This document shows, one piece after another, positions 1 to 46,265 of a DNA stretch of 46,265 nt; position 1 is the first letter of the stretch, and every line of letters starts with the position of its first letter. The stretch is from the NCBI GenBank assembly GCA_020851635.1, contig JADZCJ010000110.1, forward strand, positions 1-46,265, given 5' to 3'. The notes below the pieces were generated by a model. The model made no database searches, was not told where the DNA came from, and was given only the letters and a program-made list of their open reading frames with translations. Made by a program: the position numbers and the translations under genes. The stretch is from Anaerolineae bacterium. Lineage in GTDB: Bacteria; Chloroflexota; Anaerolineae; UBA4142; SHND01.

Positions 1-145
1 AAAGATTAAAAATATTGCGCGGTGGGGGGGGGTGTTGGAGCGCAAAGGGCGCGAAAGGCGGCAGAAAAGCGTCGCGGAGAAAACCGCGAAAGGGGAGGAT
101 GGGGGAGGGGTGTGGATAAGTGGGAATATGGTTTGCCCCACCCTG

Positions 146-197
146 TGACACGCCACCGTGACGCTCTGCCGAACGGCGCTCGCGCGGTGGCGTGTCA
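146..197. repeat. Inverted repeat downstream of hsdM
   Basis: Perfect 13-bp arms TGACACGCCACCG (146-158) and CGGTGGCGTGTCA (185-197) flank a 26-base spacer. It lies just past the 3' end of hsdM and directly abuts the shorter palindrome at 199-221, so the two may form one compound REP-like element. No T-tract follows on either strand, so it is not a classical intrinsic terminator. The remaining sequence at 1-145 is G-rich and shows nothing else I can support. Confidence 0.75.
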
Positions 198-198
198 A

Positions 199-221
199 CC
201 CTCCCCTTATCAAGGGGAGGG
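199..221. repeat. Palindrome carrying the hsdM stop codon
   Basis: Perfect 10-bp arms CCCTCCCCTT (199-208) and AAGGGGAGGG (212-221) with a 3-base loop. The minus-strand TGA stop codon of hsdM (212-210) spans the loop, so the last residues of HsdM (VPSP) are encoded by the repeat arm. This suggests that a palindromic element was added at the gene end and now provides its terminus. Confidence 0.8.
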
Positions 222-1685
222 AACTTGGGATTCGAGCTCCTGGTAGATGGCGGTGAATTGGGCGAGGGCGGCTTCGAGGTTTTCGGTGATTTCGAGCGCG
301 AGGACGTCGGGGTCGGGAAGGTTTTCGGAAGCTTCCAAGGAGGCGTCCTTGAGCCAAAAGATGTCGAGTGAGGTCTTGTCGCGGGCGGTGATTTCGTCAT
401 AGGTGAACGGGCGAAAGCGTTCGTTGGGTTCACGCTGGTGGCGGTTGGTCGGGTTGTAGGAACGAATGAAATCCTGGAGGTCAGAGAGTGCGAGCGGATT
501 GGTTTTGAGCGTAAAGTGCATGTTGGTGCGAAGGTCGTAGATCCAAAGTTTTTCGGTCCACGGATTTTCGCGGGCGGGCTTGCGGTCGAAAAAGAGGACG
601 TTGGCTTTGACGCCCTGGGCGTAAAAGATGCCGGTGGGAAGGCGGAGAAGGGTGTGAACGTCGCACTCGGCGAGGAGTTTTTTGCGGATGGTCTCGCCCG
701 CGCCGCCCTCAAAGAGGACGTTGTCGGGTACGACGACGGCGGCGCGCCCGTTGATTTTGAGCAATGTCTTGATGTGCTGGACGAAATTTAGTTGTTTGTT
801 GGAGGTGGTCGCCCAGAAATCCTGCCGCTCGTAGATGAGGGATTCTTTGTCGGCTTTGCCGTCTTCGCCCACGATGGTGATGCTGCTCTTTTTGCCAAAG
901 GGGGGGTTGGTCATGACGAGATCGAAACGGTCGCCGGGGTCGGACGCGAGAGAATCGCCGACGACGATGGGACTGGCGTCACCGCCGATGCCGTGAAGGT
1001 ATAGGTTCATGACGCAGAGGCGCGCGGCACTGTCCACGATCTCCCAACCTTTGAAGGCGTCGTTTTTGAGAAATTGTTTTTGTTCTTTGTCGAGCGCATA
1101 GTTGGCGGGGTCGGAGATGTAATCGTGGGCGGCGAGAAAGAAACCGCCGGTGCCGCAGGCGGGGTCGCAGATGGTCTGCATAGGAGCGGGGCGCATGACG
1201 GCTACGATGGCTTTGATGAGCTCGCGGGGGGTAAAGTATTGGCCCGCACCGCTTTTGATGTCCTGGGCGTTCTTTTGGAGGAGGCCCTCGTAAATTTCGC
1301 CCTTGGTGTCTATGTCGAGGCCCATCCACGTTTCTTCGTTGATGAGGTCAATGAGGCGGCGGAGTTTGGCGGGATCCTGGATGCGGTTTTGGGACTTGCG
1401 AAAGATGACGCCGAGTAGTCCGCCGCCTTTGCCGAGCTGTTCGAGGATATGGCGGTAGTGGACTTCGAGGGCGTCGCCGTCCTTGTCGAACAGAGACTGC
1501 CAGTCAAGCCCTGCGGGGATGGCGGAGGGTTTGTTGAAGGGCGGTTTGGACTGTTCGTCCGCCATTTTTAAAAAGAGAAGATAGGTGAGCTGCTCGACGT
1601 AGTCGCCGTAGCTGACGCCGTCGTCGCGGAGGAAGTTGCAAGAGTTCCAGAGGCGTTGGACGATGGCGGAGGATTCGTTAGGCAT
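210..1685 (-). CDS. hsdM: Type I restriction-modification system, adenine-specific methyltransferase subunit
   Basis: Modification subunit of a type I R-M complex. With HsdS it would transfer a methyl group from S-adenosylmethionine to adenine N6 at a bipartite DNA site. The 491-residue product has the HsdM N-terminal helical domain (RDDGVSYGDYVEQLTYLLFLK near residues 20-40), the cofactor motif DPACGTGG at about 174-181 and the catalytic NPPF motif at 260-263. The ATG at 1685 is chosen because it begins with family-typical sequence. The reading frame stays open upstream to 1955, but only through a 16-bp tandem repeat and antisense to no recognisable domain. No clear Shine-Dalgarno sequence precedes the ATG; the repeat array ends 16 bases upstream. 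The stop codon lies in a palindrome. It is separated from hsdS by the RAYT gene. Family assignment is firm. Confidence 0.93.
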   Translation of the reverse strand: MPNESSAIVQRLWNSCNFLRDDGVSYGDYVEQLTYLLFLKMADEQSKPPFNKPSAIPAGLDWQSLFDKDGDALEVHYRHILEQLGKGGGLLGVIFRKSQNRIQDPAKLRRLIDLINEETWMGLDIDTKGEIYEGLLQKNAQDIKSGAGQYFTPRELIKAIVAVMRPAPMQTICDPACGTGGFFLAAHDYISDPANYALDKEQKQFLKNDAFKGWEIVDSAARLCVMNLYLHGIGGDASPIVVGDSLASDPGDRFDLVMTNPPFGKKSSITIVGEDGKADKESLIYERQDFWATTSNKQLNFVQHIKTLLKINGRAAVVVPDNVLFEGGAGETIRKKLLAECDVHTLLRLPTGIFYAQGVKANVLFFDRKPARENPWTEKLWIYDLRTNMHFTLKTNPLALSDLQDFIRSYNPTNRHQREPNERFRPFTYDEITARDKTSLDIFWLKDASLEASENLPDPDVLALEITENLEAALAQFTAIYQELESQVPSP

Positions 1686-1701
1686 GGGATTGGTTGGTTG
1701 C

Positions 1702-1845
1702 GCAGAGCGACCACAAGGCAGAGCGACCACAAGGCAGGGCGACCACAAGGCAGGGCGACCACAAGGCAGGGCGACCACAAGGCAGGGCGACCACAAGGCA
1801 GGGCGACCACAAGGCAGGGCGACCACAAGGGTCGCCCCTACGTGG
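1702..1845. repeat. 8 x 16-bp tandem repeat ending in a REP palindrome
   Basis: Eight contiguous copies of the unit GCAGRGCGACCACAAG occupy 1702-1829; the first two copies have A and the rest G at the variable position. The last copy runs into GGTCGCCCCTACG, completing the palindrome GGGCGACC...GGTCGCCC used elsewhere in the window. The array therefore looks like expansion of part of a REP element. Because 16 is not a multiple of three, the minus strand cycles through all frames and reads as a 16-residue peptide period (ALPCGRPALWSPCLVV). The array sits between the RAYT stop codon, which lies inside the terminal element, and the hsdM start codon. Confidence 0.95.
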
Positions 1846-2464
1846 TTTTTTGGTTGTTGGGATGTTGGTCGTCGGCGTTCCAATTGGCGGGATTGTTGGC
1901 GATGTATTCGCGGATTGATTCCAATTCGTTGTTTGTTCGAATAATGTGTTCCCAATAATCGCGTTGGAATAATTTGCGTTCGAATGGTTGCCAGTTCAGA
2001 TGATGGACACCGTTAATGTATTGGTTCGTCACAAGGGATTTCCAGGCACCCAGAATGTTGCCAAGGGTTTGGTTTTGTGTAGGGGCTGTGCCTTGTGCCT
2101 GCCCCTGTTCGGGTGGTGAGACGGGTGCGGCTGCGTCCGACAATCCCAAATCGGGCGACCACAAGGGTGCGCCCCTACGTGGGTTATCCAATTGTTCGGT
2201 GATTAGGATGATACCGTGGACATGGTTTGGCATGACAACAAACTCATCAAGTTCGACGTACGGAAAACGTTGTGGGAGGGCAAGCCATTGTTCCCACAAC
2301 ATTCTGCCCGGATCGTTTAGTTGAATGGCGGCATCAATTATATCGCCAAATAAAAGCGCGCGATGTTGAGTCACAATTGTGAAATAGTAGGCACCCGCCT
2401 GAGAATAATCGTAGTGTTTCAGCCGAATGGAGCGCCGATGGTGTTTCGTGGGATCGTGGGGCAT
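1838..2464 (-). CDS. REP-associated tyrosine transposase (RAYT, Y1/HUH family)
   Basis: A 208-residue single-strand-specific transposase of the Y1 (IS200/IS605-like) superfamily, of the domesticated RAYT type that acts on REP palindromes. Visible features are the N-terminal RRSIRLKHYDYSQAGAYYFT, the HUH motif MPNHVHG (HVH at 81-83) and the C-terminal block FQRDYWEHIIR with the probable nucleophile Tyr170, followed by YIANNPANW. The ATG at 2464 matches the usual RAYT start; 33 more upstream codons are open but not family-like. Residues about 92-128 are encoded by two REP copies (2079-2107 and 2153-2183) in opposite orientation, an in-frame insert in a loop where RAYTs often vary. The TAG stop is part of the flanking repeat. 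Catalytic residues look intact. Confidence 0.9.
   Translation of the reverse strand: MPHDPTKHHRRSIRLKHYDYSQAGAYYFTIVTQHRALLFGDIIDAAIQLNDPGRMLWEQWLALPQRFPYVELDEFVVMPNHVHGIILITEQLDNPRRGAPLWSPDLGLSDAAAPVSPPEQGQAQGTAPTQNQTLGNILGAWKSLVTNQYINGVHHLNWQPFERKLFQRDYWEHIIRTNNELESIREYIANNPANWNADDQHPNNQKTT
2079..2107. repeat. REP copy inside the RAYT gene (reverse orientation)
   Basis: GTAGGGGC...GCCCC form of the REP element, with 6-bp arms AGGGGC (2081-2086) and GCCCCT (2101-2106). It is read in frame as part of the transposase and pairs with the opposite-orientation copy at 2153-2183, a REPIN-like arrangement. Confidence 0.8.
2153..2183. repeat. REP copy inside the RAYT gene (forward orientation)
   Basis: GGGCGACCACAAGGGTGCGC followed by CCCTACGTGGG, in the same orientation as the copy that ends the tandem array. 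It is translated in frame on the minus strand as PRRGAPLWSPDLG within the transposase. Confidence 0.85.
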
Positions 2465-2553
2465 GATGGTTTTCAAACGGACGAGAAGGGCGATAGGGCG
2501 GGCGCCGCCACAAAAGGACTTGGCAGGCACCGCCGCGATTTTTGCAGGCCGGA

Positions 2554-2584
2554 GGGCGGGCACAAGGCACCGCCCCTACGTGGT
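2554..2584. repeat. REP copy providing the hsdS stop codon
   Basis: GGGCGGGCACAAGGCACCGC followed by CCCTACGTGG. On the minus strand the hsdS C-terminus reads ACC ACG TAG into this element; the RAYT ends with the same three codons in the element at 1830-1845. Both genes therefore end Thr-Thr-stop using repeat sequence. Confidence 0.85.
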
Positions 2585-4090
2585 GTTGCGCCGTTTCTTT
2601 TTGGGGGTGTCATTTAACAATGGCAGTTGTTTGGTTTTGCCGTTGGGTTGTTTTTCCCGATTGGCACGAATTCTCTCCAACAATTTCTCGGCGGGTTCGT
2701 CGGTGGGGTCCTGGGGGACGAGGTTGCCGGAGAATGCTTTTTTTAGAATGCTTTGGCGCAGGCGTTCGGATTGGAGAAGGGAGGCATCTATGGTTTTTTC
2801 GATTTGGTCGGCGACGGAGAGGCGGCGTTCGACTTCGGCGACGATCTTCACTTGTTCGATAGGTGACGGAATAAGAATCGGCATTGCGGCAAGTTGAACC
2901 TGATTGATAGAAGCCATTCCCACTACCTGTTGTGCGTTGAAACTGAAGTATGCCTGTCCCTTTGACTGGAACCAGTAACTGACGTACCCACTCTCAAAAG
3001 AATCGCTCCACAGCCTTAAGCGAATATTCTTGCTCTCATACACACAATCTTCCAATCCCTTCGGGATTGGGGCTGCCTTGCCCACAAGTTCCCTGCTGTT
3101 TACACGATTTACGAGAATATCCCCAGGTAGCAGAAGGTATTCTTCGATCTCAGATTTCGCAAGCCTCATTCTCTTGATGTCTTTCCAAACGATTCTGCCA
3201 TTATTATCAATGTTATACATTCTGAGGCAGGCGATCCCCACATGGTCATAATATTCCTTCTCTTTGTATATTCCATTCTTCATCGACTTGGCTATTTCGC
3301 CAATCGTCGCCCACTCCCAACCCTCGGGAGGTTCTTCCAGTTCACTTGTGTTCAATGAGGAAACTTCCTTATGTTTATCGTTCCGTTTTTCTTTGCGTTC
3401 GGCGCGGATGCGTGCGAGGAGGGTGGAGGCGGGTTCGAGTTCGTGTTGGTGGGCGGCGCGCCAATCGGCGGTGAGTTTGCCGGTGACGGCGGACTGGAGG
3501 ACGGATTGGCGGTAGCGTTTTAGTTGTTGTTTGGCGTTTTCGAGTGCGGCGACGCCAGCATCGAGGTCGGAGAAGAGTTGTTCGATTTTGGCGACGATGC
3601 GGTGTTGTTCGGGGAGGGGGGGGACAGGGAATGGGTAGGATGCAAACGCGCTATTTTGAACTCGCATCAGAGAACCGCCAACGCCCGAAGCATTAGAAGC
3701 CAAGAAGTCTCTGAAACTGTTCGTTTGCATGAAGTATTTTAAATATTTCGGGTCGATCCCCTCTTGCTTTGCAAATTGCCGCCACTCTGTTGAGGCTATT
3801 TTGGTATGGGGAGAAAAATCCCCAACAATCCAAACGCGATTTATCCTTGGGTTTATTCCACACAATAAAACAGTTTCGACTTGAACAGTTTTCTTGTTCG
3901 ACCCGATCTCTGCACCTGAAACTATTTCCGGCTTTCCTTCCACAAAATTTGGAACGCTATATAACTCGAACATTTTTGATGGCGTGTCGCTTGGAAGGAT
4001 GGACCGGCTAGTGTCCAGCTGTATCTCTCCGAGCGTGGTCAGTGCCCAGCTTGTGGGAAGCTGTTGATTTTGGTCTTGTTCGTCCATCAT
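2576..4090 (-). CDS. hsdS: Type I restriction-modification system specificity subunit
   Basis: Specificity subunit (504 residues) that would recognise the bipartite DNA target of the HsdRMS complex. Layout: target-recognition domain 1 at about 1-150, a conserved helical region with PLPEQHRIVAKIEQLF and a coiled-coil spacer at about 150-240, domain 2 at about 245-410 beginning PPEGWEWATIGEIA, and a second conserved helical region (PSPIEQVKIVAEVERRLSVA) to about 480. By eye the DNA of the two recognition domains (about 2880-3400 and 3650-4060) is more AT-rich than the conserved spacer between them, as expected for exchanged recognition modules. The last codons are lysine/arginine-rich and end in a REP element. 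The gene follows hsdR after a 223-base repeat-filled gap. Confidence 0.93.
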   Translation of the reverse strand: MMDEQDQNQQLPTSWALTTLGEIQLDTSRSILPSDTPSKMFELYSVPNFVEGKPEIVSGAEIGSNKKTVQVETVLLCGINPRINRVWIVGDFSPHTKIASTEWRQFAKQEGIDPKYLKYFMQTNSFRDFLASNASGVGGSLMRVQNSAFASYPFPVPPLPEQHRIVAKIEQLFSDLDAGVAALENAKQQLKRYRQSVLQSAVTGKLTADWRAAHQHELEPASTLLARIRAERKEKRNDKHKEVSSLNTSELEEPPEGWEWATIGEIAKSMKNGIYKEKEYYDHVGIACLRMYNIDNNGRIVWKDIKRMRLAKSEIEEYLLLPGDILVNRVNSRELVGKAAPIPKGLEDCVYESKNIRLRLWSDSFESGYVSYWFQSKGQAYFSFNAQQVVGMASINQVQLAAMPILIPSPIEQVKIVAEVERRLSVADQIEKTIDASLLQSERLRQSILKKAFSGNLVPQDPTDEPAEKLLERIRANREKQPNGKTKQLPLLNDTPKKKRRNTT

Positions 4091-4146
4091 GCCACCAATA
4101 CCGTGTTCAATTCATTCATCAGAGGTTCCAATTGATTCAGAGGGTT

Positions 4147-4295
4147 GGGCGACCACAAGGGTGCGCCCCTACGGGTGGATGAGATTCAGGCGTAGGGGCT
4201 GTGCCTTGTGCCTGCCCCATGTTTGGTTCGGGCGACCGTTCGCATACGGGCGACCACACACGCCGATACGGGCGACCACAAGGGTCGCCCCTACG
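4147..4295. repeat. Cluster of REP elements between hsdR and hsdS
   Basis: Three blocks: a forward copy at 4147-4175, a reverse copy at 4191-4219 (GTAGGGGC...GCCCC), and a stuttered forward block at 4229-4295 in which GGGCGACC occurs at 4229, 4248 and 4269 before a complete palindrome ending CGCCCCTACG. The forward/reverse pair at 4147-4219 resembles a REPIN, and the stutter resembles an early stage of the tandem expansion seen at 1702-1829. The cluster fills nearly all of the space between hsdR and hsdS. Confidence 0.85.
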
Positions 4296-4313
4296 AGATG
4301 GGTGCATGTTTTG

Positions 4314-7058
4314 TTACCCCACAAGCACGGTATTTAGTTCCTCCATGAGCGGTTCCAGGTCGCTGCCGAACAGGTAGTATGCTTTGACGCGGCCGCCGTG
4401 CTGGTTGAAAGGGACGTCGTCGAAATCGTCCCAGCCGATGGCGGCGGAGGTGATGATATGGTCTTTGATCATGGTGAGCCAGGTCTGCTGTTCGAGTGTG
4501 AAAACGCGCCCGTTTTGGTTTGAGAGCCATGCCGAAAAATTGCGGTCCACGACGGCGGAAAAGGGTTCGAGTTGGGCGTCCTGACCGAGGGCAAAACGTA
4601 CGAGTGAGACGAGATTGGTCAAGAGTTTTTGAGTGCTCGCACCGCGCACTTTGGACTTGTCGAGCTGGGCGTAGGCCTGCCAGAGTTTGTCCGCATCGAG
4701 ATTATAGGGCGGTTTGCTGATGGCGTCGGCGAGTTCGCGGATTTCGGCGTAGGTGAGGTGGCGGCGCGAATAGGGCAGGTTGTAGAGGATTTGCAGGGCG
4801 GTGATTTCGTCCTTGTTGTCGGCGATGAATTTCTCAAAGGATTCGACCGTCCTGCGGGCGCGTGCCGCGGCATCGGCGTCGAAACCGGCAGAGAGGACCG
4901 TGTCCTTGCTGACGTTGTCAATGGTCTGCTCGTTACGCTTTTGCGTTTCGACGAGAAGGTTGCGCAGGTCGGGATTGTCAAAGACCGCGCACGCCTCGTC
5001 GGCGAGCGCGGTGGCGGCATCCGTGATTTGGGCGTCGGTCGGCGTCGGCGTGTTGAAAAGAGTTTGCGCGCGGGCGATTTGAGTTTCCGGCTCGATGGCG
5101 TCGAGCAATTGGTTGACGATTTCGGAGAGGGGCGCACCCCCGGTTTTTTGGATGGCGGCGCGGTCGCGCGAATCGAGCTCGCGGTCGAGACGGGCGAGGC
5201 GACCCGCGAGTGAGGAAAGGGTGTCCTCGTCGCGTGCGCCGACGGCGACGCTGGTGAGCAGTTTCTCGAACGAGACGGAGCGTTTGCGTTCGAGGGGGCG
5301 AGAATCGGTCTTGATGCGTTCGGTCACGCCGATGGCGTCCACAATGACGAAATGGGTTTTGTGCGCGGCGTCGGGGGTGACGGCGTTGAGATCGGTCTCG
5401 GAGATCGTGCGGGTGCCACGCCCCTTCATCTGTTCGAAATAGACGGCGGACCTGACATCACGCATGAACAAGAGACATTCGAGCGGCTTGATGTCGGTGC
5501 CGGTCGAAATCATGTCCACCGTCACGGCGATGCGCGGATTGTAGGAATTGCGAAAGCTGGCGATGAGGTCTTCGGGTTTTTCGCCCGTGACGCGATAGGT
5601 GATTTTTTTGGCGAACTCGTTGCCCTTGGCAAATTCCTCGCTGACGATGTGGAGAATGTCTTCGGCGTGCGTGTCGTCTTTGGCGAAAATCAGCGTCTTG
5701 GGCACCTCGGTGCGACCCGGAAAGATTTCGGGCAGTTTGTCACGAAAGGTACGGATGATGGTGCGAATCTGGTCGGGGGCAACGATGGCGCGGTCGAGCT
5801 GTTCGCCGCCATATTCGAGGTCGGCGTCGAGCTGCTCCCAACGCATGCGGCGCGTTTGGCGGTCGCGTTTGTCCACATAAAAGCCCGCGTCCACCTTGCT
5901 ACCGCCCGAGGTGATGGCGGTCTTGATCCGATACACATCAAAGCCGACGTTGACGCCGTCCGCGACGGCGCGCTCGTGGCTGTATTCGGTGACGAGATTT
6001 TGATTGAAAAAGCCGAGCGTTTGTTTGGAGGGCGTGGCGGTCAAGCCGATGAGATGCGCGTCGAAATAGTCAAGGACCTGACGCCAGACGTTGTAGATGG
6101 AGCGGTGACATTCGTCGGTGATGATGAAATCAAAGGTCTCGATGGGAATGTTTGGGTTGTAGGCAACGTCGCGCGGTTTTTGGTCCGGCACGTCGAGGTC
6201 GAAGAGAGAGCGTTCTTCCAAGTCGTCCTCGAACTCGGTTTCGCCGCGGAGCATGGAATAGAGCCGCTGAATGGTGGTGATGCAAACGCGGCTCGACTTG
6301 TCGAGCGCGTTCGAGGTGAGGTGCTGGACGTTGTAGAGCTCGGTGAAAAGGCGGCCGTCGTCAGGCGTGCGATACTGCTGGAATTCGCGCAGGGTCTGGC
6401 GACCGAGATTGTTGCGGTCGACGAGAAAGAGGATGCGGCGCGCGTTGGCGAATTTGATAAGGCGATAGACGGCACTGACGGCGGTGAACGTCTTGCCGCT
6501 GCCGGTTGCCATTTGGATGAGCGCGCGGGGTCGGTCCTGTGACAGGGACACTTCCAAGTTCTTGATTGCTTCAACCTGGCAGTCGCGAAGCCCGGTTTCG
6601 TCGAGCGGCGGCAAGTAGCGCAGACGCTTGCGCACCGTGTCGCCTTGCTTGAGCCAGTCGGCGAGGGTTTCGGGACGATGAAAGGAAAAGACGGGACGCT
6701 GGCGCGGGTCAGGGTCGCGCAGGTCGGTGAAGCGGGTCTCGGAGCCGGTGCTCTCGTAGCCAAACGGAAGCGGGAGCTTGACCTGCGGCAGATTGGCGGG
6801 CGTGGCGGTCTGGTATTTTTCCGTTTGCTCGTGAACCGCGCCGAGCGTAAAGCCCTCAGGTTTGGCTTCGACCACGCCAACGGGTTTGCGATCCACAAAC
6901 AAGAGATAGTCCGCCTCGCCGATGTTTTGAACCGGGTATTCGCGCACGGCGACGCCGAGAGAGGCGCCAAGGTTGATTTGATTTTTGTTTTGAATGGTCC
7001 ACCCCGCCGCGACGAGCATGGCATCTATTTTCTGGCGGGCGAGTTCTTCGGGGGTCAT
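4314..7058 (-). CDS. hsdR: Type I restriction endonuclease, motor/nuclease subunit
   Basis: Restriction subunit (914 residues) that translocates DNA using ATP and cleaves it when a target is unmethylated. The N-terminal nuclease domain shows D50 and E64-A-K66 of a PD-(D/E)XK site. The SF2 helicase core has Walker A ATGSGKT (184-190), DECH box (315-318) and TATPS (340-344), followed by the second helicase domain (GRGTRT). A C-terminal helical region of the EcoEI type follows. The length is normal for the smaller EcoEI-like HsdR group. It is first in the transcription order R-S-M and has a canonical promoter at 7109-7137, 44 bases of leader upstream. No disruption is visible. Confidence 0.94.
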   Translation of the reverse strand: MTPEELARQKIDAMLVAAGWTIQNKNQINLGASLGVAVREYPVQNIGEADYLLFVDRKPVGVVEAKPEGFTLGAVHEQTEKYQTATPANLPQVKLPLPFGYESTGSETRFTDLRDPDPRQRPVFSFHRPETLADWLKQGDTVRKRLRYLPPLDETGLRDCQVEAIKNLEVSLSQDRPRALIQMATGSGKTFTAVSAVYRLIKFANARRILFLVDRNNLGRQTLREFQQYRTPDDGRLFTELYNVQHLTSNALDKSSRVCITTIQRLYSMLRGETEFEDDLEERSLFDLDVPDQKPRDVAYNPNIPIETFDFIITDECHRSIYNVWRQVLDYFDAHLIGLTATPSKQTLGFFNQNLVTEYSHERAVADGVNVGFDVYRIKTAITSGGSKVDAGFYVDKRDRQTRRMRWEQLDADLEYGGEQLDRAIVAPDQIRTIIRTFRDKLPEIFPGRTEVPKTLIFAKDDTHAEDILHIVSEEFAKGNEFAKKITYRVTGEKPEDLIASFRNSYNPRIAVTVDMISTGTDIKPLECLLFMRDVRSAVYFEQMKGRGTRTISETDLNAVTPDAAHKTHFVIVDAIGVTERIKTDSRPLERKRSVSFEKLLTSVAVGARDEDTLSSLAGRLARLDRELDSRDRAAIQKTGGAPLSEIVNQLLDAIEPETQIARAQTLFNTPTPTDAQITDAATALADEACAVFDNPDLRNLLVETQKRNEQTIDNVSKDTVLSAGFDADAAARARRTVESFEKFIADNKDEITALQILYNLPYSRRHLTYAEIRELADAISKPPYNLDADKLWQAYAQLDKSKVRGASTQKLLTNLVSLVRFALGQDAQLEPFSAVVDRNFSAWLSNQNGRVFTLEQQTWLTMIKDHIITSAAIGWDDFDDVPFNQHGGRVKAYYLFGSDLEPLMEELNTVLVG

Positions 7059-7108
7059 GGCAAGGGAATTTGGCTAATGGATTGAAAAAGACCAAACAAC
7101 GTGCGAGG

Positions 7109-7137
7109 ATTTTAGCATGCGGGCGGGGGGGCGTCAA
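7109..7137 (-). promoter_or_regulatory. Promoter of hsdR
   Basis: On the minus strand, -35 TTGACG (7137-7132), a 17-base spacer and -10 TAAAAT (7114-7109). The predicted start near 7102 gives a leader of about 44 bases before the hsdR ATG. The spacing and sequence are close to the housekeeping-sigma consensus. Confidence 0.75.
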
Positions 7138-7153
7138 TGGAGATAAAAATGCA

Positions 7154-7190
7154 TTGGCAATTTTGTTTGCTCCGCAAACAAAATTGCCAA
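7154..7190. repeat. Perfect 17-bp hairpin between divergent promoters
   Basis: Arms TTGGCAATTTTGTTTGC (7154-7170) and its exact complement (7174-7190) with the loop TCC. It lies upstream of both the hsdR promoter and the Gfo/Idh promoter, so neither transcript should contain it. No T-tract follows. It could be a REP-like unit, a DNA-level cruciform or a symmetrical protein-binding site. Confidence 0.85.
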
Positions 7191-7223
7191 AGTATGCAGG
7201 GGGAAATTGTATCCCCACTCCAA

Positions 7224-7252
7224 TTGAAATCCCCGCTAATGTGTCCTACAAT
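7224..7252 (+). promoter_or_regulatory. Promoter of the Gfo/Idh/MocA gene
   Basis: -35 TTGAAA (7224-7229), a 17-base spacer and -10 TACAAT (7247-7252). The start would be near 7259, 41 bases upstream of the chosen ATG at 7300. Confidence 0.75.
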
Positions 7253-7299
7253 TCTGGCGCTTTTCGACGTCTCGCATGGTTCAAAAAGAGAGGCAGCAC

Positions 7300-8523
7300 A
7301 TGAGCAAAATCAAAGTTGGCATTGTGGGGGCGAGTTTTGGGGCGGTGTTTCTGCCGTTGTTTCGGGCGCACCCGGAGGTGCGGGGGGGGGCGATTGCGGA
7401 CCTGCTGCCGGAACGGTTACAATACGCGCAGGACCTGCACGGACCGACCGAGACATTCCCTTCGCTCGAAGAGATGCTCAAGAGCGATGTGGATGCGGTG
7501 TGTATTTTTACACAGCGCTGGACGCATACGCCGCTGGCGATTCAATGTCTGCGCGCGGGCAAGCATGTGTATTCGGCGGTGCCTGCCGCCGTGACGCTGG
7601 AACAGATGGGCGAACTGATTGACACGGTCAAACAGACGGGGCAAATGTATATGCTCGGCGAGACGAGCACGTATTATCCGTCGGCGCTCTTTTGTCGTCA
7701 GAAATTCGAGGCGGGCGAGTTTGGGCATTTTGTGTATGGCGAAGCGGAATATTTGCACGACATGTCGCACGGGTTTTATGAAGCGTATATGTGGGCGAAC
7801 GGCGACGAGTGGAAGAAATTTGCGAGTTATCCGCCAATGCTGTATGCGACGCACAGTGTGAGCATGATCGTGGCGACAACGGGCGAACGGCTGACGCGCG
7901 TTTCGTGTCTGGGCTATCGAGACCGTGAGGACGATGGGGTATTTTTGCGAGATGTCAGCGCGTGGCAAAATGAATTTAGCAACGAGAGTGCGCTGTTTCG
8001 GACGTCAAGCGGTGGGATGGCGCGGATCAATGAATTTCGCCGTGTGGGGTGGGGCGAAAACGCGCGGGCGGCGTCGGTGCGGCTGAGTATTTATGGGACG
8101 CGGGCGAGTTATGAGGAACAAGCAAGCGGGCGGGTGTGGAACCGTCTGGATTCGGAAGAGCCGGAAGATGTGACAGAGCTCTTGATGTGCGAACAGGTCG
8201 AGGTGAGCGAGCAAGAGCGCGCGGGGCTGCATGAAGAATTGATTCGCGATTTTCACACCGGGTTTGCGCAAGTGCACCCGCGCGAGCGACTGCCCAAAGA
8301 ATTTATGGGGCTGAACAACGGGCACGAAGGGTCGCATCAGTTTCTGGTGGACGATTTTGTGCGCGCCTGTGTGACGATGAAACTGCCACCGAACAATGTG
8401 TGGCAAGCTGCGCGGCTCAACGTGCCGGGGATGATCGCGCACGAGTCGGCGCGGCGTGACGGCGAGTCGCTGGCGGTGCCGGAGGTTGGGGACCCGCCGG
8501 GAGGAATGGGAGGGGTGAGGTGA
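7300..8523 (+). CDS. Gfo/Idh/MocA family oxidoreductase
   Basis: NAD(P)-dependent oxidoreductase family protein of 407 residues, probably acting on a sugar or inositol derivative; the substrate cannot be read from sequence. The N-terminal Rossmann fold begins KVGIVGASFG and continues with the typical DAVCIFTQRWTHTPLAIQCL and AGKHVYSAVPAAVTLEQMGEL, where the usual E-K-P is replaced by A-V-P. The missing catalytic lysine of the EKP motif is an oddity: the protein may be a divergent or non-canonical member. ATG 7300 is preferred over 7276 because GAGAGG lies 6-7 bases upstream. The TGA stop is inside an 18-bp hairpin shared with the convergent phosphofructokinase gene. Confidence 0.85.
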   Translation: MSKIKVGIVGASFGAVFLPLFRAHPEVRGGAIADLLPERLQYAQDLHGPTETFPSLEEMLKSDVDAVCIFTQRWTHTPLAIQCLRAGKHVYSAVPAAVTLEQMGELIDTVKQTGQMYMLGETSTYYPSALFCRQKFEAGEFGHFVYGEAEYLHDMSHGFYEAYMWANGDEWKKFASYPPMLYATHSVSMIVATTGERLTRVSCLGYRDREDDGVFLRDVSAWQNEFSNESALFRTSSGGMARINEFRRVGWGENARAASVRLSIYGTRASYEEQASGRVWNRLDSEEPEDVTELLMCEQVEVSEQERAGLHEELIRDFHTGFAQVHPRERLPKEFMGLNNGHEGSHQFLVDDFVRACVTMKLPPNNVWQAARLNVPGMIAHESARRDGESLAVPEVGDPPGGMGGVR

Positions 8524-8555
8524 TTGCTGCCGGCGCTGCCGGCAGCAATCACCTC
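8517..8555. terminator. Perfect 18-bp hairpin at a convergent gene junction
   Basis: Arms 8517-8534 and 8538-8555 are exactly complementary (core TGATTGCTGCCGGC) with the loop GCT. The Gfo/Idh stop codon TGA (8521-8523) lies within the first arm. It sits between convergent genes and could stop transcription or protect mRNA ends from both sides, but neither strand has a T-tract, so intrinsic termination is uncertain. Confidence 0.6.
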
Positions 8556-8571
8556 AAAACTGTGTCATGGC

Positions 8572-9774
8572 TCAATCGCTCGTCATGATAAACAGGGGTT
8601 TCATCTCAAAGCTCTTGTAATGGGGGCGCAGTCGTTCGGTGTTGTAGAACTTGTCAATGTTAACGGTCTTTTTTGCGCCGCTCACGACCTCGATCGGCAG
8701 ATTATCATAGCGCCCGTTCTTGAGGACGACGAGCCGGCCGTGCATGCCGCGTTGAATCAAGTCCAGCGCAAGGTTGCCATACGCCATCGGGACAATCGAA
8801 TCAATGGCATCGGGGTCGCCGCCGCGGACCAGATAGCCGAGACGCTGATTGATTACGTTGATGGTTCGACCGTTGTTGAACTGCGGCGAAAGATTCTTGA
8901 GCTCGGCGGAAACGAGATCGCCGACGCCGCCCAACTTGGCATGTCCGAACGCGTCGGTCGCGGACCCTTCGACGACCATGCCGCCTTCCGCAAAAGTGGC
9001 GCCTTCGGACACGAGGACGACCGAGTAGCGGCTCGGGTTCTTTTTGCGGTCCTCGCTGAGCAGTTGAGCGAGTTTCTCCATTTCGAAGCGGTATTCCGGG
9101 ATGACGCAGCGATTGGCGGCGCCCGCCATCGTCGGCAGGATGGCAGTAAAGCCCGCATAGCGGCCGAATACTTCGATGACCATGTAGCGTTCGTGCGACC
9201 CCGCCGAAGTCCGCAGGCGATTCACAAGCTCGATGGTGCGGCTGACGCAGGTGCTAAAGCCAATACAATAGTCCGTGCCGGGCACGTCATTGTCCATCGT
9301 TTTGGGGATCGCCACCACTTTGAAACCCGCCCTGGCAAGACGCACGCCATAGCCGAGCGTGTCATCGCCGCCGATGGGAATCAAAAAGTCAACTCCTAAA
9401 AAGCTCAGGTTCTTGAGCACCTCATCGGTCAAATCATTCTTGTCTGCCGTATATTTGTCCCGCAGATGTTCCGGCACGCTGCCCTTGGAGACGGAACCGG
9501 GGTTTGTGCGCGACGTGTGCAGAAAAGTCCCGCCGGTCCGACCGGCCCGGTTGACGATCTCTTCTGTGAGGACGGTAAAATTCTGGCTGTTGTCTGCTTG
9601 TTCGTCGCGGATGATTTCCATCGTCCCCGCCCAGCCGCGCCGGATGCCGATGACCTTGTAGCCTTCGCGCAGTGCGCGGATCGTCACCGCGCGGATCGCC
9701 GGGTTCAAGCCGGGGACATCGCCGCCACCGGTCAAGATGCCGATGACGCCTTTGGTTTTTTGAATCTCTGCCAT
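8572..9774 (-). CDS. 6-phosphofructokinase, pyrophosphate-type signature
   Basis: A single-length (400-residue) phosphofructokinase converting fructose-6-P to fructose-1,6-bisphosphate. The glycine-rich start ILTGGGDVPGLNPAIRA is typical of the PfkA superfamily. At the two positions known to decide the phosphoryl donor it has Asp in GGDD (135-138) and Lys in PKTMDND (157-163), where ATP enzymes have Gly and Gly. This predicts use of pyrophosphate and a reversible reaction. The base of the proton-transfer site (D161 in MDND) is present. ATG 9774 begins the family-like sequence; upstream codons to 9867 are open but unconserved. It is last in the nagA cluster, 162 bases after the double-length PFK. 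Donor preference is predicted, not proven. Confidence 0.9.
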   Translation of the reverse strand: MAEIQKTKGVIGILTGGGDVPGLNPAIRAVTIRALREGYKVIGIRRGWAGTMEIIRDEQADNSQNFTVLTEEIVNRAGRTGGTFLHTSRTNPGSVSKGSVPEHLRDKYTADKNDLTDEVLKNLSFLGVDFLIPIGGDDTLGYGVRLARAGFKVVAIPKTMDNDVPGTDYCIGFSTCVSRTIELVNRLRTSAGSHERYMVIEVFGRYAGFTAILPTMAGAANRCVIPEYRFEMEKLAQLLSEDRKKNPSRYSVVLVSEGATFAEGGMVVEGSATDAFGHAKLGGVGDLVSAELKNLSPQFNNGRTINVINQRLGYLVRGGDPDAIDSIVPMAYGNLALDLIQRGMHGRLVVLKNGRYDNLPIEVVSGAKKTVNIDKFYNTERLRPHYKSFEMKPLFIMTSD

Positions 9775-9909
9775 GTTTAATATACCTTGGCGCGTCCGGT
9801 CCGCATGGATGGAGCGCGCGTATTTAGATTTTTGAACGTCCGGAGCATGTCGGACCCGGTCGGGCAAGTCCGGGCGACATCAGCCAAATTATAAATCACT
9901 TTGATTTTT

Positions 9910-9938
9910 TCGCCTCTGAATGGCGATTTTTTGTTTTT
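9910..9938 (+). terminator. Possible weak plus-strand terminator between the two PFK genes
   Basis: A short stem TCGCC (9910-9914) / GGCGA (9922-9926) is followed by TTTTTTGTTTTT on the plus strand. Both flanking genes are on the minus strand, so it could only stop antisense transcription. On the minus strand no T-tract follows the stem. Low weight. Confidence 0.3.
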
Positions 9939-12165
9939 ACGAGATAGGAGGTTCCGCCATGGTCACGGCAATTTTTTGGTTCTCGAGCCAGGGCTGGTCT
10001 CGGGGGCGCTGAAAGCCGGGCTGCATGAGGTCGGGCAAATTGGTGAGCGGCGTGTATTCGATTTTGCCTTCGATCCGTCCGAGACAGCCAACCACAGGCA
10101 CGCCGCGATAGACCTGCTCGACGAGATACTGCAGAGCGCGGCCCGCCAAGCGCGTCGCCTGGATGCGATCGAACGGAGAAGGTCGCCCACCCTGCTGCAT
10201 GTTGCCGAGGATCGAGTGGCGAACGTTGAGCAAGCCGCCGCTCTCTTTTTCAAACATGGTTGCAACAAAATCGGTCTTGATGAAGGCGTCGGCGCGTTCG
10301 CTGGTGACGATGAGACCCACGCGCTTGCCCTGTTGAAAACTGTCACGGAGAAGCAGGACGTCACGGCGGACCTTTTCGAGTTGAATGCCCTCCTCGGGGA
10401 AATAGACGTACTCGGCGCCGGTCGCGATGCCGCACATGAGCGCCAGATAACCCGAATCGCGTCCCATCACCTCGGCGGCAAAACAACGGTGTGAGGCGAG
10501 CGCCGCTTCTTTGAGTTTGTCCAGGTCCTCGACGTTTGAATTGAGCGCGGTGTCGGAGCCGATGGTGAGTTCGGTGCCGGGCAAATCATTGTTGATGGTC
10601 GCGGGAAGGCAGAGAATGGGCAGATTGAATTCGGGAAACTGGGCGCGGCGAGAATGCAATTGATAGGCAAAGTCATAGCCCAGATATCCGCCAATCATCA
10701 ACAAACCATCAATGCGGTGGTCCGCAATCTGCCCGGCGATGAGCGGAAAATCTTTTTCCATCGCCGCACGCGGGTTTGCGCCGAGTTCGGCGCCGCCGCG
10801 CGAGACCCAACCGTGAACGCTCGTCCAGTTCATTTCGCGAATGTCCCCTCTGGCAAAGCCCTCGATCGCGTCATAAATGGCAAGCATGGTGTGTCCCTGA
10901 TCAAGCCCAAGCCGCACCGCCGCGCGCACGGCTGTGTTCATTCCCGGCGCGGGGGCGTCGCCGTGCATGATGGCGAGGCGCAAAGGTCGGGTGTCGGGTC
11001 CGGACGGGCGCGGCTGTGCGCGGAGCAGGGTGTTGAGGATGGTATGCGCCTCGACAAAGCCGCGCCCGCGCATTTGCATGGCTTGGCCATATTCCCGGTC
11101 GCGGATCAAGTCCTGGACCTGCCGCGTCTTGAGCACATTTTCCATCAAGGGTGACGCATAAACGCGATTATCGCGCACGCCAATGAGCCGAGGTTCGCGG
11201 TCGGACGAGTAATTCAAGAGTTCATGGACCGCCGTGTAGCCGATCTGGGTGGGCATGATGCGGTCAAATGCGCTGGGGGAGCCGCCGCGCTGGACGTGCC
11301 CGAGGATGGTGACGCGCGCCTCTTCATTCAGGCGATGAAGCAAAACATTCGAGACGTACTCGCTGGAAATTTCTTTGCCCGCCCGGTTGATAGCGCCCTC
11401 GGCAATCAGGATAATGTTGTGTCGCCGTCCGCTGAGGCGGCCCGCGTGAATCATGGCGCACATCTCTTCTTCCCAACCGGGTTCGGGCGGATTTTCGGGA
11501 ATAAAGAGCCAGTTTGCGCCGGTGGCAAGCCCCGCCATGAGCGCGAGATAGCCGCAGTGGCGCCCCATGACCTGGACGATAAAACTGCGTTGGTGACTGG
11601 CGGCCGTGTTGATGATGGCATCCACCGCCTCGACGATGCGATGAAGCGCCGTGTCCGCGCCAATCGTCATGTCGGTGCCGAACATGTCATTGTCAATCGA
11701 GCCGACCAAGCCAACAATGGCAAGCTCGGGATGGGCGAGCGCCTGATCGGGCGTGATATTTCCTTCCGCGACCAGCTCTGAGAGCAGGTCGCGCCACTCT
11801 TGGCGAAAAAGGTTTGCGCCCGTCTGCGAGCCGTCGCCGCCGATGACGACCAGACCTTGAATGCCATTGTGGACGAGGTTGGCAGCCGCCTGTCTGCGAC
11901 CGTGGCGCGTTCGAAACTCGGACGAACGCGCCGAGCCGATGGCGGTCCCACCTTCGTGCAAAATGCCGGAAACCTCGCGCCATTCCATTTTGCGAATGAG
12001 CTCACCGCCCGCAATCATGCCGGAATAGCCCTCGTAAATGGCATAGCAATCAATGCCGGCAGAGATGGCGGTGCGGACGACCGCGCGGATAGCGGCATTC
12101 ATCCCCTGCGAATCACCGCCGCTGGTGACGACGCCGATGCGTTTGATTTGAGCAATCGAGTTCAT
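9937..12165 (-). CDS. Double-length (eukaryotic-type) ATP-dependent 6-phosphofructokinase
   Basis: A 742-residue tandem fusion of two PfkA domains. The N-half (about 8-380) has an intact ATP-type site: TSGGDSQGMNAA (14-25), GGDGS (109-113), GSIDND with catalytic Asp158 (155-160), MGRHCGYLAL (200-209) and LGHVQRGG (288-295). The C-half (about 396-735) has the same fold signature but lost chemistry: GGDGS has become GGYLG (492-496), TIDND has become TINND with Asn525 in place of the base, and the phosphate-binding His is Asn655 in GNMQQGG. This division of labour, and phrases such as SIDND...GTDMTIG, SHQR and MQQGG...PFDR, are those of eukaryotic PFK-1, whose C-half became a regulatory site. 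The gene lies in the nag cluster, 66 bases after the SIS gene. Confidence 0.92.
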   Translation of the reverse strand: MNSIAQIKRIGVVTSGGDSQGMNAAIRAVVRTAISAGIDCYAIYEGYSGMIAGGELIRKMEWREVSGILHEGGTAIGSARSSEFRTRHGRRQAAANLVHNGIQGLVVIGGDGSQTGANLFRQEWRDLLSELVAEGNITPDQALAHPELAIVGLVGSIDNDMFGTDMTIGADTALHRIVEAVDAIINTAASHQRSFIVQVMGRHCGYLALMAGLATGANWLFIPENPPEPGWEEEMCAMIHAGRLSGRRHNIILIAEGAINRAGKEISSEYVSNVLLHRLNEEARVTILGHVQRGGSPSAFDRIMPTQIGYTAVHELLNYSSDREPRLIGVRDNRVYASPLMENVLKTRQVQDLIRDREYGQAMQMRGRGFVEAHTILNTLLRAQPRPSGPDTRPLRLAIMHGDAPAPGMNTAVRAAVRLGLDQGHTMLAIYDAIEGFARGDIREMNWTSVHGWVSRGGAELGANPRAAMEKDFPLIAGQIADHRIDGLLMIGGYLGYDFAYQLHSRRAQFPEFNLPILCLPATINNDLPGTELTIGSDTALNSNVEDLDKLKEAALASHRCFAAEVMGRDSGYLALMCGIATGAEYVYFPEEGIQLEKVRRDVLLLRDSFQQGKRVGLIVTSERADAFIKTDFVATMFEKESGGLLNVRHSILGNMQQGGRPSPFDRIQATRLAGRALQYLVEQVYRGVPVVGCLGRIEGKIEYTPLTNLPDLMQPGFQRPRDQPWLENQKIAVTMAEPPIS

Positions 12166-12231
12166 GCTGTCATGATTATCCGATACAGATGATTATTTTC
12201 AAAAATCCGAAAACGCGAGTGAGATAGTTTC

Positions 12232-13278
12232 TTAATGGGTCTCGGTGACCTTGCGGAGACCGCGCGGGTGGTCCACATCATAATCGCGGACGTGGGCGAG
12301 ATACATGGCAAGCAGTTGTCCGGCGACGATGGTGACAATCGGCGACGCCCATTCGGGCGTGGTGGTACGCAAAGCTAATTTGATGCGCGCAAGGTCCAAG
12401 AGCGCGGGCACATCGCTGATGACGATCACTTCGGCGCCGCGCGTGGCGAGCGTGCGGACAAATAGTTCGAGCTCGTTCTGCATGGCGCCCGATGGGGCGA
12501 TGACGATGGTCGGAAACGCCTCTTCGACAAGGGCGACGGGACCGTGCAAGAAATCGGCGCTGCTGTAGGGTTCGGCAAGCACGTATGCGAGTTCCTTGAT
12601 CTTGAGCGCGGTCTCGAACGCGGTGGCATAGTTGAAGCCGCGCCCGATGACGACGCACACGCGCATATAGCGATAACGTTCGGCAGCGCGGGCAATTTCG
12701 TCGCGCATCGCGAGGACAAGTTGCATCTGTCCGGGGACCTTTTCCAGCACCGCGAACATGGAGGCATCATGCGCCATGCTCGCCGACAAGAGCGCCAGCC
12801 CCATGAGCTGGGTGGTGTAGGTCTTGGTAGCTGCAACGGACTGTTCCTGACCCGCGTGAAGGGTAATGACAAAGTCGGATGCCTGCGCCAACGGAGAATC
12901 GGGCACGTTGGTAAAGGCAAGCGTCGCCGCGCCCTGCTCTCGGGCGGCGGCGAGCACCGAAACAATGTCGGGACTCTTGCCGCTCTGAGAAATGCCGATG
13001 ACGAGGGCGTTTTGAAATTTGGGCGGGCGATGATAGACGCTAAAGAGCGATGGGGTGGCAAGCCCGACGGGCAGGCGGTTTACCGCGCCAAACAAGTATT
13101 GGGCGTAACGTCCGGCGTTGTCGCTGGTGCCGCGCGCGGCAATAAATACGTTGGTGATGCGGTGCGCGATGATTTCGTCGGCGATACGCTGAATGTTGGC
13201 GCGTTCGACCGCAAACAAATTGGCGAGGACGGCGGGCTGTTGGTGGATTTCCTGATAGAGAAAAGATTGGGAGAGCAT
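12232..13278 (-). CDS. SIS-domain glucosamine-6-phosphate deaminase/isomerase-like protein (NagB-II type)
   Basis: A 348-residue protein with two SIS domains like the isomerase half of GlmS, but without the glutaminase domain. Sugar-phosphate-binding blocks are visible: ARGTSDNAG (about 48-56), [10 protein letters not shown] (about 94-103), [13 protein letters not shown] (about 145-157) and the C-terminal [12 protein letters not shown], equivalent to the GlmS tail. Such stand-alone proteins include the NagB-II/AgaS deaminases that release ammonia from glucosamine-6-P to give fructose-6-P. The neighbour nagA upstream and two phosphofructokinases downstream fit this direction well. The exact sugar (glucosamine or galactosamine phosphate) is not readable. 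Confidence 0.88.
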
Positions 13279-13340
13279 GTGAGGATGGAGACCAGAGATT
13301 GGATTTTTGATGCGCGATTTTCGGTGTGCGATTTGTTGTG

Positions 13341-14486
13341 CTATTCCGCTGTATAAACAATGTCGCCTTGTGCGATGGTGAGTTGGACGTTGAGTGATTC
13401 GTCGAGGAGAACGAGGTCGGCGAACATGCCCTGAGCAACGCGGCCGCGTTGATGGTCAATGTTTAATAGTTGGGCAGGCGTGGTGGTGACGGTGGCGAGC
13501 GCGTCGGACAGGGTGCAGCCGGTAAAGGCGATGAAATTACGAACCGCCTGATCGAGGGAAAGAATACTGCCCGCGAGCGTGCCATCGGTCAAGCGCGCAT
13601 CACGGTCGGTGACGAGGCAATCGAAATTTCCGAGACGATACATGCCCGGCGACATGCCGAGCGCCGCCATTGCATCGCTGACGAGGTTGACGCGTGTGCG
13701 CTTGGCATTCCAGACCGTTTTGACGAGCGCGGGGTGCACATGAATGCCGTCGGGGATTAGTCCCGCAACCCAGTCGCGATTGGCGAGGACGGCGCCGGGA
13801 GCATTCGGCGCGCGATGTTCGAGCGGAGGCATGGCGTTGAACAGGTGGGTGGCGTAGCGGATGCCCGCGCCGTAACCGGCGTTCGCCTCGTCCACATCCG
13901 CCATCGTGTGCCCCATGCTGACGACAATGCCGCGAGTCGCCAATTCCTCGACGAGCGCGAGCGCGCCGGGGAGTTCGGGCGCAAGGGTGACGAGCCGGAC
14001 CCCATTGGCACGGGACCAAGTGGGGACAAGACGTGAATCGGGTTGCAGCATCAGGGCGGCGTTGTGCGCGCCTTTTTTTTGCGGATTGAGAAAGGGTCCT
14101 TCGACATGCCAGCCGAGCGGTCCCGCGCCGTGAAAATCCTGCGGGCGGTCCTGTAAAACCGCGAGCGCCGCATCCACTCGATCAAGCGGACAGGTGACAA
14201 GCGTCGGTAGAAAGCAAGTGATACCAAAACGCGGGAGCTGAGCCGCGACGCGCCAGAGCGTTTCGGGGTTGGCGGTGAAATCGTCGCCAAACGCGCCGTT
14301 GAGCTGCAAGTCAATCAAGCCGGGAACGAGGAGCTTGCCATACGCATCAATTTTCTGCGCGCCCGCAGGGACGGTCACTTGAGAGCGGCTGCCGATCTGT
14401 TCGATGATGCCGTCCCGAATTACGAGCGCCGCGTCGTCGAGGCGAGTTTCGGGGGTGTAGATGGTCGCGTTGGAGATGTATAACAT
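13341..14486 (-). CDS. nagA: N-acetylglucosamine-6-phosphate deacetylase
   Basis: Amidohydrolase-fold enzyme of 381 residues removing acetate from GlcNAc-6-P. Key family motifs are present in order: [16 protein letters not shown] (about 55-70), [17 protein letters not shown] with the metal-binding Glu (about 127-143), MGHTMAD (about 191-197), HLFNAMPPL (about 214-222), DGIHVHP (about 247-253) and SDAMAALG with the catalytic Asp (about 271-278). It is first in the amino-sugar/glycolysis group; its product feeds the SIS-domain gene 62 bases downstream. The promoter in the divergent gap to trhA (14487-14638) could not be fixed with confidence. Confidence 0.93.
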
Positions 14487-14638
14487 TCAAGTTGTCATGT
14501 CATCGGCGAGCCGTAGCAAAGCGGGACATGAGTTTGGGGATAAGCATATCACAAGGGGCGAAAAAAGACGAGACAGGGGGCAAGAGCGAGGCATGTTTGC
14601 GTTTTTCCGTTGGCGAGAATGCGGGTAATATTCCCGGT

Positions 14639-15298
14639 ATGAAAGAGATGTATAGCTCGAGTCGGAGATACAGCGTAGGAGAAGAGATCGCCAACAGCAT
14701 CACGCATGGGTTTGGCTTGTTACTGGCGATTGTGGGACTGGTAGTGCTGACGGCATTTGCAAGCGTATTCGGGGCAACGCGGCACATTGTGAGCGTGAGC
14801 ATATTCGGGGCGACGCTGGTTTTGTTGTATGCGGCATCCACGCTGTATCACAGCATTTCAGTGCCGCGCGCCAAAGAGATGCTGCGGCGGCTGGACCACA
14901 CGGCAATCTTTTTGGTGATCGCAGGAACGTATACGCCGTTTGCGCTCGTTGCGCTGGGGGGTTTGTTGGGTTGGACGCTGTTTGCGCTGGTCTGGGGGCT
15001 GGCGTTTTGCGGGATTGTGATGCAGCGCGTGTTGATGCGGCAAAAAGCGTATGTCACGGCGCTGCCCTATATTGGGATGGGCTGGTTGGGAGTGCTGGTG
15101 CTGAAAGAGATGATGACGAGCATCGGCGTCGGTGGGATATTCCTTTTGCTGGCAGGCGGAATTGCTTATACCGTGGGGGTGTTGTTTTTTGTGTGGAAGC
15201 GGCTGCCGTATCATCATGCGGTCTGGCATTTGTTTGTGCTGGCGGGGAGCGCGTGTCATTATTTTGCAGTGTTGTTGTTTGTGATACCGACGGGGTAA
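14639..15298 (+). CDS. trhA: Hemolysin III / TrhA family membrane protein (PAQR superfamily)
   Basis: A 219-residue integral membrane protein with about seven hydrophobic segments. Conserved PAQR/hemolysin III residues are visible: the N-terminal EEIANSITHGFG, STLYHS, LDHTAIFLVIAGTYTPF and the C-terminal HHAVWHLFVLAGSACHYFAV. These His, Ser and Asp residues would form the putative metal site. Members affect membrane fluidity or act as putative hydrolases; the name hemolysin is historical. The start could be ATG 14639 or 14648. A candidate -10 TAATAT (about 14626) sits inside the near-palindrome CGGGTAATATTCCCG. It is divergent from nagA. Confidence 0.9.
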   Translation: MKEMYSSSRRYSVGEEIANSITHGFGLLLAIVGLVVLTAFASVFGATRHIVSVSIFGATLVLLYAASTLYHSISVPRAKEMLRRLDHTAIFLVIAGTYTPFALVALGGLLGWTLFALVWGLAFCGIVMQRVLMRQKAYVTALPYIGMGWLGVLVLKEMMTSIGVGGIFLLLAGGIAYTVGVLFFVWKRLPYHHAVWHLFVLAGSACHYFAVLLFVIPTG

Positions 15299-15314
15299 TA
15301 TGTTGTCGGAAAGG

Positions 15315-15359
15315 CCTGCGAGTGTCATTTGGCGAATCGAGTTCGCCCGACCTCGCAGG
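15315..15359. repeat. Nested inverted repeats upstream of the thiolase gene
   Basis: Outer arms CCTGCGAG (15315-15322) and CTCGCAGG (15352-15359) enclose inner arms GGCGAA (15331-15336) and TTCGCC (15342-15347). The structure could form in DNA or in RNA reading through from trhA. No T-tract follows. Confidence 0.65.
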
Positions 15360-15428
15360 TCTGATCGGCGTGTCTCGGGCAAAAGATAGAGATGCAATAC
15401 GTTTTTGTGAGTGACGAGGTAATTGAGC

Positions 15429-16637
15429 ATGGCAAGGGATGCGTTTATTTATGATGCGGTGCGGACCCCGCGCGGGCGCGGCAAGCCGGACGGTGCGCTG
15501 CACGAGGTACAGCCCGTGGATTTGCTCGCGGGGTTGCTGCGCGCGCTGCAAGCGCGCAACGACCTGGACACATCGCAGGTGGACGATGTGGTGATCGGAT
15601 GCGTGACGCCGTTGGCGGAGCAAGGGGGCGTGATCGCGCGTTCGGCGGTCATTCACGCGGGCTGGGAGATGAATGTGCCCGGAGTGCAGTTGGACCGCTT
15701 TTGCGCGTCAGGGCTGGAGGCGATTAATACGGCGGCGATGCAAGTGCGGTCGGAATGGCACGAGCTGGTCATCGCAGGGGGCGTCGAGTCCATGTCGCGG
15801 CTGCCAATGGGGTCGGATGGCGGCGCGTGGTTTATGGACCCGCGCGTGAATCTGGAAAGCGGATTTGTGCCACAGGGCATCAGCGCGGACTTGATTGCGA
15901 CGATAGAAGGTTTTACGCGCGAGGACGTTGACCGATATGCGCTGCAATCACAGCAGCGCGCAGCACACGCGGAGCAAAACGGATATTTCAAATCGCGGAT
16001 TCCCGTGCGCGACCAGAATGGGTTGATGATTCTGGACCGCGAGGAGCACGTCCGGGGAAACACGACGCCGGAGCGTCTGGCGAGTCTGGCGCCCGCGTTC
16101 GAGATGATGGGCGTGATGGGTTTTGACGCGGTGGCGCTGGACCGCTATCCAAAATTGGAACGGATCGAGCATGTGCATACGGCGGGAAATTCTTCGGGGA
16201 TTGTGGATGGCGCGGCGGCGGCGCTGGTCGGGTCGAAAGAGATGGGCGCGCAGTTGGGGCTCACGCCGCGCGCGCGAATCGTGGCGGGGGCGGTGATCGG
16301 GACAGAGCCGACGATCATGTTGACCGGTCCCGCGCCGGCGTCAAAAAAAGCAATAGCGAAAGCGGGCATGACGGTCAAGGATATTGATTTGTTTGAAGTG
16401 AACGAGGCGTTTGCGGTGGTGCCGATGCGGTTTGTGCGCGAGATGGGGCTGGACAGCATCGAGAACGTGAACGTGAACGGCGGCGCGATTGCGATGGGGC
16501 ATCCGCTGGGAGCGACGGGCGCGATGCTGTTGGGGACGCTGCTGGATGAGCTGGAACGAAACGATTTGGAGACCGGACTGGTGGCGTTGTGCGTGGGCGG
16601 CGGGATGGGGATTGCGACGATTGTGGAAAGGGTGTGA
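15429..16637 (+). CDS. Acetyl-CoA C-acyltransferase (thiolase, FadA-like)
   Basis: Thiolase of 402 residues carrying out the last step of beta-oxidation, cleaving 3-ketoacyl-CoA with CoA. The acyl-accepting Cys92 lies in [10 protein letters not shown], His358 in [11 protein letters not shown] and the second catalytic Cys388 in [16 protein letters not shown] is also present. ATG 15429 has GAGGT about 9 bases upstream and starts with the family-like [13 protein letters not shown]. It is followed by the multifunctional FadB-like gene and an acyl-CoA dehydrogenase, together almost a full beta-oxidation cycle. The stop codon touches the first base of a 21-bp imperfect hairpin. Confidence 0.93.
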
Positions 16638-16680
16638 AACAAGAAATAAAGTTGACCGGGTCAATTTCATTTCTTGTTTT
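16637..16680 (+). terminator. Long hairpin between thiolase and FadB-like genes
   Basis: Arms 16637-16657 and 16659-16679 pair over 21 positions with two mismatches (G-T pairs are possible in RNA), outer part AAACAAGAAAT / ATTTCTTGTTT; the tip is a short palindrome. A TTTT run closes the second arm. It lies inside a probable operon, so it may act as a partial terminator or an mRNA-processing site rather than an end. Confidence 0.6.
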
Positions 16681-16707
16681 ACAGAGAAACCGAGTTTTTG
16701 AGAATTT

Positions 16708-18837
16708 ATGAGAATCGGATACGAACAAGACGCAAAGGCCGTCGTCACGCTGATTTTTGACCGGGAGGGTCCGGTAAATTTGATTGATGAGGCGTTTTTG
16801 GACGAGCTGGGCGCGTGCGTGGAGCGGATTGCAGGCGACGATGCGGTCAAAGGCGTAATATTGGCATCTGCAAAGGAGTCGTTCCTGGCGGGCGCGGATA
16901 TTGACATGTTGTTTGGGGTGACGGACCCTGCGCTGGCGTTTCAAGCGACGGAACGGTTCAAGGCGATCCTGCGAAAACTAGAGACGATGGGAAAACCCGT
17001 CGTGGCGGCGTTGAATGGGACCGCGCTGGGCGGGGGTTTTGAAATTGCGCTGGCATGTCACCGTCGGATCGCGGTAGATAGCAAAAAAGCGCAGTTTGGC
17101 TTTCCCGAAGTGACACTCGGCGTGCTGCCCGCAGGGGGGGGTGTGACACGGATGGTGCGGAAGTTCGGGCTGCAGACCGCCCTGCCCTACCTGGTGGAAG
17201 GGACGCGCTTGAACGCTCAAGAAGCTCTGGACGCCGGCTGGATTGACGAGGTCGTCCGTGATGCTGACGAGATGAGGGAGAGGGCGCGAGCGTGGATTGC
17301 GGAAAATCCGCGCGGCGCGCAGCTGTGGGACGAATCGGGATATCGGATACCCGGAGGCGACCCGCGACGCCCCGCGGTCATGTCGCAGGTCTTGCCGATT
17401 GCGCCCGCGATGCTGACGCAGAAAACACATCGGAATTATCCCGCCCCCGAAGCGATTTTGAGCGCGGCGGTGGAAGGGGCAATGGTTGATTTCGAGACGG
17501 CGAGCCGCATCGAGTCGCGCTATTTTGCGAAACTGGTGACGGGTCAAATTGCCAAGAACATGATGACTGCGTTTTGGCGTCAGTTGAATGAAATCAAGGC
17601 GGGCAAGAGCCGCCCCGGAGATGTGCCAAAAACCAAAACGAACAAAGTGGGCGTGCTCGGCGCGGGATTTATGGGACACGGCATTGCGTACGTCACGGCG
17701 GCGGCGGGGATTGACGTGGTGATAAAGGATGTGTCGTTGGAGCTTGCCGAGGCAGGCAAGCGCAAGATTGCAAAGCTGCTCGACGACCGCGTGTCGCGCG
17801 GCAAGATGAGCGATGCGGACAAGGAGCAGGCACTGGGGAGAATCCGGGCAACGGCGGACACGCGAGAGCTGGCAGATTGTGACTTGATCATCGAGGCGGT
17901 GTTTGAAGACCGCGACGTCAAGCGCGCCGTGACGCGCGAGACGGAAGCGGTGGTCGGGGTTGACGCGATTTTTGGCTCGAACACCTCCACCCTGCCGATT
18001 TCATCACTCGCAAAAGAATCGGCGCGTCCGAAAAATTTTGTGGGGATTCATTTCTTTTCGCCGGTCCACAGAATGCCGCTCGTAGAGATCATTCGGGGCA
18101 AGGAAACATCGGATGCGGCGATTGCAAAAGCATTCGACTATGTGCTCAAGATCGGCAAGACGCCGATCGTGGTAAACGATGGGCGCGGGTTCTATACGTC
18201 GCGCGTATTTGGGACATATGTGAGCGAGGGAATGATGCTGTTGGCGGAAGGACAGCACCCGCGCGCGATCGAATCGGCGGGAATCAAGACGGGGATGGCG
18301 GTGGGTCCGCTGGCGGTGAGCGACGAGGTGAATCTGGGGCTGGTGTGGCACATTCGCGAACAAACGCGCAAGGACTTGGAGGCAGAAGGCAAGACGTTCA
18401 CAACCGACCCAAGCGACGCGACGCTCGATTTTATGGTGAACACGGTGAAACGCACAGGAAAATTGCAGGGCGCGGGTTTTTACGAGTACCCGGAGGACGA
18501 ACCCAAGCGGTTGTGGCCCGACCTGCAAAAGCATTTTCCGGCGGCGAGCACGGAATTGGGGCAGGACGAGATGAGAGACCGGCTGTTGTTTGCGCAGGCG
18601 TTGGAGACGGTGCGGTGCTATGAGGAAGGGGTGCTGACCTCGGCGGCGGATGCGAATATTGGGAGCATTTTTGGATGGAGTTTTGCGCCATACAGCGGGG
18701 GCACACTGCAATTTATCAATGGGTATGGATTGGAGAAATTTGCGGCGCGGGCGCGGGAATTGGAGAGCAAATACGGAGAGAGGTTCCGCGTGCCGGGATT
18801 GTTGGACAAGATGATGAACGAGAACCGCACGTTTTGA
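16708..18837 (+). CDS. Bifunctional enoyl-CoA hydratase / 3-hydroxyacyl-CoA dehydrogenase (FadB/FadJ-like)
   Basis: Multifunctional beta-oxidation enzyme of 709 residues that hydrates enoyl-CoA and oxidises 3-hydroxyacyl-CoA. The N-terminal crotonase domain shows LAGADI (oxyanion-hole region), NGTALGGGFEIALACHRRIA and FPEVTLGVLPAGGG with the catalytic Glu. The NAD-binding dehydrogenase domain starts with GAGFMGHG at 318-325 and has catalytic His448 in GIHFFSPVHRMPLVEII. The C-terminal dehydrogenase domain follows, ending in SIFGWSFAPYSGG and GERFRVPGLL. Length matches FadB/FadJ. The gene sits between thiolase and acyl-CoA dehydrogenase on the same strand. Confidence 0.94.
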   Translation: MRIGYEQDAKAVVTLIFDREGPVNLIDEAFLDELGACVERIAGDDAVKGVILASAKESFLAGADIDMLFGVTDPALAFQATERFKAILRKLETMGKPVVAALNGTALGGGFEIALACHRRIAVDSKKAQFGFPEVTLGVLPAGGGVTRMVRKFGLQTALPYLVEGTRLNAQEALDAGWIDEVVRDADEMRERARAWIAENPRGAQLWDESGYRIPGGDPRRPAVMSQVLPIAPAMLTQKTHRNYPAPEAILSAAVEGAMVDFETASRIESRYFAKLVTGQIAKNMMTAFWRQLNEIKAGKSRPGDVPKTKTNKVGVLGAGFMGHGIAYVTAAAGIDVVIKDVSLELAEAGKRKIAKLLDDRVSRGKMSDADKEQALGRIRATADTRELADCDLIIEAVFEDRDVKRAVTRETEAVVGVDAIFGSNTSTLPISSLAKESARPKNFVGIHFFSPVHRMPLVEIIRGKETSDAAIAKAFDYVLKIGKTPIVVNDGRGFYTSRVFGTYVSEGMMLLAEGQHPRAIESAGIKTGMAVGPLAVSDEVNLGLVWHIREQTRKDLEAEGKTFTTDPSDATLDFMVNTVKRTGKLQGAGFYEYPEDEPKRLWPDLQKHFPAASTELGQDEMRDRLLFAQALETVRCYEEGVLTSAADANIGSIFGWSFAPYSGGTLQFINGYGLEKFAARARELESKYGERFRVPGLLDKMMNENRTF

Positions 18838-18863
18838 GACACGAGAATCAAAGTGTGTTGAAA

Positions 18864-18889
18864 AGGGCGACCACAAGGGCGCCCCGACA
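18864..18889. repeat. Degenerate REP copy between FadB-like and acyl-CoA dehydrogenase genes
   Basis: GGGCGACCACAAGGGC followed by GCCCCGAC is a shortened version of the repeats around the RAYT about 16 kb away. It lies directly after the FadB-like stop codon, consistent with the preference of REP elements for intergenic 3' flanks. Confidence 0.65.
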
Positions 18890-18908
18890 TTGATTTTGGG
18901 GGCAATAC

Positions 18909-20054
18909 ATGAAACGACCTATTTTTGAACATGAACACCAGATGTTTCGGGAGACGGTGCGGGCGTTTATAGAGAAAAATGTGACACCGCATCACCCGGA
19001 TTGGGAAAAACAAGGGCACGTCTCGCGACAAGTGTGGCGCAAGGCGGGTGAGATGGGATTTTTGTGTTTCGACGTGCCGGAAGAATACGGCGGCGCGGGC
19101 ATCAAGGATTTTCGATATAACGCGGTGGTGACAGAAGAGCTGTGGCGGGCGGGCGCGACGGGAATCGGGTGGGGCTTGCACAGCGATATCGTGCTGCCTT
19201 ATTTGATGGCATACGCAAACGAAGAGCAAAAGAAACGCTGGCTCCCCAAAATGGTGACGGGTGAATGGATCGGCGCGATTGCCATGAGCGAACCTGCGGC
19301 GGGGAGCGACCTGGCGGGGATTCGGACGACGGCGGTCAAGCATGGCAAGCATTATGTAGTGAACGGATCAAAGACATTTATCACAAACGGCATCCTTTCC
19401 GACATTGTCGTGACGGTAGTCAAGACGAATCCCGATTTGAAACACAAGGGCATTTCGCTGTTGGTGCTGGAGCGCGGGATGGAAGGATTCGAACGCGGGC
19501 GGAAACTGGACAAGATCGGGCTCAAAGCACAGGATACGGCGGAATTGTTTTTTGATCACGTCAAGGTGCCGTGCGAGAACCTGTTGGGCGTCGAGGGCAA
19601 GGGGTTTGCCTATCTGATGCAGCAGCTGCCGCAGGAACGCTTGCACGTTGCAATCGGCGCGATGGGCGGCGCGGACAGCGCGCTGGAAATGACGCTCAAG
19701 TATATTACCGAGCGCACGGCGTTCGGGAAACCGGTCGGGTCCTTTCAAAATTCGCGGTTCAAGATGGCAGAGATGCGGACCGAGGTGGAAATCGGCTACG
19801 CTTTTGTGGACAAGTGCATCACGGCGTTGAACGCAGGCGAATTGACCACCGAAGAAGCTTCGATGGCGAAATGGTGGACGACGGATTTGCAAAAGCGCGT
19901 GACCGACCAGTGCCTGCAGTTGTTTGGCGGGTACGGATACATGACCGAGTATCCGATCAGCAAGTGGTATCTGGATGCGCGGGTGCAGTCCATTTACGCG
20001 GGGACGAACGAGATTATGAAAGAAGTGATAGGTAGAGGGATGGGGCTGGATTGA
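18909..20054 (+). CDS. Acyl-CoA dehydrogenase
   Basis: Flavin-dependent acyl-CoA dehydrogenase of 381 residues carrying out the first oxidation in beta-oxidation. Family landmarks are AMSEPAAGSDLAGI (FAD/substrate binding), GSKTFITNG, QERLHVAIGA, TAFGKPVGSFQNSRFKMAEM, CLQLFGGYGYMTEYPISKWY and YAGTNEIMKEVIG with the catalytic base Glu368. ATG 18909 follows a GGGGG-rich ribosome-binding stretch. The position after thiolase and FadB-like genes supports a fatty-acid degradation operon; chain-length preference cannot be read. Confidence 0.95.
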   Translation: MKRPIFEHEHQMFRETVRAFIEKNVTPHHPDWEKQGHVSRQVWRKAGEMGFLCFDVPEEYGGAGIKDFRYNAVVTEELWRAGATGIGWGLHSDIVLPYLMAYANEEQKKRWLPKMVTGEWIGAIAMSEPAAGSDLAGIRTTAVKHGKHYVVNGSKTFITNGILSDIVVTVVKTNPDLKHKGISLLVLERGMEGFERGRKLDKIGLKAQDTAELFFDHVKVPCENLLGVEGKGFAYLMQQLPQERLHVAIGAMGGADSALEMTLKYITERTAFGKPVGSFQNSRFKMAEMRTEVEIGYAFVDKCITALNAGELTTEEASMAKWWTTDLQKRVTDQCLQLFGGYGYMTEYPISKWYLDARVQSIYAGTNEIMKEVIGRGMGLD

Positions 20055-20087
20055 CCAACCCAAAATCTGTTTTGAGGAGAAATGACA

Positions 20088-20402
20088 ATGCTATTTCACA
20101 TCACCATGACCCACACACCAGACAACTGTCCGGGTTATAACCGCGAGACCATGCCGAATTTCATTTCCGGTGTGGACAAACTCGAGGGCATAGCGAAAGA
20201 ACTGAACGTCAAAGTCCACTTTATGCTGTGGGCTGCGCCGGAGCATGTGGCTTATGCCCTGCTAGAGGCCGACAGTCTGGGGGTAATCGGCCAGTATGTA
20301 AACGCCATTCCCATCCGCCAGGATTACCGCGTCACAGCGGTTGAGCATCTTGGGCAGGTGATTGAGACGGCCAAGGCGATAGTGGCGCGGGCGAACAAAT
20401 AG
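20088..20402 (+). CDS. Small conserved protein resembling DUF3303 family
   Basis: A 104-residue soluble protein beginning MLFHITMTHTPDNCPGYNRE. It contains KVHFMLWAAPEHVAYALLEADSLGVIGQYVN, a ferredoxin-like alpha-beta pattern of the kind seen in small dimeric DUF3303-type proteins. Function is unknown and I cannot name a substrate. ATG 20088 is favoured over 20082 because GAGGAGA lies about 7 bases upstream of it. It starts only 33 bases after the acyl-CoA dehydrogenase stop, so co-transcription with the beta-oxidation genes is likely. Confidence 0.7.
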   Translation: MLFHITMTHTPDNCPGYNRETMPNFISGVDKLEGIAKELNVKVHFMLWAAPEHVAYALLEADSLGVIGQYVNAIPIRQDYRVTAVEHLGQVIETAKAIVARANK

Positions 20403-20478
20403 CAAGTCGGTATCACAAATTATCTGAACCCGCAAAAGACCGGCGACGCGAGCAGGATGACTGACAAGGCGGGCGCGC

Positions 20479-20970
20479 TCATTCTGCGACAATAGTGATC
20501 TTGCTGCCCAGTCGGATTTCGCCCCCCTCGAGAACGCGCGCCAACATACCGCGGGCGTGCGCTAATTTGGCGCGCAAGCCGGGCTTGACGCTGTCCACGA
20601 ACGAACATGGAGTACATTCAGAAGTGAGTTCGAACAGCGCGTCACCCACCTGAATCTGCGTACCTTTCGGCAGGGACATGAGATCAATGCCGCGCGTGGT
20701 GATGTTTTCGCGGAGCGCGCCGATGGGAAAATCGTATGCGATGCAGGTCTCTTGATCAAGCAAGAGGACCTGACGCGAACTGTCGGGCATGGCGTGGCGG
20801 TCACCTTCCAAACCGCGATTTATGATCGCCATGACGGATTTGACCTGACGCATGGGTTGGAGGTGCTTGACGCAGAGCTGCAAATTGACGACCGTGCCGT
20901 TGGGGTATTGATTGAGGATTTTTTTCGAGAGTTCGGTGTGTTGTTTGACAAGTTCCATTCGAGACTCCAA
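20479..20970 (-). CDS. MOSC domain protein
   Basis: A 163-residue MOSC-domain protein, related to the C-terminal domain of molybdenum cofactor sulfurases. Visible family features are GLEGDRHA near residue 54, the strand pair around QVLLLDQE, and the TPC motif in SECTPCSFVDSVKPGLRAKL with the conserved Cys near residue 120. Stand-alone MOSC proteins are thought to handle sulfur or N-hydroxylated substrates with a Mo cofactor; no specific role can be given. The true start may be the second Met (20958). It is transcribed toward the DUF3303-like gene and lies downstream of tldE. Confidence 0.85.
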   Translation of the reverse strand: MESRMELVKQHTELSKKILNQYPNGTVVNLQLCVKHLQPMRQVKSVMAIINRGLEGDRHAMPDSSRQVLLLDQETCIAYDFPIGALRENITTRGIDLMSLPKGTQIQVGDALFELTSECTPCSFVDSVKPGLRAKLAHARGMLARVLEGGEIRLGSKITIVAE

Positions 20971-21010
20971 TGCGAGGCAAATGGGAATTCGTTCGCCGGT
21001 GATGCATTGA

Positions 21011-22357
21011 CTATTGCGTTACGCCCGTGAAATTGAAATTGTCAACGACGATGGCGGGAGCGCGAAAGGTCATGCCAGAACGCTCGTCGTGAAAGAGCTG
21101 CGTATCACGGGCGACGGCGCGAGTGTTGCGTAAAGCGTCAATAAAAGAGGTGGTAAAGCGCAAGTTTTTGACGGGCAGGGAAACCTGCCCGTTTTCGATC
21201 AGGAATGTGCCATCGCGCGTGAGACCGGTCATCATGACATGCAAGGGCGCGACGAGGCGGGTATACCAAAAGCGCGTGATGAGAATGCCGCGTTGAACGG
21301 ACGCTACAAGTTCGTCGCGCGATTTGTCACCGGGAGCGAAAAAGAGATTGCGCGCGAGAGGTCCTTGCACGTTGGGAACGGGGACGGCGTGCCCGGTGGA
21401 TGAGACATTGTCCCGACGGGCGGTAAAGGTGTCATACACCACGTCGCGGACTGCGCCATTTTCGATCAGTTGGACGCGTTGGCGCGGGACGCCCTCGTCA
21501 TCAAAGGGCGAGGGGATGCCATCGGCGGCGAGACCATCGTCATAAAGCGTGACATTCGGGCTAAACAGGATTTGGTCCCGCTTGCCGCGGACAAAAGAAC
21601 GCTCTTCCTGGACGGCGAGCGCGTTAAAGGTGTGCCACGCGAGATACTGCATGAGATTGGCGACGGCGGCGGGTTCGAGGATGACGGTGTATTCGCCGGG
21701 GGCGAGCGCGATGGGGTTTTGAGAACGGAGCGCCTTGTCAATCGCCGTGCGCGCGACAGCGTCACCATCCAAGACCCGGACATCGGGAGAGGTGGCGACG
21801 GCGTAACCGGATGCCGTGCCCGCGTCATTCATCACGACGGTGTGCAGGTCCGCGATGGTGCCGCGGTGATATTGAGACACGCCGTGCGAATTGGCAATTA
21901 CTATTTCGTAGGCATCGGTGCGAAACGCGCCCGCCGCAATCAGTTTTTGCGCGCCGGCGAGTCCGCAGACATCGCCAATGACGCGGGCGCGCAAGGCGGG
22001 CGTACATTCCGCCGTGCCCGGCACAAAAGCATCCATGCGCTGCGCCGCCGCCGACTGTGGGATGGGTGATGGGTTGGGGCTTTCGGGCTGGGATTGGGCG
22101 ATGGCGCGCGCGGTATCCATCGTGCGCTTGACGCCTTCGGGCGTAATGTCGTTGGACTCGGCAACGCCGGTGCGCTTGCCAAAAATGACGCGGACGCGCA
22201 GGGTGGCGTTGGATTCAAAGACGTTTTGGTGAATGGCGTTGTTGGCAAAGCGCGACAGCGACGATTCGAGGACGCGCAAAGAGACCTCTGCCTGGTCGGC
22301 TTTGGTGTGACTGAAGGCGGTGTCGGCGAGATGTAAGAGTTTTTGTTGACCCAACAT
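21011..22357 (-). CDS. tldE: TldE/PmbA family metalloprotease-complex subunit
   Basis: A 448-residue protein of the TldE (PmbA) family, the partner that forms the chamber-like TldD/TldE protease able to degrade unfolded short peptides and mature some peptide antibiotics. Family features: the N-terminal RVLESSLSRFANNAIHQNVF, GEYTVILEPAAVANLMQYLAW, FDDEGVPRQRVQLIENGAV and the C-terminal MMTGLTRDGTFLIENGQVSLPVKNLRFTTSF (read here as separate blocks). It lacks the zinc HEXXXH motif, as TldE proteins do. ATG 22357 is chosen since upstream codons are proline/serine-rich and unlike the family. It follows tldD by 61 bases. Confidence 0.9.
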   Translation of the reverse strand: MLGQQKLLHLADTAFSHTKADQAEVSLRVLESSLSRFANNAIHQNVFESNATLRVRVIFGKRTGVAESNDITPEGVKRTMDTARAIAQSQPESPNPSPIPQSAAAQRMDAFVPGTAECTPALRARVIGDVCGLAGAQKLIAAGAFRTDAYEIVIANSHGVSQYHRGTIADLHTVVMNDAGTASGYAVATSPDVRVLDGDAVARTAIDKALRSQNPIALAPGEYTVILEPAAVANLMQYLAWHTFNALAVQEERSFVRGKRDQILFSPNVTLYDDGLAADGIPSPFDDEGVPRQRVQLIENGAVRDVVYDTFTARRDNVSSTGHAVPVPNVQGPLARNLFFAPGDKSRDELVASVQRGILITRFWYTRLVAPLHVMMTGLTRDGTFLIENGQVSLPVKNLRFTTSFIDALRNTRAVARDTQLFHDERSGMTFRAPAIVVDNFNFTGVTQ

Positions 22358-22418
22358 GAGCGAATATTTGGAGACCGAAAGCAAGGGACCGATCAGGGTC
22401 GAGAATGAGATGCGAGAA

Positions 22419-23873
22419 TCAGCTGCGTGAAAAGACTTTGACGTTGCGAAAACGGGCGGGGCTGGCGCCGTGTCCGGTGCGGACGGTTTGCGGCGGTTGT
22501 CCTTTGCCACAGCGCGGCGTGCCCCAGACGACCCAATGGGACTCGTCACAGACTGCATCACAGCTGCGCCAAAAGTTGGGAGTCACGCCGGTATAGATCG
22601 GGTTTTTTAGTAGGCGGGTCTTTTTGCCACCCTTGATCTCCCAGGCAAGTTCCGTGCCAAACTGAAAGTTGAGTCGTTTGTCGTCAATGCTCCACGAACG
22701 GTTGGTGTCGAAATAGATGCCGTCGTCGGTGTCGGCGATCAGATCATCCAGTTTCCACGCGCCCGGGAGCAGGTTGACGTTGGTCATGCGGATAAGCGGA
22801 ATGCGGTTCCAGTTTTCGGCGCGCATGGAGCCGTTCGAGCGCCCCAGATTGAGCTCGGCGGCGAGTTCGCGGTTGGTCATGTAACCGACAAAACGCCCGT
22901 CCTTGATAATCTCGGCGCGTTGGGCGGGAACACCTTCATCGTCATAGCCAAAAGTGCCAAGCCCGCCGGGAATGGTCGCGTCGGCGGTGATGTTGACGAT
23001 CTCGGAGCCGTATTGCAAGTTGTTTAGTTTGTCGAGCGTGAGAAACGAGGTGCCGGCAAACGATGCTTCCTGCTTGAGCACGCGGTCTAGTTCAATCGGA
23101 TGCCCGCATGATTCATGGACCTGCAGTGCGACCTGATTGCCGCTCAGGATGACGGTGGCGTTATCGGATGGCGGACAAGGGTCTGCGCCGAGGAGCATAA
23201 TGGCTTCCTGGGCGATGCGCGGCGCATTTTCGACGAGTTGCTGGGCGAGAATAAACTCAAAGCCGCGCGTTTGCTGGTGCCGACCCCAGGGATAGGTGCG
23301 GGTTTGCACGTCGCCCGCTTCGTTCGTCGCCAGCGCCTGAATTTCGCACCCGCTTTCGATGCTCTCTTGCTGAATGGCGGCGCCTTCGGTGGAAGCAAAG
23401 AGTTTGTCCTCACGCACAAAAACAAGTTCGGAGGTTGTGACGAGATGCGCGCCGTTCTTTTTGACGCGGCGCATGGAATCGTCCGCCTTGAGCAAGAGAT
23501 TGATCTTGTCGGACATGGAAATCATAAAGGGGTCGAGTTTGAACTCGGAGCGATAGCTGCCCTTGTTGGCTTCGGGGGCGCCGAGCCGCACATCGCGCGT
23601 CTTGGAGAGCGCGCCGGCGCGCGCGATTTCAAGCGCCCGGTTCACGGCGGCGTCCACATCCGCATAATCGTCGCGCGAGGACGCGGCAAAGCCCCATGCG
23701 CCGTCGGCAATCACGCGGACGCCAAACCCCTGAGATTCGTTTTGGGATAATTCCTGGACGCGCCCGTTCTTGACGGTGATCGTCTGAAGCGTGCGCGTTG
23801 TCACGCGCACGTCGGCGTAGGTCGCGCCGCGCATCTGCGCCATATTCAGGATACGAGCAGCAAGGTCTTTCAT
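22419..23873 (-). CDS. tldD: TldD family zinc metalloprotease subunit
   Basis: A 484-residue catalytic subunit of the TldD/TldE protease. The zinc motif HEXXXH is present as HESCGH (253-258), and a cysteine in the C-terminal block PRCGKGQPPQTVRTGHG (Cys455) fits the third ligand. Other family blocks are GGLGTFGYDDEGVPAQR and MTNRELAAELN. The start ATG overlaps the TGA of the DUF885 gene by the sequence ATGA, which indicates translational coupling, and tldE follows directly. Co-location of both subunits with an HExxPGHH peptidase suggests joint peptide processing; the substrate is unknown. Confidence 0.93.
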   Translation of the reverse strand: MKDLAARILNMAQMRGATYADVRVTTRTLQTITVKNGRVQELSQNESQGFGVRVIADGAWGFAASSRDDYADVDAAVNRALEIARAGALSKTRDVRLGAPEANKGSYRSEFKLDPFMISMSDKINLLLKADDSMRRVKKNGAHLVTTSELVFVREDKLFASTEGAAIQQESIESGCEIQALATNEAGDVQTRTYPWGRHQQTRGFEFILAQQLVENAPRIAQEAIMLLGADPCPPSDNATVILSGNQVALQVHESCGHPIELDRVLKQEASFAGTSFLTLDKLNNLQYGSEIVNITADATIPGGLGTFGYDDEGVPAQRAEIIKDGRFVGYMTNRELAAELNLGRSNGSMRAENWNRIPLIRMTNVNLLPGAWKLDDLIADTDDGIYFDTNRSWSIDDKRLNFQFGTELAWEIKGGKKTRLLKNPIYTGVTPNFWRSCDAVCDESHWVVWGTPRCGKGQPPQTVRTGHGASPARFRNVKVFSRS

Positions 23874-25555
23874 GGCAAATAAGTCAATTTGGCGCGCATT
23901 TCTTGTTCGACCAGAACAAAAGGGATGGTGCCGGAATCGAGCAGCAGGTCATGGAATTTTTTGAGGGGCAGGCGTCTGAATTTTCGGCGGAGGCGCTCGA
24001 CTTCGAGTTCGCCAATGAGATAGCTCATCGGCTGTCCCGGCTCTGCCACATAGCGTCGTGTTTCGACGCGTGCTGCCGCATGTGAGAGGCCCACCTTGTC
24101 CACGAGGTGACGCGCGGCATCCTCCATTGTAACGCCAAAACAGTGAATGCCTATTTCGTTGATCACGCGTGCGGCGCGCCACAAACGGTCCTGGAGTTGA
24201 AACAGGCGCATGCGCGGGTCGGTATAGTAGCCCGCCTGATTCATCAATTCTTCGCAATAGAGCGCCCAACCCTCGGCAAAGATCGAGGAAGAAAAGTGTT
24301 TGCGCCAGCGCGAGCCGACTTGATTGGCGCGCACGAGTTGGACGTGATGTCCCGGATATGCCTCGTGTGCGGCGGTGATGGGATAAAGATAGTTCGAGTG
24401 CGCTTCGAGTTGTTCGACTTGCTGGGCGCGTGGCGCGGTGGCGTCAATCGGGGTGACCCAGAATTGCCCGCGCTGGTCGGCGTCAAAGGGTCCGGGGGCG
24501 ATATAGGCGGCAAAGCTGTTGAGTGCGCGGTCAAAGGGGGGCGTCTCGACAACCTCGCAATCCTGTTCGGGTAACGTGACCAGGTCATGGGCGCGCACAA
24601 ACTCGCGCAGGCGTTTGACCTCCTGACGATAAGCTGAAAGGAGGCGATGGCGTTGGGGATACTCGGCGCGTGCGGCGGCGACGATTTCGCGCCACGTCCT
24701 GGATTTGTCAATTTGTTTCGCCCATTGGGTCAGTTCGCGCTCGGTTTCCGCAAACACGCGCTCGCCCATCGCAACGACCTCGTCAATGGTATAGGGGAGC
24801 ATGTGCTCGTGCGTGAGAATCTTGGCATATTGTCTCTTGCCAATGCCGGTCTTGCCGGTCGAGGTCAACATGAGGTCGTCCCGCAGATAGGCGAGAAAAG
24901 AAACAAGCGCGGCGCGGGCGTCTGCCGCGGCGCGCTTGAGGGCGGCGGTGGGCTTGAATTTTTGTGTGACTTGCAAGATGAGCGAATCGCAAAACTCGAT
25001 TGCGCCTTCGGTCTCTTCGATGCCGATCTCGGTGAGGATGTGCGCGGGGTTTTTGAGATTGGCGCGCGCCGCAGACAACAGCTCGGGGACGAGCGTGAGA
25101 CGCGCGGTCAGATTTTCCATGCGTTCCGCCGACGGGGCAAAGTCGCGGGAGGCGAGGAGAAAAATGGAAAAAAAGGGGTCCGCGACATAATACGAGGGGT
25201 CGGTCTCCCAGTCGCGCGTTTCGTCAAAAAACCAGAGTTCGACCTCGATGTCATTCCGGATGAGCGCGAGGTCGGTGGCAGAGCCGTTGGCAATTTGGGC
25301 GCGCGCGAGGGCATTGAATTTCCGACGGTAAGATTTTAGTTCTGCAATCCGCGCGCGGATCGCCCCCTGGGACATGTCATCGAGCAGATGGTCGTAATCG
25401 TGGATGCCCATATCGGTCGCAGAAGTGGGCGAGGCGCGATAGGAGGATTCGAAATAGGCGGATGCCAGATGATTGAATTGGTCGGGCGCTGCATCCTGAC
25501 GACTTGTCAGGGACGAAGGATAAAGAGAGTTGGGATTGCCTTGTACGCGCGTCAT
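23870..25555 (-). CDS. DUF885 family putative metallopeptidase
   Basis: A 561-residue, mostly helical protein of the DUF885 family. It carries the gluzincin-like zinc motif HEAYPGHH at 397-404 and FAEGWALYCEELM about 30 residues later, where a further glutamate ligand is expected. Members of this family are predicted carboxypeptidase-like enzymes. No signal peptide is seen, so it should be cytoplasmic. Its ATG overlaps the thioesterase stop codon and its stop overlaps the tldD start (ATGA at both junctions). These overlaps tie it firmly into one coupled operon with thioesterase, tldD and tldE. Confidence 0.9.
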   Translation of the reverse strand: MTRVQGNPNSLYPSSLTSRQDAAPDQFNHLASAYFESSYRASPTSATDMGIHDYDHLLDDMSQGAIRARIAELKSYRRKFNALARAQIANGSATDLALIRNDIEVELWFFDETRDWETDPSYYVADPFFSIFLLASRDFAPSAERMENLTARLTLVPELLSAARANLKNPAHILTEIGIEETEGAIEFCDSLILQVTQKFKPTAALKRAAADARAALVSFLAYLRDDLMLTSTGKTGIGKRQYAKILTHEHMLPYTIDEVVAMGERVFAETERELTQWAKQIDKSRTWREIVAAARAEYPQRHRLLSAYRQEVKRLREFVRAHDLVTLPEQDCEVVETPPFDRALNSFAAYIAPGPFDADQRGQFWVTPIDATAPRAQQVEQLEAHSNYLYPITAAHEAYPGHHVQLVRANQVGSRWRKHFSSSIFAEGWALYCEELMNQAGYYTDPRMRLFQLQDRLWRAARVINEIGIHCFGVTMEDAARHLVDKVGLSHAAARVETRRYVAEPGQPMSYLIGELEVERLRRKFRRLPLKKFHDLLLDSGTIPFVLVEQEMRAKLTYLP

Positions 25556-25971
25556 TTTTTCAAATTATCGAGTTTGGACTGAAACCGCAGGGTGAATTTT
25601 TCCATATCCACGATGAATCGAGTATGGGTCCCTTGTCCGATTTTTTCGGCATCATCCCACGCCTCGACGTTAAAGGTCAGTTTGCGTCCGTCCACCGCGG
25701 CAAGTTCAGCGCGGGCGCGGACGGTCATGCCAACAGGGGTCGCCGCGAGGTGTTTGATGTTGACCTCTGTGCCGACAGTGGTCTGGCCCGCGGGGAGAAT
25801 TTTTTCGATTGCGACGAACGCGGCGTTTTCCATGAGCGCGACGAGCGCCGGCGTCGAAAAGCCCGCGACGAGACCGCTGCCCCAGTGCGCCGCCGTTTTT
25901 TCGACGGTGACAAGTTGGGCGCATTCGCCGATGAGACCGGGAAGCAGGTCAGCGATAGGGCGTGAGTCCAT
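25552..25971 (-). CDS. Hotdog-fold thioesterase (FlK-like)
   Basis: A 139-residue hotdog-fold protein similar to the fluoroacetyl-CoA-thioesterase-like family: GSGLVAGFSTPALVALMENA forms the central helix with conserved Glu/Asn, and GTEVNIKHLAATPVGMTV plus FNVEAWDDAEKIGQGTH are the following strands. It probably hydrolyses a small acyl-CoA; the actual substrate is unknown. ATG 25971 is preferred over an earlier open start that would lie within the ftsH terminator. It is the first gene of the coupled run ending with tldE. Confidence 0.82.
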   Translation of the reverse strand: MDSRPIADLLPGLIGECAQLVTVEKTAAHWGSGLVAGFSTPALVALMENAAFVAIEKILPAGQTTVGTEVNIKHLAATPVGMTVRARAELAAVDGRKLTFNVEAWDDAEKIGQGTHTRFIVDMEKFTLRFQSKLDNLKK

Positions 25972-25980
25972 TGTGCGATA

Positions 25981-26015
25981 GAACGAAAAGCCGAGCAGCA
26001 AAGTGCCGCTCGGCT
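25981..26015 (-). terminator. Intrinsic terminator of ftsH
   Basis: On the minus strand AGCCGAGC (26015-26008) pairs with GCTCGGCT (25996-25989) across an 11-base loop and is followed by TTTCGTTCT. It lies about 40 bases after the ftsH stop codon and separates ftsH from the thioesterase operon. Confidence 0.8.
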
Positions 26016-26053
26016 ATTGTATTCACATTCAGATTTCTTGCATCATTCCGCCA

Positions 26054-28012
26054 TTATGCGGGCGAGGGCGCGAGCGGCGGAAGCGCGCCGCGTTCGGGCG
26101 ACGACGGCGCTTCCGGTTTTTGCTGGGGCGCCGGAGCGGGCTGAGCCGCCGGAATCGGAGTGTAACGCGGACGTTCGTGCTGCGGCGCATCCGCAAACAT
26201 TGATTCGAACTCGGCGGCATCCACCGACTCGACCCTGATCAAGCGATCGGTCAGTTCGATCAGTTTGTTTTGATACTTGGTGAGGATCTCGTCGGCGCGC
26301 TGATACGCTTCGCTGACGAGTCGTTTCACTTCGGCATCAATGTCCTGGGCAACCTGTTCCGAATAGTTGCGCTGTTCGGAAATTTCGCGGCCGAGAAAGA
26401 CCAGTTCTTCACGATTGCCAAAGGTGCGGGGACCGAGTTTTTCGCTCATGCCGTAGCGGGTGACCATGGAACGCGCCATGTCGGTCACGCGCTCGAGGTC
26501 ATTCGAAGCACCCGTGGTGATTTCGCCAAAGGTGATCTGTTCCGCCGCGCGTCCGCCGAGCAACGCCGCCATATCGTCAAGGAACTTGGCGCGGCTCATG
26601 AGGTAGCGATCATCTTCGGGCAGATGCATGGTGATGCCGAGCGCCATGCCGCGCGAGATGATCGAGACTTTGTAGACCGGATCGCAGTTGGGCAGCATCC
26701 GCATGACAATGGCATGTCCCGCTTCGTGCGCGGCAATGACGCGTTTTTCGTCGTCACTGATGACGCGGCTCTTGCGTTCGGGTCCTGCAATCACCTTTTC
26801 GACGGATTCTTGCATTTCCGACATGGTGATCGCTTTTTTGTTGCGACGGGCGGCAAGGATCGCCGCTTCGTTCACAAGGTTCTCGATGTCTGCGCCGGAA
26901 AAGCCGGGCGTGGATTTGGCGACCGCAACGAGATTGACGTCTTCGCCCAACGGCTTGCCGCGCGTATGCACTTCCAGGATCGCCTTGCGACCGACCATGT
27001 CGGGACGGTCCAGAACGACGCGGCGGTCAAAACGACCCGGGCGGAGCAAGGCGGGGTCGAGAATGTCGGGACGGTTGGTTGAAGCGACGATAATAACGTT
27101 GGTGTCGGTGTCGAAGCCGTCCATCTCGACCAGGATCTGATTTAGAGTTTGTTCGCGCTCGTCGTGCGAGCCGCCGAGACCTGCGCCGCGGTGACGACCG
27201 ACCGCATCAATTTCGTCCACAAAGACGATACAGGGCGAATTGCGTTTGGCGGTGTCGAACAAATCGCGCACGCGACTGGCGCCGACGCCGACAAACATTT
27301 CCACAAATTCGGAACCGGAAATCGAAAAGAAGGGGACGTTTGCCTCACCGGCAACGGCGCGCGCCAAGAGCGTCTTGCCCGTGCCCGGAGGACCGACGAG
27401 CAGCACACCTTTGGGGATACGGGCGCCGAGAGCGGTGAACTTGTCCGGCTCTTTGAGGAACTCGACCACCTCCTGCAATTCCATCTTGGCTTCTTCGACA
27501 CCGGCGACATCGGCAAAGGTGACGGTCGGTTTGTCACCGCTAAACATGCGGGCGCGCGATTTGCCAAAGGACATGGCTTGATTGTTGCCGGACTGCGCCT
27601 GGCGCATCAGGAAAAAGAACAGACCCCCAATCAACAAGAATGGCAGAATCGTTCCCAACAAAGCGATGATATTGTCCCACTGCGGCGGATTTTCGTAAAT
27701 GACGCTTGCGGCGACCAATTGCTCGGGCGTGACACCATAGGCGCGCATGGTCTCTTCGAAAGAAACATTCTGGTTGCGCCCCAACGAGGCGGTCGCCTGT
27801 TTGCCGTCTTGTTTGTATGTGACGGTAATGGTAGGACCATTGACCGAGGTCTTGCTGACCTCACCGTTCTTGATGGACGTGACCAGATCGGTAATTTGGA
27901 TTTGGCGCGTCTGGCGCGGCTGCTGAAAGATATTAAAAGCAAGGGCGGCGAGGGTGACGATAATCAACAAATACACCAACCCATTGCGATACCACTGGTT
28001 GTTTGGACTCAT
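26054..28012 (-). CDS. ftsH: ATP-dependent zinc metalloprotease FtsH
   Basis: Membrane-anchored AAA+ protease of 652 residues that degrades misfolded and short-lived proteins. There are two transmembrane segments near 12-26 and 115-136 flanking the small extracytoplasmic domain. The AAA domain has Walker A GPPGTGKT (207-214), Walker B with DEID (266-269), the second region of homology [20 protein letters not shown], and the zinc site HEAGH (429-433). A Pro/Ala-rich tail ends the protein. ATG 28012 has AAGGA about 8 bases upstream; an in-frame ATG at 28054 is possible but less typical. It has its own promoter and terminator. Confidence 0.96.
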
Positions 28013-28085
28013 GCTTTCATCCTTCTTGGACCCGGGTTTTCCTCCAAAGAACATACAAACCCAAGCACCTTTACCTTACGAGCAA

Positions 28086-28111
28086 ATTATAGCAGAGATT
28101 CTACGCGTCAA
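28086..28111 (-). promoter_or_regulatory. Promoter of ftsH
   Basis: Minus-strand extended -10 TGCTATAAT (core at 28091-28086) with an upstream TTGACG (28111-28106). The 14-base gap between the hexamers is shorter than ideal, but the extended -10 compensates. The predicted leader to ATG 28012 is about 67 bases. Confidence 0.65.
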
Positions 28112-28185
28112 GAAAAAGGACCTCACTCTTTTTACGTGCGCGATGGTCGGTTTCCATTCAGCGTGACGGCTGCCTTTTGGCGGGG

Positions 28186-29142
28186 TCAACCCAATTGGTC
28201 AGGGTTACTATCCAAAAAGCTCATGACGAGTTCGTTTACCGTTGCAGGTTCTTCTTCATGCGGCAAATGACCCGCCGTCTCTATCATTTCGAGCCGCGCG
28301 TGCGGCATGTCCTTTATGTGTCTTGCCGCATCGGAAACGGGCACGACCCTGTCTTTTGTGCCCCAAATAATCAGGGTTGGGACCGTAACCTGAGCCAGCG
28401 ATTCCGGAACGTCCGCTTCGGGACTGCATCGGGACATGGAGATGAGCGCGTCATGCTGACCGCGGACGCGCATCATCCGAGTCCGAATGTTTCTGGCGTC
28501 GTCGGTGACGCGGGAGGGGTCTCCATAGGCGTATCGCAGCGGATTACCCGTGTCTCCCTGAATTTTCTCGTAAATTCCCAGAACGCCGCGCGAGACACGA
28601 CGCGGGACCCGCTTGAAACCATAGCGCGGCAGGCGGCGATATAAATAGGTCGCGGGCGCGATCAGTACCACTTGGTGAACTGAAGCGGGGAAATCATACG
28701 CAAATTGAAGCGCCAATGCGCCGCCCATCGAATGTCCGATGACGTCGGCGCAGTTGATATTCTGGGACTCGAAAAACTCGTGTAAAAAGCGGGATTGCTG
28801 TTTCAGCGTGTAAATTGGGGCGCGAACGCGCTGGGATGAGCCAAAACCGAGCACATCTATGGCATACACGCGGTGTTTTTGCGCCAGCGCGTCCTTGTTG
28901 TAGCGCCAGGTCCGGTGAGAATCCAAAAAGCCGTGAATCAAGACGACGGGGGAACCTTCGCCCTGCACGGTATAGTGGATGCGCCAACCGTCTGCGGTCT
29001 CGATAAATTGACCATCGGCGGTCTCATCGGGCGCCGTATCTTCAAAGTGGTCAAGATAGCGATTGCCATAGCGCAATGCGGCAAATGTCCCCGTTACGAT
29101 CCCGACCGCAAACACACCCAGCCCGATTTGTTTCCAATTCAT
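28186..29142 (-). CDS. Alpha/beta hydrolase with an N-terminal membrane anchor
   Basis: A 318-residue alpha/beta-fold hydrolase. One hydrophobic segment (about 5-22) at the N-terminus looks like a signal anchor. The oxyanion-hole motif HGFLDS, nucleophile Ser138 in GHSMGG, an acid in IIWGTKDRVVP and the His in TAGHLPHEEEP form the expected catalytic triad. The fold suits esterases, haloperoxidase-like or C-C hydrolases, and the substrate is not readable. It lies downstream of ftsH in orientation terms but upstream in coordinates, with its own 247-base intergenic region before it. Confidence 0.88.
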   Translation of the reverse strand: MNWKQIGLGVFAVGIVTGTFAALRYGNRYLDHFEDTAPDETADGQFIETADGWRIHYTVQGEGSPVVLIHGFLDSHRTWRYNKDALAQKHRVYAIDVLGFGSSQRVRAPIYTLKQQSRFLHEFFESQNINCADVIGHSMGGALALQFAYDFPASVHQVVLIAPATYLYRRLPRYGFKRVPRRVSRGVLGIYEKIQGDTGNPLRYAYGDPSRVTDDARNIRTRMMRVRGQHDALISMSRCSPEADVPESLAQVTVPTLIIWGTKDRVVPVSDAARHIKDMPHARLEMIETAGHLPHEEEPATVNELVMSFLDSNPDQLG

Positions 29143-29270
29143 ACGTATTTATCCTACATTAGCAGCCGACCATGCTGCATCGCCCAAAATGGCGGATTTT
29201 TGCCGGATGCGGGGCAGCACACGGTCAGCCACGAGCAAACGAGAGAGAGAAAGATGGCAGACACGAAAGA

Positions 29271-29325
29271 GGGCAGGCACGAAAGGCAGGCACAAAAGAG
29301 GGCAGGCACGAGGCGCTGCCCCTAC
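29271..29325. repeat. Degenerate REP cluster between PIG-L and hydrolase genes
   Basis: Three copies of GGCAGGCAC (29272, 29285, 29301) followed by GGCGCTGCCCCTAC are a variant of the element at 2554-2584. The rest of the gap 29143-29390 shows no gene. Confidence 0.65.
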
Positions 29326-29390
29326 AATTCGGTCGCCTATGAACAATACGGGCGCAACCTTAAACGGATATGAGTATCATGCTTGAAATG

Positions 29391-30242
29391 CTATTCGATA
29401 CCGTCAAAAAGGTCGGTTTCGCCGTTTGTGCGACCCGTGCGGGACTCGGCGAGCATAAAGGTTTCTTGTTTTGCCATCTGGAGCCAAATCTCCTGGGGAA
29501 TCTTGCGAAAAAGAGTTTCGGGTCCGAGCTGGGAGGTGTGGCAGAGGAGTGACTCGAGCTTGAGTCGCGTAAACTCGGACACATCCACGCGCGTGGTAAT
29601 AACCTCTTCGGGCAGCGCGCGCAGCCCAAATCCGGTCAGCCAGTCGGGCATTTGCTCGCCCTGCGTTTTGAGATAATCAAGATACGTATTAAAGCGCGAG
29701 CGGGGCCAGACATGGAAATAGAGTTTTTGCGGCGTCCAGGGTTCAAGCCCATCCTTGAGCTGTTCGGGGAACGCGCGCTTGTCGCCCGCGACAAAGAACG
29801 CGAGGAGCGCGGCTTTGTGCATCTGGATATGGTCGGGATGTCCATACCCGCCCCACGCATCAAAGGTGACCATCACCTGCGGTTTTTGCTCGCGCACGAT
29901 TTTTGTGACGCGGGCGCCGACATCGAGGAGATTCGCCTGATGCAGAGAGCGCGCGTCCTCATTTTGGGGCGTGCCTGCCATCCCGGAATCGCGATAATCG
30001 AACATGTAAAGGTGACGCAAGCCAATTTTTGCTGCGGCGCAGCGCATTTCGGATTCGCGCACCTTGCCCAGCGTTTCGGGGGTCGCATCCACTTCGGGCG
30101 CGATCTCGCCGACCTCGCCGCGCGTGGCGCAGATGATACTGGTCTTGATGCCCTGTCGCGCATATTTGGCGAACGAGCCGCTAATGCCTTGTTCGTCGTC
30201 GGGATGAGCATAAACTGCCAGGATGGAAAGATGATCAACCAC
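29391..30242 (-). CDS. PIG-L (LmbE-like) family deacetylase
   Basis: Zinc-dependent N-acetylglucosaminyl-type deacetylase fold of 283 residues. The metal/catalytic motif AHPDDE lies near the N-terminus and the second metal-binding block GYGHPDHIQ near residue 130. Such enzymes deacetylate GlcNAc conjugates, for example in bacillithiol and mycothiol synthesis, but also other small molecules. A GTG start at 30242 is chosen because GAGG lies 6 bases upstream and the sequence then begins VVDHLSILAVYAHPDDE; an ATG at 30275 would overlap the preceding gene by 41 bases. It overlaps the GNAT gene stop by 8 bases. Confidence 0.87.
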   Translation of the reverse strand: MVDHLSILAVYAHPDDEQGISGSFAKYARQGIKTSIICATRGEVGEIAPEVDATPETLGKVRESEMRCAAAKIGLRHLYMFDYRDSGMAGTPQNEDARSLHQANLLDVGARVTKIVREQKPQVMVTFDAWGGYGHPDHIQMHKAALLAFFVAGDKRAFPEQLKDGLEPWTPQKLYFHVWPRSRFNTYLDYLKTQGEQMPDWLTGFGLRALPEEVITTRVDVSEFTRLKLESLLCHTSQLGPETLFRKIPQEIWLQMAKQETFMLAESRTGRTNGETDLFDGIE

Positions 30243-30846
30243 GATAAACCTCGTTTGAGTTAATTTTTGCTTCAAGCCCGGATTTCACCGTGTGCCACTC
30301 GTCATCGAGGACAGAATAGAAAACGCTGGAGCGTTGATAGCCGTCGTGCATCACAATGACGCGGCGCAGGACGCCTTCGCGCTTTGCGCCAATGCGTTCG
30401 ATCGCGCGCTGGGAGCGTTCGTTGCGTAAATCGGTCTTGATCTGGACGCGCATACAGCCGAGCGTCTCGAACGCATGTTTGAGCAGCATGTATTTACATT
30501 CGGTATTGATCGGGGTGCGCCAGTATTCTTTGCCGAGCCACGTCCAGCCGATTTCAACGTGCCGGTCGCGCTCTGAGATGTCGAGATAACGCGTGCTGCC
30601 GACGGCGCGATTCTCGGCGAGGTCAATGATGGCAAAGGGCAAAAAGAAGCCGCGCGCCTGGATTTCGAGCGCTTCATGTATCCACGCGCGGACGTCGGAC
30701 TCGCAGGCAGGGGTCGGCGCAGGCATGTAACGCCAGATTTCCTCGTCCTGCGCGACTTGGAAGAGTTGGGGGGCGTGCGCGAGCGTCAACGGCTCGAGCC
30801 GCGCCCATTTGCCAGAGAGAGTAACGGGGGTGTTGTAGGGAGACAT
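30235..30846 (-). CDS. GNAT family N-acetyltransferase (RimJ/RimL-like)
   Basis: A 203-residue acetyltransferase using acetyl-CoA. It begins with the RimJ-like strand SGKWARLEPLTLAHAPQLF and has the core block GWTWLGKEYWRTPINTECKYMLLKHAF plus VQIKTDLRNERSQRAIERIGAKREGVLRR (in two parts, the latter including the acetyl-CoA-binding end). The usual substrate is a protein N-terminus or a small amine; it cannot be decided here. AAAGGAA precedes the ATG. It lies 20 bases after the ABC exporter pair and overlaps the PIG-L deacetylase gene, so the acetylation/deacetylation pair is co-translated. Confidence 0.88.
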   Translation of the reverse strand: MSPYNTPVTLSGKWARLEPLTLAHAPQLFQVAQDEEIWRYMPAPTPACESDVRAWIHEALEIQARGFFLPFAIIDLAENRAVGSTRYLDISERDRHVEIGWTWLGKEYWRTPINTECKYMLLKHAFETLGCMRVQIKTDLRNERSQRAIERIGAKREGVLRRVIVMHDGYQRSSVFYSVLDDEWHTVKSGLEAKINSNEVYRG

Positions 30847-30866
30847 GGTTCCTTTCCGAGATAGGT

Positions 30867-32804
30867 TTAAGCGGGCTGTAGTTGGTCCTCGACGGCAACG
30901 GGTTGGAAATCAATGTCACGGCGGAATTGGCTCGTGTACAAGTCGTAATAGAAACCGCCATTGCGGAGCAATTCGTCGTGGCTGCCGCGCTCGATGATCT
31001 GGCCATCCTTGAGCACCACGACCAGGTCGGCGTGGCGGATCGTAGAGAGCCGGTGCGCGATGACGAACGAAGTGCGGCCGCGCAAGAGCGTTTCGAGCGC
31101 GCCTTGAATGAGCCGCTCGGTGCGGGTATCTACAGAAGAGGTCGCTTCGTCGAGAATCAGGATGCGCGGGTCCGAAAGAGCCGCGCGCGCGATTGCCAAG
31201 AGCTGGCGTTGTCCCTGTGACAAGCCACTGCCGCGCTCACCCAACACCGTATCATATTTGTCAGGCAGCCGGTCAATAAAGCTGTCGGCGTGCGCGAGTT
31301 GGGCGGCTGCAATCACCTGCTCGTCGGTCGCATCGGGTTTGCCGTAGCGGATGTTTTCTTTGATGGTGGTGGAAAACAGGAACGAGTCCTGCAAGACCAC
31401 ACCGATCTGGGCGCGCAAGCTCGCAGCCGTCACATCGCGCACATCCACCCCATCAATGCGCACCGCGCCCTCGGTGACATCGTAAAAGCGGGGAATGAGA
31501 TTGACGATGGTCGTTTTGCCCGCGCCGGTCGGTCCGACGATGGCGATGGTCTGACCCGGTTTGACCTCGAGATTGATGTCGCACAGGACCGGCTGACCCT
31601 TTTCGTATTCGGCATAAACATGATCGAAAACGACCTTGCCGACGATTTGTGGCATGGTCTCGGCGTTCGGTTTGTCTTGAATATCGGGCACAGTGTCGAG
31701 CAGGTTAAAGATGCGCTCGCCGCCGGCAATCGCGCTCTGGACGTTGGTCCAGAGGGTGGCAATTTGAGAGACAGGCATGTTGAAACGCTGGGTGTAAGCG
31801 ATAAAGGCGACAATCAAGCCGAGCGTGATGGACGAGCCGAAAAGAGTCTGCCCGCTCAAAAGGAACAAGCCGCCGACACCCGCCACAATCGCCAGCGAGA
31901 CAAAACCCAACGACTGTAGAACGGGCTGGAGAGCGCTGGTGTAGGCGACGGCGCGGATGCTGGCGTCGCGCGAGGCGGCGTTTGATTCGCTGAACGCCTG
32001 GATGTTTTCCGCTTCGCGGTTGAATGCCTGCGCCTCACGCACCGCCGAGATGCTTTCCTGCAGGTTGGCATTGACATCACCCACCGACGAGCGGACCTGC
32101 CGAAACGCGCTGCGCGCCCGGTCCGAGAACCAGCGCGTGGCAAAAAACATGAACGGCACAATGGCGAGACTGATCAGGCCATAGATGAGGTTTTCCGACA
32201 GCATGGCATAGCCGATGGTGACGATCAGCAAGACGCCCGAAATGACGCTGACGAGCGGAAAGCCGATGGCTTGTTGAATGGAATCGGCGTCGTTTGTGAT
32301 GCGACTCATGACATCGCCCGCTTCGTGCCTGGAATAATAACCGAGTGAGAGCTGCTGGATTCGCTCAAACACATCGAGACGCATCTGACGGAGGACATGC
32401 TGTCCCGCATACGTCATGAGAAAAAACATGGACCCGGTAATCAGAGAGCTGCCGACGAAAAGCCCGACCATGATCAGCACGAGACTACCCAGACCCGCGA
32501 CGTAATCAGCGGCGGTCCATTGTTGGTTGATTGTGGCGTACCAACAGCCCTGTCCGATGTTTGGCACGATCTCGGCTCCGAGCGCCTGTTGGCTGGCGGG
32601 CGCGAGAAAGCAGTTGACCGCCTGTCCCGTCAATGCGGGAATGAGGACCTGGAAGAGGGTGCTGACGACAACCAAGCCGAGCACGCCCAGAAGGATATAC
32701 CAGTAATGCCGGAAATACTGCCAAAAGCGAAGAAGCGTGGCGCCCGCGCTGACCGGTTTGCTGGTCTCGCGTCGGAGCATCGCCTCACGATTACCCATCA
32801 TCAT
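30867..32804 (-). CDS. ABC exporter half-transporter, catalytic-site subunit
   Basis: A 645-residue ABC exporter half with an N-terminal six-helix membrane domain (about 30-345) and a C-terminal ATPase domain. Walker A is GPTGAGKT (424-431), the signature is LSQGQ (528-532, non-canonical), Walker B has the catalytic Glu553, and the switch histidine is His584. The intact Glu and His together with the altered signature are what is expected of the consensus-site half of a heterodimeric exporter. Its partner upstream has the complementary changes. Its start codon overlaps the partner stop (ATGA). Substrate may be a drug or lipid; not determinable. Confidence 0.93.
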   Translation of the reverse strand: MMMGNREAMLRRETSKPVSAGATLLRFWQYFRHYWYILLGVLGLVVVSTLFQVLIPALTGQAVNCFLAPASQQALGAEIVPNIGQGCWYATINQQWTAADYVAGLGSLVLIMVGLFVGSSLITGSMFFLMTYAGQHVLRQMRLDVFERIQQLSLGYYSRHEAGDVMSRITNDADSIQQAIGFPLVSVISGVLLIVTIGYAMLSENLIYGLISLAIVPFMFFATRWFSDRARSAFRQVRSSVGDVNANLQESISAVREAQAFNREAENIQAFSESNAASRDASIRAVAYTSALQPVLQSLGFVSLAIVAGVGGLFLLSGQTLFGSSITLGLIVAFIAYTQRFNMPVSQIATLWTNVQSAIAGGERIFNLLDTVPDIQDKPNAETMPQIVGKVVFDHVYAEYEKGQPVLCDINLEVKPGQTIAIVGPTGAGKTTIVNLIPRFYDVTEGAVRIDGVDVRDVTAASLRAQIGVVLQDSFLFSTTIKENIRYGKPDATDEQVIAAAQLAHADSFIDRLPDKYDTVLGERGSGLSQGQRQLLAIARAALSDPRILILDEATSSVDTRTERLIQGALETLLRGRTSFVIAHRLSTIRHADLVVVLKDGQIIERGSHDELLRNGGFYYDLYTSQFRRDIDFQPVAVEDQLQPA

Positions 32805-34744
32805 ATGGATAACTCCTGCCCCGTTTGAGAGGCGTTTGCCAATTCGGGAACGTCAACCTGCGCGTCCGACATGAGCTGCGAGCTGTAAATCTCGGCATAG
32901 ATTTCGGATGATTCGAGCAGTTCCTTGTGAGTGCCGCGCGCGACAATGTGTCCGCGGTCGAGCACCAGAATCTGGTCGGCGTTGACGACGGTGCTGATGC
33001 GCTGGGCGATGACAAACGAGGTGCGTCCCAACATGAGTTTGTCGAGCGCCTGCTGGATGCGGTATTCGGTAGCAAGGTCCACGCTGGAGGTGGAATCATC
33101 CAGAATGAGAATGCGCGGGTTGAGCAAAAGGGCGCGCGCGATGGCGATGCGCTGTTTTTGTCCGCCGGAGAGGGTCGAGCCGCGTTCGCCAACAGGGGTG
33201 TCATAGCCGTCGGGAAAGGATTCGATAAACTCGTGCGCGGCGGCGGCGCGGGCGGCGGCGATGACCTGGTCCAAGGTCGCCTCGGGTTTGCCAAATGCAA
33301 TATTGTCGCGGATCGAGCCGGAAAAAAGAGTGGTTTCCTGAAGCACAATCCCGATATTGGAGCGCAGACTTGCGAGCGTCACATCACGCACATCGTGACC
33401 ATCCACCAGAACGCGCCCCCCGGTGACATCATAGAAGCGGGGAATGAGATTGATGATGGTGGTTTTGCCGCTGCCCGTTGCGCCCAAGAGCGCGATAGTT
33501 TGACCGGGCGCCGCTTGAAACGTAACCTGGCTGAGGACCGGCTCGCCCCCTTTGAAATAGCGAAACTCGACGTTTTCAAATTTTACGTCGCCGCGGATTT
33601 CGCGCAATTCGAGAGCGTCGGGCTTGTCTTGGACTTCGTTACGGGTATCGAGAATTTCGAAAATGCGCTGGGCAGAGGCGTTCGCCTGCGACATGAGGTT
33701 GATGATGAACCCGAGCTGACCCATGGGGAAAAACACATAGGCGAGATAGAGCGAAAATTTTTGCCATTGACCGATCGTGAGCGTGCCATCAATGATCTGG
33801 CGTCCGCCAAAGTATAAAACCGCCGCCTGTCCGAGGTTGGCGATCAAAAAGATGATGGGAAAGAGAAAAGAAAAAACGCGCGCGACGACAAGCCCCTGCT
33901 GCATCACGTCGTCTGCGGTGGCGGCAAAGCGCTGCTGCTCAAAAGGTTCGCGCGCAAATGCCCTGACCACCTTGAGCCCCGACAGATTCTCTTGCAGGAC
34001 GGTGTTGAGCGCCGAGATACGAATCTGCACCTGGACAAAGAGGGGTTGAGTAATCGCGCCGAAAATAAAAAAGACGACAAACGCGATCGGCAAAATCGGC
34101 AGAATGACGAGGGTCAACCCTCGATTGGTGAGCCACAACACAATCAGGGTGGCGAGGAGCAGCACGACCGACTGGAGCGCGAGGACGAGACCCTGCCCGA
34201 TAAACAGACGAACTTTTTCGACGTCATCGGTCGCGCGAATCATCAATTGTCCGGTTTGATTTCGGTCGTGATAGCTGAACGAGAGACGTTGGATCTTGGA
34301 AAAGAGCTCGTTGCGAAAATCGAACGCGACATTTTGTGAAATCCGCTCGGCATTGAACGACTGGATAAAGGCAAAGATGCCAAGGATGACGGAAAAAGTC
34401 ACAATGCCAGCCATTGCGAGAATGAGGTCGTTGGTCGCGCCGGACGAGATCGCGGTCAGCCCGGCGACGGTCTGTCCGATTTGCTGTGCGGCTTGTGTTT
34501 GCATCGCGGCCGGCAGCAAAAGCACCTGATTAGCGGTGTATGCGCGAGAGATGGTGTCAATGATGTTTTGGACGAGCTGCGGAACGACCAACTGCGCCGC
34601 CGTTGCGAGAAACAAAGAGCCGTAGGCGAGCAAGACGAGCCAGCGGTAGCGCCCGAGATACTGAATGGCGCGGCCGAGGGTTTTGAAATCGGTTTTTTGC
34701 TGCGGGCGTCTGCCGACGCCTGACGCAGGACGTGTTGCATGCAT
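32801..34744 (-). CDS. ABC exporter half-transporter, degenerate-site subunit
   Basis: A 647-residue ABC exporter half. The membrane domain spans about 30-350 and the ATPase domain follows with Walker A GATGSGKT (421-428), canonical signature LSGGQ (525-529), but Asp550 in place of the catalytic Walker B Glu and Gln581 in place of the switch His. These two substitutions mark the degenerate ATP site of asymmetric heterodimeric exporters such as TM287/288 or BmrCD. It is transcribed just before the other half with a 4-base overlap and follows the MFS exporter gene by 25 bases. Confidence 0.93.
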   Translation of the reverse strand: MHATRPASGVGRRPQQKTDFKTLGRAIQYLGRYRWLVLLAYGSLFLATAAQLVVPQLVQNIIDTISRAYTANQVLLLPAAMQTQAAQQIGQTVAGLTAISSGATNDLILAMAGIVTFSVILGIFAFIQSFNAERISQNVAFDFRNELFSKIQRLSFSYHDRNQTGQLMIRATDDVEKVRLFIGQGLVLALQSVVLLLATLIVLWLTNRGLTLVILPILPIAFVVFFIFGAITQPLFVQVQIRISALNTVLQENLSGLKVVRAFAREPFEQQRFAATADDVMQQGLVVARVFSFLFPIIFLIANLGQAAVLYFGGRQIIDGTLTIGQWQKFSLYLAYVFFPMGQLGFIINLMSQANASAQRIFEILDTRNEVQDKPDALELREIRGDVKFENVEFRYFKGGEPVLSQVTFQAAPGQTIALLGATGSGKTTIINLIPRFYDVTGGRVLVDGHDVRDVTLASLRSNIGIVLQETTLFSGSIRDNIAFGKPEATLDQVIAAARAAAAHEFIESFPDGYDTPVGERGSTLSGGQKQRIAIARALLLNPRILILDDSTSSVDLATEYRIQQALDKLMLGRTSFVIAQRISTVVNADQILVLDRGHIVARGTHKELLESSEIYAEIYSSQLMSDAQVDVPELANASQTGQELSI

Positions 34745-34769
34745 AGAGGATACCTATAGAAAGAGCGGG

Positions 34770-36026
34770 TTATTGAAGCCTGCGAATCTGCGGCATTCTG
34801 AGATAGATAAAAAGAGCCAGCGCGAGCGAAGCCAGCGCGCCAATTATGACGGTGACGGGCTCGCCATATTTCTCGGCGACGGCGCCAGCCCACAACGAAC
34901 CGACCGGCATACCGCCGAAAAAGGTCAGGGTATAAATGCTCATCACCCGCCCGCGCAGCTCGTCATTGACGACGGACTGGACCAGAGTGTTGAGCATGTT
35001 GAAAAGGATCATGAACCCCCAGCCAACCCCAACGAGGACCAGAAGCGAGAGGGGCGTCCATGTTATCAAGGCAAAGACAATAAGGAGCAGAGGAAAACAA
35101 AACGTGCCGAGCGTGAGCAACCGCCCCTTGGTCTTGAAATTGCCGCGCGCCGCAATCATGAGCGCGCCGATCAATGCGCCCAAGCCGCGCGCGGACTGCA
35201 TGAGACCATTCGTCATCGCATCGCCGCCCAGAATATTCACCGCCCAGGCGGGCATGAGGGTGACAAACGCCAGTCCAAACAAACTGACCACCGCGGCGAT
35301 CATGATGAGCGTGCGGATCACCCCATGACCGGCGACATAGCGAAGCCCTTCTTTTAGATCGTCAATGGTGGATTTTGTGCGCGTCTTGAGCGGCAGCGGG
35401 TCAATTCGCATCAGCAAGAGAGCCACAATGACCGCGATATAGCTCAGCCCGTTCACAAGAAAACACCATGCGGGACCGATGACGGCATAGGTCAGACCGG
35501 CGGCGGCGGGTCCCGTCACGGTGGCGAGCTGGAACATGGTCGAATTGAGGGCAATGGCATTGCTCATGTGCTCGCGGGCAACCAGTTCGACAACAAAAGA
35601 TTGGCGCGCGGGCGCATCAAACGCATTGGCAACGCCGACGCCAAAGGCGAGGACCAGAATGTGCCAGGGCTGCACCAGCCCGGTAAAGGACAAGAACGCC
35701 AAAATGAACGCCATGATCATCATGGAGGATTGCGTAATCACCATCATGGTGCGGCGCGGCATGCGGTCCGCAATCACGCCGCCATACAACATAAAGACCA
35801 GAGAAGGCGCGCCTGCCGCAAAGCCCACCAAGCCCAGATATACCGGCGAGTTGGTCAGTTCAAAGACCAGAAACCCCTGTGCGGTCGTCTGCATCCACGA
35901 GCCAAACATGGAGACGAGTTGACCGATAAACCAGAGGCGATAGTTGCGATAGTTGAGGGCGACAAAAGTTCTGGAAACATGCCCGCCGATGGCGCTTGCC
36001 GGCGCCCGAACGCCAGTATCAGCCAT
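34770..36026 (-). CDS. Major facilitator superfamily exporter (MFS_3/EntS-like)
   Basis: A 418-residue membrane protein with about twelve hydrophobic helices. It opens with FVALNYRNYRLWFIGQLVSMFGSWMQ, typical of the EntS-like group, and has the loop motif GGVIADRMPRRTMM after helix 2 and a family block FDAPARQSFVVELV. Members export siderophores, drugs or other small molecules. Its start overlaps the epimerase stop by 8 bases, placing it firmly in the marR-led cluster. Substrate unknown. Confidence 0.9.
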   Translation of the reverse strand: MADTGVRAPASAIGGHVSRTFVALNYRNYRLWFIGQLVSMFGSWMQTTAQGFLVFELTNSPVYLGLVGFAAGAPSLVFMLYGGVIADRMPRRTMMVITQSSMMIMAFILAFLSFTGLVQPWHILVLAFGVGVANAFDAPARQSFVVELVAREHMSNAIALNSTMFQLATVTGPAAAGLTYAVIGPAWCFLVNGLSYIAVIVALLLMRIDPLPLKTRTKSTIDDLKEGLRYVAGHGVIRTLIMIAAVVSLFGLAFVTLMPAWAVNILGGDAMTNGLMQSARGLGALIGALMIAARGNFKTKGRLLTLGTFCFPLLLIVFALITWTPLSLLVLVGVGWGFMILFNMLNTLVQSVVNDELRGRVMSIYTLTFFGGMPVGSLWAGAVAEKYGEPVTVIIGALASLALALFIYLRMPQIRRLQ

Positions 36027-36948
36027 GTTTCAGAATCTCCTTGTATCCTTCCCGAAAGGTCGGGTACTTGAGTTCAACACGCAGCTCGTTTTTGATTTTG
36101 TCGTTCACGCAAAAATAGTTGCCGGTCAACAATCCGATCACGTTCTCGCTCAGAGGATAGTGACGCTCACCCGCCAGCGAATTCATGGCGCGCCCAAAGA
36201 TGCCAAAGGCGCGCGCGGCGTTGACTTCGAGGTTGAGCGGCATGGGTGCGCCGGTCGCGGCGCAAATCTCCTTGAAGAAATCACGCTGGATGACGGGCAA
36301 ATCGTCGGCGGCGAGATAGACACTGCCCGGGTTGGCGCGGTCCATCGCGGCGATGAGAGTTGTAACAAGGTCGTCCACATGGATGCGGCTGGTCCAGTTT
36401 TCGCCGCCATTCAAGAGGCGCAAGCGATTCTCGTAAAGCGCGGCAATCGAATCGCGGCCCGGTCCATACACGATCGGCACACGCACCGCAATCGCCGGGA
36501 CACTCTCGTTTGCCAATTTTTCGGCGTCCGCCGTGAGTTTGCCCAAGCTATAGACCGGTTTGAGCGGGGACGATTCATCCAGGCGGTCGGTCTTGCGCGG
36601 ATAGCCAAAGACGGAAACATTAGAGCACCAGAGATACTTTTTGAGCGCGGCGCGATCAGCATGACGAAAGATGTTTTGCGCCGAGTGAATCAGAATCTCT
36701 TTGGACTCGGTTGGCTCGAGGCGGCAATACGCAACCAGATTGAAAATAATCTCGCAGCCGTCAGCGACATTGAGCAGACTGCCCTGATCGCGCACATCTC
36801 CCACGCGCAGATCCATGCCCAACTTTTCCAGCGCGATGCCGCGTTCGACGTCGCGGACAAGTCCGCGCACGGCGTGTTTTTCTTGCAGCAGTCTGGTGAC
36901 GAGCTGCGCGCCGGTCAGACCATTTGCACCCAAGACGAGAATTTTCAT
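36019..36948 (-). CDS. NAD-dependent epimerase/dehydratase family protein (extended SDR)
   Basis: A 309-residue extended short-chain dehydrogenase/reductase. The N-terminal dinucleotide motif is GANGLTG (8-14), a mid-chain NLVAYCRLEP block replaces the usual NLA, and catalytic YSLGK (YxxxK) is present, followed by RVPIVYGPGRDS. Such proteins modify nucleotide sugars, flavonoid-like or steroid-like substrates; the exact one is not readable. Its ATG overlaps the stop codon of the metallo-beta-lactamase-fold gene (ATGA). Confidence 0.9.
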   Translation of the reverse strand: MKILVLGANGLTGAQLVTRLLQEKHAVRGLVRDVERGIALEKLGMDLRVGDVRDQGSLLNVADGCEIIFNLVAYCRLEPTESKEILIHSAQNIFRHADRAALKKYLWCSNVSVFGYPRKTDRLDESSPLKPVYSLGKLTADAEKLANESVPAIAVRVPIVYGPGRDSIAALYENRLRLLNGGENWTSRIHVDDLVTTLIAAMDRANPGSVYLAADDLPVIQRDFFKEICAATGAPMPLNLEVNAARAFGIFGRAMNSLAGERHYPLSENVIGLLTGNYFCVNDKIKNELRVELKYPTFREGYKEILKHG

Positions 36949-37667
36949 ACGCCTGCTTGCTCCGGGTCCAGATGCTTGAATTCAAAATAGCGCGCAATCT
37001 GCTCGCCCGTGAACGGCGCGCCATGACCGCTGTAAACGAGGCGCGGGCGAAGGGCGTGAATTTTGCGGAGCGTATCGCAGGCGAGGGCATTGTCCTCGCC
37101 ATACATCGGCATTGCCACACGAAGCTGATTGATCATGGCATCGCCGATCAAGCTGACGCCATCGGGAAGGACAAGGGAAAGCGAACCAAGGGTGTGTCCC
37201 GGTGTGGCGAGCACACGCGCATCGAGTCCAAATTCGCGCAAGGTAGAATTTTCGTCCATGAACAGGTCCGGCTCGAAGGGTTCGAAAGACATTTTGAGAT
37301 GCAAGCCATTGAAAGCATGCTCAAAGAGTTTGCCGCCCAGCCCCCTGCCCGATGGCATGGTGTGAAACCCCGCTCGCGCTTTGGCGGCGTCGGCGCGGTG
37401 CAGCGCAATGGGCGCCCCGGTAGCGCGTCGGAGCTGCGCCGCGCTCCCCACATGGTCGGCGTGAACGTGCGTGAGAAAAATCAGGCGCACGTCGCGCGGT
37501 CCGTATCCCAGCCGGATGAGTTTGTCGAGCGCGGCGGGGGCGGCGCTCGCAAAACCCGTGTCCACAATGACCACACCCGAACCGGTTTCGAGCAGATAGA
37601 AATTTGCAATACGCGAATTGATTGTGTGAATGATCACGTTGCCAGCAGGTTGTGGGAGAGAGCTCAT
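36945..37667 (-). CDS. Metallo-beta-lactamase-fold hydrolase
   Basis: A 240-residue MBL-fold protein with the binuclear metal motif HVHADH (67-72), a third ligand in TPGHTLGS, Asp in LIGDAMINQ and the final His in SGHG. The family covers glyoxalase II, lactonases and other hydrolases, and the sequence does not select one. ATG 37667 begins just before the conserved strand; an upstream open stretch to 37748 is not family-like. It is the first structural gene after marR, 129 bases downstream. Confidence 0.88.
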   Translation of the reverse strand: MSSLPQPAGNVIIHTINSRIANFYLLETGSGVVIVDTGFASAAPAALDKLIRLGYGPRDVRLIFLTHVHADHVGSAAQLRRATGAPIALHRADAAKARAGFHTMPSGRGLGGKLFEHAFNGLHLKMSFEPFEPDLFMDENSTLREFGLDARVLATPGHTLGSLSLVLPDGVSLIGDAMINQLRVAMPMYGEDNALACDTLRKIHALRPRLVYSGHGAPFTGEQIARYFEFKHLDPEQAGV

Positions 37668-37796
37668 TTGTAATTTTGGGCGTGCCGCAGAATTCAAGAT
37701 AGCGATGCAAGCGAGACAGTGCGCCACGATGCGCCACGCGGGATGCAAGCAGGAAATAACCCGACGCCGTCACAAGTTATTCAATAACGCTGTAGG

Positions 37797-38342
37797 TCAG
37801 TTTAGGATTTGTCTCTTGGTTTTTTTGGCAGACGCAAGCGACTTGCGGCTGACCTGGATGTGGACCGTATGCGAGATTTCGACAATCCGTTCGGGGTCGC
37901 CGCTCATGCCGGTCGCGAGTTCGCGCAGGCGCACGAGAAGGTCGAACATTTTGTCGTCGCCCATCGCCCGGAGCGTTTTTAAAAAGGCGCTCGTCGCGGA
38001 CATGTAGGGAAGATTGGACAACAGCTCGTCGCCCTGCTGCGTCAGAACGAGCGGAGTGCGCCGCCGATCATTCGGGTCGGTGGTGCGCTGGGCGTAGGAC
38101 TGGCGTTCCAGTTCGTCCACCACCGGCACGAGAGAAGCCGGTTCGACGAGCATGTGCTTGCTCAACTCTTTGATGGTGTAAGGATGGTGCTTGAGCAGCC
38201 GCAAGACGCCCAGATGGAGGGTGCTCAAGCCAACGCCGCAGGAATCCAAATGGTCCTGGTATTCCTGACGGGTCAATTTGGCGAGCATGACGAGGAGGAT
38301 CCGGATTTCGGTGGAGGTGGCGATAAAAGCTTGTCGTTTCAT
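37797..38342 (-). CDS. MarR family transcriptional regulator
   Basis: A 181-residue winged-helix regulator. The DNA-binding region has GVGLSTLHLGVLRLLKHHPYTI, helix-turn-helix KELSKHMLVEPASLVPVVDELERQ and the wing DPNDRRRTPLVLTQQG, the last being the strongest MarR mark. MarR proteins usually repress their own operon and release DNA on binding a small molecule. Here the genes that follow encode hydrolase, epimerase and three exporter proteins, a typical regulated set. ATG 38342 starts a family-like sequence. A palindrome at its own promoter (38408-38429) is the likely operator. Confidence 0.9.
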   Translation of the reverse strand: MKRQAFIATSTEIRILLVMLAKLTRQEYQDHLDSCGVGLSTLHLGVLRLLKHHPYTIKELSKHMLVEPASLVPVVDELERQSYAQRTTDPNDRRRTPLVLTQQGDELLSNLPYMSATSAFLKTLRAMGDDKMFDLLVRLRELATGMSGDPERIVEISHTVHIQVSRKSLASAKKTKRQILN

Positions 38343-38407
38343 ACGAATGCGGAACTGTTGTCTGCCCGGCAAAATTCGCCGAGCTATGCCGAAATGCATC
38401 TGCGCTA

Positions 38408-38466
38408 AATCATTCAGATCGCAATGATTAGGCAACTAATTATATGCAGAAATCAAGCAGACGCAA
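38408..38466 (-). promoter_or_regulatory. Promoter and candidate operator of marR
   Basis: Minus-strand -35 TTGCGT (38466-38461), 16-base spacer and -10 TATAAT (38444-38439). Just downstream, overlapping the expected start of transcription, is the perfect inverted repeat AATCATT (38408-38414) / AATGATT (38423-38429) with 8 bases between arms, a reasonable size and place for a MarR dimer site. Confidence 0.65.
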
Positions 38467-38468
38467 AG

Positions 38469-39233
38469 TCAATCAGGAAAAGAGCCGAGCCAGTCGCGGA
38501 GGGCGCGGTTGACCGCCCGGGGCTGTTCGAGCATCACCATGTGACCGGCGTTGGGGATGAGGACGAGCTTGGCATTGGGGATGTGTTGGGCGAGGTATTC
38601 TGAATATTTTGGCGGAGTCATTTTGTCCTCAGTCCCGCATATGACGAGGGTGGGCGCGAGGATTTGCGAAAGGCGGTCGGCAACATTAAAGGCATCGCAG
38701 GCGGCAAAATCTTGAGCGAGGACGGCGGGTCCGCTGTGGTGGAGTTGGGTGAGACTCTTGGCGCGCAGGAGGGAGGAGCCGTCGGGCGTATAGTAGTATT
38801 CGACGAGGGCGCGTGCGGTAGTTTCAAAATCAGTTTGAACGCCCTCGATGAACGCGGGAGCGACACGAAGACGCGCGCCCGTGCCAACGAGGACCAGCCC
38901 GCGCGCGCGTTCGGGGAAATCCAAAGCGAGGGATTGGGCAATCGCACCGCCCATCGAAGACCCGATGAGAACCGCCCTGTCCAGCTCCAGAACATCTAGG
39001 AATTCAAGGACAGCACGAGCATAGCCAGAGATGGTACCGTGTGCCGTCCCGGTCGAGCGTCCGTGTCCCGGCAAGTCGAGGGCGATGGCGCGATTGTCTG
39101 CGGCGAATGCGGCGAGTTGACCGTTCCAAAGCAGGTGACTGGCGCCCGCGCCGTGGAGAAACAAAAGCGGCGCACCGCCCCTGCCGCGCGCCGCGTAATA
39201 GATTTGTGCCTTTGAAATGCTAAGGTTTGCCAT
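38469..39233 (-). CDS. Alpha/beta hydrolase
   Basis: A 254-residue alpha/beta-fold hydrolase without a signal peptide. Oxyanion-hole HGAGAS, LDLPGHGRS, nucleophile Ser in GSSMGG, acid in CGTEDKMTPP and His in PNAGHMVMLEQP complete the usual triad and features. Resembles lactonase/esterase or haloperoxidase-type members; substrate unknown. ATG 39233 is chosen over a longer frame because the upstream part is arginine/serine-rich and antisense-like inside trxB. It overlaps the trxB end by 14 bases. Confidence 0.87.
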   Translation of the reverse strand: MANLSISKAQIYYAARGRGGAPLLFLHGAGASHLLWNGQLAAFAADNRAIALDLPGHGRSTGTAHGTISGYARAVLEFLDVLELDRAVLIGSSMGGAIAQSLALDFPERARGLVLVGTGARLRVAPAFIEGVQTDFETTARALVEYYYTPDGSSLLRAKSLTQLHHSGPAVLAQDFAACDAFNVADRLSQILAPTLVICGTEDKMTPPKYSEYLAQHIPNAKLVLIPNAGHMVMLEQPRAVNRALRDWLGSFPD

Positions 39234-40179
39234 TCGGCGAGAGAGGCGGGTACCCCTGGTGTTCGAGGTCCGCGAGAAACTTTTCCGTTTCCATTGCCGC
39301 CATGCACCCGAAACCCGCCGAAACGATCGCCTGCTTGAAGATGTGATCGTGCGCTTCGCCCGCGGCAAAGATGCCCGGGATTTTGGTTTGCAAACGCTCA
39401 TTCACTTGCAGATAGCCCTCTTGGTTCATGTCGAGCTGTCCCTTGAACAATTCGGTATTGGGATAGTGTCCGATATAAACAAAGACGCCCTGCACGGCAA
39501 GCTCGGCGGAACCGCCGGTGCGAACATTGACCAGCCCGAGCGACTCGACCGAATCTTTGCCTTGAATGTCGCGGACGACTGAATCCCATACAAAATCAAT
39601 CCTGGCATTTTCGCGCGCGCGTTCCTGCAAGATGGGCTGGGCGCGCAGTTCGGCGCGACGGTGCACGATATAGACTTTGTTGGCAAAGCGGGTGAGGAAG
39701 AGACCTTCCTGGAGCGCGCTGTCCCCGCCGCCGATCACGGCGATGTCTTTGCCGCGAAAGAAAAAGCCGTCACAGGTCGCGCAATACGAAACGCCGCGTC
39801 CCGTCAGATCCAATTCACCGGGAACGCCGAGACGGCGCGGCGATGCGCCTGTGGCAATGATGACGCTTTTGGCGTCATAGTGTTCGCCGTTTTCCGTTTC
39901 GAGCGCAAAGGGGTGCTTGCCAAATTCAACTTTGCTGACATGGTCAAACTCAAAGCGCGCGCCGAATTTCTCGGCTTGCTGTTTCATCAATTCGGTCAGT
40001 TCGGGTCCGGTAATGCCTTCCGGAAAACCCGGATAATTTTCGACTTCGTTGGTGAGCGCAATTTGTCCGCCAAATTCGTTGCCGCTGATCAGGAGAGGAT
40101 CAAGGTTGGCGCGCGCAGTATAGAGGGCAGCTGTAAGCCCGGCAGGACCCGAACCGATGATAATGACGTTTTCCGACAT
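39220..40179 (-). CDS. trxB: Thioredoxin reductase
   Basis: A 319-residue NADPH- and FAD-dependent enzyme that reduces thioredoxin. The FAD motif GSGPAG is at 9-14, redox pair Cys133-x-x-Cys136 in CATCDG, NADPH motif GGGDSA near 155, and the second FAD block GIFAAGEAHD where the usual Asp is Glu. Length is normal. It precedes an alpha/beta hydrolase gene with a small overlap and follows rsmE after 78 bases. Confidence 0.94.
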   Translation of the reverse strand: MSENVIIIGSGPAGLTAALYTARANLDPLLISGNEFGGQIALTNEVENYPGFPEGITGPELTELMKQQAEKFGARFEFDHVSKVEFGKHPFALETENGEHYDAKSVIIATGASPRRLGVPGELDLTGRGVSYCATCDGFFFRGKDIAVIGGGDSALQEGLFLTRFANKVYIVHRRAELRAQPILQERARENARIDFVWDSVVRDIQGKDSVESLGLVNVRTGGSAELAVQGVFVYIGHYPNTELFKGQLDMNQEGYLQVNERLQTKIPGIFAAGEAHDHIFKQAIVSAGFGCMAAMETEKFLADLEHQGYPPLSPNGKP

Positions 40180-40257
40180 GCGATTTCCTTGGCGTGATAC
40201 CCAGCGAAATGGGTGTGATGGTTTGTAAACGAAATTGTAAAGAAATATATCATGCGT

Positions 40258-40995
40258 TCAGGCGCGGCTCAAATCGCCGCGCGCGAAAAAGATCGCGCCG
40301 GCTGCCACCAATCCGGCGGTTTCAGCGCGCAAGATGCGCGGTCCGAGAGAGATAATCTCGGCGTGATGTGCGCGCGCCAACTCGACTTCGCGTTCGGACA
40401 AGCCACCTTCGGGACCGATAAAGAGGTGAACGGTCGGCAGGGGCGGATCACGCAGCGCGGTCGCCAGATCGTTCGCAGTTTCCGCTTCCCAGGGCAATAA
40501 AATCAGCCCACCCTCTGCCTGAGCAGAGGCGAGAGCTGTTTGCATCGTTTGGTGGCTTGCGAGGACCGGAAGCTTACCTCGCCCCGATTGTTCCGCCGCT
40601 TCGGTGACGATCTGCGTCCAGCGCGCGAATTTGTTTTTGCCCACGTCGCGCACACTGCGTTCCGTCACCACCGGGACAAACGCGGCAACGCCCAACTCGG
40701 TGCCCTTTTGCAGGACCCATTCGAATTTGTCGGCTTTCAAGAGCGCCTGATACAGAACCAGACGCGTGCGGGGCTCGCCCGCTGACAGATGCTGTGCGAT
40801 GATTTCGCCGCGGATAGGGTCGCGCGTAAAGGGACTCAATCTGACGCGATACTCGACGCCGGTGTTGTCGAGGACGACGATTTCATCCCACGCGCCGAGA
40901 CGCAGAACATTACGCAGCTGGTGCGTCTGCGTGGGGCTGAAATGGACGGTGCGCCCATGAATGGATTCGGGAGAAACAAAGAAACGATGAGCCAC
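40258..40995 (-). CDS. rsmE: 16S rRNA (uracil-1498-N3)-methyltransferase
   Basis: SPOUT-class methyltransferase of 245 residues. The N-terminal PUA-like region has HQLRNVLRL, and the knotted domain has KGTELGVAAFVPVVTERSV, WEAETANDL, LFIGPEGGLSEREV (cofactor loop) and LGPRILRAETAGLVA. These are the standard RsmE blocks. It is separated from prmA by only 4 bases, a common pairing in bacteria. Confidence 0.95.
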   Translation of the reverse strand: MAHRFFVSPESIHGRTVHFSPTQTHQLRNVLRLGAWDEIVVLDNTGVEYRVRLSPFTRDPIRGEIIAQHLSAGEPRTRLVLYQALLKADKFEWVLQKGTELGVAAFVPVVTERSVRDVGKNKFARWTQIVTEAAEQSGRGKLPVLASHQTMQTALASAQAEGGLILLPWEAETANDLATALRDPPLPTVHLFIGPEGGLSEREVELARAHHAEIISLGPRILRAETAGLVAAGAIFFARGDLSRA

Positions 40996-40999
40996 GGGG

Positions 41000-41890
41000 T
41001 CAATGACGATACACCATGACGAGCCAGTCTTGTTCTTGCAGTTTTTCGACGAGCGTCATGGATTGGGCTTGCATGGCATTTTCGACGAGGTGGGCGCGTT
41101 CGACGAGGATGCCGGACGCGATAAAAACACCGTTGCGGTCGAGATGTTGCGCGAGCGCGGGTGCAAGCTCGGCGATGGTGTCTGCAAAGATATTGGCGCA
41201 GACGATATCGAATTGGCGGGGGTCCGACTCGACAACGATGCTCGCGCGGGATACGCTGATTTTTTCGGTCAGATTGCTCGCGGCGACGTTTTTTTGCGCG
41301 GTCTCTACGGCGATGGGGTCAATGTCACGCGCGTTCACGCAACTCGCGCCGAGTTTTGCCGCGCCGATGGCGAGAATGCCCGAGCCGGTGCCCACATCGA
41401 GCATGTCACAACCGGGCGTGACGTATTTTTCGAGCATGGCGAGACAAAGCCGCGTCGTCGGATGCAAGCCCGTCCCGAACGCCATGCCGGGATCGAGCTC
41501 GATGACGATGTCACTATCTCGCGGAGTGTATTCGAGCCAGGAGGGCTTGATAACGGTGCGTGCGCCGACATGGAGCACCTTGTAGTACTTTTTCCATGCA
41601 TTGGCATAGTCCTCTTCCGCCAGGGTGTGTATCTCGAGCTCGCCGAGCGAGCGCAACATGCCGAGCGCCCAGACACTACGCTCTATCGCGCGTCGTTTTT
41701 CGTCAAGCGTCTCGTCATCCAAAAGAAACGCGCGGACAGTAAAGGGGCGCGCAGCATCCAGAGTTTCGCCCTGCTCCGGTGTCACAATTTGCTCGATGAC
41801 CGCGCCGCCGTAGGCATATTCGTTGAATGCCGCGGCGAGGGCTTCGGCGCCCTCGGCATCGGCGCGGATAGAGAGTTCGATTAAATCCAT
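41000..41890 (-). CDS. prmA: Ribosomal protein L11 methyltransferase
   Basis: A 296-residue class I methyltransferase that would methylate ribosomal protein L11. The substrate-domain N-terminus is followed by DPGMAFGTGLHPTT (133-146), the cofactor motif I DVGTGSGIL (165-173) and the family tail ASGILVERA. The adenine-binding acidic residue is in NARDIDP. Length matches PrmA. It follows the dnaJ terminator and is coupled to rsmE. Confidence 0.94.
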   Translation of the reverse strand: MDLIELSIRADAEGAEALAAAFNEYAYGGAVIEQIVTPEQGETLDAARPFTVRAFLLDDETLDEKRRAIERSVWALGMLRSLGELEIHTLAEEDYANAWKKYYKVLHVGARTVIKPSWLEYTPRDSDIVIELDPGMAFGTGLHPTTRLCLAMLEKYVTPGCDMLDVGTGSGILAIGAAKLGASCVNARDIDPIAVETAQKNVAASNLTEKISVSRASIVVESDPRQFDIVCANIFADTIAELAPALAQHLDRNGVFIASGILVERAHLVENAMQAQSMTLVEKLQEQDWLVMVYRH

Positions 41891-41913
41891 GAGGAAGTGG
41901 AGATGGGTTGTAG

Positions 41914-41956
41914 TAAAAACCCGTTTTCATGCGGTGTTGTGCCGCCGAAAACGGGT
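41914..41956 (-). terminator. Intrinsic terminator of dnaJ
   Basis: On the minus strand ACCCGTTTTC (41956-41947) pairs with GAAAACGGGT (41928-41919); the interior GCGG/CCGC extends the fold, and TTTTT follows. It lies 29 bases after the dnaJ stop codon. Confidence 0.8.
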
Positions 41957-41984
41957 CCGGTTTGGTTCGGGTTCGGGTGGGCGG

Positions 41985-43106
41985 TCAGCCGCCCATGATA
42001 GCATCTTTGAGTTGATCGAAAAGCCCCTTGTCTTCGTTGGGCGCCTGACCGTCCAGTGTGCGGGCAAATTCGCGCAAGAGGTTTTTTTGTTTTTCGGACA
42101 GATGGGTCGGAATCTGAATCTGGGTCGTGACAATCATGTCGCCGCGCCCACTCCGCTTTAGGTTGGGAACCCCTTTGTTTTTGATGCGAAACGTTTTGCC
42201 GTGCTGGGTGCCAGCCGGAATCTTGAGCGTTTCGTCGCCGTCGAGAGTTGGCACGGTAATCTCGTCGCCGAGCGCCGCCTGGGCAATGTTGATCGGCAGA
42301 GCATAGAGCAGGTCCTGATTTTCGCGTTGGAACAACGGGTGCGGTTTGATGGCGATTTGAACATAGAGATGCCCGGGAGGTCCGCCGCCGGTGCCGGATT
42401 CACCTTCGGCTTGCAGGCGAATCTGTGTGCCTTCGTCCACGCCGGCAGGCACTTTGACGACGAGCTTGCGCATAACCTGGACGCGCTTTTGACCCCCACA
42501 TTCGCGGCACGGCGTCGCGATAATTTCGCCTTCGCCATTGCAGCGGGGGCAGGGTGCGACATTGATGAATTGCCCGAAAATGGATTGGGTCGCGCGGCGC
42601 ACTTCACCCGTGCCGCGACATTGGGGACAACGGGTCGGACTGGTGCCCGGTTCTGCGCCCGAGCCCTTGCACGCGCTGCAGGTCTCGAGGCGCGGGACAG
42701 AGATCTCTTTGTCTGCGCCAAAGACGGCTTCTTCAAATTCAAGCGTCAGAGTGGTTTTGAGATGAGCGCCGGGTTGAGGACCGCGACGGGTGCGGGGGCG
42801 ACCGCCAAAGCCCGCGCCAAAAATAGTTTCAAAAATATCGTTTAGCGGGACGTCGGTGAATCCACCCGTATCAAAATTGCCGCTGACGCCCGCCTTGCCA
42901 AAACGGTCGTACGCCGCGCGTTTGTCGGGGTCGGAAAGCACCTGATACGCTTCGTTAATCTCTTTGAAGCGAGCGTGGGCGTCCGGCTCTTTGTTGACGT
43001 CGGGATGGTATTGGCGCGCCAATTTATAAAAAGAGCGTTTAATATCGTCGGCGGTCGCATTGCGCGGCACGCTCAACACTTCATAATAATCACGCGCACT
43101 GGTCAT
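41985..43106 (-). CDS. dnaJ: Chaperone protein DnaJ
   Basis: J-domain co-chaperone of DnaK, 373 residues. J domain at about 6-68 with HPD at 34-36, a Gly/Phe-rich linker (about 72-104), four zinc-binding repeats at 143-150, 160-167, 186-193 and 200-207 (CSACKGSG, CPQCRGTG, CPRCNGEG, CRECGGQK; the last varies at its final Gly), then the peptide-binding C-terminal domains. Neither dnaK nor grpE is in the window. Its promoter overlaps a palindrome at 43159-43190 and its gene ends in an intrinsic terminator. Confidence 0.95.
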   Translation of the reverse strand: MTSARDYYEVLSVPRNATADDIKRSFYKLARQYHPDVNKEPDAHARFKEINEAYQVLSDPDKRAAYDRFGKAGVSGNFDTGGFTDVPLNDIFETIFGAGFGGRPRTRRGPQPGAHLKTTLTLEFEEAVFGADKEISVPRLETCSACKGSGAEPGTSPTRCPQCRGTGEVRRATQSIFGQFINVAPCPRCNGEGEIIATPCRECGGQKRVQVMRKLVVKVPAGVDEGTQIRLQAEGESGTGGGPPGHLYVQIAIKPHPLFQRENQDLLYALPINIAQAALGDEITVPTLDGDETLKIPAGTQHGKTFRIKNKGVPNLKRSGRGDMIVTTQIQIPTHLSEKQKNLLREFARTLDGQAPNEDKGLFDQLKDAIMGG

Positions 43107-43151
43107 AGATTTCTACGAGTCACTGCAATGTCATGTGGATACAGAATAGTA

Positions 43152-43190
43152 ATTATATCCAAACTGTTGGCTTTGCCAACCTGTGTTTGG
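43152..43190 (-). promoter_or_regulatory. Promoter of dnaJ with overlapping palindrome
   Basis: Minus-strand -35 TTGGCA (43179-43174), 16-base spacer and -10 TATAAT (43157-43152). The -35 and spacer sit inside an imperfect palindrome (43159-43190) with core GTTGGC TTT GCCAAC and flanks CCAAAC / GTTTGG, a possible regulator site. It is not the CIRCE sequence. Confidence 0.7.
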
Positions 43191-43220
43191 ACGGAAAAAG
43201 GGTGTGTGGGCTGTTTTTGG

Positions 43221-43312
43221 TGACGCGGGGAACGAAACGGCGTTCGGTCCTTACTGTGTACAAGCGTGACGTGGGGAACGGAACGGCGTTCGTTCCTTAC
43301 TATGTACAAGCG
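43221..43312. repeat. Two tandem 46-bp repeats between dnaJ and the lipoprotein gene
   Basis: Units 43221-43266 and 43267-43312 match at 42 of 46 positions. Each holds GGGGAACG...CGTTCG-type partial dyad symmetry and ends TGTACAAGCG. A third unit begins (TGACGC) at 43313. They lie upstream of both divergent genes and may be binding sites or a dispersed repeat. Confidence 0.8.
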
Positions 43313-43342
43313 TGACGCACACGCCCTGCTGCAGGGGCGGTG

Positions 43343-43351
43343 TGCTATACT
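43343..43351 (+). promoter_or_regulatory. Extended -10 promoter for a possibly leaderless mRNA
   Basis: TGCTATACT at 43343-43351 is an extended -10 element. Transcription starting 6-7 bases later would begin at or next to the ATG at 43358, giving a leaderless message. No good -35 and no Shine-Dalgarno sequence are seen. Confidence 0.5.
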
Positions 43352-43357
43352 TGGTCT

Positions 43358-44443
43358 ATGTTGCGTTCGCTCTTTATTCTGGTAATCGTCGGCTTGCTGG
43401 CTGCGGCGTGCGGCGGGGATGAGCCGCAGGGACCCGGCACGCAGGACTTTGCAATACCTTCGGCGACGCTGGGACGCGCGCCGGTGCGTGACTCGTTGAT
43501 CGAGGGGACGCCTGCTCCCGCGTCAGAGGTCAGCGGCAAGTTTATTTTTGCGCCGGGCGACGGCAGTATTTGGGTGCAGGACCCTGCCAACGGGACGCCG
43601 GTGCCCGTGGTCAAACCGACCGCCGAATTGTTTGCGGATGCACCGCAGTGGTCGCCGGATGGCAAGACTTTTGTCTATGTGAAAAGCACTTTGACCGCGC
43701 AGGGCACCGCGCAAAACTCGATTCATCGCGCCAATGCCGACGGGACGAATGATGTTGTGATCAGTGTGCCGGAAAACAACAAGACTGCGTTCAATTGGCC
43801 CATTTTTTCTCATGATGGGCAGTGGATTTTTTTTACGGCGTCGTATCCCGTGCCGCCGAACAAGCAGTATTCTGAAATTCGACGGATTTCGGTCAACGGC
43901 GGCGAGGCGGTCAAAGTCATCGAGGACGCGCGGATGGCAGGGGCGTCGCCGGACGGAAAACAGATTGCATTTTTGCGATTCAATTTCGATACGTTCACGG
44001 CAGGATTGTGGACGGCGGACATTGACGGACAAAACGCGCGGATGCTCCTGGATGATCAGGTGTTTATCATGATTTCGGAGCCGCGCTATTCGCCGGACGG
44101 GTCCGAAATCTTGTTTGCGGCTTCGGGACCCAACACCCGTCCTCTACCCGGCATATCGGCGCGCGTGCCGCGTTGTTCACCCGGGTTGTTGTGTCTGTTT
44201 GCCAAACCGGCGTATGCGGATGGGCTGCCGTGGGATTTGTGGACGGTGACGCCGGACGGCACACGGTTTGCGCGCTTGACCGATGTGGGCGCAGACAGTC
44301 CTTCTGCGGCCTGGTCAAACGACAGTCAGCAAATCGCTTTTTTTGACACAAGCGGGCAGTATCTGCTCGAGGTGGCATCCAAAGCCGTCTCGCAGCTGAA
44401 TCGCAACGGCGGACACGGATTGTTTGACTGGCACCAGGAGTGA
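43358..44443 (+). CDS. Lipoprotein with PD40/TolB-like beta-propeller repeats
   Basis: A 361-residue exported protein. The N-terminus MLRSLFILVIVGLLAAAC is a lipoprotein-type signal with a plausible lipobox ending at Cys18. The mature part has at least five PD40/WD40-like repeats marked by W/Y-S-P-D-G or similar: QWSPDGKTFVYV, IFSHDGQWIFFT, GASPDGKQIAFL, RYSPDGSEILFA and AWSNDSQQIAFF. This predicts a beta-propeller on the outside of the cell membrane. Function is unknown; such domains often bind other proteins or peptides. The start ATG is 7 bases past an extended -10 element. Confidence 0.8.
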   Translation: MLRSLFILVIVGLLAAACGGDEPQGPGTQDFAIPSATLGRAPVRDSLIEGTPAPASEVSGKFIFAPGDGSIWVQDPANGTPVPVVKPTAELFADAPQWSPDGKTFVYVKSTLTAQGTAQNSIHRANADGTNDVVISVPENNKTAFNWPIFSHDGQWIFFTASYPVPPNKQYSEIRRISVNGGEAVKVIEDARMAGASPDGKQIAFLRFNFDTFTAGLWTADIDGQNARMLLDDQVFIMISEPRYSPDGSEILFAASGPNTRPLPGISARVPRCSPGLLCLFAKPAYADGLPWDLWTVTPDGTRFARLTDVGADSPSAAWSNDSQQIAFFDTSGQYLLEVASKAVSQLNRNGGHGLFDWHQE

Positions 44444-44452
44444 GTTGTCGGC

Positions 44453-44482
44453 AATAAAAAACCCGCCGACAATGTCGGCGGG
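44453..44482 (-). terminator. Intrinsic terminator of the small secreted protein gene
   Basis: Minus-strand perfect 9-bp stem CCCGCCGAC (44482-44474) / GTCGGCGGG (44470-44462), loop ATT, followed by TTTTTTATT. It also lies between two convergent genes, 9 bases after the plus-strand lipoprotein stop, but only the minus strand has the T-tract. Confidence 0.88.
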
Positions 44483-44525
44483 CATCCCGGATCGGACATG
44501 GAACGAGTCGGAGTGAGTTGGTTTC

Positions 44526-44774
44526 TCAGTATGCGGGGGCGTCACTCTCGAGGTGACAATGGGAGCCGCCGGCTTTTGCCCCGGCATGTTTATACATGCC
44601 GCCGCTCAAACCGCGAACGGTCGCAAAAGATGTCCTGCCATCTGCAGAGAGTTCCTGAACCGGCGCGAGGGAAGCTTGCGCGGGACGAGTCATGCTCGCC
44701 GCAAACGCAACGCTTGCCGAAATTGCCATCAACGCGACCAGCACGACCAGAATCCATGCCGCTTTTTTTGCCAT
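44526..44774 (-). CDS. Small secreted protein of unknown function
   Basis: An 82-residue protein. The N-terminus MAKKAAWILVVLVALMAIS plus ASVAFAA is a strong Sec signal peptide with cleavage near AFA-A. The mature part of about 55 residues is small, with GGMYKHAGAKAGGSHCHLES near its end (one Cys, three His). I do not recognise a family. It is a real gene on the evidence: AAGGAGGT directly upstream of ATG 44774, a TATAAT at 44817-44812 and a strong terminator after the stop. It is convergent with the lipoprotein gene and divergent from the sugar dehydrogenase-like gene. A metal-binding role is possible from the His/Cys cluster but is only a guess. Confidence 0.72.
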   Translation of the reverse strand: MAKKAAWILVVLVALMAISASVAFAASMTRPAQASLAPVQELSADGRTSFATVRGLSGGMYKHAGAKAGGSHCHLESDAPAY

Positions 44775-44811
44775 GGGCACCTCCTTGTGACGCGGAGTAA
44801 TCTACACTTTA

Positions 44812-44817
44812 ATTATA
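44812..44817 (-). promoter_or_regulatory. -10 element of the small secreted protein gene
   Basis: TATAAT on the minus strand, about 38 bases upstream of ATG 44774. A TTGACA lies only 8 bases further upstream, too close to serve as the matching -35. Confidence 0.45.
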
Positions 44818-44850
44818 CCCGAGGGTGTCAAATGGACCGGATGGGACTTG

Positions 44851-44878
44851 TTGGCAGTTTGAGAGATATGGCTATAAT
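44851..44878 (+). promoter_or_regulatory. Promoter of the sugar dehydrogenase-like gene
   Basis: -35 TTGGCA (44851-44856), 16-base spacer and -10 TATAAT (44873-44878). The predicted start near 44885 is about 24 bases ahead of the ATG at 44909. Confidence 0.75.
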
Positions 44879-44908
44879 TCGAGTCATTCCTTGAAGCGGA
44901 GATGGTCT

Positions 44909-46072
44909 ATGAGGTGGATTGGTGTGTTTGGAATAGTGGCGATCTTGAGCGCGCTGTCGGTGACAAGTCCGATGAGGGCACAGTCGGCGCCAAACACACT
45001 GCCGACGGGTTTTACGCGGGAGACGCTGGGGGCGGGATTGAACGAGCCGACGGCGATGGTGTTTGAAAACAACGGACGGATCCTGGTGACGGAAAAGGAC
45101 GGCGCGATCCGGGTTGTGCGTCCGAACGGAACACTGCGCGGCAAGCCGCTGCACACGCTGAGCGTAAATACGTATTCCGAGCGCGGCTTGTTGGGGATTG
45201 CGCTGGACCCGAATTACAACACCAACAAGACCATATATGTGTATTACACCACCGGACCCGCCGCGAAACGGTACAACGGCACACCCGAAAATCGCGTTGC
45301 GCGGCTCAAGAAACGAAAGGATGGCAAGGGGTTCAAGGAAAAGATTATTCTCGACCACATCCCTTCGACGGGCGGGAATCACAACGGCGGTGACATTCAT
45401 TTTGGGTTCGACGGCAAGATGTATATTTCGGTGGGCGAGAGCGGCTGCTGTCCGGACGACGCCCAGGGACTGGACACGCTGCGCGGCAAGATTTTGCGGA
45501 TCAACAGCAACGGCACAATTCCGAGCGACAATCCTTTTTACAATACACCGGGCGCGCGCCAGGAAACATTTGCGTATGGGCTGCGAAACCCGTGGCGTTT
45601 TACCAAGCGCGAGTCAAATCAGACCTACATCGTTTCAGATGTGGGGGCGGGAACGTGGGAAGAAATCAATTCGCTCGAGCCGGGCGGCAATTATGGTTGG
45701 CCCCAATTCGAAGGACCCTGCCCTTTTAGCAATCCCGGCTGCAATCCAAACACGGTGAACTATGGCGGGACGGTGAAACCGGCGCATTGGTATCATCACA
45801 GCAACGGGACCGAAACGGGGACCGTGATTGCGGGCGGAGTGTTTGCGGAAGATTCGAATTATCCTGCGCCGTATGCCAATGCGTATTTTTATGGCGATAC
45901 GAACGCCGGCTGGGTCCACGCGGTGACGATGGACGGAAACAATCAGGTGACCGGGCAGTATGACCTGGACGACGATGCGGGCGCACCGGTCGCCTTTGGA
46001 CGCGGACCGGACGGAAATGTGTATGTGGTGAATTTTGGCGGCTCGATTTTCAAGTATGTGTATACGCCTTGA
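44909..46072 (+). CDS. Secreted PQQ-dependent glucose/sorbosone dehydrogenase family protein
   Basis: A 387-residue exported beta-propeller protein of the soluble glucose/sorbosone dehydrogenase family. A Sec signal lies at about 1-25 (ending near MRAQSA). Family blocks are TEKDGAIRVV, ERGLLGIALDPNY, NHNGGDIHFGFDGKMYISVGE (two parts), LRGKILRINSNG, YGLRNPWRF, GNYGWPQFEGPC, AGGVFAEDS and YFYGDTNAGWV. These enzymes oxidise aldose sugars with PQQ, though many relatives have unproven activity. ATG 44909 has AAGCGGAG about 7 bases upstream and is followed at once by the signal peptide. It has its own promoter. Confidence 0.88.
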   Translation: MRWIGVFGIVAILSALSVTSPMRAQSAPNTLPTGFTRETLGAGLNEPTAMVFENNGRILVTEKDGAIRVVRPNGTLRGKPLHTLSVNTYSERGLLGIALDPNYNTNKTIYVYYTTGPAAKRYNGTPENRVARLKKRKDGKGFKEKIILDHIPSTGGNHNGGDIHFGFDGKMYISVGESGCCPDDAQGLDTLRGKILRINSNGTIPSDNPFYNTPGARQETFAYGLRNPWRFTKRESNQTYIVSDVGAGTWEEINSLEPGGNYGWPQFEGPCPFSNPGCNPNTVNYGGTVKPAHWYHHSNGTETGTVIAGGVFAEDSNYPAPYANAYFYGDTNAGWVHAVTMDGNNQVTGQYDLDDDAGAPVAFGRGPDGNVYVVNFGGSIFKYVYTP

Positions 46073-46179
46073 TGCATCGTCCCGGTCAAGCACTCGATCC
46101 CGGACGGGTGCGGGAGAATCCGATGCCCAAGAGATCGTCTAAAGCCTGTATTCAAGGGTTGATGAAATCTAATTGCACC

Positions 46180-46208
46180 TTGACAACCAAATCGCATCGA
46201 CGTAGGGT
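46180..46208 (+). promoter_or_regulatory. Candidate promoter at the right edge
   Basis: Consensus -35 TTGACA (46180-46185), 17-base spacer and TAGGGT (46203-46208), about 30 bases before the partial gene at 46239. Confidence 0.55.
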
Positions 46209-46238
46209 ACATCTCATCTTTGCCTGCTGAGGTGTATG

Positions 46239-46265
46239 ATGAATTCAACGCAAGCCGAACTGTTC
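46239..46265 (+). CDS. Start of a gene cut by the window edge
   Basis: Nine codons (MNSTQAELF) remain in frame to the edge. TGAGGT lies about 5 bases upstream as a ribosome-binding site, and a consensus promoter precedes it. ATG 46236 directly before is an alternative start. Too short for any functional call. Confidence 0.45.

Follow-up and report, generated by a model that had tools for sequence, protein, structure and literature searches.

The window, by which we mean the whole 46,265-nucleotide stretch analysed here (part of an Anaerolineae genome of 5.8 Mb in 144 contigs), contains a double-length phosphofructokinase (PFK) gene on the minus strand. In the direction of transcription nagA is followed by a gene for a SIS-domain protein and then by the double PFK, and a second, single-domain PFK lies immediately downstream.

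13341..14486, minus strand: NagA, N-acetylglucosamine-6-phosphate deacetylase (TIGR00221, 315 bits; cut-off 226)
12232..13278, minus strand: SIS-domain protein (PF01380), a relative of the GlmS isomerase domain and of the glucosamine-6-phosphate deaminase NagB-II
9937..12165, minus strand: double-length ATP-type 6-phosphofructokinase, 742 aa, stop codon at 9937-9939
11050..12147, minus strand: catalytic N-half of the double PFK (residues 7-372), with the ATP, Mg and fructose-6-phosphate (F6P) residues all kept, clustering with eukaryotic N-halves
10990..11118, minus strand: inter-half linker (residues 350-392), with an A(M/L)xxRGxxF motif in common with eukaryotic PFK
9982..10986, minus strand: non-catalytic C-half (residues 394-728), which retains the F6P pocket but not the ATP site and clusters with eukaryotic C-halves
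8572..9774, minus strand: single-domain PFK of the mixed-substrate type (GGDDT, PKTMDND), the next gene downstream of the double PFK

The double PFK has an ATG start and no internal stops, and its 742 residues include two matches to Pfam PF00365 (611 bits), where a single-domain enzyme has one PFK domain in ~320 residues. It scores 919.4 bits against TIGR02478, the NCBIfam eukaryotic PFK model by which, with IPR009161, we define the eukaryotic-type PFK-1 family (cut-off 708.4), and the match covers profile positions 1-741 of 744. Human liver PFK aligns with it collinearly from end to end (674 bits, E = 1.7e-201), such that a chance resemblance is excluded, and the yeast PFK-1 proteins are also collinear with it. 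The N-half contains GGDGS (residues 109-113), SIDND (156-160), SHQR (190-193), MGR (200-202) and GHVQRGG (289-295), retaining the Mg-binding D111 and the catalytic D158 as well as R193, E256, R284, H290 and R293, and the F6P-site columns are invariant among the bacterial N-halves (conservation 1.000). The corresponding C-half motifs are GGYLG (492-496), TINND (523-527) and GNMQQGG (654-660), with Y494 and N525 in place of the two aspartates. An earlier note on this DNA had described two fused PfkA domains in 742 residues, the N-half GGDGS and SIDND, the loss of both aspartates from the C-half and a eukaryotic PFK-1 arrangement, and the open reading frame, domain matches, TIGR02478 score, collinearity and fold (below) agree with it on each. 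It also pointed to the Asn that replaces His in GNMQQGG, which is indeed present in the window but is a feature local to the genus (5 of 42 aligned bacterial sequences); 35 of the 42 keep the His seen in eukaryotes. Window positions 9937-12165 thus encode a genuine bacterial member of the eukaryotic-type PFK-1 family.

An AlphaFold model of the protein (pLDDT 89, pTM 0.90; 25-sequence alignment) matches human liver PFK 8w2g_A with a TM score of 0.96 and an rmsd of 1.6 A using Foldseek, and 8w2h_A with a Z score of 51.4 across 731 residues using VIA-align. The fold is that of PfkA throughout, and a PfkB-type kinase was set aside. When the linker is compared by local alignment with the human and yeast linkers its score exceeds all 2000 shuffles in every comparison, and most of it lies past the point (residues 316-353) at which alignments of single-domain PfkA to the window protein stop.

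The protein is like eukaryotic PFK-1 (human PFKL, PFKM and PFKP; yeast PFK1 and PFK2) in having two fused PFK domains joined by a common linker, a catalytic N-half, a C-half in which the ATP site is lost and the F6P pocket kept, and the same fold over ~730 residues. It differs in being bacterial and part of an operon, with no PFK-2 found, in missing the one-residue eukaryotic insertion at PFKM K564, and in having neither the vertebrate C-terminal tail nor the yeast glyoxalase-like domain; positions 530 and 575 of the fructose-2,6-bisphosphate site are also mostly other residues in bacteria. Bacterial PfkA (Bacillus, Geobacillus and E. coli; PFKA_ATP, TIGR02482) shares the N-half active site and the ATP-type motifs, with 38-44% identity to the N-half, but is half the length, with one site per subunit and without the linker or C-half. 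The mixed-substrate or PPi-dependent PFKs (TIGR02483) belong to the same superfamily but have a single domain and the GGDD plus PKT donor signature.

The relationship between the halves was examined in trees of 33 double PFKs split in two (26 bacterial, and seven animal or yeast from PDB sequences, with PDB 4omt as the human muscle PFK reference) together with single-domain PfkA. The N-halves of bacteria and eukaryotes group in one clade and their C-halves in another, each with 100/100 support, and single-domain PfkA falls within neither. A tree constrained to unite the bacterial N- and C-halves is worse by 212 log-likelihood units (p = 1.2e-12). The two halves are therefore not each other's closest relatives, a possibility that the earlier note had raised. 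Because like halves group with like, an independent duplication is rejected and the linker is held in common, the bacterial double PFK and animal and fungal PFK-1 are shown to derive from one duplication and fusion. Convergence of a separate bacterial duplication and fusion on the eukaryotic layout might be entertained since adjacent genes often fuse and the window's order has single-domain PFK genes in tandem, but the likelihood cost and the common linker make it exceedingly improbable.

The former F6P-site columns of the bacterial C-halves score 0.868 for conservation, where the C-half as a whole averages 0.701 (P = 0.002), answering positively the earlier note's question of whether this pocket is conserved among bacterial homologues, and the former ATP-site columns (0.613) are not above that mean. 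In PFKM numbering, Arg566, Gly574, Glu629, Arg655 and Gln663 are the same in all of 23 representative C-halves, and the pocket varies at S/T528, N/D/S/T530 and R/Y/H/F575. A lost C-half ATP pocket together with a kept F6P pocket is the eukaryotic pattern. The catalytic Asp is retained in the C-half of 11 of the 42 aligned bacterial relatives, and one of them (L018, in genome G088) has TIDND intact without GGDG and looks like an intermediate in active-site decay. These residues might be taken as signs of a second PFK site that is still active, a reading that we consider very improbable, as the GGDG Mg/ATP motif is absent from the C-half of every aligned bacterial relative (n = 42) and the former ATP site is conserved no more than average.

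Eukaryotic PFK has lost the ATP pocket of its C-terminal half and uses the former F6P pocket there as the F' effector site, which in human PFKP is occupied by fructose-1,6-bisphosphate (PMC12203962). PFK-2 (PF01591) gave no match in the window genome or in 18 other double-PFK genomes among 201 searched, and fructose-2,6-bisphosphate is therefore an unlikely ligand; weak scattered matches occur in other genomes of the 201 (best E 3.1e-5), none of which has a double PFK. The eukaryotic residues of the fructose-2,6-bisphosphate site we take to be T528, S530, N531, N532 and G575 of the human and yeast C-half (UniProt P08237), and the window protein does not match this set, having N525, D527 and R569 at the positions of S530, N532 and G575. 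S530 and G575 are replaced in nearly all bacterial sequences, and none has Gly at 575. Given these differing residues, the lack of a PFK-2 match and the fructose-1,6-bisphosphate in the F' site of PFKP, the effector is likely to be fructose-1,6-bisphosphate or another sugar phosphate, with fructose-1,6-bisphosphate and F6P the leading candidates.

That the C-half is regulatory we infer from its sequence. It could instead be no more than a structural scaffold for the tetramer, with no effector, and a review does give the eukaryotic C-half a role in stability (PMC12203962); the variation at positions 528, 530 and 575 is compatible with this. Nonetheless, the invariance of the phosphate- and sugar-contacting positions R566, G574, E629, R655 and Q663 next to a decayed ATP site speaks against a mere scaffold, and we regard this alternative as doubtful. 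A plausible scenario with a regulatory C-half is that the N-half, whose ATP-dependent active site is intact, phosphorylates F6P with ATP, while the pocket of the C-half, which corresponds to the F' site in eukaryotic PFK, would bind a phosphorylated sugar, most probably one of the two candidates above, and binding would shift the oligomer towards its active state. Eukaryotes would then have put this pocket to use for fructose-2,6-bisphosphate only later.

The neighbouring genes offer some metabolic context. The SIS-domain protein scores under the GlmS and NagB-II cut-offs; its gene adjoins the double PFK in each of the six members of the genus, the window included, three of which also have nagA at this locus. 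Other families have different neighbours around the double PFK, and the amino-sugar link is thus local to the window's genus. Since the genes at the genus locus are for amino-sugar catabolism that feeds F6P, the double PFK of this genus probably serves the use of GlcNAc and GlcN besides general glycolysis. The GGDD/PKTMDND signature of the downstream single-domain PFK is, by established motif rules, one that we take to mark a PPi-type enzyme, and several Chloroflexota families have a single-domain PFK with this signature beside the double PFK (L012, L015, L017, L024, L038, L096, L097 and L102). Such a pairing of donor types could provide reversible and irreversible steps.

Among the various other arrangements, we note that two loci of the window's genus, L064 (G204:C47) and L063 (G205:C317), have tandem single-domain PFKs, one GGDGS/PKT and the other GGDDT/PKT. 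In G204 these share a reading frame, and an 834-aa read-through frame initially resembling a second fused PFK is in reality separate genes with a stop in between. At G000:C140:169642-169978 there are pieces of another PFK gene that a stop interrupts and that may be a pseudogene. Elsewhere in the window, positions 210-7058 on the minus strand hold Type I restriction-modification genes (hsdM-like, 210-1955; hsdS-like, 2576-4090; EcoEI-type hsdR, 4314-7058).

Our bacterial survey comprised Chloroflexota genomes and 14 control genomes, and a contig scan gave three Chloroflexota loci. Double PFKs over the TIGR02478 cut-off are present in 42 of 400 sampled Chloroflexota genomes and in none of the 14 controls, and about a tenth of the sampled members of this phylum thus make a eukaryote-type double PFK. 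They span several families and at least two classes. All six examined members of the window's genus have one, as do 11 of 20 genomes in a distant order of the same class (that of G184), mostly in a divergent form, and a sister family within the window's order has none in 14 genomes. A relative in Caldilineales has 69% identity to the window protein. Among the plasmid and viral collection entries checked, the PFKs are single-domain only. Contamination by a eukaryotic contig was ruled out, as the gene is carried by 42 genomes of the phylum, some of which are single-contig (for example G118, G134, G166 and G257), and the gene in the window resembles its neighbours in GC and GC3. In one genus member (L045, G201:C64) a frame change disrupts the double PFK close to its C-terminus, with the remainder in a downstream 144-aa frame, reflecting either an assembly error or decay.

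The direction of transfer was left by the earlier note as either a bacterial ancestor of the eukaryotic enzyme or an acquisition from eukaryotes. The divergent clade of the G184 order is the first branch in both half-trees (100/99 and 100/96), and eukaryotes group with the other bacteria (100/99 and 100/97); the N tree does not resolve how the eukaryotes and the main bacterial clade relate. Eukaryotes are nested inside bacteria in every tree built, and none of the bootstrap trees (0%) has one bacterial clade. In the initial tree the deep clade was represented by a single long-branched sequence (L025), and its placement is unchanged with seven. Approximately unbiased (AU) tests reject a single bacterial clade for the N-halves (p = 0.041), for the C-halves (p = 0.009), for the C-halves with single-domain sequences only (p = 0.013) and in a reciprocal concatenation of both halves (p = 0.024), but not for the N-halves with a broader single-domain outgroup (p = 0.128); four of five tests thus reject it, although they overlap in data and hence are not independent. 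Human PFKL is 50.1% identical to a Chloroflexia-type protein (L008), compared with 45.4% to yeast PFK1.

In the deep bacterial clade most C-halves retain the ancestral QRGG. The C-halves of L108 (G422) and L109-L118 have mostly H[VIT]QRGG, which is the form ancestral in bacteria, and eukaryotes and most bacteria have QQGG. The R-to-Q change was considered as a clean marker joining eukaryotes with the later bacteria, but is weakened by L108, which is from the window's own clade and has VQRGG in its C-half.

With the deep bacterial clade branching first, the eukaryotes nested and bacterial monophyly mostly rejected, a bacterial origin of the fusion and its transfer to the animal and fungal lineage is the best reading of these data, favoured but not proven on trees in which animals and yeasts stand for eukaryotes and on a bacterial survey of Chloroflexota and 14 control genomes. 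The converse, in which the fused gene was born in early eukaryotes and passed to Chloroflexota, perhaps twice (once to the G184-order clade and once to the rest), draws on the N-half test that leaves bacterial monophyly standing and on the thin eukaryotic sampling, the trees including just seven animal and yeast sequences. Against it stand the nesting of eukaryotes in all trees, the four AU rejections, the ancestral QRGG of most deep bacterial C-halves and the wide bacterial distribution, and we consider it unlikely. Under the favoured bacterial origin, the fusion would have arisen in Chloroflexota or an ancestor and then passed to the eukaryotic lineage of animals and fungi. Overall, we think it fairly probable that the window protein is a bacterial member of the animal and fungal PFK-1 fusion, that this fusion is of bacterial origin and that its C-half sugar-phosphate pocket is regulatory.

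PFK-1 is a textbook control point of glycolysis. Its doubling is usually presented as a eukaryotic event that yielded new effector sites (PMC12203962, PMC12889660). The arrangement itself is known from eukaryotes, and what is unusual is its presence in bacteria, its breadth there and its deep branching without a fructose-2,6-bisphosphate synthase. Databases already capture such bacterial proteins through TIGR02478; the literature that we searched, which misses much PFK work, contains no report of a bacterial eukaryote-type PFK, an absence that is not proof. We lean slightly towards the view that the fused PFK was born in bacteria and given to an ancestor of animals and fungi, with a regulatory half that predates both these hosts and fructose-2,6-bisphosphate and that first sensed another sugar phosphate. 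If so, the regulatory half of the textbook enzyme would be older than its eukaryotic hosts and its known effector. The bacterial double PFKs, with a dead C-half ATP site, a kept sugar pocket and no fructose-2,6-bisphosphate synthase found, provide living comparators for asking what the original job of the regulatory half was, and the origin of eukaryotic PFK-1 becomes testable.
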